This document shows, in pieces, positions 1-64,000 of a DNA stretch of 64,000 nucleotides. Position 1 is the first letter of the stretch. Each line of letters opens with the position of its first letter. Source of the DNA: Phycisphaerales bacterium (GTDB lineage Bacteria > Planctomycetota > Phycisphaerae > Phycisphaerales > UBA1924); NCBI GenBank assembly GCA_023382935.1, contig JAHDXL010000004.1, positions 148,122-212,121 on the forward strand. The letters are read 5' to 3'. A program made the position numbers and the translations under genes. Below the pieces are notes generated by a model. It ran no database searches. It worked only from the letters and a program-made list of their open reading frames with translations, and was not told the DNA's origin.

Positions 1-90
1 TTTTTTCCCGGAATAAAAAAAACCACCTTGGTTTTTGGGGTGCGGTTGGTGCGTTTGGGGGGCTTTTACCCCCCCCCCCCCCCCCCCCCC
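1..90. other. Low-complexity contig end with poly-C run
   Basis: The first ~68 bases are rich in homopolymers (T6, A8, T5, several G4-G6 runs) and are followed by 22 consecutive C at 69-90. This is unlike anything else in the window and is typical of low-quality sequence at an assembly edge. No gene is supported before 254. Confidence 0.7.
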
Positions 91-253
91 GCTTGTCAAG
101 ACGCTTCCCCGACTGCATGACGACATTTGCCTGGGCTTCACACTTGCAACAGAGCGCTCACCCAAGTTTGTGCCCATGGCGACCTTTCACGCACGAGAGT
201 GGGCCAAACTCCCCTGATCGGTGCGAGCCCGCGCCGTGTGCTACCGTGTTCTC

Positions 254-1123
254 ATGCGGCCGGCTGTCTTCATCGATCGCGACGACACGCTCAACCTCAA
301 CACCGACCTGCCCGCCCAGGCGTGGGGCGCCGGGCGGCGGGGCGACTTGCTCAACCCCGCGTTTGTGCAACTGCTGCCGCGGGCGCTCGAGGCCTGTGTG
401 CGCCTGCGCGACGCAGGGTTCACGCTGGTCGTGTACACCAACCAGAGCGGGGTGGCCTTCGGCAGCGGCACTCTGCGCGACGTCGATGCCACCAACGCGC
501 GGCTCGACGAACTGCTGACAGTCGACGGCGAGCGGCTGATCGAGGCGTTTTACTCGTCACCGTTTCACCCCGAAGGCACCTGCGAGCCGTTCAACCGAGC
601 CCACGACTGGCGCAAGCCCGGGCCGGGGATGATTGTCGCGGCGGCGCGCGAACTGGGCATCGACCTCGATCACTCGTGGATCGTCGGTGATCATGCGCGC
701 GATCGCGAGGCGGGCATCGCGGCCGGCATCGCGGCGCAACGAGCGCTCAAGATTGGACCCGAGGAAGTGCATGCCGACCTGGCCGAGGCGGCCGAGCACA
801 TCATCCGCGCAGCCGAGCAGGCGCGCGGGCGCGGCGCGGCGACGACGATCGTGCGTCTGCGGGCCGAGAATGCGGCCCTGCTCGACGAGGCCGCGGAAAC
901 CGTGCTTTCCTCGGGTCGGGCGATCGCGGAGCGCACGGGCGTGCGAGTGGTGAACATGGAGGTGCGGGGCGGGCAGGTTGAGGCGGTGCTGGAGACGCAC
1001 CGGCTGGCGGCCCTGGGCTTTGCGGGGGAACTGCGCCGGGCGGTGAACCGCTGGGCGGCGGCCCGGTTCGGGCGCGGTATCTTCGCCGAAGCGCCGGGGA
1101 ACAATCCCAATGACAATGCGTGA
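254..1123 (+). CDS. gmhB: HAD phosphatase, GmhB-like (heptose 1,7-bisphosphate phosphatase family), with extra C-terminal domain
   Basis: The N-terminal ~175 residues follow the HisB-N/GmhB pattern: FIDRDDTLN (D8, D10 nucleophile and acid), VVYTNQSGV, WRKPGPGM and VGDHARDREAG. The family removes the C7 phosphate of heptose bisphosphate for the LPS inner core. I place the start at ATG 254, because the in-frame GTG at 221 would add 11 residues before the conserved start of the fold. Two things are odd. The zinc loop that reads C-x-H...C-x-C in E. coli GmhB is mostly replaced here (S, F, H, W at those positions). About 110 further residues follow the HAD fold and belong to no domain I recognise; E. 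coli GmhB has 191 residues and this has 289. The overlapping heptosyltransferase-like gene downstream supports an LPS role. The exact substrate is inferred. Confidence 0.75.
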   Translation: MRPAVFIDRDDTLNLNTDLPAQAWGAGRRGDLLNPAFVQLLPRALEACVRLRDAGFTLVVYTNQSGVAFGSGTLRDVDATNARLDELLTVDGERLIEAFYSSPFHPEGTCEPFNRAHDWRKPGPGMIVAAARELGIDLDHSWIVGDHARDREAGIAAGIAAQRALKIGPEEVHADLAEAAEHIIRAAEQARGRGAATTIVRLRAENAALLDEAAETVLSSGRAIAERTGVRVVNMEVRGGQVEAVLETHRLAALGFAGELRRAVNRWAAARFGRGIFAEAPGNNPNDNA

Positions 1124-2216
1124 ACGCATACTGGTGGTCCTGCCGAGTTGGGTGGGCGACGTGGTGATGGCCACGCCGGCGCTGCGCCTGCTGCGCGAGC
1201 GCAGGCCCGAGGCGCACCTCACGGCGCTGCTGCGCCCCGACCTTGCTGAACTGCTCGAAGGCTCGACGGTGGTCGATGCGATGGAGACGGGCGATGCGCG
1301 CGGGCTCTTCGGCCCGTTCGCGGCGGGGCGACAGATCCGCCGGGGTCAGTTTCACTCGGCGCTGCTGCTGACGAACTCGTTTTCGACGGCCCTAGCGACG
1401 TGGCTGGGCAACGTGCCGCGGCGCGTGGGCTATGACCGCGACGGGCGCGGCCCACTGCTGACCGACCCGCTGCTCGCTCCGCGTGATCGCCGCGGTTGGC
1501 AGGTGGTGCCGGCGGTGCGGTATTACGTCCACGCGGTGGAAGCGATGCTTGGCGGGGCACGCGCGCTTGCCCCTATGCCGCCGACGTCGCTGACGCACGC
1601 GCCGCTCGGGGCGGCCGAGGGCACACGGCTGGAGTTGGCGCTCAGCCCCGTGCAGGAATCGCGGGCACGAGCGGTGCTCGAGCGTGGAGGTGTCGTGCCC
1701 GGCGAGGGGTACGCGCTGCTCAACCCGGGCGGCAACAACCCCGCCAAGCGCTGGCCGACGGATCGCTTCGCACAGTTGGCCGATCACCTGAGCGAGAAGC
1801 ATGGATTGCGTGTGCTGGTCAATGGCTCGCCAAGCGAGCGCGCGGTGGTGGATGCGATCTCGGGCGCCTGCCGGCGCGCGCCGGCGCGATTGACGGAACT
1901 CGGCATGACACTGGGCGCACTCAAGGGCATCGTGCGCGGGGCCCGGCTGATGGTGACCAACGACACCGGCCCAAGGCACATCGCGGCCGCCTTTGGCGTG
2001 CCTCTGGTCAGCCTTTTCGGGCCGACGGACCCGCGCTGGACGACGATCCCCGTGATCGCGCTGCCCGACGGATCGCCCGGCGAGGTGATCCTGATCGCCA
2101 ATCGCGACCTGCCCGTCGAGCGGCTCTCCAACGACGAGCCCGCAAACTCGCGGATCGAGCGGATCAGCGTGGAGGAAGTCGTGGCGGCGGTGGACCGGAT
2201 GCTGGGGGTCCGATAG
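1110..2216 (+). CDS. Glycosyltransferase family 9, ADP-heptose:LPS heptosyltransferase-like
   Basis: This 368-residue protein opens with ILVVLPSWVGDVVMATPALR, the N-terminal Rossmann signature of GT9 heptosyltransferases (WaaF/WaaC type). Its C-terminal half carries ALLNPGGNNPAKRWP and VTNDTGPRHIAAAFGVP followed by LFGPTDP, which form the nucleotide-sugar pocket of the family. The product should be a peripheral inner-membrane enzyme that adds heptose to lipid A-Kdo. It overlaps the GmhB-like gene by 14 bases, which implies translational coupling. The paralog (heptosyltransferase I or II) is not settled by the sequence, so no symbol is given. Confidence 0.85.
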   Translation: MTMRERILVVLPSWVGDVVMATPALRLLRERRPEAHLTALLRPDLAELLEGSTVVDAMETGDARGLFGPFAAGRQIRRGQFHSALLLTNSFSTALATWLGNVPRRVGYDRDGRGPLLTDPLLAPRDRRGWQVVPAVRYYVHAVEAMLGGARALAPMPPTSLTHAPLGAAEGTRLELALSPVQESRARAVLERGGVVPGEGYALLNPGGNNPAKRWPTDRFAQLADHLSEKHGLRVLVNGSPSERAVVDAISGACRRAPARLTELGMTLGALKGIVRGARLMVTNDTGPRHIAAAFGVPLVSLFGPTDPRWTTIPVIALPDGSPGEVILIANRDLPVERLSNDEPANSRIERISVEEVVAAVDRMLGVR

Positions 2217-2267
2217 GGGATTTGCGGAATTTGGTCGGGTCGGAGTGGCGGGCACACGCCATTCTGC

Positions 2268-2295
2268 TTGACCGGTGCGGGCGCTTCTCTACCAT
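2268..2295 (+). promoter_or_regulatory. Candidate sigma-70 type promoter for tRNA-Ala
   Basis: TTGACC (2268-2273) is separated by 16 bases from TACCAT (2290-2295). The predicted transcription start near 2302 lies about 43 bases before the tRNA. Spacing is one base short of optimal and the -10 matches 4 of 6. This is inference from pattern only. Confidence 0.45.
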
Positions 2296-2344
2296 TGGAT
2301 GCTTCAGAACGGTCGCTTCGGCGGCCGATACATCACGAGTTTGC

Positions 2345-2417
2345 GGGGACGTAGCTCAGTTGGTAGAGCGCTTCCATGGCATGGAAGAGGTCGTCGGTTC
2401 GACCCCGATCGTCTCCA
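2345..2417 (+). tRNA. tRNA-Ala (anticodon GGC)
   Basis: A full cloverleaf can be folded by eye. The acceptor is GGGGACG/CGTCTCC, the D arm GCTC-AGTTGGTA-GAGC, the anticodon stem CTTCC/GGAAG around loop ATGGCAT (anticodon GGC, reads GCC), and the T arm GTCGG-TTCGACC-CCGAT (loop TTCGA core). The third acceptor pair is G3:U70, the alanyl-tRNA synthetase identity element. The terminal CCA is not encoded (ACTT follows). Confidence 0.95.
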
Positions 2418-2424
2418 CTTCAAG

Positions 2425-2451
2425 GCCTCCGGCATATGCCGGGGGTCTTTT
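2425..2451 (+). terminator. Rho-independent terminator after tRNA-Ala
   Basis: CCTCCGGCA pairs with TGCCGGGGG across a very short TA loop and is followed by TCTTTT. It lies eight bases after the tRNA discriminator base. Confidence 0.75.
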
Positions 2452-2467
2452 GCATGGGGCCGGGCTT

Positions 2468-2908
2468 TCAAGTCTGGTGCGGGTCCGGTCCATCGGGCGG
2501 TCTTTCCCGATCTTCGAGCATCGCCCGCCCGACGATGTGCCACTCGTCCAAGGCCGCCAACTCGGCGTTGGGCTGGGTGGAGGGAAACGGGGCGTATCGT
2601 CCGAGCAGCAGCGTATCGATGAGGTACGAGAGCATCAGCAGATCGTGCTGGTCATCGGTTCCGCCGTACTGCTCCGGGTCTCGATTGACGGTGCATTCGA
2701 TGGACGACCACAGATCCCCATCCTGTTGGAATCGCAGGATGTAGAGGCAGATTCCTGTCCAACTGCGGTGAAAGTGGAGCGCGTCATCTTCCCAGAAGAT
2801 GAACCACTTGTCTTCCATCTGCTGCGGAATCACGCCGGCGTGCAACCGCTCCATGTCGTGGTTCCGGAATGGACGGCGCAAAGCAAGACGGGTGCATGCG
2901 GCCGGCAT
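2468..2908 (-). CDS. Conserved hypothetical protein, FHRSWTG-type
   Basis: This 146-residue protein has a recognisable conserved core: RPFRNHDMERLH, MEDKWFIFWEDDALHFHRSWTG and a C-terminal ELAALDEWHIVG. I know this type as an uncharacterised family of small soluble proteins, and no activity can be assigned. I chose ATG 2908, preceded by GGAAGG about nine bases upstream. An open frame extends to 3010, but that extension looks non-homologous. It is encoded opposite to the tRNA and stands alone; the next gene upstream on this strand starts at 4532. Confidence 0.7.
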   Translation of the reverse strand: MPAACTRLALRRPFRNHDMERLHAGVIPQQMEDKWFIFWEDDALHFHRSWTGICLYILRFQQDGDLWSSIECTVNRDPEQYGGTDDQHDLLMLSYLIDTLLLGRYAPFPSTQPNAELAALDEWHIVGRAMLEDRERPPDGPDPHQT

Positions 2909-3068
2909 CGGCAGTGCCTTCCAGTCTGACCTTTGCGCCGCTCGCATGGGTGATGATATCGCCATGTCGGCAAAGTCCGCAGCCCGAGACCGAGGGAATG
3001 GAGATGCCAATCCCGCAAGCGCGGGGGCCTGCGGCGTTCAGCGTTAGTGGCTCCCATGGTCGCGCGAC

Positions 3069-4532
3069 TCAGGGGCAGCCGGCGCTGAAGACCTGGAGAT
3101 AGGCCGAAACATCGAAGAAGTTCAACATGCCGTCGGAGTTCCAGTCGGCCGAAGTACTCTGGGCGCTGAAGTCCTGTAGGAAGGCGGCGACATCGAAGAA
3201 GTTGAGCATTCCGTCGTGGTTGAGATCTGCGCCATGTCCCAGCGTGCTGGCGTCGCAGGCGTCAATCACACCGTCGTAGTTGAAGTCGTAGAGGCAGAAG
3301 TTGTTGGCGAAGTCGCAGAGGGTGACTCGGCCGTCGACGATTCCGTCGCAATCCCAGGTGCCGCCGTCGTACTGGGAGATGAAGGCATCAACCTGGGTGC
3401 GATCGCCAGATCCTGCCAACCCGTCGCCGTTCACGTCGCCGGGCGTCAGCCCGAAGCCGATGTCGGTCCAGACATAGCGTGCGTCCGCCTCCGGACCGGT
3501 GTAGGCCGTGCCGATCAGTGCCGTCACTCTCCATTCGCCGGGGGCGAGAAAATCAAACGGGTTCTGGTTCTCCCACTCGTGCCAGAGTGTCCGGAGGTTG
3601 CCGGTGGCAAACGTGGCGTTGTCGGCCAGATCAACCAATGCCTCCTGCATGCTCGTGTGATTGAGCAGACTGTTGTCTGCCTCCTGCACGGGCTGCCCCG
3701 CCAGCAATGCGGCGCCTTGCATGGTCAGCGGAAAGACCAGTTCGACGATGGTGCGATCCAGGAGCGCGTCATGGCGCCAGCGGACATCGACCAGCGGGTC
3801 GAAGAGACCGAAGTCCGACCCACCCCAGAAGGCGCTGAGACTCGAGAAGGAGATGGCACGTTCGAAAAAGCGCCCACGGAGAATCCATGTCTCACCCACT
3901 TCGAACGTGTCGTTCGCAACGCCTGACTGCGAGATGATGGTCGGAACCCAGCACCCACAGAGCGTGAAGGCAAACTCAGCCCCGCTGCGTTCAAACTGCG
4001 GACCGGAGTTGAAGTTGGAGTTGATGTGGTTTCGCCACACCGCCACACGCTCCGAGATCGATCCTGCGGGAGTCGTGCCGAAGCGTGCGACGCTGGCCAG
4101 GAAGCGGCCCTGGGCCACCGACCACAACTCGCCTCCCGAGTCCTTGTCCTTGTCGACGTCAAATTCAATGAACCCATACACTGGGCGTGGGCCGAAAAGG
4201 AACGGGTCATAGTTTCCGCCGGCCTGCCCAACGCCCAGCGGCCCGGGAGGCGAAACCAACCCGTCAAACTCCAGGCGCAGTCGCAGCAAGTGTCCGTTGC
4301 TCACCGGCGAGCCGGAATACGGGTCGGTGGTTGGCGTCGGGCTCGACCACGAGTTGACCTCGACGGTGACTAGGTCGATCGGGTCGCCAGGCGGCAGAAG
4401 TCCGTCGTTTCCCGCGTCGGTGCGACGGAACACCGCGTCGCCGATCGGGTCGGGCCACACCCGGCTCCAGTCATCCCCCCGGACCGGAAGGGCGGTGGCA
4501 GTGAGCAACAGAATGGCCGCGAGCCTGGTCAT
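3069..4532 (-). CDS. Secreted protein with C-terminal GC-type dockerin tail
   Basis: This 487-residue protein starts with a signal peptide ([19 protein letters not shown]). A ~330-residue extracellular body without a recognised enzyme fold follows, containing stretches such as VYGFIEFDVDKDKDSGGE. The last ~130 residues hold dockerin-like calcium loops (GDVNGDGLAG, YDFNYDGVIDACD, DLNHDGMLNFFDVAAFL, DWNSDGMLNFFDVSAYL) and end in SAGCP. This matches the GC-type dockerin tail known from Phycisphaerales secreted proteins; its presumed role is anchoring or sorting. Its ATG overlaps the stop of the upstream response regulator by four bases, so it should be co-transcribed with the two-component system. 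Function of the body is unknown. Confidence 0.85.
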   Translation of the reverse strand: MTRLAAILLLTATALPVRGDDWSRVWPDPIGDAVFRRTDAGNDGLLPPGDPIDLVTVEVNSWSSPTPTTDPYSGSPVSNGHLLRLRLEFDGLVSPPGPLGVGQAGGNYDPFLFGPRPVYGFIEFDVDKDKDSGGELWSVAQGRFLASVARFGTTPAGSISERVAVWRNHINSNFNSGPQFERSGAEFAFTLCGCWVPTIISQSGVANDTFEVGETWILRGRFFERAISFSSLSAFWGGSDFGLFDPLVDVRWRHDALLDRTIVELVFPLTMQGAALLAGQPVQEADNSLLNHTSMQEALVDLADNATFATGNLRTLWHEWENQNPFDFLAPGEWRVTALIGTAYTGPEADARYVWTDIGFGLTPGDVNGDGLAGSGDRTQVDAFISQYDGGTWDCDGIVDGRVTLCDFANNFCLYDFNYDGVIDACDASTLGHGADLNHDGMLNFFDVAAFLQDFSAQSTSADWNSDGMLNFFDVSAYLQVFSAGCP

Positions 4533-5956
4533 CGCCCCGCCAACTCCTGGATGACATCGTCCAGTTTGTAGCGCTCGATCCGGTAGCGGAAACTGGATCG
4601 CTGCATGCCGATGAGGCGGGCCGCCCGCGAGACATTTCCTCGCGTTCTCGCCAGCGCCTGGATCATCAATTCGCGTTCGACGTCTTCGGCCGTGTGGATC
4701 CCGCTGTCAAAGTCGAACCGAAGCCCCGATTCACCCGCAGTCGGCGAGGGCGCCGCGCCGGTGATGAGACCAAGGTCGCCGATGTCAACGACGTCGTCCT
4801 CGGTCAGCATGGCGGCCCGCTGCACGGCGTTGATCAGTTCGCGCACATTGCCCACCCAGGCATGGGTGCTGATGCACCGCTCGGCCGCTGGCGTGAAACG
4901 CGCCGACGTGCGCCCATATTCAGCCCGATAACGGTCGAGCATCCGGCGCGCGATCAGCAGTGCATCGCCCGGGCGGGATCGCAGCGGCGGGATCTTCACC
5001 GTGAAGGCATTGAGCCGGTAGAACAGGTCGCGTCGGAATCGACCCTGCGCCACGTCTTGTTCAAGGTCGTGATTGGTCGCCGCAATGACGCGCGCACGCA
5101 CCGTCCGTTCCCTGGTGCCGCCGACGCGCCGGAAGCAGCCCTTCTCGAGCACTGTGAGCAGTTTGGTCTGCATCTCGATGGGCAGGTCTCCGATCTCGTC
5201 GAGGAAGATGGTGCCCCCGTCAGCCATCTCGAAGAGGCCTTCCTTGGTCTCGCGCGCGTCGGTGAAGGCGCCCTTCTCATAGCCGAAGAGTTCGCCTTCG
5301 ACCAGTTGCGGCGGCAGAGCCGAGCAGTTGATGTGCACGAACGGCCGCCCGGGCGGTCCGGCCGACTCGTGGATGTGACGGGCCAGCACGCCCTTTCCCG
5401 TGCCGGTCTCGCCGAGCAGCAGAATCGTCGGCATGGCGCCGTTGGCTTCGCCGCTGCGGGGCAGCACGGGCATTCGAGCCAGTTTCTCGCACAACTCAAC
5501 CGCCCGGCGCCACGGTTCACTGTCGCCGATGGGTCGATCGAGTTCCGCGCTCCGTCGGTCCAGCCGCTCGAACAACTGGAGTCGCCGCTTTGACGCCCGC
5601 TCTTCGCACAGGCGGGCGATCAGCGGACGCAACTCCTCGAGTCTGACCGGCTTCTCAAGGAAGTCGTCGGCCCCGAGTTTCATCGCCCGCACCGCCAGTT
5701 CAATCGAGCCGAACCCGGTCATGACCACGATCGCGCCCGTGAAGCCTTCGGCACGCAACTGCTCGACCAACTGCACGCCGTCGTGCGGGCCAAGGTTGTA
5801 ATCCGTCAGCACCACGTCGTAGACCGACGAGTCCAGCTGCCGCCGGGCGTCGGGTAGCGCCGCGGCCTCGGCCACGTCGTGCCCTTCCTTGCGCAGGAAC
5901 CGCACCACCCCAAAACGGAGGTCGTTGTCGTCCTCGATGACCAAGATCCTGGCCAA
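4529..5956 (-). CDS. NtrC-family sigma-54-dependent response regulator
   Basis: The 475 residues show all three NtrC domains. The receiver (~1-115) has IEDD at 7-10, phospho-acceptor D52 in TDYNLG and K102 in EKP. The AAA+ domain has Walker A GETGTGKG (182-189), GAFTDA (229-234) and Walker [12 protein letters not shown]-terminal Fis-type HTH follows ([20 protein letters not shown]). GAFTDA differs from the commonest GAFTGA loop, but the key threonine is kept, so sigma-54 activation is expected. The gene follows the histidine kinase by 30 bases and overlaps the dockerin protein gene at ATGA. A sigma-54-like promoter at 8467-8482 is an obvious candidate target. Confidence 0.93.
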
Positions 5957-5986
5957 GCCTGTCTCCAGTGTGGCCAGTTGTGGCCA

Positions 5987-7453
5987 CTATTGCAAGGGCA
6001 ATGTGAACTCAAACACCGACCCGCCCGAAGCCTGTGGCCTTTCAGAAGGGGGCACCAACCGAATCGTGCCCCCGTGCTGCTCGGCCACTCGCCTGGCAAT
6101 TGCAAGCCCAATGCCAGTCCCCGTCGGACGAGTGGTCATGTATGGACGGAAGATCGCCTCTGCCAGATCGGGCGGAACGCCCGGCCCTGCGTCACTCACG
6201 CAAATGTGCCACTTCGAGTTCTCGGACGTCAGGTCGATTGACACCGTCGCTCCCTCGGGGCTGAACTCGATGGCATTGCTGATGACGGCCGACAACGCGT
6301 GCCCCAGATGCGACGGGTCGAAGCGAACGGTGCCGGGCAAACGCCCGATGTGCAGCGAAAGCACGACCCCGCGCGTCTCGGCCTCGGGACGGTGTGCGTC
6401 GAGCAACGCCCGCACCCACGGCTCCACCTCGGTCTCGCGCACGCTCAGTTCCAGTGGGGTCGAAGCCCGCAGCACGTCGCGCAGCCAGCCCTCGAATCGG
6501 TCCACCGCCCGCAAAATGCGATCCTGCACTTCGACCAAATCGGAGTCGGGCGGGAGTTCGGCGCGAGTGGTTTCCGCCAGGGCGCGGATGCCCGAGAGAG
6601 GGCGGCGCAGGTTGTGAACGATGCGCCGATTCATCTCGCCGATGGCCGCCAGGCGCTCGCGCTCGATGCGCTCCTCGTGCATCTGCGCCAGCGTTTCGGC
6701 CATGTGGTTGACCTCGCGCGAGAGTTCAGCCAGTTCGTCGCCGCCCCGCACCTCGACGCGGTGCGACAGGTCGCCCGAACCGATACGAAGGGCCGCCTCG
6801 CGCAGTCTGGAAACTGGACGAATGAGCCAGCGACGAACGAGAATCGCGCCCAGCACGCCGGCAAGCACCACGCCCAGACCCGAGACGATCAGGAGTATCT
6901 TGACCAGTCCACCCAGTTCCCGCTCGTGGTCGACCGCCAGCGTGGCGTCAGCGAGAATGCGCCCCTCGAGGCGCTCGATCAGTTCATGCAGCGAGCCGAG
7001 GCGCGCGGCCAGATCGAGTCGCTGCTCGGACGACGGCGCGTCCCACCACCTCGCCGCCAGTGACTCGATTTCCGACAACCGGTCACGCAGATTCCGCGTC
7101 GTGCTGACGCCTGATCGCACCAGGTAGGAAGGGTTGGCCTCCAGGCGCGACATCGCGTCCCGGGCGCGGGCGACGGCCGAATCAAACGCGCCGCGATCCA
7201 GAACGATTGGCTGGCCCTGTTCGATGTGGGCAACCAGTTGGCCAACGCCGCGTTCAAAGCCCAGGGCCGCCGATTGGTCCTCGACCCCTCGCTTCAGTTG
7301 GTGCAGCCCGAGCAGAACTTCCTGCATGCTCAGGAGGGGCCAACTCAGTTCGCGGGCCAAGAAGAGCATGCTCCACGCGGCCACGCCGATGTTGATCGCG
7401 GCCGTCACGCTCAGGACGGCGTACAGAAGCCCGAACTTCTGCTGGATGCGCAT
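5987..7453 (-). CDS. Membrane sensor histidine kinase with HAMP domain
   Basis: TM1 spans ~8-34, then a ~150-residue periplasmic helical sensor region with no recognised fold, TM2 at ~183-207 and HAMP at ~208-260. The H box is IVHNLRRPLSGI (H280), the N box SAVISNAIEFSPEG (N393), then DAGPG (D421) and the G2 box GTGIGLAIARR. Arginine in HNLRRPL replaces the usual E/T-rich H box (HELRTPL). The length of 488 fits the class. The pilin-like gene upstream ends seven bases before this ATG, and the response regulator follows, so the three are one unit. The signal sensed is unknown. Confidence 0.93.
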   Translation of the reverse strand: MRIQQKFGLLYAVLSVTAAINIGVAAWSMLFLARELSWPLLSMQEVLLGLHQLKRGVEDQSAALGFERGVGQLVAHIEQGQPIVLDRGAFDSAVARARDAMSRLEANPSYLVRSGVSTTRNLRDRLSEIESLAARWWDAPSSEQRLDLAARLGSLHELIERLEGRILADATLAVDHERELGGLVKILLIVSGLGVVLAGVLGAILVRRWLIRPVSRLREAALRIGSGDLSHRVEVRGGDELAELSREVNHMAETLAQMHEERIERERLAAIGEMNRRIVHNLRRPLSGIRALAETTRAELPPDSDLVEVQDRILRAVDRFEGWLRDVLRASTPLELSVRETEVEPWVRALLDAHRPEAETRGVVLSLHIGRLPGTVRFDPSHLGHALSAVISNAIEFSPEGATVSIDLTSENSKWHICVSDAGPGVPPDLAEAIFRPYMTTRPTGTGIGLAIARRVAEQHGGTIRLVPPSERPQASGGSVFEFTLPLQ

Positions 7454-7459
7454 GGCGCG

Positions 7460-8221
7460 TTAGCGTATCGGCTGAAAATCCCAGCGCCAGCCCGGCTCCT
7501 CCAGCGGCGTGCGGGACGAAGCCACGTGCCCGTCGATGAAGGCATAGTTCCCCCCGCCGTTGTGCCGGGCGGAAGGGAACCAGAAACGGCTGTCGGCGAA
7601 GATGTGTGAGTCGAGCGAGGGGGCCGAGTAGAGCGGAATCGAGCCCAGTTGTCCGGCCCGCTCGCCGTCGGCATCAAAAAGCAACGGCACGTCCGGGTGG
7701 TCGGCGATCGAGCCACGCAGGCGGACTGCCACCGCTCGCGGACGCCCTCGGGCGTCGATCACCTCGGCCCGGTGCAAGCGCAGATTGAAGGCGAACGAGA
7801 CGGCCTCGGGCGGTCCCACTGCTCCGCTGCTGCACGGCACCCGAGCGGCCAACACCAGCGGGGTGTGCACCTCTGGGCAGCGCATGGGATCGTTCCCCTG
7901 CTCGTCGGGCATGGTGACCTGATTGACCGAGCCCCAGTTCCAGAACTCATCGACACCGTACTGGCTCTCCTGAAACGTCTCGAGAGCGAAGTCGGGCCGA
8001 CTCTGGTCGTCGCCGCGATCGCCATGCAGCGTGTCGTCGGCGAAAATGGCAAAGTCGAAGGCGACGGTGCGCTGGCTCATCTGGCACTTGAACCCGCGGG
8101 CGGCGCCGATGGCCATGCGAAGGGCGGGCGCGACGATGGCGACGAGTAGTGCGATCACACCAAGGGTGACCAATAACTCGATCAGCGTGAACCCGCGATG
8201 CTCTCGGGGTATCGTGCCCAT
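7460..8221 (-). CDS. Pilin-like protein with type IV prepilin leader
   Basis: This 253-residue protein begins MGTIPREHRGFTLIELL, a type III signal peptide cut before F by prepilin peptidase, with the +5 glutamate. A hydrophobic helix (~12-35) follows. The C-terminal region has YAFIDGHVASS, the DGH(V) motif common in the large families of planctomycete pseudopilin-like proteins. ATG 8221 is preceded by AAAGGGAG at good distance; the longer frame to 8386 is not needed. It heads the operon with the kinase, the response regulator and a dockerin protein. It may be a sensor partner or a surface protein, and the role is not determined. Confidence 0.85.
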   Translation of the reverse strand: MGTIPREHRGFTLIELLVTLGVIALLVAIVAPALRMAIGAARGFKCQMSQRTVAFDFAIFADDTLHGDRGDDQSRPDFALETFQESQYGVDEFWNWGSVNQVTMPDEQGNDPMRCPEVHTPLVLAARVPCSSGAVGPPEAVSFAFNLRLHRAEVIDARGRPRAVAVRLRGSIADHPDVPLLFDADGERAGQLGSIPLYSAPSLDSHIFADSRFWFPSARHNGGGNYAFIDGHVASSRTPLEEPGWRWDFQPIR

Positions 8222-8557
8222 CCGCGCTCCCTTTTCCCGGAGGTGCATGGTACCTGAGAGATGAACTCGGCCGCAAGCGGGCTTGCAGGAAATTGTCTCT
8301 CGCCCCTGCAACTGAGGTAATTTGGATTTGTCGGGGACAGTTTGACTCGGAAAGCGGGGGGGGGGAACGGCCAGTCGGGGCCACACCGGTGGTACACAGG
8401 CGCGCCTGATTCACCTGGCGCAGGCCGAGACCTTCGTTTCAACATCAATCTCGGGGATCGCCGCTCTGGCACAGTTGTTGCAACAACGACCGACCTCACT
8501 GATCGGCACGCAAGGCCGCTCATCCAGTCCGCAACAACTCGAAAGAAGGAGTGTCTC
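8222..8557. other. Divergent intergenic region
   Basis: These 336 bases separate the pilin-kinase operon (minus) from the FG-GAP protein gene (plus). They hold a G10 run near 8356-8365, an 8-base palindrome CACCGGTG (8384-8391), a sigma-54-like promoter (8467-8482), a 14-base palindrome GTTGTTGCAACAAC (8474-8487) and a second copy of GCAACAAC at 8531-8538. No coding signal is seen. Confidence 0.6.
8467..8482 (+). promoter_or_regulatory. Sigma-54 (-24/-12) promoter
   Basis: TGGCACAGTTGTTGCA matches the consensus TGGCACGNNNNTTGCW at 11 of 12 fixed positions (A for G at position 7). GG (8468-8469) and GC (8480-8481) have the exact -24/-12 spacing. Transcription should start near 8493, 65 bases before ATG 8558. 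The palindrome CACCGGTG at 8384-8391 lies ~105 bases upstream of that start, where enhancer sites for NtrC-type activators usually sit. Confidence 0.7.
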
Positions 8558-9814
8558 ATGCGATCCATCAGCCTGTTTAGTGTCGTCACCTTGACGGGGC
8601 TTGCTTCGGCCGCCCCCACTTTCAACACGCCCACCACGTTGTCCACCCCGCTTCGCCCCGACGGTGTGGCGACGGGTGACTTCAACGCCGACGGCGCCCT
8701 CGATCTGGCCGTCACCACGGAGGCCCCGGACAAGATCAGCATCTTCTTCAATGCCGGCGCGGGGGTCTTTGGTGCGCCTGTCAACGTGCTCACCGGGGCG
8801 GGCACCGGTGCCGCGGCCATCCAGGCGGCCGACGTGGACGCCGACGGCGACGTGGATCTGGTCGTGGTGCTCAAAGGCATCAACCAGGTGCGCACCTATC
8901 TGAACACAGCGGGCACGTTTGCAGCCGGCTCCAGCGTCGGTACGGGCGACGAGCCGGTTGACCTGCAGGCGGCCGACATCGACGCCGACGGGGACATCGA
9001 CTTCGCCACATCGAACCGCACCGGAAACTCGGTGACCATCCTCACCAACAGCGGCGGGGCTCTCTCCCCGTCGAGCGTAAACGTCGGCGGCGACCCGCAC
9101 CATCTGGCTCTGGCCGACTTCGACGCCGATGGCGACGTCGACATCGCTGTCTCGGCCCACGATGACAGGGCTGTGCAGATCTACACGAACAGCGCCGGTG
9201 CCTTTGCGCTCTCCACCTCGCTGACACCCAACTTCAACAACCGCCCGTCGGGTGTGACCACCGGGGACTTCGACGGCAACGGCACGAAGGACATCGCCGC
9301 CACAGCGGGCAACTTCGTCTCGGTATGGCTCAACACCGCAGGCGTATTCGGCGCGCCGACCGCATTGGGAAGCGGCGGGCTCAACCCCAACTCCATCGTG
9401 GCCGCCGATCTGGACATGGACGGCGCCCTCGATCTGATCGCCGTCAATCAGGACAGCGCCAACGTCGCAGTCTTCGCCGGCACGGGCGCCGGCACGTTCG
9501 GCCCGGCGTCGATCCTGGGCGTGGGTGTCAGCCCGCAGCGCATCGCCATCGGCGACATCGACGGCAACTTCAGCCCCGACCTGGGCGTCACCAACCGTGA
9601 CTCAGACTCGACCACCATCTATTTCAACTCGGCCTCGGGGATCCCCTGCGACGCAGACCGCACCAACGACGGCATCCTCGACTTCTTCGACGTGCAGGAC
9701 TTCCTCAATGACTTCAGTGCTGGCAACCCCTCGGCCGATCTGAACGCCGATGGAACCCTCAACTTCTTCGACGCGCAGGCCTACCTGGCGTTCTTCGCGG
9801 CCGGCTGCCCATGA
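8558..9814 (+). CDS. Secreted FG-GAP/VCBS repeat protein with GC-type dockerin tail
   Basis: This 418-residue protein has a signal peptide (MRSISLFSVVTLTGLASAA) and then at least six FG-GAP/VCBS-type repeats of the form GDFNADGALDLAV and AADVDADGDVDLVVV, predicted to form a calcium-binding beta propeller. It ends with DGILDFFDVQDFL and DGTLNFFDAQAYLAFF then AAGCP, the same dockerin tail as the protein at 3069-4532. ATG 8558 is preceded by AAGGAG at seven bases. A sigma-54 promoter lies upstream and a hairpin terminator downstream, so it is monocistronic. It is probably an extracellular adhesive or structural protein; the ligand is unknown. Confidence 0.9.
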   Translation: MRSISLFSVVTLTGLASAAPTFNTPTTLSTPLRPDGVATGDFNADGALDLAVTTEAPDKISIFFNAGAGVFGAPVNVLTGAGTGAAAIQAADVDADGDVDLVVVLKGINQVRTYLNTAGTFAAGSSVGTGDEPVDLQAADIDADGDIDFATSNRTGNSVTILTNSGGALSPSSVNVGGDPHHLALADFDADGDVDIAVSAHDDRAVQIYTNSAGAFALSTSLTPNFNNRPSGVTTGDFDGNGTKDIAATAGNFVSVWLNTAGVFGAPTALGSGGLNPNSIVAADLDMDGALDLIAVNQDSANVAVFAGTGAGTFGPASILGVGVSPQRIAIGDIDGNFSPDLGVTNRDSDSTTIYFNSASGIPCDADRTNDGILDFFDVQDFLNDFSAGNPSADLNADGTLNFFDAQAYLAFFAAGCP

Positions 9815-9858
9815 CACTCTTCCTCCATCGGGCCTGAACACAGGCCCATCACGCGAGC

Positions 9859-9890
9859 CTCGCCCGGGTGACCAGCCCGGGCGAGTCTCT
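9859..9890 (+). terminator. Strong hairpin terminator
   Basis: CTCGCCCGGG pairs perfectly with CCCGGGCGAG (10 bp) around a 7-base loop, followed by TCTCTT. It lies between the plus-strand FG-GAP gene and the end of the minus-strand ars operon. The T tract is poor, and the stem could serve both directions. Confidence 0.65.
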
Positions 9891-9928
9891 TCCCAGAACG
9901 AACCACACAACGGAGCGGTGCGGCCGCG

Positions 9929-10609
9929 TCAGCCGCCGGTGAAGTTGGTTCGCACGCACAGATAGAAGCCAACTCCCACAAGCACCAGTCCGGCCAGGAT
10001 GCGCAGCCATCGCTCGATGCGTGCGATCTGATCGAAGGCCAGTCCGATGCCGCGTGCCCCAAACGCGACTCCCAGTGCGAACACGAGGACCGGCGCCCCC
10101 GTGGCGATTCCATAGGTCAGAGGCACGACGATTGCCGAATCGGACTTTGCTGCCAACGGAATCAGACTCCCGAAGAAGATGGCGGCCGAAGACGGACAGA
10201 ACGAGAGCGCAAAGACCACGCCCAGCACGAAAGCCCCCAGAGCATCGCCGCGTCCGGCGAGTCTCTCAGAGACGGCACCCGCGCGCGTGCCGAAAGATGG
10301 CGCAGGGATGATTCCCATGAGCATGCCTCCGGCAATGATGAGCACCGGACCGACCAGAAGCCCGATGTATCGGTTGAGCGCCGCCGAGGCGGTGGCTGCA
10401 GCGAGCAGCCCCCCCGCCAGAACGGCTGCCAATGCGGTGTAGCACAGCGTTCGCCCGAGCACATAGGCCACTCCCGAGACAGCCGACCGGCGTGGCGTGC
10501 CTGCGTGCCGACCCAGGTATGACACCGCCGCGATGTTGGTTGCCAAGGGACACGGGCTGATGGCCGTGAGCAGCCCAAGTATCGCGGCGCTGGCCAGTTC
10601 GGCGATCAT
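9929..10609 (-). CDS. arsG: ArsG-family aromatic arsenical efflux permease (DsbD/CcdA-like membrane protein)
   Basis: This 226-residue protein has about six membrane helices, including GLLTAISPCPLATNIAAVSY near the start (C20) and VVFALSFCPSSAAIFFGSL (C138). It looks like a compact CcdA/DsbD transmembrane unit, the layout of ArsG-type permeases that export trivalent aromatic arsenicals in ArsEFG systems. The start ATG 10609 overlaps the stop of the ArsF-like gene by four bases; the longer frame to 10711 would run into that gene. Its place as last gene of an ArsR-headed operon supports the call. A general cytochrome-biogenesis role is the main alternative. Confidence 0.75.
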   Translation of the reverse strand: MIAELASAAILGLLTAISPCPLATNIAAVSYLGRHAGTPRRSAVSGVAYVLGRTLCYTALAAVLAGGLLAAATASAALNRYIGLLVGPVLIIAGGMLMGIIPAPSFGTRAGAVSERLAGRGDALGAFVLGVVFALSFCPSSAAIFFGSLIPLAAKSDSAIVVPLTYGIATGAPVLVFALGVAFGARGIGLAFDQIARIERWLRILAGLVLVGVGFYLCVRTNFTGG

Positions 10610-11121
10610 CCGGCGGCCTCGAGCATGGACTGCACATGCCCGACGATGTATGCCTCGAACTTCACCGGATCGTCGTGGATGAGTTTCCAGACCTCGCCGA
10701 GGTTTTCCCACCGGGCTTCGGGCCCCGGACCCTGCACCACGACGGAGCCGAACGCCAGCCCGAAGTCGTCGCGGAAATGCCGGTGTGCGGGCTGGTCGAA
10801 GTTGACGACCTCGAAGCGGAGCATGCCGAAGCCGATTTCATCCGCAAAGCGAGACTCGACGATGCGCTTCGTGCTCGCCTCGATCGAAAGACAGGTTGGA
10901 CACCGCGCGTTGCCGTGAAAGTAGTAGACGACGACGGCGTCGGGATGCACTTCCAGACTCTCGGCCGCAGAATGGTCGACCAGGGGCGGCGCCGGCGCAC
11001 TCTGCCGGGCTTCGCGTGCCAGCCCGAAGGCCAGCGCTCCAGCCGCGATGCCGACCAGCGCGACTCCCGCCATCGCCTTGCCCGTGACGCGCCCGCGCCT
11101 GACGAACCGATCTGACATCAC
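10606..11121 (-). CDS. arsF: ArsF-like thioredoxin-fold protein (nitroreductase subunit family)
   Basis: This 171-residue protein has one N-terminal membrane anchor (~15-35) and a periplasmic domain with YYFHGNARCPTCLSIE (C74 and C77, a CxxC motif), followed by FEVVNFDQPAHRHF. The pattern matches proteins annotated as ArsF, reported to act with ArsE and ArsG in reducing and exporting nitro-aromatic arsenicals. It is coupled to the ArsG-like gene by an ATGA overlap and follows the small thioredoxin-like gene by nine bases. The electron route through the two CxxC proteins is inferred. Confidence 0.75.
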   Translation of the reverse strand: MMSDRFVRRGRVTGKAMAGVALVGIAAGALAFGLAREARQSAPAPPLVDHSAAESLEVHPDAVVVYYFHGNARCPTCLSIEASTKRIVESRFADEIGFGMLRFEVVNFDQPAHRHFRDDFGLAFGSVVVQGPGPEARWENLGEVWKLIHDDPVKFEAYIVGHVQSMLEAAG

Positions 11122-11130
11122 GCCCTCCTC

Positions 11131-11370
11131 TCACTGGAGCAGTTGCTCGATCTCCTTGCTGGACAGGACGCGCCCACTGGACTTGACCTGCCCATCAATG
11201 GCGATGGCCGGTGTCATCATCACGCCGCGTGCGACGATGTCGTTCATCTTGTCAATCTTGGTGATCTCGGCCTCGATGCCCAGGTTGGCCACCGCCTCGC
11301 GGGCGCTCCTTTCAAGCGACTTGCACTTGGGACATCCTGTGCCGAGGATCTCGATCCTGCGTCCGCTCAT
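11131..11370 (-). CDS. Small thioredoxin-like CxxC protein (candidate ArsE)
   Basis: This is a 79-residue cytoplasmic thioredoxin-fold protein of the redox-active disulfide type. Its core is IEILGTGCPKCKSLE (C13, C16), with the cis-proline region MMTPAIAIDG. A GGAGGTG ribosome site lies six bases before ATG 11370. Such mini-thioredoxins usually accompany YraQ permeases and ars genes. Here it lies between the permease and ArsF-like genes, so it is the best candidate for the ArsE position, although sequence alone does not prove that. Confidence 0.85.
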   Translation of the reverse strand: MSGRRIEILGTGCPKCKSLERSAREAVANLGIEAEITKIDKMNDIVARGVMMTPAIAIDGQVKSSGRVLSSKEIEQLLQ

Positions 11371-11390
11371 GAAACACCTCCATCTCTGCT

Positions 11391-12695
11391 TCAACCCGAG
11401 ATCAGGCCATAGATCAACCCCGCTGCCGTCGATCCGACGATCACGACGGTGACATAGGCGATGGTCTTCTTCGTTCCGAGTACCTCGCGAATCACGAGCA
11501 TGCTGGGCAACGACAAGGCCGGGCCGGCCAACAGCAGTGCCAGCGCCGGACCCTTGCCCATGCCCGAGCCGATCAATCCTTCGAGAATCGGAACTTCCGT
11601 GAGTGTGGCGAAGTACATGAAGGCGCCCACGATCGAGGCGCCGAGATTGGCGCCGACGCCGTTGCCCCCGACCGCACGCTCGACCCATTCCGGTGGAACC
11701 AGCCCGCGCGACTCGGGTGTGCCGAGCAGCAGCCCGGCGACGAACACGCCGCCGATGAGCAGTGGAGTGATGAGTTTGGCATAGCCCCAGGTCTGGGCCC
11801 ACCACTCGCGACCCTGTTCGCCCGCCCGGGGCATCATCAGGCACAGGGCGACAATGGCACCAGCAAACGCGACGACTGGCTCGTGCGGCAGCAGAAAAGC
11901 CAGCGCGCCGACCAGCCAGCCGGCGCCGATCAGTCCGAGCATCGGAAACCCGAACCAACGCCACAGCACGAAAGCCAGCGGCAAGGCGGACCCGATGGTC
12001 AGCGGCCACTTGTTCGCAGCCATGAAATGCCACAAGCCGGTGGCGTCCGGTGAACCGGCCCAGTTGGCGAAGATGAGCACCGCGATCATCAGGCCGAACA
12101 AAGCCACCAGTTGGTGCAGCGGGCGCGCCTCGCCGGCATCAGGTGCGACGGCGACGACATCGGCCTTGTCTGCGTTGGTGCCGCCGCGCTCGAAGATCGA
12201 GGCCATGACCAACCCAATCACCAGGCTGAACACGATTGCTCCGAGGGCCCGTGCCAGGCCGATCTCGACCCCCAGCACGCGTGCCGTGAGGATGACGGCC
12301 AGCACGTTGATCGCCGGTCCTGCGTAGAGAAACGCCATCGCGGGCCCCAGACCGGCGCCCATGCGATAGATGCCGGCAAAGAGCGGGAGAACCGTGCATG
12401 AGCACACCGCGAGAATGCAGCCGGACGTCGCGCCGACCCCGTAGGCCGCGGGCTTGGCAGCCTTCGGCCCCAGGTATTTCATCACGGCCGCCTTGTCGAC
12501 AAAGGCCGCGATGGCTCCGGCGATCAGGAACGCCGGGAGCAGGCACAGGATCACGTGCTCGCGGGCGTACCACTGCGTCAGGCGCAGACCCTCTCCCACG
12601 GCGCGCTCCACCGACGCGTCGCCGATCGGCAAGAGGTACACCCCCACAAAGAGTGCGACCAAAGCGATCAGTTTGGTCCATTCTCGCCGTTCCAT
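11391..12695 (-). CDS. YraQ/UPF0718 (DUF318) family permease
   Basis: The 434-residue protein has about ten membrane helices in two halves. It carries the family signature SGCILAVCSCTVLPLFAG (C93, C98, C100) and its C-terminal counterpart FATLTEVPILEGLIGSGMGKG. Family members are found in arsenic operons (ArsP and relatives export trivalent organoarsenicals) and next to mini-thioredoxins. Its ATG lies inside the 3' end of arsR (28-base overlap), so expression is coupled to the repressor. Export of an arsenical is the likely role; the exact substrate is open. Confidence 0.85.
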   Translation of the reverse strand: MERREWTKLIALVALFVGVYLLPIGDASVERAVGEGLRLTQWYAREHVILCLLPAFLIAGAIAAFVDKAAVMKYLGPKAAKPAAYGVGATSGCILAVCSCTVLPLFAGIYRMGAGLGPAMAFLYAGPAINVLAVILTARVLGVEIGLARALGAIVFSLVIGLVMASIFERGGTNADKADVVAVAPDAGEARPLHQLVALFGLMIAVLIFANWAGSPDATGLWHFMAANKWPLTIGSALPLAFVLWRWFGFPMLGLIGAGWLVGALAFLLPHEPVVAFAGAIVALCLMMPRAGEQGREWWAQTWGYAKLITPLLIGGVFVAGLLLGTPESRGLVPPEWVERAVGGNGVGANLGASIVGAFMYFATLTEVPILEGLIGSGMGKGPALALLLAGPALSLPSMLVIREVLGTKKTIAYVTVVIVGSTAAGLIYGLISG

Positions 12696-13111
12696 AGTGC
12701 ACCTTCAAGGCGCCGGGCACCGCAGCATGTCTTGCCGGGAGCCAGCGCAACTTGGTCGCGCAGATTGGGGCACCACTCGACAATGCCGTCGATGAGCCGC
12801 GAGAGTCGATCGCACAGGTCGCCGCACCGGGCCGCGTACCACACCGTGCGCCCCTGTTTCTCGGCGCCGAGTACGCCGACGGCCGCGAGGATCTTCAAGT
12901 GCTTGTTGACCACGGAAAAGTCCAGTTCGCAGATCTCCCCGATTTCGGACGCCGAGCACGGACGCCCGCACTTGATGAGGCACGAGAGCACTCGCAGCCT
13001 CGTTGGGTCGCTCAATGCCTTGAAAAGCGACTCATCCAAGTGGTTGTCCAGCGGCGCCCGGACGCGCACGGCGGCTCGCGGCGACTCGGGTTGCTTCCGC
13101 ATTAGTGGCAT
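12668..13111 (-). CDS. arsR: ArsR/SmtB-family metalloregulatory repressor
   Basis: This 147-residue winged-helix protein has FKALSDPTRLRVLSCLIKCG, then SASEIGEICELDFSVVNKHLKIL as recognition helices and KQGRTVWYAA as the wing. It carries nine cysteines, including C44, C48, C52 and C61 around the DNA-binding helices and a C-terminal CC (129-130). The classical ELCVCDL site is absent, so arsenic would be bound by a different cysteine set. It is first in the five-gene ars operon. The start is ATG 13111, with ATG 13102 possible; neither has a clear ribosome site. Confidence 0.9.
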   Translation of the reverse strand: MPLMRKQPESPRAAVRVRAPLDNHLDESLFKALSDPTRLRVLSCLIKCGRPCSASEIGEICELDFSVVNKHLKILAAVGVLGAEKQGRTVWYAARCGDLCDRLSRLIDGIVEWCPNLRDQVALAPGKTCCGARRLEGALWNGENGPN

Positions 13112-13117
13112 ATTGTT

Positions 13118-13133
13118 GCCAGTATATATCGGC
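13118..13133. promoter_or_regulatory. Candidate ArsR operator
   Basis: GCCAGTATATATCGGC is an imperfect palindrome (12 of 16 positions self-complementary) with an AT-rich centre in otherwise GC-rich DNA. It lies directly upstream of arsR. TATACT on the minus strand within it could be a -10 element. Location and shape fit autoregulation, but this is inference. Confidence 0.35.
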
Positions 13134-13226
13134 TCAACACCTCTTGTCCATGAGTCGTCGGAAACGATGGCCTCGCCCCGCCGGGCGCCGCGGCAGCGTC
13201 CCAGCGCGTACCAATCCGGCCGCAGG

Positions 13227-14072
13227 TCACTCCCGCCGCGTATTCACCCACCCGTTGGCCAGATACTGCCAATCGGGGTTATCGGGGCAGAGCGTGTCGA
13301 ACTGCTGGTTGGCTGTCATCTCGATGGTCTGGCGCGACTCCCAAGTGTGCAGTTCGGAGTGACCGTCGGCAAAGCCGATGGTGCTGGCGTCGTGATGCCA
13401 GACGGTGAGCGGGTCGATCCATTGCTCCACGTTGAGCCGCATGACCCACGAGTTCATGTTGACCCCGCGCGGGTCCGACTCTTCGAGGAGCACGACCTTG
13501 GTCGTTGGGAAGGGAATGCTCGACAGGCGGTGCGTCACCCGATCGGAGCCGACGTAGCGCTGCCACGAGTCGTCGCCGTTCACCCAGTTGGGCATCGAAT
13601 AGGTGCGATAGGCGATGTTGCCCGCCACGCCGCGACCTCGATTGCGCACGTCGGACGGACAGTGATACGTCTCGATCGCCTCGACGTAGTCCCACAGTTT
13701 GCCGCGCCGGATGCCGCGCTCGTGGTCCTCGGTGTTGTCGCGGTTGCGCAGCGCATTGTTCCCCAGGCGGAATCCGTCATCGCGCTGCGGCCAGTCAACC
13801 CAACTGTGGTCCATCCCCCCGCCGCCGGGCGTCGGATCGCGATTGGTCCACGAACCGACGATGTGTTCAGCGCTGTCGTCGGCGTACATGACGAACGCGG
13901 CCGCGAGGTTCTTCTGCGACGCGAGGCAAAACGTTGTCTTGGCGCCCTCGCGTGCCCGCGCCAGTGCCGGCAGCAGGATGCCGATGAGCAATGCGATGAT
14001 GGCGACGACCACCAGCAGTTCGATGAGCGTGAAGGCCGTCGAGTGACGATGGGTAACCGGCAGGCTGGGCAC
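13227..14072 (-). CDS. Pilin-like protein with prepilin leader and DGH-type C-terminus
   Basis: This 281-residue protein carries a prepilin leader (STAFTLIELLVVVAIIALL) in which cleavage would follow alanine rather than the usual glycine. The rest resembles the abundant planctomycete pseudopilin-like family: ASQKNLAAAFVMYADD, TYHCPSD, and a late TIGFADGHSELHTW. Such proteins are exported and assembled by pseudopilus machinery or stay on the surface. It lies between the TIGR03790 gene upstream and arsR downstream on the same strand, with no sign of functional coupling to either. Confidence 0.88.
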   Translation of the reverse strand: MPSLPVTHRHSTAFTLIELLVVVAIIALLIGILLPALARAREGAKTTFCLASQKNLAAAFVMYADDSAEHIVGSWTNRDPTPGGGGMDHSWVDWPQRDDGFRLGNNALRNRDNTEDHERGIRRGKLWDYVEAIETYHCPSDVRNRGRGVAGNIAYRTYSMPNWVNGDDSWQRYVGSDRVTHRLSSIPFPTTKVVLLEESDPRGVNMNSWVMRLNVEQWIDPLTVWHHDASTIGFADGHSELHTWESRQTIEMTANQQFDTLCPDNPDWQYLANGWVNTRRE

Positions 14073-14127
14073 GCCGACAAATTACCCTTAGCGTCGCCCG
14101 CGCACAAGGCCCCCGGGGATCGATGGA

Positions 14128-15714
14128 TTAGCGCTCCCGTCCGCCCAGATCCTCAAAAACACTGCCGCGAATGCTGGCCTCGAGCAGGTCCTTGTCGAGC
14201 AGGTTGGCCTGTCCGTCGCGGTTCAGGTCGGTCGGATTGGCATGCCAAGCATGGAGGTCTTCGATGTCCAGCCGCCCGTCTCCATTGACATCCTCGCAAC
14301 TGCGGAAGGCCCGGGCGAGCGGATCGCCCACGACGATGTAGTGCCACGACAGGGTCGGCAGCGCGGTGTAGGCGGCCTCGGCCCAGGTCATCCGCCCGAG
14401 AATGAAGTTCCGCACCAGAGGGTAGGTATCGGTGACGGTGTTGGCGAACGGCTCCCAGCAGTGTCCGATGCCGAAGGTGCCGCCGGCGGCGATGAAGTCA
14501 GCCACCTGCTCCTGATTGAAGCGCGTACCCAGCGGGCCGAACGCCCGGGCGTTGTAACTCTCGATGGTGTTGAAAATGGCGCCGGGCAGATAGTTGAAAC
14601 TGTCCGCGAACGTGTCATTGGCGCTCACGCCCGCACCGTCGGGCGCATTGAGATGATTCGAGCCGTAATGCGCCAGCAGGATCAGGCTGTCGGACACCAG
14701 CAGGCCCTCGCCGCCGTAGTCCACGTTGGGCCCCACAATCCAGTTCGCCGTCCCCCCCAGCGCGTTGTAATGGACGCGCGCCGGGTTGAATCGTCCGTCG
14801 GCCAGCAGCAGATCTCGCGTCGACTCGAAGTCGTCATTCACGCGCATCGGCCCAATCTGATTGTCCAGTTCGGAGTTGGCGCCGGTGTCGGCGATGCCGT
14901 TGGAGCCTGACTCGTCGAGCACAAACGCGGCCCCGTTCACGTCGTAAATCAGTCCCTGCGCGCGGTTGACCATCGCCTCGATGTCGGCCTGCGTGTGCCC
15001 GTCCAACCGCACCACCAGGTACAGGTCGCCCGGCGTGATCTGCTGCTCGATCGGAGCGGAGTCATCAGACTTCCAGTAGCGGCCCGGCGTGAGCCCCTGC
15101 ATCACTGGCGCCTTCGGCTCTGTGATGAACCGATTGCTGTAGGCGCCGATCGGCGTGGTGGAGTTGCGATAGGGGTTGAGAAACAGACCATCCGAGAAAC
15201 TGTCTCCCGGCGCGCCCGCCTCGCCGGCGTCCAGGTCGATCCACAGCAGCACCAGTTCGTTGTCCACGCTGGCGCAGTTTGCGTCCCCGTCCGTGAACTC
15301 CACGCTCATGTTCGAAGGCTGGTCGCCAACCAGCGCGTTGTCAGAGTCCTCGATGCGGTGGGGCATGCCCTTGGTCAGCACGATGCACCGGATCTGTCTC
15401 GCCAGCCCTGCCGATTGCAGGTGCGCCCTGATGGGGTTGCGGATCTGGGTGACAAAGTTGGCATAGGAGATGTTCCCCGGGCTGGCGGCCGCAGCGCCCG
15501 AGGTCTGGAGATTGAACACATGCACCTGGGGATAAACGCCCGGCCGCCCGCCCACGCCGCCGGGCACCTTGGCCGATCCGGCGTAGAACTCGGCCACGTC
15601 GCGCTGCGAAGCCCGGCGCGAGTCGTAGACCACCAGCACCTGGTCGGGGCGCAATTGGGCCTGAGCCTGTGCGCAGGCCAACACTGCCACCCCGGTCAGA
15701 ACAACTGCTCGCAT
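14128..15714 (-). CDS. TIGR03790 family secreted protein with dockerin-like C-terminus
   Basis: The 528-residue protein has a signal peptide (MRAVVLTGVAVLACAQAQA) and starts its mature part with LRPDQVLVVYDSRR, as TIGR03790 proteins do. Conserved blocks include IRCIVLTKGMPHRIED, LLLADGRFNP and FGIGHCWEPFANTV. The last ~50 residues contain EDVNGDGRLDIEDLHAW and DLNRDGQANLLDKDLL, two dockerin-type calcium loops, but without the GCP ending. I chose ATG 15714 because GGAGG lies eight bases before it; ATG 15720 is only two bases from that site. The family's function is unknown. Confidence 0.85.
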   Translation of the reverse strand: MRAVVLTGVAVLACAQAQAQLRPDQVLVVYDSRRASQRDVAEFYAGSAKVPGGVGGRPGVYPQVHVFNLQTSGAAAASPGNISYANFVTQIRNPIRAHLQSAGLARQIRCIVLTKGMPHRIEDSDNALVGDQPSNMSVEFTDGDANCASVDNELVLLWIDLDAGEAGAPGDSFSDGLFLNPYRNSTTPIGAYSNRFITEPKAPVMQGLTPGRYWKSDDSAPIEQQITPGDLYLVVRLDGHTQADIEAMVNRAQGLIYDVNGAAFVLDESGSNGIADTGANSELDNQIGPMRVNDDFESTRDLLLADGRFNPARVHYNALGGTANWIVGPNVDYGGEGLLVSDSLILLAHYGSNHLNAPDGAGVSANDTFADSFNYLPGAIFNTIESYNARAFGPLGTRFNQEQVADFIAAGGTFGIGHCWEPFANTVTDTYPLVRNFILGRMTWAEAAYTALPTLSWHYIVVGDPLARAFRSCEDVNGDGRLDIEDLHAWHANPTDLNRDGQANLLDKDLLEASIRGSVFEDLGGRER

Positions 15715-15810
15715 CTTCATCCCCTCCGCATCGGATCTGATGCCAACCCAGTGTAACTCAAGCCGTTGCGCGATCCAACCAATCTTGTTCTCGGACGCAT
15801 ATCCTGCCCC

Positions 15811-16107
15811 GTGGGCCCGATCGAAGCAGGCGAGGGAGGGGTTCTGATCCGCGTCAAGGCGGTGCCCGGCGCGCGGAGCGACCAGGTCGCCGGCGTGCTG
15901 GGAGATCGACTCAAGGTTCGCGTCAGTGCCCCGCCGGAAGCGGGGAAGGCCAACCGTGCCATCGCCGAACTGCTCGCGGCCAGTCTTGGCGTCAGGGCGC
16001 GGCAAGTGACGCTGGTCGCCGGACCGGGATCGCCTGAAAAGACGTTCCTGGCTTCGGGGGTGTCGGTCGAGCAGGCGGCGCGCGCCCTGGGCATCAGCCC
16101 CGACTGA
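15811..16107 (+). CDS. DUF167/UPF0235 (YggU) family protein
   Basis: This is a 98-residue protein with the family core [35 protein letters not shown] and [17 protein letters not shown] 15811 gives the usual family length; a TTG at 15766 would add 15 residues. The fold is known but the cellular role is not established. Its end overlaps the end of pyrB (opposite strand) by 14 bases, a tail-to-tail overlap. Confidence 0.88.
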
Positions 16108-17071
16108 GGCAGTCACGCAGCACCGCCATGCGCGTGCGCACGCCGTTGGCCACCTGCGTGCGAATAAGCGAGCGGGCCCCGCCCGGAATGAGACCGTCGG
16201 CAGCGGCCGGGTCGATCTCCAGCCCGCGGTTGGTTGGGCCGGGGTGCATCACGACCACATCCGGCCCCAGTCGCCGCGAGCGTTCGTCGGTCATTCCGAA
16301 CATGTCGCGATACTCGCGGGGGGACGAGATGGCACCGCGGCCGGCGGCGTAACGCTCGAACTGGATCCGCAGCATCATCACTACGTTGGCGCCATCCATC
16401 GCCTCGTCCATCGACCAGACGACATCGACGCCCAGCGATCGCAGCGAGCCGGAGACCAGCGTCGGCGGACCGGCGCACACGACCGACGCGCCGAGCCCCT
16501 GCAGCAGCGCGATGTTCGAGCGGGCCACGCGCGAGGCGTTGATATCGCCGACGATGGCCACGCGCAGCCCGGCAAGGTCCAGATCCTGCCGGTCAAAGGC
16601 CTCGGCGATGGTGAGCGCGTCGCCCAAGGCCTGGGTGGGGTGTTCGTGGCGTCCGTCGCCCGCGTTGATCACCGCCATGCCGGGCAGGTGCCGGGCGATC
16701 AAGCCGGGCACACCGGACTGCTTGGCGCGGACGACAACCGCGTCGACGCCCATGGCCGCCAGCGTGCCGGCTGTGTCAATCACCGTTTCGCCCTTGTTGA
16801 CCGAACTGGAGCCGGTGGAAAGGTCGATGGTGGTGGCGCTGAGGTTGCGCGCCGCCAGGACGAAACTGGTCTTGGTGCGGGTCGAATCCTCGAAGAAGAG
16901 GGTGGCGACGAGGCGCCCCTGCAGGATCTGGCTGGGCTCGATGCGCCGGGCCTCGCGCACGATGTTGCGCATACGTTCGATGGGTTCACCGGCGATGCCG
17001 ATGAGGTTTCGCGCCGCACCGGCCGGCACGCCGGACGACGGTGATCGTGCTGGGCGCGGCGCGGTGCTCAC
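16094..17071 (-). CDS. pyrB: Aspartate carbamoyltransferase catalytic subunit
   Basis: This 325-residue protein condenses carbamoyl phosphate with aspartate in pyrimidine synthesis. Diagnostic motifs are [17 protein letters not shown] (the STRT carbamoyl-phosphate site, 63-66), [37 protein letters not shown] and [10 protein letters not shown] chose GTG 17071, which has AGGAG five bases upstream; a much longer open frame beyond it runs through the neighbouring lipoprotein gene and is not real. No pyrI regulatory subunit is nearby. The gene directly follows the lipoprotein gene (two bases apart). Confidence 0.95.
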
Positions 17072-17073
17072 CT

Positions 17074-17661
17074 TCACTCCTGCGACTCCGCGGGCTGAGC
17101 GCTGGCGTCCGCCGGGTTGATCGACGGCTCGGACGGAGGAACCACGACGTAGTTCAGTTCCGGTGGTTCGACCACGCCGATGGACCACGGCTGGATCATC
17201 TCGACCCACCACTTGTTGATACCGCCTTCGAGCCAGACGGTCATGCCCTGGTAGGTCGGCTGCCCGCTGGGAATCGGGCCGAGTTCGAGGACAGGGCGGA
17301 TGATGTCGACCTTGGCGTTGGTGCCGCGCACCCAGACCCGCCCGACGTGATAGATCGGCAGATGCTCGCTGCGCGGGGTCAGGTCCATCGCGTCGGGGCC
17401 CAGCGCGGCCATGATTTCCTCGCGCCCCGTGGGAGTGAGTCCCACGGGCAGGTTCACAGCATAGGGCCCGGCGTCCCGTGGGTGATATTTGGCGACCACG
17501 GCCTTGATCGACTCGGCCACCACGGGGCGCACATGAATGAAGTTTGGACTGCTCGGTGCAGCGCCCTGGACCTTGGGATACGACGAATAGCCCACGCATC
17601 CCAGCAAGCCGAGGATCGCACCGGCCACCAGCATCCAGCCCAGCCGTGTTCTTGCTTGCAC
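17074..17661 (-). CDS. Putative lipoprotein
   Basis: The 195-residue protein starts at GTG 17661 with GGAGG six bases upstream. It carries a lipoprotein signal (GAILGLLGC, lipidated C22). The mature part has no domain I recognise; it contains VWVRGTNAKVDIIRPVLEL and MTVWLEGGINKWWVEM and ends in a proline- and alanine-rich tail. It is co-directional with pyrB and divergent from ubiX. Function is unknown, with an envelope location expected. Confidence 0.75.
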   Translation of the reverse strand: MQARTRLGWMLVAGAILGLLGCVGYSSYPKVQGAAPSSPNFIHVRPVVAESIKAVVAKYHPRDAGPYAVNLPVGLTPTGREEIMAALGPDAMDLTPRSEHLPIYHVGRVWVRGTNAKVDIIRPVLELGPIPSGQPTYQGMTVWLEGGINKWWVEMIQPWSIGVVEPPELNYVVVPPSEPSINPADASAQPAESQE

Positions 17662-17737
17662 GCTTGTCCTCCGCGTCAACCTCCACACTGTACCCCGGCC
17701 CGGGGGCCTTCGTCGCCGACTACCATTCCGACCACCC

Positions 17738-18415
17738 ATGCCGCAGCAGCGTCCCATTCGCCCGATTGTCGTGGGCATCACCGGCGCCTCCGGGGCTGCC
17801 TATGCCATTCGCCTGCTCGAACTCCTTCTCGCCTCCGGGCGCCAGGTGCATCTCGTGGTCAGCGAGTACGGGCGACAGTTGCTGGCCGACGAAGCGGGGG
17901 TGCGCCGACTCGACCTGGAATCCTTGCTCCCCCATGTTTTCGGGGATGGCGAAGCGCCGGTCGGGCTGGTGCGCCGGCCCGCGCCGACCGATGCGGATCT
18001 TTGGCGTGGGCGGCTTGTCATTCACCCCAACAAGGATGTCGGTGCCGTCATCGCCTCGGGCAGTTTCCTGCATGACGGAATGGTCATTCTCCCGTGTTCG
18101 AGCACCACGCTGGGGGCGGTCGCGACCGGCTCGGGGAGCAATCTGCTCTCGCGTGCCGCGGCCGTGACGCTCAAGGAGCGTCGCCCGCTGATCGTGTGCC
18201 ACCGCGAGACGCCGCTGAACCTGATCGACATCGAGAACATGCGAACACTCGCGCTGGCGGGCGCGGTCGTGTGCCCAACCAACCCGGGCCTGTACCTGCT
18301 TCCCGGGAGCGTGCCGGAGATCGTGGACTTCATGGTCGGGAAGGTGCTCGACCTGCTGGGCATCGAGCACGATCTCAAGACGCGGTGGGAGCAGCGCGGG
18401 AAAAACGCGATTTGA
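17738..18415 (+). CDS. ubiX: UbiX-family flavin prenyltransferase
   Basis: This 225-residue flavoprotein makes prenylated FMN for UbiD-type decarboxylases. Motifs are VVGITGASGAAYAIRLLE (FMN loop), VSEYGRQLL, ILPCSSTTLGAVATGSGSNL and the catalytic RETPLN region. The N-terminus is a few residues longer than in E. coli, and there is a ~15-residue extension before HPNKDVGA. No ubiD partner is in the window. Confidence 0.93.
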   Translation: MPQQRPIRPIVVGITGASGAAYAIRLLELLLASGRQVHLVVSEYGRQLLADEAGVRRLDLESLLPHVFGDGEAPVGLVRRPAPTDADLWRGRLVIHPNKDVGAVIASGSFLHDGMVILPCSSTTLGAVATGSGSNLLSRAAAVTLKERRPLIVCHRETPLNLIDIENMRTLALAGAVVCPTNPGLYLLPGSVPEIVDFMVGKVLDLLGIEHDLKTRWEQRGKNAI

Positions 18416-18494
18416 ACAGTGGCGATGCCCTTGCGGCGTCATTGCGGTCGCACACCTCTCCCCCGCGGCAGAGACGTTAGATGACACTGCAGCA

Positions 18495-21400
18495 TCAGTT
18501 CTTCTTGGTGAACTTGCGACGGTCGTTCTTGTTGAGTTCGATGGCCATGCCCCCGGCGTAGATCACGCTAGTGCTTCCAAGCAGGCCCGTCACGTCGCGC
18601 ACCAGTTCGGGCGTCAGGACCACCCTGGACATCTGCCTGGGCTCCATGATGACGCTGCTGGTGGGCGTTTGAACGACGAACTCAACCGGTGAGGGGGCAA
18701 CCCGTTCGGCTTCGTCGACTGCGGGTGCGGCGATGTGTCGTTCGAGCGTATCGCGCAGGCGGCCGAGCGTCTGTTTCGAAGCGCCGTTGAGAACCGCATC
18801 GCGGATCACCAGCGTCACCGTGCCGCGCTCCTTGGGCATGCCGTCAATTGGCACGAGGCGATCGACGATGATCTGCGGATCGCCGCGCGAGTGATCGACG
18901 CGCCCGGAAACGAAGAAGGGCTCCCCGCTCTCGAAGATGTGCCCGAACTGCTCGTAGGTATCCGGGAAGAGCACCGCCTCAGCCGTGCCGCCGGTGTCCT
19001 CGATGGTGACGATGGCCATCTTCTTGCCGGCGTTGCGCCCGTTGCGGCTGACGATGGTGCGCACGCTCTGGGCCATCGCGCCGATCAGAACGCGCCGGTC
19101 CTGCGGGAAGTCCTTGAGCGTCGCCAGATCACATGACGCGAAGGCGCGCACCCAAGCCGACCAGCGCTCGAGCGGGTGACTGGAAATGTAGAATCCCAGC
19201 GTGTCCTTCTCCTGCCTGAGCGTTTCGCTCTCCGACCAAGACTGCGCCCTGGCCAGCGTGACCGGTACCGGAGCGGCGGCCGCGGGCGAGGCCTCGGGCG
19301 CTCCGAACAGCGACACCTGCCCGGCGGCGCGGTCCGCGGCTGCGGCCTGCCCTGCGCTGACGGCCTGCTCGATGGTCGCGACCATCGCGGCGCGATGGGC
19401 ACGCCCATGCACGGTGTCGAACGCCCCGGCCTTGACCAGCGACTCGATCGTCGCCTTGTTCACGATCGTGGATGGCACGCGCTCGCAGAAGTCGAACAGT
19501 GACAAGAAAGGCTTCCGCTCTGCCGTCGTGCCATGGGGCCTCTTGGCGTTCGTGCCATCCCGCTCGGCAATGATGCCCTCGATCGCCTTCTCACCCGCCC
19601 CTTTGATGGCCCGAAGCCCGAAGCGGATGTGCCCGTGCAGACTGTCGCGCGGCTCGCCCGGGTCGAAGGCCACGGTGAAACTCGCGTGCGAGATGTTCAC
19701 GTCGGGCGGGCGCACCTCGATGCCCATCGTCCCGTCGATGCGGCGCGTCTTGCGGCAGTCCTCCAAATACGGAATCCAGTCGCCCACCTTCTGCGCCTGG
19801 CTCTCGTAGGTCAGAAACGCGGCCATGTACTGCGCGGGGAAGTAGGTCTTCAGATAGGCCGTCTGATACGCCACGATGGCATAACCGGTCGAGTGGCTCT
19901 TGTTGAAGCCGTAGCCGGCGAACTTGAGGATGAGTTCGAACAGTTCTTCGGCCTTTTGCGCGCTCAGCCCCTTGGACACCGCACCCTCGACGAACCTGGG
20001 GCGGTTGGCATCGATCACCTTCTCCTTCTTCTTGCTGATCGCCTTGATGAGCGAGTAGGCGGCGCGCAGCGGGATGCCGCCCAGTTCATGCACGATCTGC
20101 ATGACCTGTTCTTGGTACACCATGACGCCATACGTCTCGGCCGTAAACTTGTCGGCGATCGGATGCACCTGCGGCACGCGGTCGAGCCCGTGCTTGCGCC
20201 GGTTGTAGTCGGGGATAAGGTCCATCGGGCCGGGGCGGAAGAGCGCGTTGGCGGCGATGAGGTCTTCGAGCCGGTCGGGCTTCATCTCGATGAGCAGCCG
20301 CCGCATGCCGCCCGATTCAAACTGGAACACGCCGGTGGTGTCGCCTCGCTGGAACAGTTCGAACACACGCGGGTCGTCGTAGGTGAGCCGGTCGAGATCG
20401 AGCGGATGGGCGATTCCTTCCCCGCTTCGCCGTTCCGTCGCCTGGTCGTTTCGGCCGCGCCCCACGGCCTGCCACACCGCCTCCTCCGGCAGCGTCTCCC
20501 GGATCAGTTTCTTCGCCCGCTCAATGATCGAGAGCGTGCGCAGCCCGAGGAAGTCCATCTTCAGCAGTCCAACCTTTTCGCACGTCGGCCCATCCCACTG
20601 CGTGACGATTTCATGCTCGCCGGCGCCAGACTGCTTGTAGAGTGGGACGATTTCGTGAAGCGGGCGCGTGGCGACGATGACGCCGGCCGCGTGCACTGAA
20701 CAGTGCCGCGCCTGTCCTTCGAGCACACGCGCGTTGCCAATGAGTTGCTCGACGCGCTCGGATGTAACCTGCTGGTCGTCCGGTAGATCCCTGTTGATCG
20801 CTTCCATCGCGCGAGTCTCGCGACGCACCAGCGCGGCGAAATCCGGCTCGCTCTCGATAGCGCCGTCGATGGTGATGTTCAGCGTCTCGGGGATGAGTTT
20901 GGCGATGCGGTCGGCCACCGGCAGAGAGACGCCCAGCACGCGGGCGCAGTCGCGGATCGCGGCGCGGGCCTTCATCGTTCCAAATGTGATGATCTGTGCG
21001 ACGTGCCCGTACTTCTCGCGGACGTAGTCAATCACGTCGCCGCGCCCGTCCTGGCACAGGTCGATGTCGATGTCGGGGTATTCGCTGCGGTCTGGGTCCG
21101 TGAAGCGCTCGAACAGCAGCCCGTAGCGCACCGGGCAGGCGTTGGACAGGCCGAGCACGTAGCCGACCATGGTGCCAACGCCCGATCCGCGCGCGTTGGC
21201 CGGAATGCCGCGCTGCCGACCCCAGTTCACAAAGTCCCACACGATCAGGAAGTAGGCGCTGATGTTTTTGTCGGCCAGGATCGTCAGTTCCCGGTTCAGT
21301 CGCGCCCACTTGTCAAACGCCGGGATGTCAACCCCCTCGTCGCCGCGTCGCTTCCCGGCCTCGTCGCTTCCCTCCACCGCGTCGTGCCTGTGGTCGAGGA

Positions 21401-22628
21401 TGGACGGGCCATAACGCCACACCATGCCCGCCTCGGCCAGTTGACGCAGCGCCCGGTCGCAGTCACTCTTGAGCGCCGACTGACTGAGCGCCGGATCGTC
21501 GGCCGGTTCGAGCACGAAGCGCGCGCACAGATCCTTGAACCACTCCGTCAGGTCGCCCGCGTACTTCGCGTCCTCGTGCCGGGGCAGTTCGCCCTTCTTC
21601 GGCACGCGCACGCGCACCACCGGCGCGTGACTGGCCCCCAGCGGCAGTTCGACCTGGCAGCGCTCGGCGATCAGCACCGTGTTGGCCAGCGCCTCAACGC
21701 CGGCACCCGCCCAGTCGCCCTCGTTGTAATCCGGTCCGGCGAAGATCGCGTGCATCTGCTCGGGGCTCTTGACGTACAACTCGGGCGTGTAGCGCAGGCG
21801 GTCCTGCTCCCACTTGCTCTTGTTCATCGAGATGCAGATGAGCGTATCGTGGGCGTCATGGTCCTCGGCCCGCAGGAAGTGCGAGTCATTGTCACACACC
21901 AGCGGCAGGTCGAGTTCCCGCGCCAACCGCACCAGGTGCCGGTTGATTGCGTTCTGCTCCGGCACATGGTGCTGCAACTCCACGTAGAAGCGCGGGAGCA
22001 TCCCGTCTCTGTCGAGCGCGCCCAGCCCCGCCCACCTGTCGGGCTCGGCGGGGCGATAGGGCGCGAACGCCTGCCGGTGCCACCGCGCAACCTCCACCGC
22101 GTGGTCCCAGTGCGTCTGCTCGCGCGTGTTCTCGTAGCGCAGCAGGTGGAGGGCCAGTTCCGACCCAAGGTGCCCGTTGATCGCGATCAGACCCTCGGCG
22201 TGCGAGGCAAGAATCTCGCGGTCCATGCGCGGCTTGTAGTAGAAACCAGTGAGATACGCCTCCGAGCACAGGTACATCAGGTTCTGCCATCCGGTCTCGT
22301 TCTCGGCCAGCAGCACCAGGTGATACCCCCCGTCGGCCACGCCGGTGTGGGTGCGGTCGCGCCGGTCTCCCGGGGCGACGTAGGCCTCAACGCCGAGGAT
22401 CGGTTTGATGCCCGCAGTCCTGGCCTTGTCGTAGAAACTGACCGCGGCGTGCAGGTTCCCGTGATCGGTTACGGCGACGGCAGACATGCCCAGTTCGGCA
22501 ACGCGGGCGATGAGCCGGTCGAGCCGGTTCCCCCCATCGAGCAGCGAGTACTCGCTATGCAGATGGAGGTGGACGAATCCGGGCGCGCGCGGCGCGACGA
22601 TGTCAGAACTGGTGGTGGGTTTCGACAA
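18495..22628 (-). CDS. dnaE: DNA polymerase III alpha subunit
   Basis: The 1377-residue protein is the replicative polymerase. The PHP domain opens with FVHLHLHSEYSLLDG (residues 18-32). The palm has GSGVG (481-485) and catalytic PDIDIDL (518-524), then FQFESGGMRRLL and FNKSHSTGYAIVAYQTAYLK. An OB domain (VTIEDTGGTAEAVLFPD) and a C-terminal tail follow. TTG 22628 is the start that keeps the PHP motif near the N-terminus. It is longer than E. coli DnaE (1160), partly from three short charged insertions at about 21321-21398, 20403-20465 and 19509-19565, encoded by purine-rich repetitive DNA on the coding strand. Confidence 0.95.
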   Translation of the reverse strand: MSKPTTSSDIVAPRAPGFVHLHLHSEYSLLDGGNRLDRLIARVAELGMSAVAVTDHGNLHAAVSFYDKARTAGIKPILGVEAYVAPGDRRDRTHTGVADGGYHLVLLAENETGWQNLMYLCSEAYLTGFYYKPRMDREILASHAEGLIAINGHLGSELALHLLRYENTREQTHWDHAVEVARWHRQAFAPYRPAEPDRWAGLGALDRDGMLPRFYVELQHHVPEQNAINRHLVRLARELDLPLVCDNDSHFLRAEDHDAHDTLICISMNKSKWEQDRLRYTPELYVKSPEQMHAIFAGPDYNEGDWAGAGVEALANTVLIAERCQVELPLGASHAPVVRVRVPKKGELPRHEDAKYAGDLTEWFKDLCARFVLEPADDPALSQSALKSDCDRALRQLAEAGMVWRYGPSILDHRHDAVEGSDEAGKRRGDEGVDIPAFDKWARLNRELTILADKNISAYFLIVWDFVNWGRQRGIPANARGSGVGTMVGYVLGLSNACPVRYGLLFERFTDPDRSEYPDIDIDLCQDGRGDVIDYVREKYGHVAQIITFGTMKARAAIRDCARVLGVSLPVADRIAKLIPETLNITIDGAIESEPDFAALVRRETRAMEAINRDLPDDQQVTSERVEQLIGNARVLEGQARHCSVHAAGVIVATRPLHEIVPLYKQSGAGEHEIVTQWDGPTCEKVGLLKMDFLGLRTLSIIERAKKLIRETLPEEAVWQAVGRGRNDQATERRSGEGIAHPLDLDRLTYDDPRVFELFQRGDTTGVFQFESGGMRRLLIEMKPDRLEDLIAANALFRPGPMDLIPDYNRRKHGLDRVPQVHPIADKFTAETYGVMVYQEQVMQIVHELGGIPLRAAYSLIKAISKKKEKVIDANRPRFVEGAVSKGLSAQKAEELFELILKFAGYGFNKSHSTGYAIVAYQTAYLKTYFPAQYMAAFLTYESQAQKVGDWIPYLEDCRKTRRIDGTMGIEVRPPDVNISHASFTVAFDPGEPRDSLHGHIRFGLRAIKGAGEKAIEGIIAERDGTNAKRPHGTTAERKPFLSLFDFCERVPSTIVNKATIESLVKAGAFDTVHGRAHRAAMVATIEQAVSAGQAAAADRAAGQVSLFGAPEASPAAAAPVPVTLARAQSWSESETLRQEKDTLGFYISSHPLERWSAWVRAFASCDLATLKDFPQDRRVLIGAMAQSVRTIVSRNGRNAGKKMAIVTIEDTGGTAEAVLFPDTYEQFGHIFESGEPFFVSGRVDHSRGDPQIIVDRLVPIDGMPKERGTVTLVIRDAVLNGASKQTLGRLRDTLERHIAAPAVDEAERVAPSPVEFVVQTPTSSVIMEPRQMSRVVLTPELVRDVTGLLGSTSVIYAGGMAIELNKNDRRKFTKKN

Positions 22629-22648
22629 GCCTACTACCTGTGGTGTGA

Positions 22649-22664
22649 GGGCATCCGGCTTGCA
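22649..22664 (+). promoter_or_regulatory. Weak candidate sigma-54 promoter upstream of the PEP-CTERM-like gene
   Basis: GGGCATCCGGCTTGCA has GG and GC at exact -24/-12 spacing and matches 9 of 12 fixed consensus positions. It would give a leader of ~240 bases before ATG 22916. The rest of the 287-base gap between dnaE and that gene shows nothing else I can name. Confidence 0.25.
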
Positions 22665-22915
22665 TTGTACCGCGCGACGTCGCAGTCGCCGTCGCTTGCG
22701 ACAACCTATCCACGCCAGGGCCCATAACGCTCCCGAACGCCGGGCCGGACGCCCGCACAGATTCGCCGAGTTGACGACTCAGTTTTCGCACGCGGCATGA
22801 CCGGGCGCGAGGCGGACAGCACCCACCCAAATCGGTTGGAGACTTCGCATGTGGATTGGACATTCCTGGTGTCCACGCCGCGGTGCGGCGCACATCAAGA
22901 ACAGGAGTGACACGA

Positions 22916-23587
22916 ATGAAGACTTTCGCTTTCGTCTCGTTGACCGCCATCGCTGCCGCTGTTGTTTCCGCCGACACGGTGCAGATGCAGTTTGGTGGCG
23001 TGTCGCGGGGGTCCAACGTCTCGATTCGCGTGAACGGCGGGTCGAGCACCAACGTGTTCGCCGGGAGTGTGATCCACAACATCGACACCATTCGTACCGT
23101 GACGTACTGCATCGATCCCGATCAGTGGGCGGCCAAGGGAACCAACGTGTTCGAGAAGACGGCGCTTGAGGTGGCGCTGTCGCATCGCTCGTTCAGCGCC
23201 GACAAGGCCGACGCCATCGCCAGACTCGCTAAGGTCGCTGGGCAGGACATCTGGAGCGAAACCGCGGCGAACGACTTGGCTTCGGCGTTCCAGTTGGCGG
23301 TGTGGGAGGTGATCATGGACTACAACCCCGGATCGGGTCCGGGCGTCCTGAGCCTTGCCTCCGGCAACTTCCGTGCGGCCGGCGTGAACAGTTCGGCCCT
23401 CTCGGGTTCGATCAGCAGCCTCGTCGCCCAACTGTTCAGCGGCATGCAGTCGGTGACGGGCAACCCCAATCACTATGTCGCGTTTACCAACCGTTCGCAC
23501 CAGGATTTCATGACTCAGGTTCCTGCTCCGGGCGCGGCCGTGCTTGCTCTCATGGGGCTTCCGCTCATGGCCACCCGCAAGCGCTGA
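22916..23587 (+). CDS. PEP-CTERM-like secreted protein (VPAPG variant)
   Basis: This 223-residue protein has a signal peptide (MKTFAFVSLTAIAAAVVSA) and a C-terminal sorting signal made of VPAPGAA, a hydrophobic stretch (VLALMGLPLMA) and the basic end TRKR. That is the three-part design of PEP-CTERM proteins handled by exosortase, with the PAPG variant. The middle has AFQLAVWEVIMDYN, typical of secreted PEP-CTERM proteins, and no enzyme motif. AGGAG lies eight bases before ATG 22916. No exosortase gene is in the window. Confidence 0.85.
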   Translation: MKTFAFVSLTAIAAAVVSADTVQMQFGGVSRGSNVSIRVNGGSSTNVFAGSVIHNIDTIRTVTYCIDPDQWAAKGTNVFEKTALEVALSHRSFSADKADAIARLAKVAGQDIWSETAANDLASAFQLAVWEVIMDYNPGSGPGVLSLASGNFRAAGVNSSALSGSISSLVAQLFSGMQSVTGNPNHYVAFTNRSHQDFMTQVPAPGAAVLALMGLPLMATRKR

Positions 23588-23612
23588 GCGTTTCGCGGCC
23601 TAGCATGACGGA

Positions 23613-23921
23613 ATGCCGTCGTGGAACGAGCATTCCAGCCGATTCACCCACGCGGCGGGCGACAGCGTCCGCCGCGTCTTTGTTTTCGCAGGTCAGCGTC
23701 CCGGCCTTCTTACCCGCATCGTGATGCTGGGGGCGGTGCTGGCGCTGTTCACCATCGCTCTGATCATCCTCGTCCCGTTCCTGGTGATCGGTGCCGTCGT
23801 CGTCGGATTCCTGTGGGTGAGCGCGCAAGTGCGCGCCGTATTCGGACGGGCCCACGCCCCGGGGGGAGCGCTCGATCGGCGGAGAAACGTCCGGGTCATC
23901 CAGCGCGACGATTCGCCGTGA
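23613..23921 (+). CDS. Small membrane protein of unknown function
   Basis: The 102-residue product has a basic N-terminus and a long hydrophobic segment (about 35-70, IVMLGAVLALFTIALIILVP then FLVIGAVVVGFLWV), enough for one or two membrane helices, and an Arg-rich tail. Its 3' end overlaps the end of the convergent HAD gene by 26 bases. No family is recognised. Confidence 0.55.
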   Translation: MPSWNEHSSRFTHAAGDSVRRVFVFAGQRPGLLTRIVMLGAVLALFTIALIILVPFLVIGAVVVGFLWVSAQVRAVFGRAHAPGGALDRRRNVRVIQRDDSP

Positions 23922-24567
23922 GACCGAGGTCGATGCCCAGCGCCAGGAGGTGATGCTCGACCTGGGTAGCGGTGTCACCGAGCGGGTCGATCAGGCAGGC
24001 GCGCCATCCAGCCGAGCGGGCCCCTTCGATGTTCTCAGGCAGGTCGTCGAAAAAGACGATCTGCTCAGCCGACACGCCGAATCGCTCTCGCGCGGTGTGA
24101 TAAATCGCCATGTCAGGTTTGGCCAGTCCCAGTTCGTGGCTGGCCAGTCGCACCTTGAGTCGTGCGGCCGCGGCGAATCCGCCCGCGCCGGTGTGCTGGC
24201 GCGCCCAGTGCGAAGCGTTGGTGTTGCTGAGCAGGGCGGTGGTGATACCGTCGGTTGCATTGAGTCGATCGATCACCGCGTCGATGCGCGGGTATTCCTC
24301 GATGAGCCAGGCGTCGTGTATGCAGCGGATCTGCTCGGGGGTGTACAGCCCGTCGCTCGCGTGCGCCACCTGCGCGAAAAAGTCGGCGCAGGCGAGGCGA
24401 CCGACCTGATGCTCGGCGTTGATGGCGCGCCGCCGCGCCATGGCTTCGGGCGTTCCGGCGGCCTCGTGAATCGGCAACCCCGCGCGCTCACATCCCTCGC
24501 GCCAGTTGCGGCAGATGCGGACGATCACGCCGCCCCAGTCAAAACACACCACGCGCACCTCAGGCAT
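23896..24567 (-). CDS. HAD-superfamily hydrolase, subfamily IA (YihX-like)
   Basis: The 223-residue protein has motif I CFDWGGVIV (nucleophile D10), motif II LLSNTN, K in LGLAKPDMAIY and motif IV IVFFDDLPENIEGA. The second aspartate of the usual DxD is glycine, as in the YihX/HAD-IA-v3 group (DxG). It is likely a phosphatase on a small sugar phosphate or nucleotide, and the substrate is unknown. Its start overlaps the truD stop by eight bases, so the two are coupled. Confidence 0.85.
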   Translation of the reverse strand: MPEVRVVCFDWGGVIVRICRNWREGCERAGLPIHEAAGTPEAMARRRAINAEHQVGRLACADFFAQVAHASDGLYTPEQIRCIHDAWLIEEYPRIDAVIDRLNATDGITTALLSNTNASHWARQHTGAGGFAAAARLKVRLASHELGLAKPDMAIYHTARERFGVSAEQIVFFDDLPENIEGARSAGWRACLIDPLGDTATQVEHHLLALGIDLGLTANRRAG

Positions 24568-25861
24568 CCGGCTCCTCCTCCACTCCTGTCTTCATGATCT
24601 CGCGAAGCACTTCGGTCGCAAAGGCGCCGCGCGGCAGGTCGAAGGCGCAGCGAACGTAGGGCCCGTGCTCGTCCAGCCCGCCTTCCACGTCTGGAGCCTT
24701 CAGTCGCACGCGCAAGGCCCGCCTCGCTCCCCCGGCCATCATGATTCCCGCCCGCTCGGCCGGCTCCAGATCCTCGGGCGAAAGCCCGAAGGCGCCGAGC
24801 GCCTCGAGTTCAACCTCGGCCACCCGCCCGCCCGCGCGCGGCATGCGCACGCCCCACAGCGGTCCCGATGGTGCCCACTCGAGGGCGCCGAAACGCTCCA
24901 GCAGCGCTGGATCGGGGTGCTCGCTCAGCAGCGTCAGCCCGGAACCATCTTCGCGCGTGAGCAGATCGCCGGGCAGCGGCTGTGCGAGCGTGCCGTCCGC
25001 CAGGCGCTGCTCCATCACCAGGTTGAACACCGCGGACTGGAAGGCCGAGATATAGAAGCCCTGATCCGAAAGCGGAACGCGCTCCAGGGCCTGCTCGGGC
25101 GACCTGCCGCGCGCCAGTTCGCGCAGCACGAGGCGCTCGACGCGGAACGAACCGGGCAGCGCCGAGGCCGCCTGCTTGAACTCGCTTCGCGCAAAGTGAT
25201 TCCACGCCTCTGCGTGCGGATCGGGCCCACCGGGAGACAGCATGGCTTCGACGGCCGCCCTGGCGTTGCCACGGAAGATCTCGCGACCCACGAGATGGTT
25301 GCGGTGCCGCACGCCGAAGCGCTGGATGCCAAATCGATTGGGGACGCCCATGCGCTCAAGCATGCGCAGGCAGCGGGCCGCCCGCGGGGCCGATGTCGGT
25401 TCGACGCCCCTGATGCGAATGACGAAGCGATTGCCGGCCAGGTCGCCGCGACGGAGTTTGCGATCGTGACGATCGGCCCAGAGCACGCTAATGTGCTCGT
25501 GGTCAATCATGCTGAAGTCGGCGAGGTCACGCCCGGGCGCGTGCACGCTGAAACGCTGGCGTGTGACGGCCACGCGGTCCTTCTGCCCGGCAAACCCGAT
25601 CGCATCACGCGACACTCCGAAGTGCTCGCACAGCACCCGCGCGACCTGTTCGGTCGTCAGGTTGACCTTCTGCACGAAGAGGAGGAAGTGCTCGCCCTCT
25701 CCGGCTGGCGGCGCCATCGGAATCTCCTCGACCACAAAGTCCTCCGGCCTCTGGCGGATGAGCCCGCCGATGCCCGCGATCTCGCCCGTCAGCCAGGTGC
25801 GCGGCTGTGCGAAGTGATCATGCTGGACAGCATGGTCCGGGTGGGAGAACGATCCGCTCAT
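24560..25861 (-). CDS. truD: tRNA pseudouridine(13) synthase
   Basis: The 433-residue protein converts U13 of tRNA-Glu type tRNAs to pseudouridine. The catalytic motif is FAGQKDRVAVTRQ with D95. Other family blocks are FVVEEIP, GNRFVIRIRGV, GVPNRFGIQRFGVR and FQSAVFN. Its ATG overlaps the stop of the DUF151 gene upstream (ATGA), and its end overlaps the HAD gene, so the three form a tight unit. Length is somewhat above the E. coli enzyme (349). Confidence 0.93.
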   Translation of the reverse strand: MSGSFSHPDHAVQHDHFAQPRTWLTGEIAGIGGLIRQRPEDFVVEEIPMAPPAGEGEHFLLFVQKVNLTTEQVARVLCEHFGVSRDAIGFAGQKDRVAVTRQRFSVHAPGRDLADFSMIDHEHISVLWADRHDRKLRRGDLAGNRFVIRIRGVEPTSAPRAARCLRMLERMGVPNRFGIQRFGVRHRNHLVGREIFRGNARAAVEAMLSPGGPDPHAEAWNHFARSEFKQAASALPGSFRVERLVLRELARGRSPEQALERVPLSDQGFYISAFQSAVFNLVMEQRLADGTLAQPLPGDLLTREDGSGLTLLSEHPDPALLERFGALEWAPSGPLWGVRMPRAGGRVAEVELEALGAFGLSPEDLEPAERAGIMMAGGARRALRVRLKAPDVEGGLDEHGPYVRCAFDLPRGAFATEVLREIMKTGVEEEPDA

Positions 25862-26316
25862 GTCTGTTCGCGCATCGCGCCCTCGAGCACGTGCTCTTCC
25901 ACGTAGATGGGCACCTGCTGGGCGATGCCCAGGGCAATCGCGTCGCTTGGGCGCGCGTCGATGTGCAGGCGCTCGCCCGATTCCTTGCGCACATCCAGTG
26001 TGGCGAAGAAGGTATGGTCGTCGAGGTCGGACACCGTGATCGACTCGAGCGTGGCGCCCAGTTCGGTCATCACGTTGGCCAGCAGGTCATGCGTCTGCGG
26101 GCGCTTGATCGGGATGTTCTTCAGGCGCCGGTCGATCGCCTGCGCCTCGGGCAGCCCGATGACGATGGGGAACTTGCGGGCCGACCGCAGTCGCTCATAG
26201 GCCTCGGCCTCGTCGAGCGGCTCGGTCGGAGGCGGCAGCACCTCGCGCAGTTCGATGATCTGGTAGTCGGCCAGTTCGCGGATGAGAATGCGAGCCAACT
26301 CCATGCGCACGGCCAT
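25858..26316 (-). CDS. Bifunctional nuclease family protein (DUF151)
   Basis: The 152-residue protein shows the DUF151 core: FPIVIGLPEAQAIDRRL, THDLLANVMTELGA, FFATLDV and the highly conserved IDARPSDAIALGI. Proteins of this family have been described with DNase and RNase activity, but the cellular role in bacteria is unclear. It precedes truD with an ATGA overlap. Confidence 0.9.
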   Translation of the reverse strand: MAVRMELARILIRELADYQIIELREVLPPPTEPLDEAEAYERLRSARKFPIVIGLPEAQAIDRRLKNIPIKRPQTHDLLANVMTELGATLESITVSDLDDHTFFATLDVRKESGERLHIDARPSDAIALGIAQQVPIYVEEHVLEGAMREQT

Positions 26317-26367
26317 TGGGAATCACCTCCGGGCCCGTGGGCATACTCGCGGGCAGACCGCCCCGAG

Positions 26368-27075
26368 TCAACCCCGCCCGTCCACAAGCCCCTGCTCGAC
26401 CAGTCTGACCAACTCGGGCGGGACGCCGATCGAGCCGACCACCACCCGCCCAAGGCACCGGTCAGCCCCCGATGCTCGAAAGCCAACTTTGCGGGCGACG
26501 AAGGTCACCGTGACATCAGCCCGCACGCACTCGCCATGCACCGGCCCGAGGTCGGCATCCAGCCCGCTGGGCACGTCGACCGCCAACACCAGCCCCCGGC
26601 GCTGCGCGTTGATCCAGGCAACCGTGTCGGCCAGCATCCCGCTCAGAGCACGGTCCACTCCCGTCCCGAGCAGCGCGTCGACCACCAGGAGCGGGCGCGA
26701 AAGCGATGCAACAGCCTGCTCCAACTGGGCAACGCTACCCGCCGGGACCAGGTCAATCCGCATCGCTTGGGCAATCTCGAAGTTCGTCCGGGCGTCGCCC
26801 CGCAGGCGTTCGGGGTCACTGACGAGGACGACCCGCACGCGAACTCCTGCGTTGGAAAGATGTCGGGCCAGCGCCAAACCGTCGCCCCCGTTGTTGCCGG
26901 GCCCGACGAGGATCAGAGCCGCCTGGAGCGACTCCTGTTGCATGAGGCGGCGCGCCTCGGCGAACAGCGACAGCGAAGCGTGCTCCATCAGCAGGATGGA
27001 GGGCATGTGGTACCGTTCGCCCGCAAGGCGATCGACGGCCCGAACCTGGGCCGTGGTGAGATGCGGTGGCTCCAT
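26368..27075 (-). CDS. nnrE: NAD(P)H-hydrate epimerase (YjeF N-terminal domain)
   Basis: The 235-residue enzyme epimerises damaged NADHX/NADPHX. It has TTAQVRAVDRLA, MPSILLMEHA, LILVGPGNNGGDGLALARHL (substrate loop), VVDALLGTGVDR and LAVDVPSGLDAD. The YjeF C-terminal dehydratase (NnrD) that is fused in E. coli is missing and not seen nearby, so the repair partner must be elsewhere. ATG 27075 has GGAGA about nine bases upstream; a GTG at 27096 is possible. Confidence 0.92.
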   Translation of the reverse strand: MEPPHLTTAQVRAVDRLAGERYHMPSILLMEHASLSLFAEARRLMQQESLQAALILVGPGNNGGDGLALARHLSNAGVRVRVVLVSDPERLRGDARTNFEIAQAMRIDLVPAGSVAQLEQAVASLSRPLLVVDALLGTGVDRALSGMLADTVAWINAQRRGLVLAVDVPSGLDADLGPVHGECVRADVTVTFVARKVGFRASGADRCLGRVVVGSIGVPPELVRLVEQGLVDGRG

Positions 27076-27124
27076 CGGAACATTTCTCCGTGTCACGATA
27101 GCGCGGCAGGGCCAGGCTCCCCGA

Positions 27125-27595
27125 TCACCCGCCCGGAGATCGCGCGGCTTGAAGCAACTGGCTGAGGGTGTCGAGTTGCTCGGGGCTCATGTGGGCCAGT
27201 TGTTTGCGGTGCAGCGCCACGACCGGCTCGTCAAGTTTTTCAAGCAAGCGCAACCCCTTGCGCGTGATGTGCACCAGGACGGCCCGGGCGTCAGCCGGGT
27301 CCACCTGCCGCTCGACCAGCCCGCACTCGATGAGACGGTCCACCAGCCGCGTCACATCGGGCACTCGGACAACCAGTTGCTCGCGGATGGTGTTGCAGCG
27401 CACCCCCGAGGGACGATGCCCGCGCAGAATCCGCAGCAGGTTATAGGTCGTCAAACTCAGTCCATGCGGACGGAACAGCGCCTTGAAGTCGGCCTCGAGG
27501 GCCTGCGCGGTCCGCTGAAGGTTGAGGAATGCCTCCTGTTCCGCGAGGACAAAGGGCTCCTTTTTTCCGATTTCCTGCGCAAGTCTGGAAGGCAT
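27125..27595 (-). CDS. MarR-family transcriptional regulator
   Basis: The 156-residue winged-helix protein has SLTTYNLLRILRGH, the recognition region CNTIREQLVVRVPDVTRLVD and the wing RQVDPADARAVLVHITRKG. It lies 24 bases downstream of the DASS transporter gene and 49 upstream of nnrE on the same strand, so it may control the transporter or itself. The ligand is unknown. Confidence 0.92.
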   Translation of the reverse strand: MPSRLAQEIGKKEPFVLAEQEAFLNLQRTAQALEADFKALFRPHGLSLTTYNLLRILRGHRPSGVRCNTIREQLVVRVPDVTRLVDRLIECGLVERQVDPADARAVLVHITRKGLRLLEKLDEPVVALHRKQLAHMSPEQLDTLSQLLQAARSPGG

Positions 27596-27619
27596 CGGGT
27601 CTCGCTGCGAAGGGGCGGT

Positions 27620-29119
27620 TCAGGGGGCTGTCAAGGGCAAACCGAGTACGCGGGCTCCAAAACCCACTACGAAGGATGTTATGACCAATGTTCCCAGAAT
27701 GTTCAGCACAAGTCCGGATCGGGCCATTTGGCGGATGGTGAAATGACCTGTGGAAAACACGATGGCATTGGGGGGCGTGGCAACCGGGAGCATGAAGGCG
27801 AAGGAAGCGCACACCGCCGCCACCACGCACACGGGTGCCGCGGCGAGCCCCAGTCCCGGGGCCGCGGCTGTGAGCACCGGAAGCAGGGCGCTGGTCACGG
27901 CGGTGTTGCTGCACACCTCAGTCAGAAAAACCACCGTCAGCGCGATGATGCTCAGAATGAGTACCGGGGGCAGATGCCCTATGTGTCCAAAGGACTGTCC
28001 GATGATGCTGTCGAGCCCAGTGGTTTGAACGGCCTTGGCAAGGCTCAGCCCCCCGCCGAAGAGGATTAGAACGCCCCAGGGCAACTTCGAGGCCGTTTCC
28101 CAGTCCATCGCGAACTGGCGCTTCCCGAGGTCGACGGGAATGACAAACAGGGCCAGGGCGCCGAGCAGGGCGATGCCGGTGTCGGTTACTTCCCTTCCCT
28201 TGGGGAGGTGGGCCAATCCGATCAAGGGCTCTCGCACGATCCACGCCAAGGCCGTGCAGGCGAAGACGATCAGTGCGACAGACTCGCCGCGTGAGAGTCG
28301 GCCGAGTTGACGCCACTCCTCGGCGATGTGTTGGGCCGCGCCGTCGATGTGCCGGATGCGAACCGGGAGCACGACGTAGACCAGCAGCGCCCAGGTCATG
28401 GGAAGCATGATGGCGGTGAGCGGCAGTCCGAACGTCATCCACCGGGCGTAGGAGATTTTCGTGCCCAGGTGGTCATCAAGGAACGCGACCAAGATGCCGT
28501 TGGGGGGAGTCCCGTTGATGGTGGCGATGCCGCCGACGCTGGCGGCGTACGCGATGCCGAGGAGCAGCGCGACAGGGAAGTGGCGCCCGACGCGCGGATC
28601 GTGGGGACGGTTGCGCTCGATCTCGAGCATGACCAGACGGATAACGCTCACGCCGATGGGAAGCAGCATGATGACGGTGGCGGTGTTGGAGACGAACATG
28701 CTCAGCCCGGCCGAGGCGAGCATGAAACCGGCGATGATGTTGCGTGGGCGTGTGCCGACGATGCGAATGATGCCCAGGGCGATGCGCTTGTGAGCGTTCC
28801 ACTTCTCGAGAGAGAGCCCGAGGATGAAGCCGCCGAGGAAGAGGAAGATGAGGTCGTGGGCGTATGGAGCCGCGGCAGCGCGCGTTTCGAGCACCCCGAC
28901 GGCCGGAAAAGCCAAGATGGGAAGCAGCGCGGTGGCGGGGATGGGGATCGCCTCGGTGATCCACCACCAGGCCATCCACGCCGCGATGCCGGCCGCAGCG
29001 CCAGGTTCATGCGCGATGCCGGAGTGGCGCAGCAGCAGGTAGACCACGATCGCCAGCACGGGGCCGACAGCGATCGTGCCGACCCGGAGCAAGCCGGGAT
29101 TGTGGACGAGCGTGGTCAC
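27620..29119 (-). CDS. DASS/SLC13-family anion:Na+ symporter
   Basis: The 499-residue membrane protein has about 11-12 helices. It carries DASS hallmarks: WMAWWWITEAIPIPATALLP, FLFLGGFILGLSLEKW, the helix-hairpin SNTATVIMLLPIG (SNT motif) and the second SNT in EVCSNTAVTSALLPVL, with MLPVATPPNAIVFSTG at the C-terminal site. Both SNT motifs bind sodium and substrate in this family. It likely imports di- or tricarboxylates or sulfate. The start is GTG 29119 with a poor ribosome site. Confidence 0.93.
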   Translation of the reverse strand: MTTLVHNPGLLRVGTIAVGPVLAIVVYLLLRHSGIAHEPGAAAGIAAWMAWWWITEAIPIPATALLPILAFPAVGVLETRAAAAPYAHDLIFLFLGGFILGLSLEKWNAHKRIALGIIRIVGTRPRNIIAGFMLASAGLSMFVSNTATVIMLLPIGVSVIRLVMLEIERNRPHDPRVGRHFPVALLLGIAYAASVGGIATINGTPPNGILVAFLDDHLGTKISYARWMTFGLPLTAIMLPMTWALLVYVVLPVRIRHIDGAAQHIAEEWRQLGRLSRGESVALIVFACTALAWIVREPLIGLAHLPKGREVTDTGIALLGALALFVIPVDLGKRQFAMDWETASKLPWGVLILFGGGLSLAKAVQTTGLDSIIGQSFGHIGHLPPVLILSIIALTVVFLTEVCSNTAVTSALLPVLTAAAPGLGLAAAPVCVVAAVCASFAFMLPVATPPNAIVFSTGHFTIRQMARSGLVLNILGTLVITSFVVGFGARVLGLPLTAP

Positions 29120-29149
29120 CGGTTCGCCGGCAGGAAGATGGATCGGAGT

Positions 29150-30133
29150 TCAATCCTCCGGGATGTGGTCCGAGGTCACGATTTCGCGGAATCGCCGACG
29201 GAGTTTGCCGGTGATCGGGCCCTCGCCGGCGGAGATGTGGTGCGTCCGGGTGATCTTCTCGCCCTCGTGTTCGAGCACTTCGCGCACGGCGATGATCTCC
29301 GCCGCCGAGCCGGTGAGGAAGACCTCGTCGGCCTGGAGCAGGTCGGGCAGCGTGAAGTCGCGCTGGGCGGCCTTGATCCCGAGTTGGGGGCAGAGGGTTT
29401 CGAGCACGAATCGGCGCGTGATGCCCTCGAGAATGCCGGCGTCGGGAGGCGGCGTGATGACCACGCCGTCCTTGACGATGAAGACGTTGTCGCCCGAGCC
29501 TTCCGACACGTTGCCCTGCAGGTTGAGCATGATGCACTCGAGGAGCATGTCCTCGGGCTTGGTGATGCCCAGTTTCTGGGTGATGTGGATGGCCTCGCAC
29601 TTGGCGAGTATGTTGTTGAGGTAGTTGAGGCTCTTGATGCGCGGATCAAGACAGGCAACCGGAATCCGCGGACGGTTGGCGACCACGACGCGCATGCCCT
29701 TCTCGTACATCTCGGGTTTGTAGAGGGAAATCTGGTCGGCGATGCAGATGACACCCGCTTCGGGGCATGTGTAGGGATTGAGCCCGAGCGTACCCACGCC
29801 GCGCGTCACGACGAGGCGGATGTACCCCTCTTTCAGGTTGTTGATCTCGATGCACTCGCGCTGGATGGCGATCATCTCGTCGGGGGTGTAGGGGATCTTC
29901 AGGAAGATCTGGTCAGCGCACTGGTAGAGCCGTTCCATGTGCTGGCGGGCCTTGAAGATGCGGCCCTTGTAGACGCGGATACCCTCGAAGATTCCGTCGC
30001 CGTAGAGCAGTCCGTGGTCGAAGACATTGACGGCCGCCTGACTGCGCGGGAGCATCTGCCCATTCACCCAGACAAACGGGCGATCGGCGGCGGCGGCGGT
30101 ATTGAGCGACGAAGACACGCTTGCCTGGGTCAT
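29150..30133 (-). CDS. ilvE: Branched-chain amino acid aminotransferase
   Basis: The 327-residue class IV PLP enzyme has VNVFDHGLLYGDGIFEGIRVY, the PLP lysine in RIKSLNYLNNI (K167), CIMLNLQGNVSEGSGDNVFIV and DEVFLTGSAAEIIAV. It performs the last step of Val, Leu and Ile synthesis or the first of their breakdown. ATG 30133 has GGGAGG six bases upstream. The transporter gene begins 30 bases after it. Confidence 0.94.
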   Translation of the reverse strand: MTQASVSSSLNTAAAADRPFVWVNGQMLPRSQAAVNVFDHGLLYGDGIFEGIRVYKGRIFKARQHMERLYQCADQIFLKIPYTPDEMIAIQRECIEINNLKEGYIRLVVTRGVGTLGLNPYTCPEAGVICIADQISLYKPEMYEKGMRVVVANRPRIPVACLDPRIKSLNYLNNILAKCEAIHITQKLGITKPEDMLLECIMLNLQGNVSEGSGDNVFIVKDGVVITPPPDAGILEGITRRFVLETLCPQLGIKAAQRDFTLPDLLQADEVFLTGSAAEIIAVREVLEHEGEKITRTHHISAGEGPITGKLRRRFREIVTSDHIPED

Positions 30134-30193
30134 GGGTGGCCTCCCTTCAAGGGGCATGGTATGGGCGTGGCCCGCCCGGGGCGATCTCAAGTT

Positions 30194-32296
30194 TCAGGCC
30201 CGGATTTCGGCCCCGAAGCGCGACCTCATGGCTTCTGTAGCACGTTGCACCTGGGGGTCTACTTCCTCGTGGCGGAGGGTGCGGTCGGGCGCTCGGAAGA
30301 GCATGCGGACGGTGACCGACTTGCGTCCATGCCCGATCTGCCTGCCGCGGAAGGTGCTGACGAATCGCGTGCCCGCGTGATACTCCAGACCGAGTTGGTT
30401 GAGACTGGATTTCACGTCGTTCCACGGCACCATCTCCGGCACGATGAGCGAGAGGTCGCGCTCGATGCCGGGGAACTGAGGTAGCACGTGGGCCAGGGCC
30501 CGAGGCGGATAGGCACTGATGAGTGCGTCAGCGTCAAGTTCGGCGGCGACCACGGGTGCGTCGAGCCCGAAGGCCGCGAGCACCTCGCGCGACAGGAGAC
30601 CGAAGCGACCCAGTTCGATCTGCGAACCGGCGGCGGTGCAGACGCTGACCTGGGCATGGGCCTGATCGTCCCAGGCGGGAATGCCGGGGGGCATTGAGCG
30701 CACGGACACCGTGGCCGCATGTCCGAACATGTCCGCGCACAGCGTGTCGATGGCGCCGCGCATGAGGCGCACGCCGGATTGGAGATCGTCGATGGATCGC
30801 CTGGCAGAAGAGCCGGGCACATCAAGCAGCATGGCCAGCGTGCGGCGCTCGATGGAGTTTCGGGCGGCGTCCTGCGCAAAGCAGTTGGCGACTTCATAGA
30901 GCCGCACGCCGCCGGGGCGCGTCACGCCGGCGTCGCGGTTGGCGCGACGGCACTGAAGCAAGCCGGTCAGAACGCTGGGGCGCAGGGTGGGCTCGGCCTT
31001 GCGGCGTTCGTCATCGACGTTCACCGGCTCGCGCCCGGCGGAGAGAAAGTGGGCAGCCTGGGCGGGGGTGCAGAAGGTGAACGTCACGGTCTCGAAGAAT
31101 CCAAGCCCGGTGAGCGCCGAGCCCACCTGGCGCATCGCGCGTTCGGAGGTCTGGAGGGCGCGGGGGCGCATGCTCAGTCGGTCGGCGGTGGCCACCAGGT
31201 CAAGCCCGTGGGCGCGGGCGATCTCTTCGATCAGGTCGATCTCGCGTGTCAGGTCGAGTCGGTAGGGCGGGATCTCGCAGTCGAGTTCGTCTTCATCGCT
31301 CTGCCGCACGTCGATGTCGAGAGCGCGCAGCGTCGCCAGGGCGTCGGAAACGCTGACGCGCCGCCCGATGATGTGTTCGACGCGGCTGGGACGCAGACGC
31401 ACGCGGACGGGCTCGGGAATCGGGGCTCCTTCGGCCAGGAAGCCCTTGCAGCGTTGTCCGCCGGTCAGTTCGCAGAGCAGGGCGACGGCGCGCCGGGCGG
31501 CCTGGGCGATGGTGCCGGGATGCACGCCCCGCTCGAAGCGGTAACCGGCGTCAGTGCGAATGCCCAGGCGCCGGGCGGCAGCGCGGATGGTGATCGGAGC
31601 CCACGTGGCCATCTCGAAGACCACGTCGACGGTGCTCGCGTCGACCTCGGAGTCCTGCCCGCCGATCACGCCAGCCAGCGAGGTGGCGCGGGTGGCGTCG
31701 GCGACGACCAAATCAGTGCATTTGAGCGTGCGGGGCTTTCCGTCGAGGGTGGTGAGCGTCTCGCCCTCGTAGGCGTAGCGGATGATGAGTCGGGCGCCTT
31801 CGAGTTTTTCCAGATCGAAGACGTGACAGGGGTTGCCGTACTCGAAGGTAATGAAGTTGGTCACGTCGACGACGTTGTTGATGGAGCGCTGCCCAACGGC
31901 TTCGAGGGCTTCGACCAGCCAAGCGGGGCTTGGCCCGACGCGACAGCCGCGGATGACATGGGCGGTGAACAGCGGGCAGACATCGGGCTGCCGGTTTTCC
32001 AGTGCCAGGCACTGGTCGATGGGCTGGCCGAGGGAACCGTCGGAAGGCTCGGGAAGTACGAGTGTGCGCGGGTGAGTGGCGCCGTGCATGGCGGCGATTT
32101 CGCGCGCGCAGCCGATGTGGCTCAGGCAGTCGCCGCGGTTGCTGGTCACTTCCACGTCGAGCACCACGTCGCCGCTGGGCAGAGTGCGGCGTTCCTCGAT
32201 GGGGAATCCGGCCTGCGTGAGCAGGCGGTCGGCTTCGTCCGGGGTGACGTTTCCCGGGGCCAGGTACTGGTTGAGCCATTTCAGACTGATGTCCAT
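30194..32296 (-). CDS. pheT: Phenylalanyl-tRNA synthetase beta subunit lacking the EMAP/OB domain
   Basis: The 700-residue protein has B1 (VTSNRGDCLSHIGCAREIA), B3/B4 editing domain (GQRSINNVVDVTNFITFEYG and KPRTLKCTDLVVAD), B5 (DIDVRQSDEDELDCEIPPYR), the catalytic-like core and the C-terminal FDX-ACB anticodon domain (FPGIERDLSLIVPEMVPW). Residues 1-50 pass directly from the N-terminal strand (MDISLKWLNQYL) to VTSNRGDC. The ~110-residue tRNA-binding EMAP-like OB domain of typical bacterial PheT (~795 residues) is therefore absent. ATG 32296 is supported by homology to the family start. No pheS lies within the window. Confidence 0.92.
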   Translation of the reverse strand: MDISLKWLNQYLAPGNVTPDEADRLLTQAGFPIEERRTLPSGDVVLDVEVTSNRGDCLSHIGCAREIAAMHGATHPRTLVLPEPSDGSLGQPIDQCLALENRQPDVCPLFTAHVIRGCRVGPSPAWLVEALEAVGQRSINNVVDVTNFITFEYGNPCHVFDLEKLEGARLIIRYAYEGETLTTLDGKPRTLKCTDLVVADATRATSLAGVIGGQDSEVDASTVDVVFEMATWAPITIRAAARRLGIRTDAGYRFERGVHPGTIAQAARRAVALLCELTGGQRCKGFLAEGAPIPEPVRVRLRPSRVEHIIGRRVSVSDALATLRALDIDVRQSDEDELDCEIPPYRLDLTREIDLIEEIARAHGLDLVATADRLSMRPRALQTSERAMRQVGSALTGLGFFETVTFTFCTPAQAAHFLSAGREPVNVDDERRKAEPTLRPSVLTGLLQCRRANRDAGVTRPGGVRLYEVANCFAQDAARNSIERRTLAMLLDVPGSSARRSIDDLQSGVRLMRGAIDTLCADMFGHAATVSVRSMPPGIPAWDDQAHAQVSVCTAAGSQIELGRFGLLSREVLAAFGLDAPVVAAELDADALISAYPPRALAHVLPQFPGIERDLSLIVPEMVPWNDVKSSLNQLGLEYHAGTRFVSTFRGRQIGHGRKSVTVRMLFRAPDRTLRHEEVDPQVQRATEAMRSRFGAEIRA

Positions 32297-32342
32297 GGGA
32301 CGGAAGGATAGGGCCAGATCGGGCGGTCTACACTGCCGAGTT

Positions 32343-32789
32343 GTGCGCGCCGTGCTGCTGAGCATGCTGGTGTCGGGAGTGTTGGCGGGAGGATGTTCTG
32401 CGCCGACTCCGGTGCTTTCCGTCGGGCATGTGCCCGAGGATTTCGCTCTGGAACTGCGAGTGCAGCCGACCGAGCATCGCCAGGGAGTGGTGTATATCGT
32501 CGAGCCGGACCGGACGCTGCGGGCGGCTGTCGGCGCTGACCTTTCGGGCCCGTACTACCCGCCGGCGACGCGCACGCTGACGAATACCCAGGTGCGGCGT
32601 GTGTACAACCTGCTGGCCGAATCGGGAGTGCTGGAGAGCACCGCCGAAGCGGGGCCCGGCCCGGTGCCGATGGACCTGTACGTGTCGGCGGCCGGGCGCC
32701 GTCGCGCGGTGGCGGTGGGCTTGGGCGAGCAGGCCGACCTCCAACCGCTGGTGGGCGAACTCGACCGGCTGGCGTGGGTCAGACCCTAG
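32343..32789 (+). CDS. Putative lipoprotein
   Basis: The 148-residue protein starts at GTG 32343 (ATG 32364 is possible) and has a lipoprotein signal ending in VLAGGC (C18). The mature part includes VYIVEPDRTLRAAVGADLSG and LTNTQVRRVYNLLAESG, with no recognised family. It is divergent from pheT and followed after 153 bases by the PA14 gene. Envelope location is expected; function is unknown. Confidence 0.7.
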   Translation: MRAVLLSMLVSGVLAGGCSAPTPVLSVGHVPEDFALELRVQPTEHRQGVVYIVEPDRTLRAAVGADLSGPYYPPATRTLTNTQVRRVYNLLAESGVLESTAEAGPGPVPMDLYVSAAGRRRAVAVGLGEQADLQPLVGELDRLAWVRP

Positions 32790-32884
32790 GTCTGAGAACA
32801 GGGGCCTTGGTAAACACTGGGGTGGTTTTTCCGGCTTTACGGACGGGATCAACACGCCGCGACGGAAGTGCCCTGGCAATCAGC

Positions 32885-32926
32885 CTGGACGGTCCGATGG
32901 ACGGGGGTAACTACACCCTGGTCCAG
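32885..32926 (+). ncRNA. Possible structured mRNA leader (three-way junction)
   Basis: Upstream of the PA14 gene, CTGGAC (32885-32890) pairs with GTCCAG (32921-32926). Between them lie GTCC-GAT-GGAC (32892-32902) and GGGT...ACCC (32905-32918). The fold ends 16 bases before ATG 32943 and just before the AAGGGG ribosome site. I recognise no riboswitch class, and in GC-rich DNA such pairings can arise by chance. Confidence 0.3.
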
Positions 32927-32942
32927 CCTGAAGGGGCGTCCC

Positions 32943-35900
32943 ATGCCGATCAAGTTGCCACTGGTAGGTCTGAGCCTGTTGATGGTCACGGCGGGTCCGG
33001 CGAACGCTGATCTGACACAGATACAAAGGGTGATTGCCGCCTCGGCCGTCGGCGCGCCATCGTACGACAAGGACAAGGACAAGGAAAAGGAAGAGGATAA
33101 AGACAAGGGCAAACACAAGGGCTGGTACAAGGACAAGGACGGCGACTCCGACGAAGAAGACGACGATCCGGGACAGCCAGGTCTTCTGGCGATGTGGACC
33201 ACCGGCGTCTCGCACGCGACCAGCCTCAACCACGTCGACTGGTCCGCCTACACCCACGTGACAGTCGAGGCCGACGTGAACTGGCCGGTGACGAGCGAGG
33301 CATTTTTCGTCGATGGGCCGACCGATTTTTTTGCGCTGCGACTGGTGGGCATGTTGGAGGTGCCGGAGAGCGGGGTGTGGCTCTTCAGCCTGTCGAGCGA
33401 CGCGGGGGCGAGGTTGTTCATTGACGGGGCGCTGGTGGTCAACGACGACGCCAATCACTCGTTCCGTGCGCGGACGGGGATGGTGACGCTGAGCGCCGGC
33501 ATGCACGACATTGAAGTGCGCTACCTGGAGCGGGACTACTCGCAGGGGCTGGTGCTGGCCTGGCAGGGCCCGTCGATGACCAGCAGCCAGGTGATCGGGG
33601 CGGAGCGGTTCTCGCACATGGCGGCCGAGGCGCCGGCCGACGAGCCGGGGACGGGGATCCGCGCGTACTGGATCCACAACGTCTCACACGCGCAGAAACT
33701 GGGGCAGATCGACTGGACGGCATACACCACGACGACGCTGGAGCGGAACATCGCGTGGCAGATCACCAACCAGCCGTTCTACACCGACGGGCCGACGGAC
33801 TTCTTTGCGCTGCGGGCGCTGGCGACGATCACGATTCCACGGACGGGAGAGTGGACATTCGAGTTGGGCAGCGACGCGGGGGCGCGGCTGTACGTCAACG
33901 GGCAACTGGTGGTCAGCGATGACGCGAACCACTCGTTCCGATTCCGCTCGGGCGGTATCGTGCTGGAAGCGGGCGAACACGACTTTGAGGTGCAGTACCT
34001 GGAGCGTGACTACTCGCAGGGACTGGTGACGACCTGGCGCGGACCGGGCGACGCCTATGCCGAGGTGATCCCGCGCGGCGCGCTGGCACCACGCGAGGCA
34101 AGTGACCCGGTCGAGAGCGGTGGGCTGTATGCGTACTGGACCGACTCGGCCAGCCACGCCCAGCGCCTGGGGCAGGTGTCATGGGGCTCGTACACCACGC
34201 ACACGACCGTCAACCGGGTGTATTGGCCGATCAGCAACAGCGGATTCCGGACCGAGGGACCAGCGGACTTCTTTGCGATGCGCCTGCTGGGCACCATCGA
34301 CGTGCCCGAGTCGGGGACGTGGACGTTCGGGCTGGGCAGTGACGCGGGGGCGCAGTTGCTCATCGACGGGGTGATGGTCGTCAACGACGACGCGAACCAT
34401 TCGTTCCGGTTCTCTTCGGGCAGCAAGGCGCTGGCGGCCGGTCCGCACGAAATCGAGATCCGCTACTTGGAGCGTGACTACTCGCAGGGGCTGGTAGCCA
34501 CGTGGAAGGCGCCGGGGGCCGAGCACGAGGAAGTGATCCCCACGCGCGTGCTGACTCCGCGGGAGATGAGTGATTCCGACTCGCTGGCCGCGGCCACGGG
34601 CCTGCGGGCGTACTGGATCGACAGCGTGTCGCACGCCCAGAAACTCGGGCAGGTGGACTGGTCGGCATATGACACACACAGCACGGTGCCGAACGTGTAT
34701 TGGCCGATCACGAATGCGGCTTTTCGAAAGGACGGGCCGACGGACTTCTTCGCGGCGCGCCTGATCGGGACGATCACCCTTCCGGAGGGCGGAGAGTGGA
34801 CGTTCGGGCTGGGCAGCGACGCGGGGGCGCGGTTGCTCATTGACGGACAGGTGGTGGTCAACGACGACGCGAACCACTCGTTCCGTTTTGCGTCGGGAAG
34901 CGTCATGCTGGAGGCCGGGGCGCACCAGTTCGAGGTGCAGTACCTGGAGCGGGACTACTCGCAGGGGCTGGTGGCGACCTGGCGCGGGCCGGGCGTGCCT
35001 TATGAGCAGGTCATCCCGGCGTCCGCGTTTTCGCTCGCAGACAACGAGCGGGTGGTGGACGCCGGCGGGGGGGCGCTGCGTGCGTACTGGACCAGCGGCG
35101 TCTCGCACGCGCAAAAACTCGGACAGATCGACTGGGCCAACTTCACCAACACGACCACCGAGGCAAAGGTGGCGTGGAGGATCACCAACTCGGCGTTCTA
35201 CCCGGGCGGGCCCACCGACTTCTACGCGGTGCGCCTGGTGGGGCGGATCGACGTGCCAAGGAGCGGAAACTGGCGATTCAAGGTGGGCAGCGATGCGGGG
35301 GCACGCCTGCTCATCAACGGACAACTGGTGGTCAACGACGACGCCAACCACAGTTTCCGGTTCAGCGAGGGCACGATCAGCCTTCCGGCCGGGCGGCATG
35401 ATTACGACCTGTACTACCTGGAGCGCGACTACTCGCAGGGGCTGGTGGCCACCTGGCAGGGCCCGGGCGATGTGTCGGAGGAAGTCATCCCCTCCACCGC
35501 GTTTGCGCTGAGCGAGGCCGAGCCGGTGGTGGATGCGGGCGGGGGGGGGCTGCGGGCGTACTGGACAACCGGGGTGAACCACGCGCAGCGCCTCGGCGAG
35601 GTGGACTGGAGTTTCTACACCAGCACCACGCTGGAGCCGAAAGTGGCGTGGGAGATCTCCAACAGCGCCTTCACCACCGGAGGTCCGACCGACTTTTTCG
35701 CCCTGCGACTGGTCGGCACGATCAACATCCCCGACGCGGGTGACTGGACATTCAGACTGGGCAGCGACGCCGGAGCGCGGCTGAAGATCAACGACCAACT
35801 CGTGGTCAACGACGAGGCCAACCACAGTTTCCGCTTCGCGGGCGGATCCATGACGCTGACGGAGGGGCAGCACCAGATCGAGGTGTGCTACCTGGAGCGC

Positions 35901-36710
35901 GACTATTCGCAGGGGCTGATGCTCACCTGGCAAGGCCCGGGCGACGTGTATGAAGAGGTGGTGCCCAGCAGTGCGCTAGCACCGGCGGCGCTGGAGTCTC
36001 CCGGAGGTCCGCTGGCGCCCGGTGGAAATCTGACAGCCGAGTGGTATCGCAACGTCCGCGTCAGTTCGCTGGCGTCGGTCAACTGGTCTTCATCCAGCGA
36101 GACCACCACGGTGTCGAACGTGGCGTGGCGCATCAGCAGTTCGGCCTTCTATCCCGGCGGGCCGACCGACTTTTTCGCGCTGCGCATTCACGGCACGCTG
36201 CATGTGCCGGAGGCGGGCATGTGGACCTTCAAACTCGGCAGCGACGCGGGCGCCGAGTTGTACATCGGCGGGGAGCGGGTGGTCAGCGATGACGCCAACC
36301 ACTCGTTCCGGTTCCGCGACGGGTCAATCCATCTGGAGGCCGGTCCGGTCAATTTCGAGGTGCGCTACCTGGAGCGCGACTACTCGCAAGGTCTGGTGGT
36401 GACGTGGCAGGGGCCGAGCGATGCGCACGAGTCGGTGATTCCCGCGTCGGCATTTGAAGACCCCGACACCGGGCAGCGGCGGGTGGCGCGGTGGCGTGAG
36501 AGCAATCAGCGGGGCGCGTTGGCCGGGGCACTGCGCGCGGAGATTCGTCGTCGCGGGATGAGTGAGCAACTGAAAACGCTGCGCGAGATGGGCCTGGACG
36601 ACGATATCGAGCACCTGCTGGGCGTGCTGGGCGCGTCGAACGTACGCGACGCCCTGGGCGCGCGGGCTGGCGTCCTCGCCGATCTGCAGCGCGATCCTCG
36701 CGGCGACTGA
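32943..36710 (+). CDS. Secreted protein with seven tandem PA14 domains
   Basis: This 1255-residue protein has a signal peptide (MPIKLPLVGLSLLMVTAGPANA) and a charged Lys/Asp linker (~residues 42-78). Seven PA14 domains of ~158 residues follow (33180-36458), then a ~85-residue helical tail. Each PA14 unit repeats GLxAYWxxxVSHAxxLGxxDW, GPTDFFALRL, GSDAGARLxI, VVNDDANHSFRF and YLERDYSQGLV. PA14 is a carbohydrate-binding beta barrel, so cell-surface adhesion or glycan recognition is likely. The units are very alike, including at DNA level, which points to recent duplication or gene conversion. No sorting tail of the dockerin or PEP-CTERM type is present. Confidence 0.9.
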   Translation: MPIKLPLVGLSLLMVTAGPANADLTQIQRVIAASAVGAPSYDKDKDKEKEEDKDKGKHKGWYKDKDGDSDEEDDDPGQPGLLAMWTTGVSHATSLNHVDWSAYTHVTVEADVNWPVTSEAFFVDGPTDFFALRLVGMLEVPESGVWLFSLSSDAGARLFIDGALVVNDDANHSFRARTGMVTLSAGMHDIEVRYLERDYSQGLVLAWQGPSMTSSQVIGAERFSHMAAEAPADEPGTGIRAYWIHNVSHAQKLGQIDWTAYTTTTLERNIAWQITNQPFYTDGPTDFFALRALATITIPRTGEWTFELGSDAGARLYVNGQLVVSDDANHSFRFRSGGIVLEAGEHDFEVQYLERDYSQGLVTTWRGPGDAYAEVIPRGALAPREASDPVESGGLYAYWTDSASHAQRLGQVSWGSYTTHTTVNRVYWPISNSGFRTEGPADFFAMRLLGTIDVPESGTWTFGLGSDAGAQLLIDGVMVVNDDANHSFRFSSGSKALAAGPHEIEIRYLERDYSQGLVATWKAPGAEHEEVIPTRVLTPREMSDSDSLAAATGLRAYWIDSVSHAQKLGQVDWSAYDTHSTVPNVYWPITNAAFRKDGPTDFFAARLIGTITLPEGGEWTFGLGSDAGARLLIDGQVVVNDDANHSFRFASGSVMLEAGAHQFEVQYLERDYSQGLVATWRGPGVPYEQVIPASAFSLADNERVVDAGGGALRAYWTSGVSHAQKLGQIDWANFTNTTTEAKVAWRITNSAFYPGGPTDFYAVRLVGRIDVPRSGNWRFKVGSDAGARLLINGQLVVNDDANHSFRFSEGTISLPAGRHDYDLYYLERDYSQGLVATWQGPGDVSEEVIPSTAFALSEAEPVVDAGGGGLRAYWTTGVNHAQRLGEVDWSFYTSTTLEPKVAWEISNSAFTTGGPTDFFALRLVGTINIPDAGDWTFRLGSDAGARLKINDQLVVNDEANHSFRFAGGSMTLTEGQHQIEVCYLERDYSQGLMLTWQGPGDVYEEVVPSSALAPAALESPGGPLAPGGNLTAEWYRNVRVSSLASVNWSSSSETTTVSNVAWRISSSAFYPGGPTDFFALRIHGTLHVPEAGMWTFKLGSDAGAELYIGGERVVSDDANHSFRFRDGSIHLEAGPVNFEVRYLERDYSQGLVVTWQGPSDAHESVIPASAFEDPDTGQRRVARWRESNQRGALAGALRAEIRRRGMSEQLKTLREMGLDDDIEHLLGVLGASNVRDALGARAGVLADLQRDPRGD
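33180..36458 (+). repeat. Seven tandem PA14-coding repeats, ~474 bp period
   Basis: Units begin at about 33180, 33654, 34122, 34599, 35073, 35547 and 36027 (periods 474, 468, 477, 474, 474, 480). A near-identical block encoding YLERDYSQGL closes each unit (for example TACTCGCAGGGGCTGGT in most of them). The seventh unit is the most divergent, beginning NLTAEWYRNVRVSS. Confidence 0.9.
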
Positions 36711-36713
36711 TGC

Positions 36714-37787
36714 TCAGATGTTCATGAGCACCTTGATACCGTCGCCGTTGATCATGGTGTCGAAGGCCGTCTCGAACTGTTCGAGCGGGAACTCGTGGGT
36801 GATGATCTCATCGAGTTCGAGGCGACCGGAGAGGAGGAGTTTCTCCATCTGGTACCAGGTCTCCCACATGCGGCGGCCGTTGATGCCCAGGACCGTGCAG
36901 CCCTTGAAGATGATGTTCTGGTTGAAGTCGAAGGTGACGTTCTTGGCCGGCAGCCCGAGCAAGGCCGCCCGTCCGCCGTTGCGCAGTGCTCGGAAGCCCT
37001 GATCGAAGGCGGCCTCGGCGCCGGACATTTCGAGCAGCACATCGACGCCTTCGCCGCGGGTCTGGCTCTTGACGTCGTCGATCCAGCCGCGGTCGCGTGC
37101 GTCGTAGGCCTCGGCCGCGCCGAGGCGCTTGGCCAGTTCGAGGCGCGGGGGATTGACGTCGGTGCAAAAGATGCGTGCGGCGCCGGCGGCCTTGGCGACA
37201 GTGACGGCCATCAGCCCGATGATGCCCACGCCGGAGATGAGCACGGTCCTGGCGCTCACGCCGGCTTCCATGACGGTGTGCACGGCGTTGCCCAGGGGGT
37301 CAAAGGTCGCGGCCAGGCGGTCGGAGATGTCGGGGTGGACGGGCCAGACGTTTTCTTCGGGCACGGAGACGTACTCGGCGAAGATGCCGTCGCGATCGAT
37401 GCCGAGAATCTGCACGTCGTTGGCAATGTGGGCGTTGCCGGTGCGAGCGTTGTAGTCCGTGCCGGAGCAGATGTGTCCCTCGGCCGAAACGCGCAGCCCC
37501 GGCTCGAACTTCGTGACCGCCGAGCCGACTTTGACGATGTGCCCGACGAACTCGTGCCCGGTCACAATGCCAACGGGGATGCGGGAGGCTGCCCAGTCGT
37601 CCCACTGCCAGATATGCCGGTCGGTGCCGCAAATGCCGACCTTCTTGACCTTGATGAGCACATCGCGGGGCCCCGGAGAGGGGACACGGCGCTCGGCATC
37701 GAAAGCCAAGCCCTTTCCGGCGTGGTGCTTATAGAGAGCCCGCATGGTCTTGGGAAGGGTGACGTTGGGACTGGCGAGGGTGGACAT
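36714..37787 (-). CDS. tdh: L-threonine 3-dehydrogenase (MDR family) without structural zinc cysteines
   Basis: The 357-residue protein has the catalytic zinc ligands C53 (GICGTDRH) and H78-E79 (GHEFVGH), the Rossmann motif SGVGIIGLMAVTVAKAAGA, FDPLGNAVHTV and GREMFETWY-like GRRMWETWYQME, all TDH-like. The expected enzyme oxidises threonine to 2-amino-3-ketobutyrate with NAD. The structural zinc lobe is degenerate: aligned without gaps to E. coli Tdh, the four cysteines correspond to S108, D111, A114 and A122. No kbl (ketobutyrate CoA ligase) is adjacent, so the substrate could differ. It converges with the PA14 gene, three bases apart. Confidence 0.8.
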   Translation of the reverse strand: MSTLASPNVTLPKTMRALYKHHAGKGLAFDAERRVPSPGPRDVLIKVKKVGICGTDRHIWQWDDWAASRIPVGIVTGHEFVGHIVKVGSAVTKFEPGLRVSAEGHICSGTDYNARTGNAHIANDVQILGIDRDGIFAEYVSVPEENVWPVHPDISDRLAATFDPLGNAVHTVMEAGVSARTVLISGVGIIGLMAVTVAKAAGAARIFCTDVNPPRLELAKRLGAAEAYDARDRGWIDDVKSQTRGEGVDVLLEMSGAEAAFDQGFRALRNGGRAALLGLPAKNVTFDFNQNIIFKGCTVLGINGRRMWETWYQMEKLLLSGRLELDEIITHEFPLEQFETAFDTMINGDGIKVLMNI

Positions 37788-37969
37788 GGTGAGAACTCCC
37801 GGCCGAGAAACGCCTCGGAACCGTCATTGTGTGCCGGTCGGGCGCGCCGATCAACGCTAGGGGGAGGGTGCGAACCGACCGGAGGAAGGGGGCGGGCCGT
37901 AACGCGGGAGTCACGGATCTTCGGATCGTGCAATCTCGGGGGTTGGGTGTTCGTAAACTCAGGGGAAAC

Positions 37970-39172
37970 ATGACCCGAGCCGCGTCACAGATTGCGTCCT
38001 TTTTCTTTGTGGCCGCCAAGCCGAGCGGAGGCCGAACATTTGGGCTCCGGCAGGCCAGGAGCGAGCGTGCGTTGGCCGAGCACCTGCGTCGGGACAAACT
38101 GGTGCTGCTGCAAACCTGGCGTTTGCCGGGGTGGGCCAACCCGAAGCAGAGGTTCAAGGCCCGCGATCATGCCGAGTTGAACACGCAGTTGAGCCAGTTG
38201 TTGTCGCGCGGGGTGCCGCTGATCGAGGCACTCGACGTGGCGGCCAACGTGGTGTCCGGTCGCAGTCGGCCGCTGGTGGCGCAGATGCGGGAAGAGGTGG
38301 CGTCGGGCGCGAGTTTCGCCGACGCCTGTCGCAAGGTCGGGGTGTTCGACCGGGTGACCATCGCGGTGTACCGGGCGGCCGAGCGCAGCGGCGACCTGGC
38401 GGGCGCGGCGCACCAGTTGGCGGTGAACATCAACCGGCAGTTGCGCATTTCGGGCAAGGCCGTCACGCTGATGATCTACCCGGCCATCGTGATGACGATC
38501 AGCGTGCTGGCGGGCACGTTCATGATGACGTTCATCGTGCCGAAGATCGGCGGGGCACTGAAGGAGGCGGGCATCGACCTGCCGACCTACACGGCCGTCG
38601 TGCTGGCGATCGGGTTGTTCATCCAGACCAACTGGATGCTGGTGCTGGCGGCGCTGGGTGTAGCGCTGGTCGGCGCGGTGCTGGCGCGAGCAGCGCTCGG
38701 GCGGTTGATCGGCAGGTTCATGCGCGTCTTCCCGGGCATTCGCGACGTGGTGATGACGCAGGAGTTGACGAGGTTCTTCACGGTGATGGCGGCGATGACG
38801 CGCTCTGGTATTCCGCTGGCCGACGCGCTGGGCATCGGCGTCGAGGCGATTTCCCACCCGCGACTGCGACGAGACCTGGGACAGTTGCGAACCAAGTTGA
38901 TCGAGGGCGGGGTGCTGCGCATGCTGGTCGAGAAGGTCGAGTCGCTGCCGGTGGCCACGCGGCGTCTGCTGGTGGCGGCCGACCGGGCGGGCGACCTGGA
39001 GACGGCCTTCGACGGGCTGGCCGACGACATGGCCGACGCCCTTGACCGGAAGACGGAGCGCCTGCTCAGTGCGCTGGAGCCGTTGCTGATCGTGTTCATG
39101 TTCTTGTTCATCGGGTCGATCGTGATGTCGGTGATGCTGCCGATGATCCAGTTGACCTCGCAGACGGTCTGA
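37970..39172 (+). CDS. gspF: Type II secretion system inner-membrane protein F
   Basis: This 400-residue protein has two T2SSF domains: the first from ELNTQLSQLLSRGVPLIEAL (~66-190), the second from TQELTRFFTVMAAMTRSGIPL (~263-390). Membrane helices lie after each (IYPAIVMTISVLAGTFMMT, IQTNWMLVLAALGVALVGAV and IVFMFLFIGSIVMSVML). It is the platform protein for pseudopilus assembly. ATG 37970 has AGGGG four bases upstream. It is first in a nine-gene cluster. The N-terminal ~65 residues are basic and vary from other GspF proteins. Confidence 0.92.
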   Translation: MTRAASQIASFFFVAAKPSGGRTFGLRQARSERALAEHLRRDKLVLLQTWRLPGWANPKQRFKARDHAELNTQLSQLLSRGVPLIEALDVAANVVSGRSRPLVAQMREEVASGASFADACRKVGVFDRVTIAVYRAAERSGDLAGAAHQLAVNINRQLRISGKAVTLMIYPAIVMTISVLAGTFMMTFIVPKIGGALKEAGIDLPTYTAVVLAIGLFIQTNWMLVLAALGVALVGAVLARAALGRLIGRFMRVFPGIRDVVMTQELTRFFTVMAAMTRSGIPLADALGIGVEAISHPRLRRDLGQLRTKLIEGGVLRMLVEKVESLPVATRRLLVAADRAGDLETAFDGLADDMADALDRKTERLLSALEPLLIVFMFLFIGSIVMSVMLPMIQLTSQTV

Positions 39173-39200
39173 TCGCAGGCCGGAAGGGAAAGGGAAGAAG

Positions 39201-39620
39201 ATGCAGGGTGCATGCAATCGCAGGCGGTATCGGGCTCGGCGAGCCTTCTCGCTGCTGGAGATTTCGCTGGTGGTGGTGCTGATCGGGCTATTGACGGCCG
39301 GAGCGGCGGTGGCACTGCTCGGACGCGCGCAGTCGACCAAGATCCGCATCACCAAGACCACGATGAACACGCTTTCGGGGCAGATCGAGAGTTACATGGC
39401 CGAGGGCGACGGCAGCCCGCCCATGTCGCTGCAGTTGCTGGTCGACCGGCAGTTCATCAAGGCGAGCATGCTGACCGACTCGTGGAAGCAGCCGTTCTAC
39501 TTCAACCCGCAGGGGACGAGCGGCCGTCCGTACATTCTGATGAGTTACGGCCCGGACCGTCAGGCGGGCACCGCGGATGACATCGATTTCTGGACCATGG
39601 ACCTGACTTCGGAGAACTGA
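39201..39620 (+). CDS. gspG: Type II secretion major pseudopilin G
   Basis: The 139-residue protein has a prepilin leader and helix (RRAFSLLEISLVVVLIGLL, Glu at +5). Leader cleavage would follow alanine, not the usual glycine. The C-terminal part has DSWKQPFYFNPQG and YGPDRQAGTADDIDFW, the calcium-loop signature of GspG. It follows gspF by 28 bases. Confidence 0.9.
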   Translation: MQGACNRRRYRARRAFSLLEISLVVVLIGLLTAGAAVALLGRAQSTKIRITKTTMNTLSGQIESYMAEGDGSPPMSLQLLVDRQFIKASMLTDSWKQPFYFNPQGTSGRPYILMSYGPDRQAGTADDIDFWTMDLTSEN

Positions 39621-39624
39621 GCCG

Positions 39625-40191
39625 GTGTATCGTGGTGCGGCGACATTCCAAACTCCGACCCGTCGCGGGCTGACGATGCTCGAGACGGTGCTGGCGGCCG
39701 TGTTGATAGCGATGATCGCCACGACGCTGGTGGCCGGGCTGGGGTTCGTGCACGCCGACCATCTTCGCCAGCAGCAGAAACTCGGGGCAGCCGAGATCGC
39801 CAACCGTCTCATGCTCCAGTATCTGGACGAGAAGTCGGCGATGCCGAGCGATGCGCTGGCGGTGACCTACGGCTCTCGCGGGCAGTTTCGATACTACTGG
39901 AAGGTGCAGGAGGAGAAGGTTTCGATGCGCGAGGTGCGCTCCGGCGCCACGGCCACGACGAACCGGACCGGCGGCGTGACGGCCGACCGCATCAAACTGG
40001 TCACGATCCGCGTGTGGAACGAGCAGACGCCCAACGTAAACCCGGCGCTGAGCGGGCTTCCCGAGGATTACCGGCTCGCCCGGCTCATGGACCCGATCGC
40101 CCCTCGCAACCCCGACTCGATCGCCAAGACCATGAGCACGCCGGAGGGCATGGCCGAGTGGCTGCGCCAAATCCAGGAGGGCAGCCAGTGA
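39625..40191 (+). CDS. Pseudopilin, GspI-like
   Basis: The 188-residue protein starts at GTG 39625, four bases after gspG. The prepilin segment is TRRGLTMLETVLAAVLIAMIA (cut after G, Glu +5). The rest (ANRLMLQYLDEKSAMP) resembles minor pseudopilins I or H. I assign I by position between G and J. Its stop shares one base with the next start. Confidence 0.8.
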   Translation: MYRGAATFQTPTRRGLTMLETVLAAVLIAMIATTLVAGLGFVHADHLRQQQKLGAAEIANRLMLQYLDEKSAMPSDALAVTYGSRGQFRYYWKVQEEKVSMREVRSGATATTNRTGGVTADRIKLVTIRVWNEQTPNVNPALSGLPEDYRLARLMDPIAPRNPDSIAKTMSTPEGMAEWLRQIQEGSQ

Positions 40192-41345
40192 TGGCCCGTC
40201 GCGGATTCACGTTGCTGGAGACGGCGCTGGCGGCCACCATTGGCGGAATGGTGATCCTGACGGCCGTGGGGCTGTTCAGCATGATCGAGCGCAGCGAGAA
40301 GGGGCTGGAGCGTCAGTTCAATGAGACGCGGCAACTGGGCACGCTCCAGCAGGTGCTGCGCCGCTCGATGAACACTGTCCTCATGTCCTCGTCGCTCGAT
40401 GCGTCGCTCGAGTCGGCCACCGGGCGGGAGAACAGGGAAATGGGCAACGGCGAAGTCGTCCAGGACGAAACGCCGACCTGGGACGGCACCGGCGAACGCC
40501 CACGCATCATCCTCGAGATGGACAACACCGAGGATCTGGGCCGGTGCATGGCTCTAGCGGCGCCGCCGATGGACGACCCCATGGGTATGCCCCAGCGGCT
40601 CGAAATGGTCTCGCCACGCTCGCCGATCCCTTCAAGTTTGCGCCTGCCCACGCGGAGTTGGATGAACGCCGGTGTGGATGTCGAGAATGAACTGGAGGTC
40701 TACGGGATTTCCGGCCCGGTGCGCGGCGTCTTTGAGTTTCGCCCGGACGGCTCGCGCGAACGGCTGCTACGGATGGCCGGCATGGGCGTGGCCACCGGCG
40801 AGCGCGTGCTCAAGCAAACTCAGACCGGCTGGACACTGTGGTGGCGACCCGTGTTCCCTTCCGAAGTGCTTCGGTTGCAGGCAGGGGCACCAGCGACCGA
40901 GGCCGACTTCATCGCCAACGCGGCCGAGGGCTACCCCATCATCCGCGGCATCAAGCGTGCCCGGTTCATCGCGTTCGACAACCGCTTCCGAAGGCTCACC
41001 TACGCGGCCCGCACGGCGACGGACCTGCCCGCCTACTTTGAAATCGAAATCGAGACTTGGTCGGGAGCATACGTGAACTGGATGTTCGAGGTGGGCTGGG
41101 TGAACGGCGCTGATCCCACGGCGCCGCCCGAGCAGGCCGACGGATCAGGCCAGAACTCCGACAACAACTCCAACTCCAACAACAACAGCAACAGCAACAA
41201 CGGCGGCGGAGGGCAGGGCGGGAACCGGCGCCAACTCACTCCGCAGCGGGTGCAGCCGCCAGGTGGAGATCGTCGCCAGAGCCCCGCACCTTCGCCTCAA
41301 CCTCGACAGCCGGGGGGCGGCAATCGCTCGGGAGGTGGCGCATGA
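40191..41345 (+). CDS. Pseudopilin, GspJ-like, with Asn/Ser-rich tail
   Basis: This 384-residue protein has the leader ARRGFTLLETALAATIGGMV (cut after G, Glu +5) and a long soluble domain with VFEFRPDGSRERLLRM and FIAFDNRFRRLTYAARTATD, like the large minor pseudopilin J. The last ~75 residues are low-complexity (Asn/Ser repeats, then Gly, Pro and Gln), which is unusual for J. AGGAGGG lies about ten bases before ATG 40191. The stop overlaps the next gene by four bases. Confidence 0.8.
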   Translation: MARRGFTLLETALAATIGGMVILTAVGLFSMIERSEKGLERQFNETRQLGTLQQVLRRSMNTVLMSSSLDASLESATGRENREMGNGEVVQDETPTWDGTGERPRIILEMDNTEDLGRCMALAAPPMDDPMGMPQRLEMVSPRSPIPSSLRLPTRSWMNAGVDVENELEVYGISGPVRGVFEFRPDGSRERLLRMAGMGVATGERVLKQTQTGWTLWWRPVFPSEVLRLQAGAPATEADFIANAAEGYPIIRGIKRARFIAFDNRFRRLTYAARTATDLPAYFEIEIETWSGAYVNWMFEVGWVNGADPTAPPEQADGSGQNSDNNSNSNNNSNSNNGGGGQGGNRRQLTPQRVQPPGGDRRQSPAPSPQPRQPGGGNRSGGGA

Positions 41346-42181
41346 GCCGCCGCGGGTATGCGATGCCACTGGTTTTTCTGCTCTCGCTGGTGGTGGCGAT
41401 GGTGCTGGGGCTGGCGATCGAGCGCAACACGGCACAGGCGCACAACGTGAAGCGTCAACTTGAGGGCTATCGCTCGCACCACATTGCACGTGGGTTCCAA
41501 GAGGCCATCTCGGCGTGGTTGTCGCAGCAGAACTCGCGTACGATCGCGCAGTCACTGGGCGAGGGGGGGCACGCGATCGACTTATCCATGCCCGACGGGA
41601 GCGTGATCGCGGTTTACCTGCGTGACGGGCAGGGGACGATCCTGGATCCGCAGGCCGCCAGCACCAACAACGCCGAGCAGGCCGGCTCGCTGCGGAACCG
41701 CATGCAGGCATTGTGCGCAGAGCGCAAGTTGGACTACAAGGATTTCCAGAGGCCCCTGGGACCGTTCGCGATCAGCATCAACGTGGCCGACCCATTGGTG
41801 CTGCAAGCGGTGGCGGAGGAAGTGGTCGGCCCGACCCGGGCGCCGGAGTTGGTGAACAAACTGCTGGAGCGGCGTTCGGAAGCGGGTCAATTGGAGCGTC
41901 AGGACGTGCTGGGGGTTGGCACGGAGATGGGGCTGGACACCGACACGCGCAACACGCTGATGGACTATTTCACCGTCACCCCGGAGATGTGGTACGTGAC
42001 AATCGAACTGCGCGGCGGCGCGGGGGTGTCGAGTCGGGCGCTGCGGGCTCGGTACGGCGGACTGGTGCCAATCCGTTCCAGCACCAACCGTACCACCGGG
42101 GCATGGGAGCAGCCGGGTGTGTTTCTCACATGGGAAGAGTTGGGTGTAGAGTACGATGTACCGGAAGGAAGCAAGCCATGA
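41342..42181 (+). CDS. Minor pseudopilin, GspK-like
   Basis: The 279-residue protein starts RRGYAMPLVFLLSLVVAMVLG, a prepilin-type helix without Glu at +5. Absence of Glu5 is typical of GspK, the tip pseudopilin. The middle region is helical with MPDGSVIAVYLRDGQGTILD and LGVGTEMGLDTDTRN. It overlaps both neighbours by four bases (ATGA). Confidence 0.8.
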   Translation: MSRRGYAMPLVFLLSLVVAMVLGLAIERNTAQAHNVKRQLEGYRSHHIARGFQEAISAWLSQQNSRTIAQSLGEGGHAIDLSMPDGSVIAVYLRDGQGTILDPQAASTNNAEQAGSLRNRMQALCAERKLDYKDFQRPLGPFAISINVADPLVLQAVAEEVVGPTRAPELVNKLLERRSEAGQLERQDVLGVGTEMGLDTDTRNTLMDYFTVTPEMWYVTIELRGGAGVSSRALRARYGGLVPIRSSTNRTTGAWEQPGVFLTWEELGVEYDVPEGSKP

Positions 42182-42969
42182 GCAAGCCGGTCACCAAGAC
42201 CCATGCCAAGCGAAACACACTGCTCGCCCAGGGCGGGGCGCTGTTGCTGGCCGGGGTTGCGGTCGGGGTGTCGCTGCTCGGCGTGCCGCTGCTTTCCAGT
42301 CCCCAGGCTAGGTTCACCACGGTGGAAGAGGTAATGGCGCAGCGCGAAGCCGAACGGCGCAGTCTCGAACTGGCTCGTCCGGCCGAAGACGAGGCCCAGC
42401 CGACGCGCACAGTGAATCTGGCTGCCGTGGCCGACCGGCTGGGCGTGTTGGTCGACCTTCCGGCGGCAGCAACGGCGACAGAAGCCGGCCCTGGGCCGCA
42501 AACCCCACCGCAACAGGTCAGCAACAGCGAACTGAAGTTCTTGGGCAGCATTCGCGAGCCGACGCGCGAACTGGCGCTGGTATCGCTCAACGGAACTCAG
42601 CGCATCGTGCCGGTCGGGGGCTCCACGACCTTCAGCACGCCGGACGGAAAGACGATCACGCTCCACGTGCTCAGTCTGGAAGAAGGGGAGTTGATCATCG
42701 AGCGCAACGGGATGCGTGAGCAGTTGCCCAAGGCTGCTCGAGTGTCGCAGACCGTGACCATGGTGCAGACCGTCGGTGTGCAACCGGGGGCCGGACCGGA
42801 GACGGGACGGCAACCCGCTGAAGAGAGCGAGATCGATCGGCGCCGTCGCGAGGCCGAAGAACGTCGTCAGCGCATCATTGAACGCCAGCGGGAGACGGAG
42901 GGCGCACGGTGGCGTCCGGAGGGCGAGGGCGGTCCCATGATCCGTCCGAATCGCGAGGGGCCTCAGTAA
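42178..42969 (+). CDS. Single-pass membrane protein, GspC/PilP-like
   Basis: The 263-residue protein has a short cytoplasmic start, one membrane helix (LLAGVAVGVSLLGVPLL) and a periplasmic part. A domain LKFLGSIREPTRELALVSLN followed by QRIVPVGGSTTF resembles the HR/PilP fold that bridges the inner-membrane platform and the secretin. The tail is Arg/Glu-rich (RRRREAEERRQRIIERQ), probably a charged coiled coil. The call is based on fold pattern and position. Confidence 0.65.
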   Translation: MSKPVTKTHAKRNTLLAQGGALLLAGVAVGVSLLGVPLLSSPQARFTTVEEVMAQREAERRSLELARPAEDEAQPTRTVNLAAVADRLGVLVDLPAAATATEAGPGPQTPPQQVSNSELKFLGSIREPTRELALVSLNGTQRIVPVGGSTTFSTPDGKTITLHVLSLEEGELIIERNGMREQLPKAARVSQTVTMVQTVGVQPGAGPETGRQPAEESEIDRRRREAEERRQRIIERQRETEGARWRPEGEGGPMIRPNREGPQ

Positions 42970-42994
42970 CTTCGGCAAGGGAAAGCAAACCAAC

Positions 42995-44530
42995 GTGACC
43001 GCACCTGTGTGCTACATGGTTCGAGCCGATCGCGGCGCCCGCCTGCTCGGGCTGCGCGTCGTGCATTTGCACGATGAAGCGACCTGGCAGGCTCCCGGCG
43101 AGGAGGCGCCGGACGTGGCCGCCGACGCTCGCGCGGCCGCAGAGTGGCTCGCCGAGCGCCTGTCCGGCAATGGGCGTTCGATCTCGCACTTGGTCGTCGA
43201 TCCCGACGGGGGACTGTGCTCGTGGGTGAGCGCCGCCGACACGAGCGAGCCGGTGCTGCGTGCGGTCATCGAGCGCCCCTTCGACTCGGAAGAGGAAGCG
43301 GCCAGCGGACGGTTCCCGGAACTTCCAGGAGAAACGGCGTTGCAACCGCTCATCGAGCGGTCGCGGGGTCGCAAGGGTGCTGGCGACGAGCCGGGCGGGC
43401 GCGTTCCCGTGCTGGCGATGCCGGTGGTACCGGCACGGATGCTCGTCGATGAACTGGACCGCATGGGCATCAAGGTGGGCGCGGTCGAGGCGCTGTGGCA
43501 GGCCTGTGCGACGGCGTGGGATCCCTCGGCCTCGAACCTCGGCGGGTCGCATGCCGAGCGTGTCGTCGCCGAGGCTGTTCCCACCGCCGCCACCGTGCTG
43601 CTGGATCCGTCCGGGCGACTGGTCTGGTCGTGGTCGCGCGGCGGACGGCTGATCGCCGGCGGTGCGATGCGGATTCTGACGGAGCGTGCGTCGGAGTCGG
43701 CGCCGGAGACGATCGAGCGCGGCCACACCCGCCTCGCGCTGGTGCGCGACGACGACATCGCTCGACTGGGTGCCGAGTGGCTGGCCTGGTCGCTGCAACT
43801 GGGCACGGCTCCGACTCGCATTCTGGTCATCGGCGAACCCAGCGAAGGCGGGCTGAGCAGCGCCCAGATTGGGCGTGCGTTGACCGACCGCTGGCCCCAG
43901 GCGACCATCGACTTCGTACGTGAGCAGGATCCCATCGGCACCACGCTGGGCAGGCTGGCCGGTCGCGACGTCACGGACCCGGTGGGAATCGCCGAACTGA
44001 CCAATCGCCCCGGGCGAGCGCACCGCGCGATGTACCGCTGGGCGGCCGTAGCCTTGCTCTGCGCCGCGGGCGTGCTTGGGGCACTGGCGTTTCACATTCT
44101 CGAATCGGGCGGGGAAATGAAGGCAGCCGCCACATCCGTGACCAACGCGTACGTTGAATTGGCTGGCAAGGAGAAACTGAACCCCGCGACTGCGCTGTTG
44201 GACCTTCAGGCGGCCATCGAGAAGGCCAGCAAGGCAGCCATCGATCCGTCCACCATCGAGGCGCCGCGCCCGGTGCTGCAGGAGTTGGAGGCCCTGTCCT
44301 TCGTGCTGAGCAGCGACGAACTGACGCTGCGCGAACTGACCATCAGCCCGCTCTCCATCACGCTGAAGGTGGAGGTGGCGCAGACCGAGCAATACGAGGC
44401 GCTGGCCCGGGCCATCCGCTCCGTCTCCGGCTCGGTGGTGGAGTGGCGCGACACGCTCAACCCTCGCGGGGGCATCGTCGAGGCGACTTTCACCGGCTCG
44501 TGGCCCCGCAGCCCGGGAGGGCAGAACTGA
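42995..44530 (+). CDS. GspL-like platform protein
   Basis: The 511-residue protein has a ~345-residue cytoplasmic domain with actin-like features (VPVLAMPVVPARMLVDELDRMG, TVLLDPSGRLVWSW), one membrane helix (~347-368, WAAVALLCAAGVLGALAFHI) and a periplasmic ferredoxin-like domain (LRELTISPLSITLKVEV). This is the order found in GspL, or PilM plus PilN. GTG 42995 is the start, with a modest ribosome site. It overlaps the next gene by one base. Confidence 0.8.
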   Translation: MTAPVCYMVRADRGARLLGLRVVHLHDEATWQAPGEEAPDVAADARAAAEWLAERLSGNGRSISHLVVDPDGGLCSWVSAADTSEPVLRAVIERPFDSEEEAASGRFPELPGETALQPLIERSRGRKGAGDEPGGRVPVLAMPVVPARMLVDELDRMGIKVGAVEALWQACATAWDPSASNLGGSHAERVVAEAVPTAATVLLDPSGRLVWSWSRGGRLIAGGAMRILTERASESAPETIERGHTRLALVRDDDIARLGAEWLAWSLQLGTAPTRILVIGEPSEGGLSSAQIGRALTDRWPQATIDFVREQDPIGTTLGRLAGRDVTDPVGIAELTNRPGRAHRAMYRWAAVALLCAAGVLGALAFHILESGGEMKAAATSVTNAYVELAGKEKLNPATALLDLQAAIEKASKAAIDPSTIEAPRPVLQELEALSFVLSSDELTLRELTISPLSITLKVEVAQTEQYEALARAIRSVSGSVVEWRDTLNPRGGIVEATFTGSWPRSPGGQN

Positions 44531-45108
44531 TGCCCGAAATCCGACGCATGACCGAGGACGAGCGTTACGAGCAGGCGATGTCGGCCGCCGCCTCGGAGCG
44601 ACGCAACCGCCCCAAGCACCTGCTGCTGATTCCCCTGCTTCTGTTCTGCGTGGCCGGGCTGGTGCTGGCCTTTGCCCTCTTCTCGCGCGAGACCGCCCGC
44701 CTGCGGCTCGAACAGCAGGAGATGCGCTATGCTCGGCTCGTCGAGGGCGTCGTGCAACTGCGCGAGATCAATCTCAAATCGGCGGCCTCCAACGGGCAGA
44801 ACTCGCTGGGCGAGCCGATCAGCGATCTGCTCAGCCGCATGGAAACCTATGCGACCCAGGCGGGGCTGCAGGAAAAGCCCCGCGTGCCGCAGCAGCGCAA
44901 GGACAGCACACGCGGCGCGGTGCGCCAGCGCTACATCTACTCGGGGCTGACCGATCGGTCTCTTCCCGCGCTGCTCGACTGGCTGCGCATCGCACAGAAC
45001 AACGTACCGGGGCTTTTTGTGTACAGCATCACGCTGCGCCCGGTTCCCTCGCGGGGCTGGAGCATGGACGTCACGTTCGCCAGGTGGGAACGGGAGGTTG
45101 GGTCATGA
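44530..45108 (+). CDS. GspM/PilO-like membrane protein
   Basis: The 192-residue protein has a short cytoplasmic arm, one helix (~29-51, KHLLLIPLLLFCVAGLVLAF), a coiled-coil region (ARLRLEQQEMRYARLVEGVV) and a ferredoxin-like C-terminal domain (VPGLFVYSITLRPVPS). This matches GspM or PilO, partner of GspL. It is coupled to the TPR gene by ATGA. Confidence 0.75.
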   Translation: MPEIRRMTEDERYEQAMSAAASERRNRPKHLLLIPLLLFCVAGLVLAFALFSRETARLRLEQQEMRYARLVEGVVQLREINLKSAASNGQNSLGEPISDLLSRMETYATQAGLQEKPRVPQQRKDSTRGAVRQRYIYSGLTDRSLPALLDWLRIAQNNVPGLFVYSITLRPVPSRGWSMDVTFARWEREVGS

Positions 45109-45728
45109 GTCTTTGGTTGAACACGGCGCGCGTGATCGCGGTTTCCGGCGCACTGTCCGGGCTGGTGGTGCTCTCCGGCTGCTCCAGCGGCGCCAAGCGA
45201 ACGGCTCCGGCCCAGCCTTACGCTGATCGCTCCGGCGAGGTCAACTCTCTGGTTAAGCGCGGCGATGACGCGGCCGCCCGGGGTGACTCCGAGGCGGCCG
45301 TCGCCCACTATCAGCAGGCAGTGACCATCGATCCGCAGCGCTACGTCGCGTGGAACAACATGGGCGTCGAGTTGATGAAGATGAACAACTACCTGGACGC
45401 GGTGGCGGCCTTTCGCGTCGCCGCTGATCTTTCGCCGCGCGACCCTCGTCCGGTCTCCAACATCGGGCTTGCCTACCAGGAGATGGGCTGGGCGCAGGAC
45501 GCGCTGATCAACTTCGAAGACGCGCTGCGGCGCGATCCCAACTATCTCGACGCCCTGCGCGGCATCGCCGTGGCCGAACAGAACCTCGGCCACGCTTCAC
45601 TCGAGTCACTCAACCGTGTCCGCCATGCGCTGATGATCGAGCCCGACGAACAGTGGCGCGAGTTCTTCCAGCGCCAGCGCTTCCGCGTCGAGAACCAGTT
45701 GCGCCGTCCGGTTGGCTCGGCCGATTGA
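45105..45728 (+). CDS. TPR lipoprotein of the secretion cluster
   Basis: The 207-residue protein has a lipoprotein signal ending VVLSGC (C26) and about three TPR units (AAVAHYQQAVTIDPQRYVAW, DAVAAFRVAADLSPRDPRPV, DALINFEDALRRDPNYLDAL). Small TPR lipoproteins (PilF/PilW type) help secretin assembly in related machines, so it may be a pilotin. It is last in the cluster. Confidence 0.85.
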   Translation: MSLWLNTARVIAVSGALSGLVVLSGCSSGAKRTAPAQPYADRSGEVNSLVKRGDDAAARGDSEAAVAHYQQAVTIDPQRYVAWNNMGVELMKMNNYLDAVAAFRVAADLSPRDPRPVSNIGLAYQEMGWAQDALINFEDALRRDPNYLDALRGIAVAEQNLGHASLESLNRVRHALMIEPDEQWREFFQRQRFRVENQLRRPVGSAD

Positions 45729-45773
45729 ACTCCGCTCGCGCCCCTGCTTCGTTGTCGGCGCCGGGCTGGGAAC

Positions 45774-46946
45774 TCAGAACTTCACCCACACACCGCCCTG
45801 GCGCCCGCTCTCGATGACGCGCTCGACGAAGCGCACCCCCCTCGCGCCGTCGTACACGGTCGGATACTCAGCACCCAGGCCGGTGAGTTTCCCGCCCTCC
45901 TGCCGGGCGCGAATGGCCGCGATGGCGCCGCGATACACGTTCGCGAAGGCCTCAATGAACGCCTCGGGATGCCCCGGCGGCAGGCGCACCGCGTGGGCGC
46001 CCGCCCCCGACTCCGGACCGCCGGGCTTGAGAATCCGCTTGGCACCGTCGGCTGGCGTGTAGGTCAGGAAGTTTGGCTCCTCCTGCTTCCACGCCAGGCC
46101 GCCGCTGGTGCCATAGACGCGGATCGCCAGCCCGTTCTCTTCGCCGTAACACACCTGCGAGCACGTCAACGTGCCCTTTGCCCCGCCCCGGAATCGCATG
46201 AGTACGGCCGCATCATCATCCAGCGCTCGCCCCTCGACGAAGGTCGTCACGTCGGCGCACAACTCGTCGATGTCGAGCCCGGTGATCGTGTGCACCAGGT
46301 TCTCCGCGTGCGTGCCGATGTCGCCCACGCAACCGGCGATGCCCGATCGCTTTGGGTCGGTCCGCCATGACGCCTGCTTCTGACCGGAATCCTCCAGTTT
46401 GCTCGACAGCCAGCCCTGGTGATACTCGACGAAGACCTTGCGCACCTGCCCGATCGCCCCCGAGCGCACCAAGTGGGCCGCCTGCTTGACCATCGGGTAA
46501 CCCGTGTAGTTGTACGTCACGGCGAAGACGACGCCGGACTTTTCGACCGCCGTGACAAGTTGGCTCGCCTCCAGGCTCGACAGCACCATGGGCTTGTCGA
46601 GGACGACGTGGATTCCCGCCTCGGCGAACGCCCTGGCCACCGGGAAGTGCACGTGGTTAGGCGTGACGATCGACACAAAGTCGATGCGATCACCGGGCGC
46701 TCTCCTCAGTTCGCCCGCGAGCATGTCCTGCCACGAGGTGTAGTTGCGGTCGTCCGGAAGCCCGAGGTCACGCCCGGATGCGATCGACTTCTCCGGCGTG
46801 GACGACAGCGCTGCGGCGACGAAGTCGGCCTGCCCGTCGAGCGCAGCGGCCATGCGATGCACCGCCCCGATGAACGCATCCCGCCCGCCCCCGACCATGC
46901 CGTAGCGAAGTTTGCCGGTCGATCCGAGATTCCTGCCTGAAACCAT
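45774..46946 (-). CDS. Gfo/Idh/MocA-family NAD(P)-dependent oxidoreductase
   Basis: The 390-residue protein has the N-terminal dinucleotide fold ([18 protein letters not shown]), [21 protein letters not shown], and the catalytic-lysine motif as LDKPMV (EKP variant). [17 protein letters not shown] holds the conserved D-x-G-x-H catalytic block. Start ATG 46946 has GAGGTG upstream. It follows the TIM-barrel isomerase gene by 60 bases; such pairs usually degrade sugars or inositol-like polyols through keto intermediates. The substrate is unknown. Confidence 0.9.
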
Positions 46947-47006
46947 GATGCACCTCGAGTTCAAACACCTTCGCCGACGCCCTGACCCAGTCCTGACAAG
47001 TTCGCG

Positions 47007-48002
47007 CTACTTGTCAAACGCCGCGTCAAAGGCCACGCTGCTGGGAGCAAAATCGATGCTGCGGACAAACTCGGCCGCCTCGGTGCCGCCATGCACGCGA
47101 TCCATGCCGCAGTCTTCCCACTCCACGCTCAGTGGGCCGTTGTAACCGATGCGGTTCAGAGCCCGGATGATTTCCTCAAAGTCGATCTCGCCGCGCCCGG
47201 GGCTGCGGAAGTCCCACCCGCGCCGGTGGTCGCCGAAACTCAGGTGGCTGGCCAATATGCTCGACTCGCCGTCGAGCAGGCGGATCGCGTCCTTGACGTG
47301 GACGTGGTAGATGCGATCGGGGAAGGCGCTGATGAACTTGACCGGGTCGATGCCCTGCCAGAACAGGTGGCTGGGGTCAAAGTTGAAGCCGAAGGCCTTG
47401 TGATGTCCGACGGCCTCGAGCGCGCGCCGCGTGGTGTGAATGTCGTAGGCGATTTCGGTCGGATGCACCTCGAGTCCAAATCGCACGCCCGCCTTGTCGA
47501 AGCCGTCGAGGATCGGCTTCCACCTCGCCGCGAAGTCCTTGAAGCCCGCATCCACGTCGGCCTGGCTGGTCGGAGGGAAGAAGTACAACTTGTGCCACAC
47601 GCTCGAACCGGTGAAGCCGTTGACGACCTTGACGCCGAGTTTGGCCGCGGCCCTGGCGGTGTCGATCATCTCTTGTGCGCAGCGCTGCCGCACGCCCTCG
47701 GGGTCGCCGTCCTTCCATAGGCGCTCGGGGATGATCTGTTTGTGCCGCGTGTCGATCGGGTCGCACACGCACTGTCCAACAAGGTGATTCGAGATGGCAA
47801 AGCACTTGAGATTGTGTCTGGCGAGGATGTCATGTCGCGACTGACAGTACCTGTCATTCGACAGGGCCTTGTCGACCTCGAAGTGATCGCCCCAGCACGC
47901 CAGTTCCAGCCCGTCGTAGCCCATCTGGGCGGCCACCTCGGCCATCTTCTCGAGCGGCAGGTCGGCCCACTGGCCGGTGAAGAGCGTGACGGGACGTGCC
48001 AT
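47007..48002 (-). CDS. Sugar phosphate isomerase/epimerase (xylose isomerase-like TIM barrel)
   Basis: The 331-residue protein has AP-endonuclease-2/IolE-type features: [31 protein letters not shown] (metal Glu), [21 protein letters not shown] and [14 protein letters not shown]. Metal-binding Glu, Asp and His residues appear at each expected strand end. ATG 48002 is preceded by GGAGGG. It is transcribed with the oxidoreductase. The 183 bases upstream (to folC) hold no gene I can see. Confidence 0.9.
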
Positions 48003-48185
48003 GGCGATTTCCCTCCGTGATGTGGCTTGGTCGAGAACCAAAGCATATCGGGCTGGCCCGCGCCCCGGGGGCGGATGAACCGCAGGTCTGGTGCTGCGCC
48101 CGCGACAGCCGTCTGGAGCGGAACCCCTGGGCAGCACGCCCGTTCCACCCGCCTGGCCCGTTGCATGTGCTGGCTGCCGCCGCGC

Positions 48186-49613
48186 TCAGGCCCCGCCCTG
48201 CCGACGAGCCGCGTGCTCCTGCAACAGGCGCTTGGCCTCGCCCACCAGGTAGCACGACCCGGTAATGAGAATCAGGTCATCACGCTGCACCGCGCGGGCG
48301 GCGATGTTGATCGCCTCCTTCAGCGTCGGCGCCACCTGGCACATCGCGCCAGTCTCCTCGAACCGGCGCGCCAGTTCCTCCGGCGACATCGCCCGCGCAT
48401 GGTCTGATACCCGCGTGAAAATCACCTTGTCCGCACCCCGGGCAATCTCGGCCAGCATCGCGTCGGCGTTCTTGTCGCTCGAACACCCGAATATCGCCAC
48501 CAGTGAGTCAAACCGCAGGTGCGCCCCGGCCGCCTTGATCAACGCCCGCACGCTCTCGGGAGTGTGGGCCGTGTCGACCAAAATGCGCGGCTTGCTCCAT
48601 GCCAGTTCCATGCGCCCGTGCATCGGGGTGTTCGCCAGCCCGCGCGCCACGTCGCCCTCGGGGGCCATAAACCCCCGCGCCGCCAGTTGATCGAGCAGCG
48701 CCAGCGCCAGCCCGCAGTTGGCCGCCTGATGTTCGCCCTTGAATGGCACCGCGATGTGCTCGTACAGCGAACGCGAACTGCCGACGCACACCCTCGCGTG
48801 CGGCCCCAGATCGTGCCCGGCTTCGAACCGGCAGGAATACTCCACATCCTCGCCCAGCACGAAGAGCGGCGCCCCCACCTCCTCAGCCCTGCGACGAAAG
48901 ACCTTGATCACCTCCGGCTCCTGGGGCACCGTCACCGCCGGCACGCCGGGCTTCATGATCCCCGCCTTTTCGCCCGCAATGGCCTCCAGCGTCGTGCCCA
49001 GGATGTCGGTGTGCTCCAGTTGAATGGCCGTCAGCCCGCACACCTCCGGCGTGATCACATTCGTGCAGTCAAGCCGGCCCCCTAGGCCGACCTCGACCAC
49101 CGCCACGTCCACCGCCTGATGAGCAAAGTACTCAAACGCCAATGCCGTCATCAGTTCAAAGAAGGTGCACTCACCCATGCCGGAGGGCAGAGTCTCGGCC
49201 GCGATGCGGCATCGCTCGACCATGCTGACAAACGCTGCGGGTGGAATGGGCTGCGAGCCGATGCGCACGCGCTCGGTGATGTCGACCAGGTGAGGGCTGG
49301 TGTAGACCCCCACTGCATACCCGCACGCTCCCAGGGCCGACGCGACCATCTCGCACACGCTGCCCTTGCCCTTGCTCCCGGCCACGTGCACGCTGCGGAA
49401 GCCCGTGTGTGGATCGCCCAGGGCCGCGAGCAAAGCCAGCGTGCGGTCGAGTTTGAAGGCCGCGAGATCGATGGCCCGAGGGCGAACCCGCTCGAAGTTG
49501 ACGCGCGCGTAGAGATATCGCTGCGCGTCCTCGAAAGTCCGGATCACCCCCGGACGGGGCTTGTTTTCAACCACCGCGCGCGCACCGTGGCGCTCGCCGG
49601 GAATGCTCGTCAT
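48186..49613 (-). CDS. folC: Folylpolyglutamate/dihydrofolate synthase
   Basis: The 475-residue Mur-ligase-like enzyme adds glutamates to folates. It has VHVAGSKGKGSVCEMVASAL (ATP loop), YTSPHLVDITERVRI, GLGGRLDCTNVITPEV, VDTAHTPESVRAL and ILITGSCYLVGEAKRLL at the C-terminus. ATG 49613 is used. The asparagine of the canonical GTNGKGS loop is a lysine here (GSKGKGS), a known variation. It is separate from the PAP2 unit upstream by 57 bases. Confidence 0.92.
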   Translation of the reverse strand: MTSIPGERHGARAVVENKPRPGVIRTFEDAQRYLYARVNFERVRPRAIDLAAFKLDRTLALLAALGDPHTGFRSVHVAGSKGKGSVCEMVASALGACGYAVGVYTSPHLVDITERVRIGSQPIPPAAFVSMVERCRIAAETLPSGMGECTFFELMTALAFEYFAHQAVDVAVVEVGLGGRLDCTNVITPEVCGLTAIQLEHTDILGTTLEAIAGEKAGIMKPGVPAVTVPQEPEVIKVFRRRAEEVGAPLFVLGEDVEYSCRFEAGHDLGPHARVCVGSSRSLYEHIAVPFKGEHQAANCGLALALLDQLAARGFMAPEGDVARGLANTPMHGRMELAWSKPRILVDTAHTPESVRALIKAAGAHLRFDSLVAIFGCSSDKNADAMLAEIARGADKVIFTRVSDHARAMSPEELARRFEETGAMCQVAPTLKEAINIAARAVQRDDLILITGSCYLVGEAKRLLQEHAARRQGGA

Positions 49614-49670
49614 ATGCCGCGATTGTACACGACCGTCAAGCCCCCCAATGTCGGCAGAAGTCCGCGCCAT

Positions 49671-50327
49671 TCAACCAAACCTCACCAGTGCACGCGCGTC
49701 GCGCAGGCGATGGCGTCGCGTCAGTAGTGCCGCCACGACCCAGCCGATCAGGCCAGCCAGCAGCAGGTCGCTCAGCGCGTGAGCACCGGCGACCAGCCGG
49801 GTAATGGCGCACCCGCTCGCCGCCGCCAGCGCGATCCAACGCGCACCGGGGTACAACAGCGCCACCGCCACAGCCCCTCCGAAGGCCACCGCCGCGTGAC
49901 TGCTCGGCAAGCCCAGCGATGAGCCGTACTTGTCGGGGTCATAGATTGCGCCCAGCAGCGGGTTCCAGTCCAGGTGTCCTTGTTCGTCCGGGCGATGCCG
50001 TCCCAGCACCACCTTGAGCAACTCGGCCAGCAGCCCGGCGCCCGTGGCGCAGCCCATGATGATCAACCCGGTTGGCCGCGGCGTCCGCTCGCGCCATTCA
50101 TGCAGCGCCATCGCCCCCCCGAGGAACAGCCACATCGGCAGAAACCCGACTGCCCGAAACATCTGGTACCAGTCGTTCCGCTCCAGGTGCTGCTCGTCGC
50201 CGACGGTCAGCAGATAGATTGGACGATCGAGCCACAGAGCCAGCACACACACCAGCGCGACAAGTCCGCCCGTCCGAAGACGCGACACCCGCACGGCACG
50301 GCGCTCCAATGGCGATCGGTAGGTCAT
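49671..50327 (-). CDS. PAP2-family membrane phosphatase
   Basis: The 218-residue membrane protein has the three PAP2 motifs: KVVLGRHRP (Kx6RP), LPSSHAA (PSxH) and TRLVAGAHALSD (SRx5Hx3D variant). About five helices surround them. Family members dephosphorylate undecaprenyl pyrophosphate or lipid A. Its ATG overlaps the glycosyltransferase stop (ATGA), so it should recycle or prepare the polyprenyl carrier used by that enzyme. Confidence 0.9.
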   Translation of the reverse strand: MTYRSPLERRAVRVSRLRTGGLVALVCVLALWLDRPIYLLTVGDEQHLERNDWYQMFRAVGFLPMWLFLGGAMALHEWRERTPRPTGLIIMGCATGAGLLAELLKVVLGRHRPDEQGHLDWNPLLGAIYDPDKYGSSLGLPSSHAAVAFGGAVAVALLYPGARWIALAAASGCAITRLVAGAHALSDLLLAGLIGWVVAALLTRRHRLRDARALVRFG

Positions 50328-51892
50328 GGCGTTGGTCCGATGATTGGCGGGAACCCTCGAAACCTCCAACCCTGATAGGTCGATCGCCCCTTCTTGGGTT
50401 CGCTCGGGAGCGGACCAATATCCACCACCTCCTCGAACGCGCCTTCCCAAAAGCCCAACTCGCCTCCGAACAGGAGGGCCGGTCGCCCGTGCAATCGCCC
50501 CTGCACCTCCACCCGGCGGAGATCCGTATCAGGCCAGAGGTCGTACTGCGTCCGTCTTGATCCCGGTGAGAACGAACTCGAGCAATATACAACTGGGCGG
50601 CCGGGCATGTAAAAGGCCATTTGGCTCGCCCGCCCGTAGTGGGCGCTGACTAGGAACGGCTCCAGACCCGAGAGACTTCGCAGCGCATCCACCTGGGCCT
50701 GCGCCTCGACGGCGTAGGAGCGCATGCCTGTCAGGCGACCAATGGGAACCAGATGCCCGAAGCGCGGACTGCGAGCCAGCGCCGGCGCCCACGCAAAGAA
50801 CAGCCCGGTCAGCAGCCCCAAGCCAACCGTGACCCGCCAGCACGCACGCACCGGAATGAACCGGCGCTCGATCGCGCCCGGAATGGGGATCGCGCACAGC
50901 GGCAAGAGACCGACGAATCCGCCCATCGCCCAGTTGCCCTCCGTCTGGGCGATGAACGAAACAAGAAAATAGAACACCAACACCGGTATGCTCGCCCACG
51001 CCAGCACGCGCACGCCGGCCGACTCGTTCCACCGTCGCCGCGCCACCAGGATGCCCAGCACCACCACCGGCCCGGCGATGAGCAGCATTCCCAGGTACTC
51101 CAGCGTCCACAGCGGGCTGTAGCGCCAGCCACCGGTTCCCTGCGTGGGCGGCAGGTCGCCGCCGGGCAGGCCCAGATGCCCGAGAAGATGCCGCACCGTC
51201 ACCCAGTCGTGCTGGGCGTTCCAGATCGCCACCGGCAGCAGCCCGAGCAACAGCGCCACCCCCGCCCCGATCCAGTGCCGACGCGCAAATCGCCCGCGCT
51301 GCCCGAACATCGCCACCAGCAGCCCGAACCCGGCCAGCACGATCGTGTACTTGAACACGAATCCCAATCCAAGGGCCGCGCCGGTGAGCACAAGCCACCG
51401 TCCGCGTCCATCCTGCGCCGCGCGCACCGCGGCCGCACACGCCAGCGCCCAGCACGCCAGCAGCGGGCCGTCAATGGTCATCAGCAAGGAGACCACGAGG
51501 AACGGCGGCACGCACTGATAAAGAACCGCGGCCACGAATCCGCTGCGCCGGTCGCCGCTCACACGCACCGCCGCGTCGGCCACGGCCAGGCTGCCGATCG
51601 CCGACGCGAACACCGCCGGCAGGCGCACCGCCCACTCGACATGCCCGAACAGACTCGTGGACAGCGCGATCACCCAGGCCACTCCCGGTCCTTTCGAGTA
51701 GTACGACCAGGCCAGGCGACGCGACCACTCCCAGTAGTGTGCCTCGTCCTCGACCAGCGTGTAGGGACAGATCCACACCAGGTAGACGATGCGGGCCAGC
51801 GTCACCAGCGTGACAAACGTCAGCACCGCCCCGCGCCCGCCTGCCCACGGCGCCCAGCGCCGCGTCCCCGCGTGTGAGCCGTGCCCGCTCAA
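50324..51892 (-). CDS. ArnT-like glycosyltransferase, family 39 (PMT type)
   Basis: The 522-residue protein has about 10-12 membrane helices. The first periplasmic loop holds TLVEDEAHYWEWSRRLAWSY, with the acidic pair typical of GT39/ArnT, followed by SKGPGVAWVIALSTSLFG. The C-terminal ~130 residues are a periplasmic domain. Such enzymes move a sugar from a polyprenyl-phosphate carrier to lipid A or protein. The start is uncertain; TTG 51892 overlaps the LptF stop (TTGA) and is preferred to the longer frame inside lptF. Confidence 0.85.
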   Translation of the reverse strand: MSGHGSHAGTRRWAPWAGGRGAVLTFVTLVTLARIVYLVWICPYTLVEDEAHYWEWSRRLAWSYYSKGPGVAWVIALSTSLFGHVEWAVRLPAVFASAIGSLAVADAAVRVSGDRRSGFVAAVLYQCVPPFLVVSLLMTIDGPLLACWALACAAAVRAAQDGRGRWLVLTGAALGLGFVFKYTIVLAGFGLLVAMFGQRGRFARRHWIGAGVALLLGLLPVAIWNAQHDWVTVRHLLGHLGLPGGDLPPTQGTGGWRYSPLWTLEYLGMLLIAGPVVVLGILVARRRWNESAGVRVLAWASIPVLVFYFLVSFIAQTEGNWAMGGFVGLLPLCAIPIPGAIERRFIPVRACWRVTVGLGLLTGLFFAWAPALARSPRFGHLVPIGRLTGMRSYAVEAQAQVDALRSLSGLEPFLVSAHYGRASQMAFYMPGRPVVYCSSSFSPGSRRTQYDLWPDTDLRRVEVQGRLHGRPALLFGGELGFWEGAFEEVVDIGPLPSEPKKGRSTYQGWRFRGFPPIIGPTP

Positions 51893-53571
51893 TGCCGCGC
51901 CACCCTGACCAGTGTCACCGCGGTGTACACCATCAGCCCCGCGACGCCGCCCCACAGCACCGGAAGCCCGATCAGGCCGTCCTTGTGCATCACCTGCTGC
52001 CCGGAGTTGATCAGGATGATCGTGAACAGGGCCGGGAAGAACGCCCACAGATACACCACAAGCGGCAACGCATTCCGCAGGCGCAGTGCTGTCACCGCGC
52101 CCGTCAGCACCATCACCAGGCATGACCCGGCCATCGCCGCGCGCTCGTTCTGCTTGCTCACGATCTCACGCTTCAACTTTTCAATCTGTGTCTCCAGTTG
52201 GTCGGCCGCCGCCGCGATCGTCCCAGCCTTCTGCCCGCTCGACTCGACCTCGGCCCGCGCCTCGGCCAGCACCTGCTCGACCGACAGCATGCGCAAGCGA
52301 TCCAGCGTGTCCCTGGCTGGGCGCAGCCCGCGCATCACTCGCTGCGGAAAGGCCGTCTGCCCCGTGTCCTCCCGAAGATCCAGCCCCGCCGCCCCGCGCA
52401 GCACCACGTTGGTCAGCGTCAGGGTGAAACTCAGGCTCGACTGGTCAATCGGACGTGTCGGATCCAGCCCGGCGCTCTCCGGCTCGATGGTGCCACTCTC
52501 GGCCGCGAGGCGGTCGCTGCCCACGCGCTCCGTCGACATCACCTCGACTTCGACTCGGTTGCTCTCCCTGCGGGGTATCAGTCGATTCTGCCCGCTCAGC
52601 CCGCGCGCCCGCACCACCACCGTCTGCCCAAGCGGATCTCGAAACCGCACGCTGCCCTCGTTGGCGAAGCCGTATTCCATGGCCCGCGCCGCCTCGCGTG
52701 CCGCCAGACGCCGCGCCAGTTCCAGCCGCTGCGATTCGATCCAGTTCATCCGCTCCGGCTCGCGCTTGAGTGAGCGCAATTCTCCGAACGTCAGAAACTT
52801 CGGATCGTCGTTGAACGGGCTGGGCACCCGCACCGGAGTGGTCGTGAACTGCCCCTGATGCAGCAGGTCGCCGCGATCGGAATAAGTCAGATCCTCGAAG
52901 CGAATCAGCGCCACGGCTTCGTCGGCCTCATCAATCCCCACCGTCGACGCCGGCACCAGCCACAGGTGGGCCTGCTGGGCCGCCACGTCAGTCTCGACAC
53001 GCCGCTTGCCGTCGAACGCGATCGCCGTCACCCCGCGCATCAGGTACTGATCGATCACCCCCGACCCGGCCTGCGGCGGCACACGACCGATGCGATCGGC
53101 ATGAATCTCCAAGTCCGCAAACCTGGCCGCCTCACCCCGCTCCATCGTCCGCACCATCATCTGGATCAGGTTCCGCGTGATCATGCTCTCCATCGAGCGC
53201 AGGAACCGCGGAATCACCTGCTCGTTCAGCCCCCCCAGCACCACCGCCAGCCCAACCCCCATCGCCACCGCCGGCATCAGGATCGCTCCATGCGACAACC
53301 CGCTCGCCTTGATCGCCACCACCTCGTTGTCCGACGCCATCCGGTGATATGCCAGCGTCGTGCCAAAACACGCCGCGAACGGCAGTGCATATGCCAGCAT
53401 CGGGGGAATGGCCAGGAACATGAACCGCAGTGCCTCGATCGGCGTCAGTTTCCCATCGGCCAAAGGCTTGACCGTTGCTGCAAACGCGATCACCAGCACC
53501 AGCACCGCCGTGGTCAAGGCGATGAGTTTGCCCATCTCGACCAACATGTGCTTCCAAAGGGTCCACGGCAT
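51889..53571 (-). CDS. LptF/LptG (YjgP/YjgQ) family LPS export permease
   Basis: The 560-residue protein has helices at the N-terminus (KLIALTTAVLVLVIAFAATV, FLAIPPMLAYALPFAACFGT) and C-terminus (MAGSCLVMVLTGAVTALRL, LVVYLWAFFPALFTIILINS) around a long periplasmic domain, as in Lpt transporters. MASDNEVVAIKASGLS is the family signature. The periplasmic part ends in a predicted coiled coil (TIAAAADQLETQIEKLKREI), which makes it longer than E. coli LptF (366). One gene is seen where E. coli has two (F and G). It heads a unit with GT39 and PAP2. Confidence 0.88.
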   Translation of the reverse strand: MPWTLWKHMLVEMGKLIALTTAVLVLVIAFAATVKPLADGKLTPIEALRFMFLAIPPMLAYALPFAACFGTTLAYHRMASDNEVVAIKASGLSHGAILMPAVAMGVGLAVVLGGLNEQVIPRFLRSMESMITRNLIQMMVRTMERGEAARFADLEIHADRIGRVPPQAGSGVIDQYLMRGVTAIAFDGKRRVETDVAAQQAHLWLVPASTVGIDEADEAVALIRFEDLTYSDRGDLLHQGQFTTTPVRVPSPFNDDPKFLTFGELRSLKREPERMNWIESQRLELARRLAAREAARAMEYGFANEGSVRFRDPLGQTVVVRARGLSGQNRLIPRRESNRVEVEVMSTERVGSDRLAAESGTIEPESAGLDPTRPIDQSSLSFTLTLTNVVLRGAAGLDLREDTGQTAFPQRVMRGLRPARDTLDRLRMLSVEQVLAEARAEVESSGQKAGTIAAAADQLETQIEKLKREIVSKQNERAAMAGSCLVMVLTGAVTALRLRNALPLVVYLWAFFPALFTIILINSGQQVMHKDGLIGLPVLWGGVAGLMVYTAVTLVRVARH

Positions 53572-53661
53572 CGGACCAGCATGGTACGCGAGGGGCCCGC
53601 GGACATCCGACGCCCACACCCGGCCCCGGCCCCCGACCCGCTCCCCCTACCATTGCCCGCA

Positions 53662-55380
53662 ATGACGTTCCGCCTTTACAACACCGCCACCAGAGCCGTC
53701 GAGCCCTTCATCCCCCGTGATCCAAAGCGGATCAACTTCTACTCGTGCGGCCCGACGGTCTACGACGACGCCCACATCGGCAACTTCCGCTCCTTCCTCG
53801 CCGCCGACGTCCTCCGCCGATGGCTGGAAAGCCCGCTGTGTGAGTTGGAGGGAGACGATCGCCTGTCTCAGAACGACCTGAGGATGGTCCGCAACGCGGG
53901 TCGCCAGGTCGTCCACGTCATGAACATCACCGATGTGGGTCACATGACCGACGACGATGCGGCCGACGGCGGCGGGCAGGACAAGATGGAGGTCGCCGGA
54001 CAGCGCCTCGCCGAAGCAAAGAAGAGCGGCAAACTCCCGCCCGAAGCCAACATCGACCCGGCCGACCCACGCGCCATCGCCGACTTTTACGCCGGGCGCT
54101 TCGTCGAAGATGCGCGCCGACTCGGGCTCAAACTCGCGCTCGAGGCCGAACGTGACCCCACGCTCATGCCTCGCGCCACCGACCACATCGCCGGCATGCA
54201 GCGCCTCATCGCCGCGCTGATCGAGCGCGGGCACGCCTATGTCGCCGGGCCAGTCGGCACGCGAGCCGTCTACTTCGACGTCCAGTCCTTCCCCTCCTAC
54301 GGCTCGCTGTCGGGCAACACGCTCGACTCGCTCCGCGGTGGCGCGGGTGGGCGTGTCAGCGATGAAGATCAACGCTCCAAGAAACACCCGGCCGACTTCC
54401 TCCTGTGGAAGGAAGACGCCTCACACCTGATGAAATGGGACAGCCCCTGGGGCGCCGGCTACCCCGGTTGGCACATCGAGTGCTCGGTTATGTCCCTCGC
54501 CCGCCTCGTCCCAGGCGGCATCGACCGCGTTCTCGCACGCCCCGACCCCGACCTGGCTATCGACCTGCACTCCGGCGGCGAAGACAACATCTTTCCCCAC
54601 CACGAGTGCGAACGCGCCCAGTCCTGCTGCGTGCTCGGCGGGCCGACCTTTGCGCGCCACTGGTTTCACGCCCGCTTCCTCATGGTCAACGGGCAGAAAA
54701 TGAGCAAGAGCAAGGGTACCTTCTACACCGCACGCCAGTTGTTCGAACAGGGGCACGAGCCCGCGGCCGTGCGCCTCGAACTCATCAAGGCCCACTACCG
54801 CTCCAACGCTGATTTCTCGATGCAGGGGCTCAAAGACTCGGCCCGCATGATCGAACGATGGCGTAAGGCCCGCCTTGAAATCGCGCGGCGTTCAATGAGT
54901 TGGACGACGGCCGACCACAGAAGGTACATGCACCTTCTGAAACTTGGGTTTGTCCGCGAGATGGAAGAGGACCTAAACGTACCCGGGGCGATCGGTTACA
55001 TCAAACAGTACATCGACTTCGGGATGAACCTGCCGTTCGACGAGACTCGCGCGCTCCCGAACGACCCTGAAGAGATCGAAGATGCATTGGATGAAGTCGA
55101 AGGGGATGCTGGACCGAATCAGCCTTTGGACATTTTCAAACACATCGACGCCATTCTCGGCGTCGTTGGTCGGAGGTACTTCTCCGCTCAAGGGCTTGTG
55201 ATCTGGCTCCCTGGAATTGAGCGGAACGACGAGGTAGAAGTCCTTGCAAATCAGCGTGCCGCAGCCCGGGCCGCCAAGAACTTCGCCCGCTCCGACGAAA
55301 TCCGCGATCAGTTGAAGGCCATGGGCTACGCCATCAAGGACGTCGCCGGCGGCAAGGTCGAAGTTGGGCCTCTTGGGTAG
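53662..55380 (+). CDS. cysS: Cysteinyl-tRNA synthetase, long form
   Basis: The 572-residue class I synthetase has zinc Cys C29 (FYSCGPTVYDDAHIGNFRS), the HIGN motif (38-41), VMNITDVGHMTDDD, GYPGWHIECSVMS, HSGGEDNIFPHHECERAQS and KMSKS (346-350). It exceeds the usual ~460 residues by insertions at ~55-75 and ~100-140 and by an extended C-terminal helical domain. The DNA between ~54890 and 55260, encoding that domain, has visibly lower GC and other codon choices than the rest. ATG 53662 has no strong ribosome site. Confidence 0.93.
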   Translation: MTFRLYNTATRAVEPFIPRDPKRINFYSCGPTVYDDAHIGNFRSFLAADVLRRWLESPLCELEGDDRLSQNDLRMVRNAGRQVVHVMNITDVGHMTDDDAADGGGQDKMEVAGQRLAEAKKSGKLPPEANIDPADPRAIADFYAGRFVEDARRLGLKLALEAERDPTLMPRATDHIAGMQRLIAALIERGHAYVAGPVGTRAVYFDVQSFPSYGSLSGNTLDSLRGGAGGRVSDEDQRSKKHPADFLLWKEDASHLMKWDSPWGAGYPGWHIECSVMSLARLVPGGIDRVLARPDPDLAIDLHSGGEDNIFPHHECERAQSCCVLGGPTFARHWFHARFLMVNGQKMSKSKGTFYTARQLFEQGHEPAAVRLELIKAHYRSNADFSMQGLKDSARMIERWRKARLEIARRSMSWTTADHRRYMHLLKLGFVREMEEDLNVPGAIGYIKQYIDFGMNLPFDETRALPNDPEEIEDALDEVEGDAGPNQPLDIFKHIDAILGVVGRRYFSAQGLVIWLPGIERNDEVEVLANQRAAARAAKNFARSDEIRDQLKAMGYAIKDVAGGKVEVGPLG

Positions 55381-55487
55381 ATCGGCTCTCTGGGTCGATG
55401 CTTGGGCTGGTGGGTGCTCGGCTGGTGGCACAGGCGTCCCGCCCCACCACACAACCCCTCCCTCACGGTCGGGCTCGTTGGTTCCGT

Positions 55488-56903
55488 TCACGCCGCCTTG
55501 GACATCACGACGGCGGCCTCCTGCTCGTGATCGCCGCTGGCCGCACAAGCCGCCGCCGCTGGCTTGCACGTCAACAGCACCGCCGCGCCCGCCACCGCAC
55601 TGAGCATTGAGCCGGAGAGAATGCCCATTTTGGCCGCTTCGAGACTGGCCGCATCGGGGAACGCCAGCGTCGCGATGAACAGCGCCATGGTGAACCCGAT
55701 GCCCCCCAGCATGCCCACGCCGATCATCTGCCTCCAGTTCACGCCTGACGGAAGGGCCGCGATCCCCACCTTGGTCGCGATCCAGCAAGCCCCGACGATG
55801 CCCAGCGGCTTGCCCACCAGCAGCCCGAAGATCACGCCCAGCGAAACCGAGCCGGTGATCATCTCCCCGGCCCCGTGTCCGACATGCACTCCCGCATTGG
55901 CCAGCGCGAAGATCGGAAGGATGAGGAAAGCGACCCACCCGTGCAGCGCGTGCTCGATGCGGTGCAACGGCGGCATAACCTGCGCGCAGTTGGTCGCAAT
56001 CGCCTGCACCGCCGCCCGCTGCGTGCTGCTCGTCCGCACGCAACGCCCCATCTGCTCATCATCGAAGACGTCGAGCGCGTGCCCGGTCGCTGTGGCGAAT
56101 CGCTGCGAATCGACCCGTCCGGTCGCCGGAATCGTCATCGCCAGCAGCACGCCCGCGATCGTCGCGTGAATGCCCGACTCGAGCAGGCAGTACCACAGCA
56201 CCACGCCCACCACGAGGTAGGGTATCGGGCTGCGCACCTTGAACATGTTGAACAGGACGAGAACGCCCAGCGTGGCCGCGCCGAACTGGAGAAACATCAT
56301 CGAGATGTTCTCGGTGTAGAACAGAGCGATCACCACCAACGCCCCCAGGTCGTCCACGATCGCCAGGGAGGTCAGGAACACCTTGAGCGATAGCGGCGCG
56401 CGGGAGCCCAGCAGCGCCAGCACGCCGAGGGCAAAGGCAATGTCCGTTGCCATGGGCACGCCCCACCCGCGCAGCGTCGGCTGTCCGAAGTTGATCGCCA
56501 CGTAGATCACCGCCGGCACCACCATCCCGCCGATGGCCGCGACAATCGGCAGGGCTGCCTTGCGCGGGTCGGCCAACTCACCCACCAGCATCTCACGCTT
56601 GATCTCCAGGCCCACGATCAGGAAGAACACCGCCATCAGCGCGTCATTGATCCAGTGCACCAGGTGATGGGAGAGTGTCCACCCACCGAGCCCGATCTCC
56701 AAGTCCGTCTCGTGGAACACCCCGTGATACCCGGAGCCCCACGGCGAGTTGGCCCAGATCAGTGCCAGTACCGCAAAACCCAGCAGCATCAGCCCGCCCG
56801 CCGACGACAGGGAGACGAATCGCTGGAATGGACGCATCAGCCTTTCGCCCGGCTCCAGCCTCAGGCCCGAGGCCGCACTTGGAATGCTCGCATGCCCTGA
56901 CAT
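55488..56903 (-). CDS. nhaA: Na+/H+ antiporter NhaA
   Basis: The 471-residue membrane protein has the NhaA core: VGLEIKREMLVGEL, VPMATDIAFALGVLALLG (D154) and LTSLAIVDDLGALVVIALFY (D184 and D185, the ion-binding pair). There are about 12 helices, and the C-terminal half has PSGVNWRQMIGVGMLGGIGFTM. It handles sodium and pH stress. ATG 56903 has a GAGAGG site. It is convergent with cysS; the 107 bases between hold only an imperfect inverted GTGG...CCAC stretch. Confidence 0.95.
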   Translation of the reverse strand: MSGHASIPSAASGLRLEPGERLMRPFQRFVSLSSAGGLMLLGFAVLALIWANSPWGSGYHGVFHETDLEIGLGGWTLSHHLVHWINDALMAVFFLIVGLEIKREMLVGELADPRKAALPIVAAIGGMVVPAVIYVAINFGQPTLRGWGVPMATDIAFALGVLALLGSRAPLSLKVFLTSLAIVDDLGALVVIALFYTENISMMFLQFGAATLGVLVLFNMFKVRSPIPYLVVGVVLWYCLLESGIHATIAGVLLAMTIPATGRVDSQRFATATGHALDVFDDEQMGRCVRTSSTQRAAVQAIATNCAQVMPPLHRIEHALHGWVAFLILPIFALANAGVHVGHGAGEMITGSVSLGVIFGLLVGKPLGIVGACWIATKVGIAALPSGVNWRQMIGVGMLGGIGFTMALFIATLAFPDAASLEAAKMGILSGSMLSAVAGAAVLLTCKPAAAACAASGDHEQEAAVVMSKAA

Positions 56904-57102
56904 CGCGCCGTCCTCTCTGAAGGGGGAACCGGAGCCCGAGAAGCCCATCGGCCCGACCGGCGACCGACTTTTGTGCGATTTGGTCGCGATTGGTCAAGTT
57001 TGCGCTCAGGTTTGATAACCGGCGCTCGCGGCATCTGCACTTTGCTAATCTAACCTTCACATTTATCTGCCCGAGCCTGCCACATATCGCTGGAAAAACC
57101 AC

Positions 57103-58323
57103 ATGCTCGCCACCGACGCCCTCACGGTCGCAGTCTTGTCCCCGGTCGTGCTGGCCGGCAATCCGACCTCCACCCCGCTTCCTCTGGATGCCCAGGAGCG
57201 ATCTGTTGTTTCCACCGGAACCGGGGGGCACAACAGCAAGTTCTTCGTCGCCTCCGCCGACAGGGCTTTCCGCCTGAACATGGGTGGACAGGTCCAGTTC
57301 CGATACAACGCCAACTTCCGGGACGACCCCGGCCCCAACGCCAACGGCGGCGACGACGACCAGACCACCCTCGGCTTCCACACGAGGCGCACCAAGATCG
57401 AGTGGGGCGGGCACGTCTACGAGAAGTGGAACTTCAAACTCGTCGGCGCCTTCAGCCGTACCAGCGGCTCGTTCATCCTCGAAGACATCATCCTCTCCTG
57501 CAAGTTCGACAACGACGTCATCATCAACTGGGGACAGTTCAAACTCCCGATCCTCCGCGAAGAGTCAATCTCGAGCAAGTACCAACTCGCGGCCGACCGG
57601 TCAATCGCCAACGAGGTCTTCAACCAGGACCGCTCCCAAGCGGTGCAGATCGGCTGGCAGGGTGATCGCATCCGCCTGCTCGGTGCCATATCCGACGGCA
57701 CGTTTGCCGCGAACTCCACCTTCAATTCATCGGCCGAGGCGGACATCGCGCTGACCGCCCGGGCCGAGATTCGCCTCGGCGAGGCCGCCTGGAAGGAGTT
57801 CGATGACTTCACGTCCTTCCGCGGCGACGAACGCGGCGCGCTCATCGGCGCCGCCGTGCACTGGCAGACCGCAGGCGACACCAACCCATCCACACCATCG
57901 AGCACCGACACGCTGCTCTACACCATCGACGCGGGGTACGACGGCGGAGGCTGGAACCTCTACGCAGCGTTCATCGGTCGATCCACTGACGCCCCCGGGG
58001 GTGCCAACTTCCACGACTTCGGAGCCGTGGCACAGGGAGGCGTGTTCGTCAGCGAGCGCACCGAACTGTTCGCCCGCTGGGACGCGGTCTTTCCCGATTC
58101 CGACCGCGCCAGCAGCGACGACTTCCACACGGTCGCGGCGGGCGTCAACCACTACTTCATCCCCGACAGTCACGCCCTCAAGTTCACGGCCGATGTGCAG
58201 TGGTTCCTCGACGACCAGGCCTCGAGCAGCAGTTTGGTCGGTTCCAACGAGGGCGTCGGACTCATGGCCGACAGTCATGACGACCAGATCGCCCTGCGGA
58301 TCCAGATGCAACTGCTTTTCTAG
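57103..58323 (+). CDS. Phosphate-selective porin OprO/OprP family outer-membrane protein
   Basis: The 406-residue beta-barrel protein ends in QMQLLF (aromatic terminal residue for Bam insertion). It contains GGQVQFRYNANFRDD, DDQTTLGFHTRRTKIEWGG, NWGQFKLPILREESISS and AADRSIANEVFNQDR, all typical of OprP-like porins (poorly selective in many bacteria). The signal peptide region (MLATDALTVAVLSPVVLAG) lacks the usual basic residues, and no upstream ATG, GTG or TTG in frame offers them. The 199-base region before it (to nhaA) is AT-richer than average and probably holds both promoters. Confidence 0.88.
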   Translation: MLATDALTVAVLSPVVLAGNPTSTPLPLDAQERSVVSTGTGGHNSKFFVASADRAFRLNMGGQVQFRYNANFRDDPGPNANGGDDDQTTLGFHTRRTKIEWGGHVYEKWNFKLVGAFSRTSGSFILEDIILSCKFDNDVIINWGQFKLPILREESISSKYQLAADRSIANEVFNQDRSQAVQIGWQGDRIRLLGAISDGTFAANSTFNSSAEADIALTARAEIRLGEAAWKEFDDFTSFRGDERGALIGAAVHWQTAGDTNPSTPSSTDTLLYTIDAGYDGGGWNLYAAFIGRSTDAPGGANFHDFGAVAQGGVFVSERTELFARWDAVFPDSDRASSDDFHTVAAGVNHYFIPDSHALKFTADVQWFLDDQASSSSLVGSNEGVGLMADSHDDQIALRIQMQLLF

Positions 58324-58498
58324 AGGCCCGGATTCTGCGCACGCACGAATCGCGCCGCGTCGACTCTCGCGTGGAGAAGGCAACTCGACATGCCGCATCG
58401 ACGCGAACGAAGGGCTTTCGGCAGGGCGGGCCTGCCACCGGCCTGTCCCGACACCTCGCCCGTGCGTCGGCGCCGAAATGATCACCTGCGAGAGCAAG

Positions 58499-58527
58499 AA
58501 AAAACGCCGGGACCTTTGCGCCCGACG
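58499..58527 (-). terminator. Rho-independent terminator of the alpha-CTD/TPR gene
   Basis: On the minus strand CGTCGGG pairs with CCCGGCG (7 bp) around a 9-base loop, followed by TTTTTT. It lies 25 bases after the stop of the gene at 58552. The rest of 58324-58551 shows no gene. Confidence 0.75.
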
Positions 58528-58551
58528 TCCGTTCTTTGGCGTTCCGCCGGC

Positions 58552-59523
58552 TCACATCTCCGGCAGCGGCTCGGCCTCGACTTCGTCCTCCTCCAGCGTC
58601 CGGAGTGAAAGGCCCATTTCGGTCAGCCGCTCGCGCACCTCCTGCAGCGAGGTGGCGCCGAAGTTCTTCACGCCCATCAACTCGGCCTCGGTGTGGCTGA
58701 CCAGGTCGCCGATGGTCTGAATGTTGAGCAACTGCAGCGCCTTGCGCGCCCGCACCGACAACTGCAGGTCGCTGACCAACTTGTTGAGCACTGCTTCCTT
58801 GCCGCTGCCGCGCAGGCGGTCCATGATCTGCCGCCGCGCCGCCCGGTGCGCATCCTCCAGCCCCTGCCCCAGGCGCAGCCCCTTCTGCGAGAGCATGCGC
58901 TTGATCTCCTCCAGCGAACTCTCGCCGAAGTTCTTGTAACTCATCAACTCGGCCTCGGTGATCCGCAGCAGGTCACCCAGCGTGCGGATGTTCATCTTCT
59001 TCAGACAGGTCCGTGCCCGCACCGACAACTCGAAGTCCGTCACCGGCGTGTCGAACAACGCCTTCTTCTTCAGCAGGTCGCGATCCGATTCCTCCTCGAC
59101 CATCATCTCGCGGCTGGCCTGGATGTCTTTCATGAACAAGCGTCCGCGCACGTGGTTGGGGTTGGTCTCCAGCACCTGCCGTACGCAGCGCTCCGCCCGC
59201 ACGTAGTCCCCGCGGTCCTCGTACATCACCGCCAGGTTGAGGAGTGCGTTCACCGGCGCCGGCTGCGCGTCGGTCACACGCTCGTACAGCGACAGCGCCT
59301 CGTCCTCCTCCCCCACCAGGTCGAGCAGGTAGGCCAGGTGGAACATCGCGTCGGCGTTCTCCGGGTCGGCCGCCAGGGCCCGACGATACTCACTGATCGC
59401 GCCGGCCTTTTCGCCCGCATTGATCAGGTTGCTCGCCGCGGTCAGGTGCCGACGGGCCGTCTCAAAGTCTCGATGGCTGGCAGGACCGGCGCCGATGACC
59501 ACGTCCATGGGATCGCTGTGCAT
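58552..59523 (-). CDS. TPR protein fused to two RNA polymerase alpha-CTD domains
   Basis: The 323-residue protein has an N-terminal TPR region (~20-135, AGAISEYRRALAADPENADA and ALLNLAVMYEDRGDYVRAER) and then two copies of the RNA polymerase alpha C-terminal domain (about 162-220 and 250-310). Each copy has LSVRAR, a middle RTLGDLLRITEAELM or QTIGDLVSHTEAELM, and NFGESSLEEI or NFGATSLQEV. E. coli alpha R265, needed for UP-element DNA contact, is kept in both (R169, R258); N268 and K298 are not. It may link transcription to a TPR partner, or use the domains for other contacts. ATG 59523 has AAGGA upstream. A strong terminator follows. Confidence 0.85.
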   Translation of the reverse strand: MHSDPMDVVIGAGPASHRDFETARRHLTAASNLINAGEKAGAISEYRRALAADPENADAMFHLAYLLDLVGEEDEALSLYERVTDAQPAPVNALLNLAVMYEDRGDYVRAERCVRQVLETNPNHVRGRLFMKDIQASREMMVEEESDRDLLKKKALFDTPVTDFELSVRARTCLKKMNIRTLGDLLRITEAELMSYKNFGESSLEEIKRMLSQKGLRLGQGLEDAHRAARRQIMDRLRGSGKEAVLNKLVSDLQLSVRARKALQLLNIQTIGDLVSHTEAELMGVKNFGATSLQEVRERLTEMGLSLRTLEEDEVEAEPLPEM

Positions 59524-59584
59524 TGCTTCAATTCCTTGGGGTTGACCGGTCTGAACCATAGACCCGGGCCACGGGAGAGGCCAA

Positions 59585-61132
59585 TTACGCCGCCCCGGGG
59601 CTTGCCCCGGGCGCCATCGGGTCCGGCGGGAGGTTGTGCAGCGGGTCGTCGTGGGTCAACTTGATCGACTTCCACTTTCCCCCCAGAAACCGCCAGAGGT
59701 ACAGAAAACTGAGCAGAATGATGTACGCCGCCGCCGCCGACCACGGGCCCAGCGAGCCCCACTGCGGGAACACCTCGATCACCACGTGCCCCAGCCCCAT
59801 GATGCAGCCCCAACTGACCACCACGGTCACCAAGCCCGGCCACACGGTGTCCCCGGCCCCGCGCAACGCCGCCGACATCGTGATCGCCATCGCGTCAAAC
59901 ACCTGAAAGACCGCCCCGCACAGCATCACCATGCCACCCACACGGATGACCTCGCCCGCCACCTCGGCCGCATGATCGCCCGTCCCCCGGTTCACGAACA
60001 CGCTCACCAGCCAGGTCCGGAAAAGCACAAACATCAGGGCGCAGGCTCCCATATACCCAACCGTCAGGCTCAGCGCAAGCCACGTGCGGCGCACCGCAAG
60101 ATCCGGTCGGCCGGCCCCGATCGCCTTGCCCACCACCGCCTGCGTCGCGATCGAGATCCCTACGGCCGGCATGAACGACAGGTGCATGTACTGCAGCCCG
60201 ATGAACCCGGCCGTGTTCGCCACCGTCCCCGCCCGCTCCACCATCGCAGCACTGGCCCCGCTCAGTGCCGCCGCCCGTTCGCCCGCGCGCCCGATCAGGT
60301 TCGACATCAGATACTGCCAGCAGACCAGTTCCGATAAGAAAGTCAGCCCCGCCGGCCACCCAACCCGGAACAGGTCGCGCACACACACGACGCTGACCCG
60401 CCAGGCGCGGCGCGTCCCGAAGCGCTCGTGGAACCCGGGACTGAGGAACACCGCCAGCGGGATCAGCAACTCCACGCTTGTTCCGATCACCGTTCCCCAC
60501 GCCGCACCGGCCACGCCCATCTCCGGAAACCCCAAGTGCCCGAAGATCAGCGCATAGTTGGCCCCGATGTTGGTCAGGTTACCCAGCACCGTGGCCACCA
60601 AGACCACGCCCGGACGATGCAACCCGAAGAAGTAGTTCTGGATCGATTTGGTCAGGATCGTGACCACCGAGCACCCGACCAGGATCTGCGCATATTGAAC
60701 TTCATAGCGCAGCAGTTCTCCGTCGTGCCCGTAGCCCTCGAACAGCGGACGGATGAGCAGAAGCGCCGGCAGCATGAGCATCAGCCAGTACGCCAGCCCG
60801 ATCCACATCGCGTTCCACGCATAGGCCGACCCGCGCTGCGGTTTACCCGCCCCTAGGTTCTGGCTGACGAACGAACTGACCACGCCTGACATGCCGACGA
60901 CAAAAGTGATCGCCGTCCACGCCGTTACGCCCCCGTTGCCTTGTGCGGCGATGTACACCGGGTCGGGCCCGATCTCCTTGACCATCAACTTGTCGACGAA
61001 CTGCATCACCGTGTAACTGGCCATCGTCGCCACCGACGGCCCGGCGATGCGCAACAACTCCATCAGCGCACCGCTGTCCTCTTCCTGAGCCGCGAGGGCT
61101 CCGGGCTCTCTCACCTCTTCCAGATGCGTCAT
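59585..61132 (-). CDS. MATE-family multidrug exporter
   Basis: The 515-residue protein has about 12 membrane helices in two related halves: ELLRIAGPSVATMASYTVMQF, VSQNLGAGKPQRG and GVAGAAWGTVIGTSVELLIPL in the first, MPAVGISIATQAVVGKAIGAG in the second. It likely exports cationic compounds using Na+ or H+. ATG 61132 is preferred; a TTG at 61138 overlaps the pdxA stop. It is transcribed with pdxA. Confidence 0.9.
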   Translation of the reverse strand: MTHLEEVREPGALAAQEEDSGALMELLRIAGPSVATMASYTVMQFVDKLMVKEIGPDPVYIAAQGNGGVTAWTAITFVVGMSGVVSSFVSQNLGAGKPQRGSAYAWNAMWIGLAYWLMLMLPALLLIRPLFEGYGHDGELLRYEVQYAQILVGCSVVTILTKSIQNYFFGLHRPGVVLVATVLGNLTNIGANYALIFGHLGFPEMGVAGAAWGTVIGTSVELLIPLAVFLSPGFHERFGTRRAWRVSVVCVRDLFRVGWPAGLTFLSELVCWQYLMSNLIGRAGERAAALSGASAAMVERAGTVANTAGFIGLQYMHLSFMPAVGISIATQAVVGKAIGAGRPDLAVRRTWLALSLTVGYMGACALMFVLFRTWLVSVFVNRGTGDHAAEVAGEVIRVGGMVMLCGAVFQVFDAMAITMSAALRGAGDTVWPGLVTVVVSWGCIMGLGHVVIEVFPQWGSLGPWSAAAAYIILLSFLYLWRFLGGKWKSIKLTHDDPLHNLPPDPMAPGASPGAA

Positions 61133-61134
61133 CG

Positions 61135-62184
61135 TCAATCCTGCTTGCCGCCAACCCGCCCGGCGGCCTCGGCCGCCATCGTCAGCGCCGCGCGCATGCT
61201 CCCCGGATCGGCCATTCCTCTTCCCGCGATGTCAAAGGCCGTTCCGTGATCCGGGCTGGTCCGAATGATTGGCAGCCCGATCGTCATGTTCACCGATTCG
61301 TCCCGTGACAGAAGTTTCACCGGGATCAACCCCTGGTCGTGGTACATCGCCACCACCAGGTCATACCTGCCCGCCACCGCTGCGTTGAAGATCGTGTCGG
61401 CCGGAAATGGACCGCTGGCATCGATCCCCGCATTGCGCGCGTGCTCGATCGCCGGCGCGATCAACCGCTCTTCTTCATCTCCCATCAATCCACCTTCGCC
61501 TGCGTGCGGGTTGAGCCCGCACACCGCCACCCGGGGCCTCGACACGCCCACCATGCGGCATCCCTCGGCCCCAAGGTCGATCGCATCAAACACTTTGCCA
61601 ATCGTCAGCACGTTGCGAATGTCCATCAGCGGCAGGTGAATCGTCGCCAGCACCACCCGCAAGCGGGGCCCGACAAACATCATCGCCACCCGCCTGGCGC
61701 GAAAACGGTCGGCCAGCAACTCTGTGTGCCCGGGAAAGCGCGCCTTGCCCGCCATCACCCACGCGGCCTTGCTGATCGGGCCCGTCACGATCGCCGACAC
61801 GCGCTCGCCGTCACCCGCCTGCGCCATGCCGATCACTTCTTCGACCAATCGATGCGAGTACGCCCCCGCCCCGCGATTGGGCGTCGGCAACGCCTCCACC
61901 GCACCCCACGAACGATCGGTGTCGAGCAGCACGACGTCATGCACTCCCGTCGCCCGCAGGGCCGGAGATCCGAACGGCACGGACCACCAGTACGGCTCGA
62001 TTCCCCGAGACTCGGCCGCCCGGTGCAGCACCGACTCCGAGCCCAGCACGAGAAACCGACCTCGCCGCCACAATTCCCGATCCGCCAGCGCCGCCACCAC
62101 TACCTCGGGCCCGATTCCCCCCGGATCGCCGATGGTGACCGCAACGCTTGGTCGGTTTTCGGATGGGTTGGACGAGGTCGGCAT
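61135..62184 (-). CDS. pdxA: 4-hydroxythreonine-4-phosphate dehydrogenase
   Basis: The 349-residue enzyme of vitamin B6 synthesis has VAVTIGDPGGIGPEVVV, IVTGPISKAAWVMAG, FPGHTELLADRF (metal His), ATIHLPLMDI, AMYHDQGLIPVKLL (metal His) and TSPDHGTAFDIAG. All three metal histidines are present. ATG 62184 starts just before the family core and has no clear ribosome site. It is divergent from the protease gene, with a 214-base gap in which I find no further gene. Confidence 0.94.
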   Translation of the reverse strand: MPTSSNPSENRPSVAVTIGDPGGIGPEVVVAALADRELWRRGRFLVLGSESVLHRAAESRGIEPYWWSVPFGSPALRATGVHDVVLLDTDRSWGAVEALPTPNRGAGAYSHRLVEEVIGMAQAGDGERVSAIVTGPISKAAWVMAGKARFPGHTELLADRFRARRVAMMFVGPRLRVVLATIHLPLMDIRNVLTIGKVFDAIDLGAEGCRMVGVSRPRVAVCGLNPHAGEGGLMGDEEERLIAPAIEHARNAGIDASGPFPADTIFNAAVAGRYDLVVAMYHDQGLIPVKLLSRDESVNMTIGLPIIRTSPDHGTAFDIAGRGMADPGSMRAALTMAAEAAGRVGGKQD

Positions 62185-62398
62185 GGGGGATGCTAGCCCG
62201 TGGCCGATGTGCCCCTCCCGGCACATTATCCGGACGCATGCCTGGTGCAACCACTCGAACAGGCGGAACGTACTGCCAAGAGAGGGTTCGCCCGTCACGC
62301 AGGCCCGGGAATTTCTGCTCGCCCGCCGCGGAACGGTCGTTACACTCGCAGGGCGTTCGCTTCTGTGAGGAAGGGGATTCTGCCAGGGGAGTCTGCGC

Positions 62399-64000
62399 AT
62401 GGTCGATTGGAATCGCCGTCAACGCCGCGCTGCGGCGCTTATGCTCGTCGCATTGGCTGGGTCGTCCTTCGCTGCCGGTCCAGCCGGCGGCCGGCTCGAC
62501 CTCAGGACCGGGCTGGTCGCCACGACACAGGCCAACAACCTGCTTGCCCAGGCCGCCACACCCTTGCCGGCCGACCTTCGCGTCGCGGTCGTCCAACTTG
62601 ATGGCCCGATCACCCCCGCCCGCCGCGCCGCGCTTCAGGCCGCCGGCGTGGTCCTCTTCGACTACCTGCCCGATTTCGCCTATGCCGCCGATCTCTCCGG
62701 CGCCGACATGGCCCGGGTGCGCGCCCTCGACTTCGTCACCTGGGTCGGGCGCTTCGAGAACGAGTGGAAGATCTCGCCCACGCTGGGCGCCCAGCCCGCC
62801 CAGTCCACGGAGCGCCAAGCCGTTCTCGCCCGCGGGCTCAATCCCGTTCAAATCGTGCTGTGGCCGAACGCCAACATCCAGCAGACGCTGGACGCGCTGC
62901 GCGCGATCAACGGGCTGAGCATCACCGAGCACGACCTGGTCGATCGCGAAGTGATCGTCACCGCCGAAATCCCGCTGGCGGCCACCGCCAGCGTTGTCTC
63001 GCTGCCCGGTGTCCGATGGATCGAAGACCAGCCCGAAATCACGTTGCGCAACCAGACGGTCCGCTGGGTTGACCAGAGCAACGTCTCTAACCAAGTGCCC
63101 ATCCACAGCCACGGCATCCGCGGGCAGGGGCAGTTGATCGCCGTGCAGGACGGGCGCGTCGACGTCAACCACTGCTCCTTCACCGACCCCGAAGGCGACC
63201 CGATCGGACCCAATCACCGCAAGATCGAGGCCTACTTCACCACCACCGGGGCCGACTCCCATGGCACGCATGTGGCGGGTACCGCTCTGGGCGATGGCGG
63301 CGCGGACAACAACCTCCGCGGCATGGCCTACCAGGCCCGCCTCGTCTACGACATCTACTCCTCCGTCGCCTCGACGATGAACACCAAACTTACCCGGAAC
63401 TACAACGCCGGCGCCGCCATCCACACCAACAGTTGGGGCAACGACGGCACCACCGCCTACGACGCGCTGGCACGCACCATCGACGTTTTCAGTTACAACA
63501 ACGACGACAACCTGGTCATCTTCGCCGTCACCAACACCTCCACGCTCAAGAACCCGGAGAACTCCAAGAACTGCCTGGCGGTCGGGGCTTCGCAGGACAC
63601 GCCCAACCAGGCCAGTTTCTGCTCCGGCGGCTCAGGTCCCACCATCGATGGACGCCGCAAGCCTGAAATCTACAGCCCCGGCTGCAGCACACAATCGGTC
63701 GCAGCCGGCACGGCCTGCTCCTCGACCTCGATGACGGGCACCTCCATGGCCGCCCCGTCCATCGCCGGGTGCGCCGCCCTGGCACGCCAGTACTTCACCG
63801 ATGGCTTCTATCCCTCCGGTGCAGCCAACCCCAACGACGGCTTCATCCCTTCCGGCGCCCTGGTCAAGGCCACGCTGCTCAACTCGGCCGTGGACATGAC
63901 CGGCGTCACCGGCTACCCCTCCAATCGCGAGGGCTGGGGGCGCGTCCTCCTGGCCAACTCCATGGTCTTCAGCGATGGCAACCGCAACATCATCATCCGC
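62399..64000 (+). CDS. Secreted subtilisin-like (S8) serine protease, cut by the window end
   Basis: The frame runs 534 codons to the window edge without a stop. It starts at ATG 62399 (GGGGAG seven bases upstream) with a signal peptide (AALMLVALAGSSFA). A ~200-residue propeptide-like region follows, with VAVVQLDGPITPARR. The S8 domain has the triad: D in LIAVQDGRVDVNHC, H in DSHGTHVAGTALG and S in GTSMAAPSIAG, with N in HTNSWGND for the oxyanion hole. The C-terminal part, possibly with a sorting tail, is missing. Confidence 0.93.
   Translation, partial: MVDWNRRQRRAAALMLVALAGSSFAAGPAGGRLDLRTGLVATTQANNLLAQAATPLPADLRVAVVQLDGPITPARRAALQAAGVVLFDYLPDFAYAADLSGADMARVRALDFVTWVGRFENEWKISPTLGAQPAQSTERQAVLARGLNPVQIVLWPNANIQQTLDALRAINGLSITEHDLVDREVIVTAEIPLAATASVVSLPGVRWIEDQPEITLRNQTVRWVDQSNVSNQVPIHSHGIRGQGQLIAVQDGRVDVNHCSFTDPEGDPIGPNHRKIEAYFTTTGADSHGTHVAGTALGDGGADNNLRGMAYQARLVYDIYSSVASTMNTKLTRNYNAGAAIHTNSWGNDGTTAYDALARTIDVFSYNNDDNLVIFAVTNTSTLKNPENSKNCLAVGASQDTPNQASFCSGGSGPTIDGRRKPEIYSPGCSTQSVAAGTACSSTSMTGTSMAAPSIAGCAALARQYFTDGFYPSGAANPNDGFIPSGALVKATLLNSAVDMTGVTGYPSNREGWGRVLLANSMVFSDGNRNIIIR

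Follow-up and report, generated by a model that had tools for sequence, protein, structure and literature searches.

A protein that joins a TPR domain to two RNA polymerase alpha-CTDs is encoded in the window, the term used here for the whole stretch of 64,000 nucleotides of Phycisphaerales DNA that was analysed, and judged from sequence searches its family looks near-universal in Planctomycetota. The domain architecture, spread, conservation of the DNA-contact pair and gene linkage were established computationally. The best reading, which we hold at about even confidence, is that of a predicted trans-acting, minor-groove-binding adaptor. In bacteria, UP elements and activators normally dock onto the polymerase through the alpha-CTD. 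A tandem of such domains that is separate from the polymerase, is joined to a docking domain, occurs near phylum-wide and diverges more slowly than the CTD of the polymerase points to a core factor that has gone unrecognised, in a phylum with little-studied gene regulation. Newly noted here is a same-strand ruvA that recurs after the gene outside the window's order, and this pairing provides a concrete second hypothesis.

The gene, its domains and its neighbours in the window

The longest open frame (58552-59559, minus strand) encodes P0001, a protein of 335 aa that begins at the first ATG of the frame at 59559. In 28 of 94 relatives at most 11 codons lie between the opening of the frame and the equivalent of M13, mostly with that ATG as the sole start, and the alignments of homologues to P0001 begin at about residue 12-13. 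Because of these two observations the start at 59523 is preferred (Table 1).

Table 1. Positions of the gene, its domains and adjacent features in the window; residue numbers are those of P0001
Feature	Position	Strand	Details
CDS of TPR + double alpha-CTD protein	58552..59523	minus	323 aa from M13 of the longest frame
TPR domain	59104..59466	minus	helices at residues 32-152; Pfam TPR_2 and others
alpha-CTD 1 (CTD1)	58888..59070	minus	PF03118, 75.2 bits; R265 equivalent R181, N294 equivalent N210
alpha-CTD 2 (CTD2)	58618..58800	minus	PF03118, 67.6 bits; R265 equivalent R270, N294 equivalent N299
MATE family efflux transporter, upstream	59585..61138	minus	TIGR00797, 184.8 bits (cut-off 147.4)
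pdxA	61135..62190 (end is that of the part searched)	minus	TIGR00557, 347.6 bits (cut-off 290.35)
Hairpin with U-run after the stop codon, possible terminator	58485..58551	minus	-30.2 kcal/mol, z -1.68

The preliminary description had proposed tandem alpha-CTDs fused to TPRs, and the Pfam matches bear this out. RNA_pol_A_CTD (PF03118) matches the protein in two stretches with 133.9 bits against a curated cut-off of 23.8, and TPR_2 (PF07719) matches it in three stretches with 51 bits against a curated cut-off of 27. The helical-hairpin fold of the TPRs is found both in the structure model and in its matches. The AlphaFold2 model of P0001 has a mean pLDDT of 89.7 and consists of the TPR helices and two helical domains at the CTDs, with a block pLDDT of 96-98 at residues 31-150; the pTM of 0.56 leaves the relative placement of the domains uncertain. 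TPR folds in the PDB match the model (e.g., Z 17.2, rmsd 2.2 over 126 residues); this whole-model search, whose 50 best rows include TPR folds, is uninformative on the CTDs. A member of 450 aa from another family (L107) is modelled alike, except that its TPR array is longer (pLDDT 92.1, pTM 0.68). Residues of the TPRs such as G83, A88, N108 and P134 are invariant across 56 sequences, and the TPRs, which had been suggested to recruit a protein partner, probably form a docking domain.

The lack of a polymerase assembly domain was also confirmed. The RpoA equivalog models match by their C-terminal part alone, the best stretches lying within profile positions 215-338, and score far under the cut-off (e.g., 141.4 against 302 bits), which indicates that the alpha-NTD is absent. 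The protein thus shares with RpoA the alpha-CTD, in two copies, and lacks the alpha-NTD that serves dimerisation and assembly. The true RpoA is encoded elsewhere in the genome, where RNA_pol_A_CTD matches three times: once on contig C1, in RpoA, and twice in the TPR/double-CTD gene. Lacking the alpha-NTD, the protein has no means of joining the polymerase in the way that alpha does, and it would therefore act in trans.

The gene stands on the minus strand in the order pdxA, MATE, TPR/double-CTD gene, with an overlap of 4 nt between pdxA and MATE and 61 nt between the stop codon of MATE and the start at 59523. Among 80 relatives from named genome contigs, some with little flanking sequence at the locus, 69 have a MATE homologue, which in 59 is the immediate same-strand upstream neighbour, and 48 of the 80 loci have a pdxA homologue. 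Rather than standing alone, the gene may close a transcription unit in the window's order. It had been described as a single gene with its own terminator. The second part of this claim agrees with the hairpin and U-run after the stop codon, at which the terminator scan lists nothing and which 10 of 200 shuffles equal in folding; the first part is doubtful given the same-strand MATE gene close upstream here and directly upstream in most relatives. No sigma-70-like promoter was found in 57000-63000. The gene that follows in the window, at 57103-58323 on the plus strand, is convergent and porin-like (Porin_O_P, PF07396, 46.3 bits against a cut-off of 20.9).

DNA-contact residues and divergence relative to RpoA

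The CTDs were compared in 110 family frames, which comprise 95 of the window's order or closer (L004-L098, window included) and 15 others (L099-L113); L002 and L003 were left out as duplicates of the window, and the set was not further dereplicated. Positions are numbered by alignment to E. coli RpoA. In the available part of a cryo-EM report (PMC7822876), the side chains of E. coli R265 and N294 are inserted into the minor groove and K291 and K298 touch the backbone; the available part of another paper (PMC5101437) names R265, N294 and K298. Exactly two CTDs are present in 110/110 family frames versus one in 30/30 RpoAs of the phylum. Both R265 and N294 are kept in 109 of the 110 CTD1s and in all 110 CTD2s, compared with 13 of the 30 RpoAs, and a member with Q at 265 in CTD1 is L098. 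G296 and E302 are present in all 220 CTDs, S299 in 107/110 CTD1s and 110/110 CTD2s, and position 293 is K or R in 220/220. The early statement that the R265 equivalent and the 'NFG..S' region are retained applies to both CTDs. Neither of the lysines that touch the backbone in E. coli is retained, with K or R at 291 in 1/220 CTDs and at 298 in 0/220; position 298 is T in 30/30 RpoAs of the phylum.

The two domains differ from each other in several positions. Position 268, N in E. coli, is T in CTD1 of 84/95 members of the window's order and N in 14/15 others; in CTD2 it is K or R in 95/95 of the window's order. R267, F260, M273 and an acidic residue at 297 (110/110 CTD1s) are the hallmarks of CTD1 and distinguish it from the RpoA CTD. 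CTD1 also has an acidic surface formed by D259 (109/110), E261 (101/110, with D in the remaining nine) and E286 (110/110), known as the '261 determinant'. Of the 95 CTD2s of the window's order, 80 have Q or N at position 261. At least two family members, L155 and L160, carry a degenerate CTD2. Over 14 hand-picked DNA-side positions the mean net charge is +1.9 for CTD1 and +2.8 for CTD2; the RpoAs of the phylum, 30 in number, average +0.5, and E. coli has +3.0. The charge of the DNA-binding face, the reversal of which had been named as evidence against the early proposal of a stand-alone UP-element or activator adaptor, is thus not reversed. That proposal is partly supported. Both CTDs look DNA-competent by these residues, and minor-groove binding via R265 and N294 is predicted; conservation of the pair could be partly structural, and the missing lysines, the changes at 268, the acidic 297, Q265 in L098 and the degenerate CTD2s argue against treating the domains as plain equivalents of the E. 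coli one.

In the preferred reading, R265 and N294 of both CTDs would grip A/T-rich narrow minor grooves as the alpha-CTDs of the polymerase do at UP elements, the linker would allow avid binding of both domains at a single site, and a protein partner would sit in the TPR groove. In this way the protein may deliver to DNA a factor bound to polymerase, an activator or some other protein that processes DNA; alternatively, it may compete with the polymerase's own alpha-CTD. Any effect on transcription is one that we infer. It is distinctly unlikely that the CTDs are mimics or decoys which bind the proteins that touch the alpha-CTD (sigma region 4, activators) rather than DNA and titrate or tether them. 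The acidic surface kept in CTD1 would suit such a role, and contacts between TPR proteins and alpha exist, as the available part of a study of the Salmonella TPR chaperone SicA (PMC10761746) describes binding of this protein, which has three TPR-like motifs, to RpoA and to an activator. SicA is a chaperone, however, whereas here the CTDs share one chain with the TPRs. A pure protein decoy would have no need of R265 and N294, yet these are kept more strictly than in the RpoA of the phylum, and the Q or N at 261 of most CTD2s of the window's order also argues against it.

Divergence was compared with that of RpoA in 23 genomes with both genes, which give 253 genome pairs that are not independent; seven of the 30 RpoA genomes were left out as they had no family locus in the set. 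The mean pairwise identity was 70.5% for CTD1, 58.9% for CTD2, 60.1% for the RpoA CTD, 62.4% for the RpoA NTD and 43.0% for the TPRs, and the identity of CTD1 was higher than that of the RpoA CTD in 202 of the pairs. CTD1 has a mean identity of 51% to the E. coli RpoA CTD and 45% to the CTDs of the 30 RpoAs from Planctomycetota. Both are members of the PF03118 family, and R265, N294, G296, S299 and E302 are shared; the TPR/double-CTD protein differs from RpoA in having TPRs in place of the assembly domain and two CTDs per chain. Position 294 of RpoA is S or A in 16/16 genomes of the window's class, namely G000 and 15 others among L114-L143, and N in 13/14 genomes outside the class. S or A at this position of the polymerase's own alpha-CTD may alter its reading of UP elements. 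A broader proposal, which is conjectural and in our estimate quite unlikely, is that Planctomycetota moved part of UP-element reading from the polymerase to a separate near-universal protein and that co-transcription with ruvA in many families would couple this reader to recombination or repair. It is drawn from the loss of N294 in the RpoA of the window's class, its retention in the stand-alone CTDs and the stronger conservation of CTD1 than of the polymerase's CTD.

Spread, inheritance and linkage to ruvA

The search for phylogenetic spread that had been recommended at the outset found the family through the phylum, with a best match of E below 1e-30 in 276 of the 294 genomes of the phylum sample (counted by eye). 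P0001 has matches in 294/294 genomes, but a bare match may be RpoA or any TPR; RpoA-like matches reach 2.3e-12 at best, nowhere near the threshold. The 18 genomes with a best E above 1e-30 (by eye) are mostly incomplete, and two of them are at least 90% complete. A profile search of these 18 found the gene split across two contigs in G091 and small open frames of 44-153 aa that match the CTD end in G008, G176, G031, G143 and G223, and the pieces look like contig ends; the other 12, with a completeness of 54-88%, were not explained by this search. In each of the 30 genomes searched for RpoA, a single RpoA exceeds the cut-off and a single frame has two CTD matches. TPRs with exactly two alpha-CTDs in every frame of the set above, together with the phylum-wide spread, define a planctomycete-wide family. 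Family distances track RpoA distances (Mantel r 0.85 over 23 genomes, with 0/2000 permutations as high), so inheritance looks vertical, and the protein is probably vertically inherited and core in Planctomycetota.

Presence outside the phylum was considered for G294, a genome titled Dehalococcoidia, in which a match of 506.7 bits lies on one 3.5-kb contig (L044, G294:C452), and was rejected. The contig is planctomycete-like, and in 60 other genomes of that phylum no full-length match was found, the best having 77.8 bits to the TPR part only; contamination or mislabelling is probable. For the phylum specificity suggested at the outset, the comparison covered this one other phylum. A protein from a record titled Cyanobacteria (L004) is 97% identical to that of the window.

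Near-universal occurrence in the phylum sample, two DNA-competent-looking domains on one chain and a basic DNA-side patch would also be consistent with a general nucleoid-associated protein, whose two CTDs bridge or coat A/T-rich DNA with no specific regulatory partner. We consider this very unlikely, as the TPR residues invariant in 56 sequences suggest a specific partner.

The strongest functional hint besides the domains is the linkage to ruvA. Outside the window's order, 59 loci were chosen among the matches listed in the phylum sample, and a same-strand RuvA frame follows the gene in 36 of them, 35 within 1 kb (tblastn) and one at 1.5 kb, often after a gap of tens of bases. The loci followed by ruvA span 28 families, counted from the locus labels, and the most shared neighbour is the RuvA cluster with 34 loci. 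Two RuvA frames that were scanned had 196.4 and 160.9 bits against the ruvA equivalog cut-off of 85. Five loci (L155, L160, L163, L197 and L212) have the string gene-ruvA-ruvB-queH-spoIID-tgt-secDF, the gene identities of which were model-checked on L155, and ruvA also on L215. In nine other loci spoIID, tgt or queH is the first recognised gene. Same-strand ruvA is absent from 23 of the 59 loci within the stretch covered. The string may be old inherited synteny because it also holds tRNA-modification and secretion genes. No convincing shared upstream gene was found in the ruvA group, where most of the clustered upstream frames inspected look by eye like transporters or shadow frames.

Helix-hairpin-helix motifs occur in the alpha-CTD and also in RuvA, a DNA-binding protein of this kind. 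None of the neighbouring genes identified, among them the linked ruvA, ruvB, tgt and secDF outside the window's order, works in transcription; this weighs against the adaptor reading and would allow for a part in DNA recombination. The protein might accordingly be a DNA-structure-binding partner of Holliday-junction processing that binds the junction or flanking DNA and brings its TPR partner to RuvA or RuvAB. We regard this as unlikely, although ruvA is the top shared downstream neighbour and five loci carry the full ruvAB string. More than a third of the outside-order loci lack a same-strand ruvA, the window's order shares MATE and pdxA upstream instead, and tgt, spoIID and secDF in the string are functionally unrelated, so the arrangement is perhaps inherited. 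The ruvC gene was found in 29/30 genomes, either on a different contig or no closer than 49 kb to the gene, which also speaks against a junction role. That the gene stands in for ruvC was rejected, with ruvC present elsewhere in those genomes and no nuclease family among the best-listed families of the protein. Likewise, no RuvA family is among the best 25 of 32 and the best 25 of 40 model families of P0001.

Other proteins with alpha-CTDs outside RpoA

The domains themselves are already known, as are other non-polymerase proteins with alpha-CTD-like stretches, and databases list TPR + RNA_pol_A_CTD architectures in planctomycetes. No description of the TPR/double-CTD family was recognised in the open-access full-text literature, judged by titles and abstract starts. 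The BREX kinase PglW has an alpha-CTD-like stretch, and the CTD region of P0001 matches PglW positions 771-872. PglW is, however, a long kinase of a defence system, and P0001 has 48.8 bits against a cut-off of 990 (NF033442). PRK07758, a hypothetical protein of 95 aa, is a short stand-alone alpha-CTD-like protein that P0001 matches at model positions 41-94, with 47.8 bits against a cut-off of 115 (NF005841); at 95 aa it has no room for TPRs and a second CTD.

Three of the 30 genomes searched for RpoA (G121, G291 and G048) hold further frames with alpha-CTD matches. In the planctomycete G121, a frame of 1423 aa with such a match (L226:1985-6253, minus strand) is PglW, with 1655.1 bits against the cut-off of 990, and the frames in G291 and G048 are of PglW-like size. 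G121 also has a frame of 137 aa (G121:C4:337076-337285, L227) with 56.2 bits to the rpoA model, a possible stand-alone CTD that was missed by the motif filter. In the phage and plasmid collections 20 and 84 records, respectively, match the CTD half, and the best 15 of the 20 phage and the best 15 of the 84 plasmid records carry an RNA polymerase alpha annotation or lack a named feature. Viral contigs of 9.6-205 kb (L220:2764-3201, L221, L222, L223 and L224:2968-3192) encode short stand-alone alpha-CTD proteins, which could be phage-borne mimics; those of L220 and L224 match PF03118 with 67.5 and 71.6 bits and look by eye similar to the CTD2 of the family.
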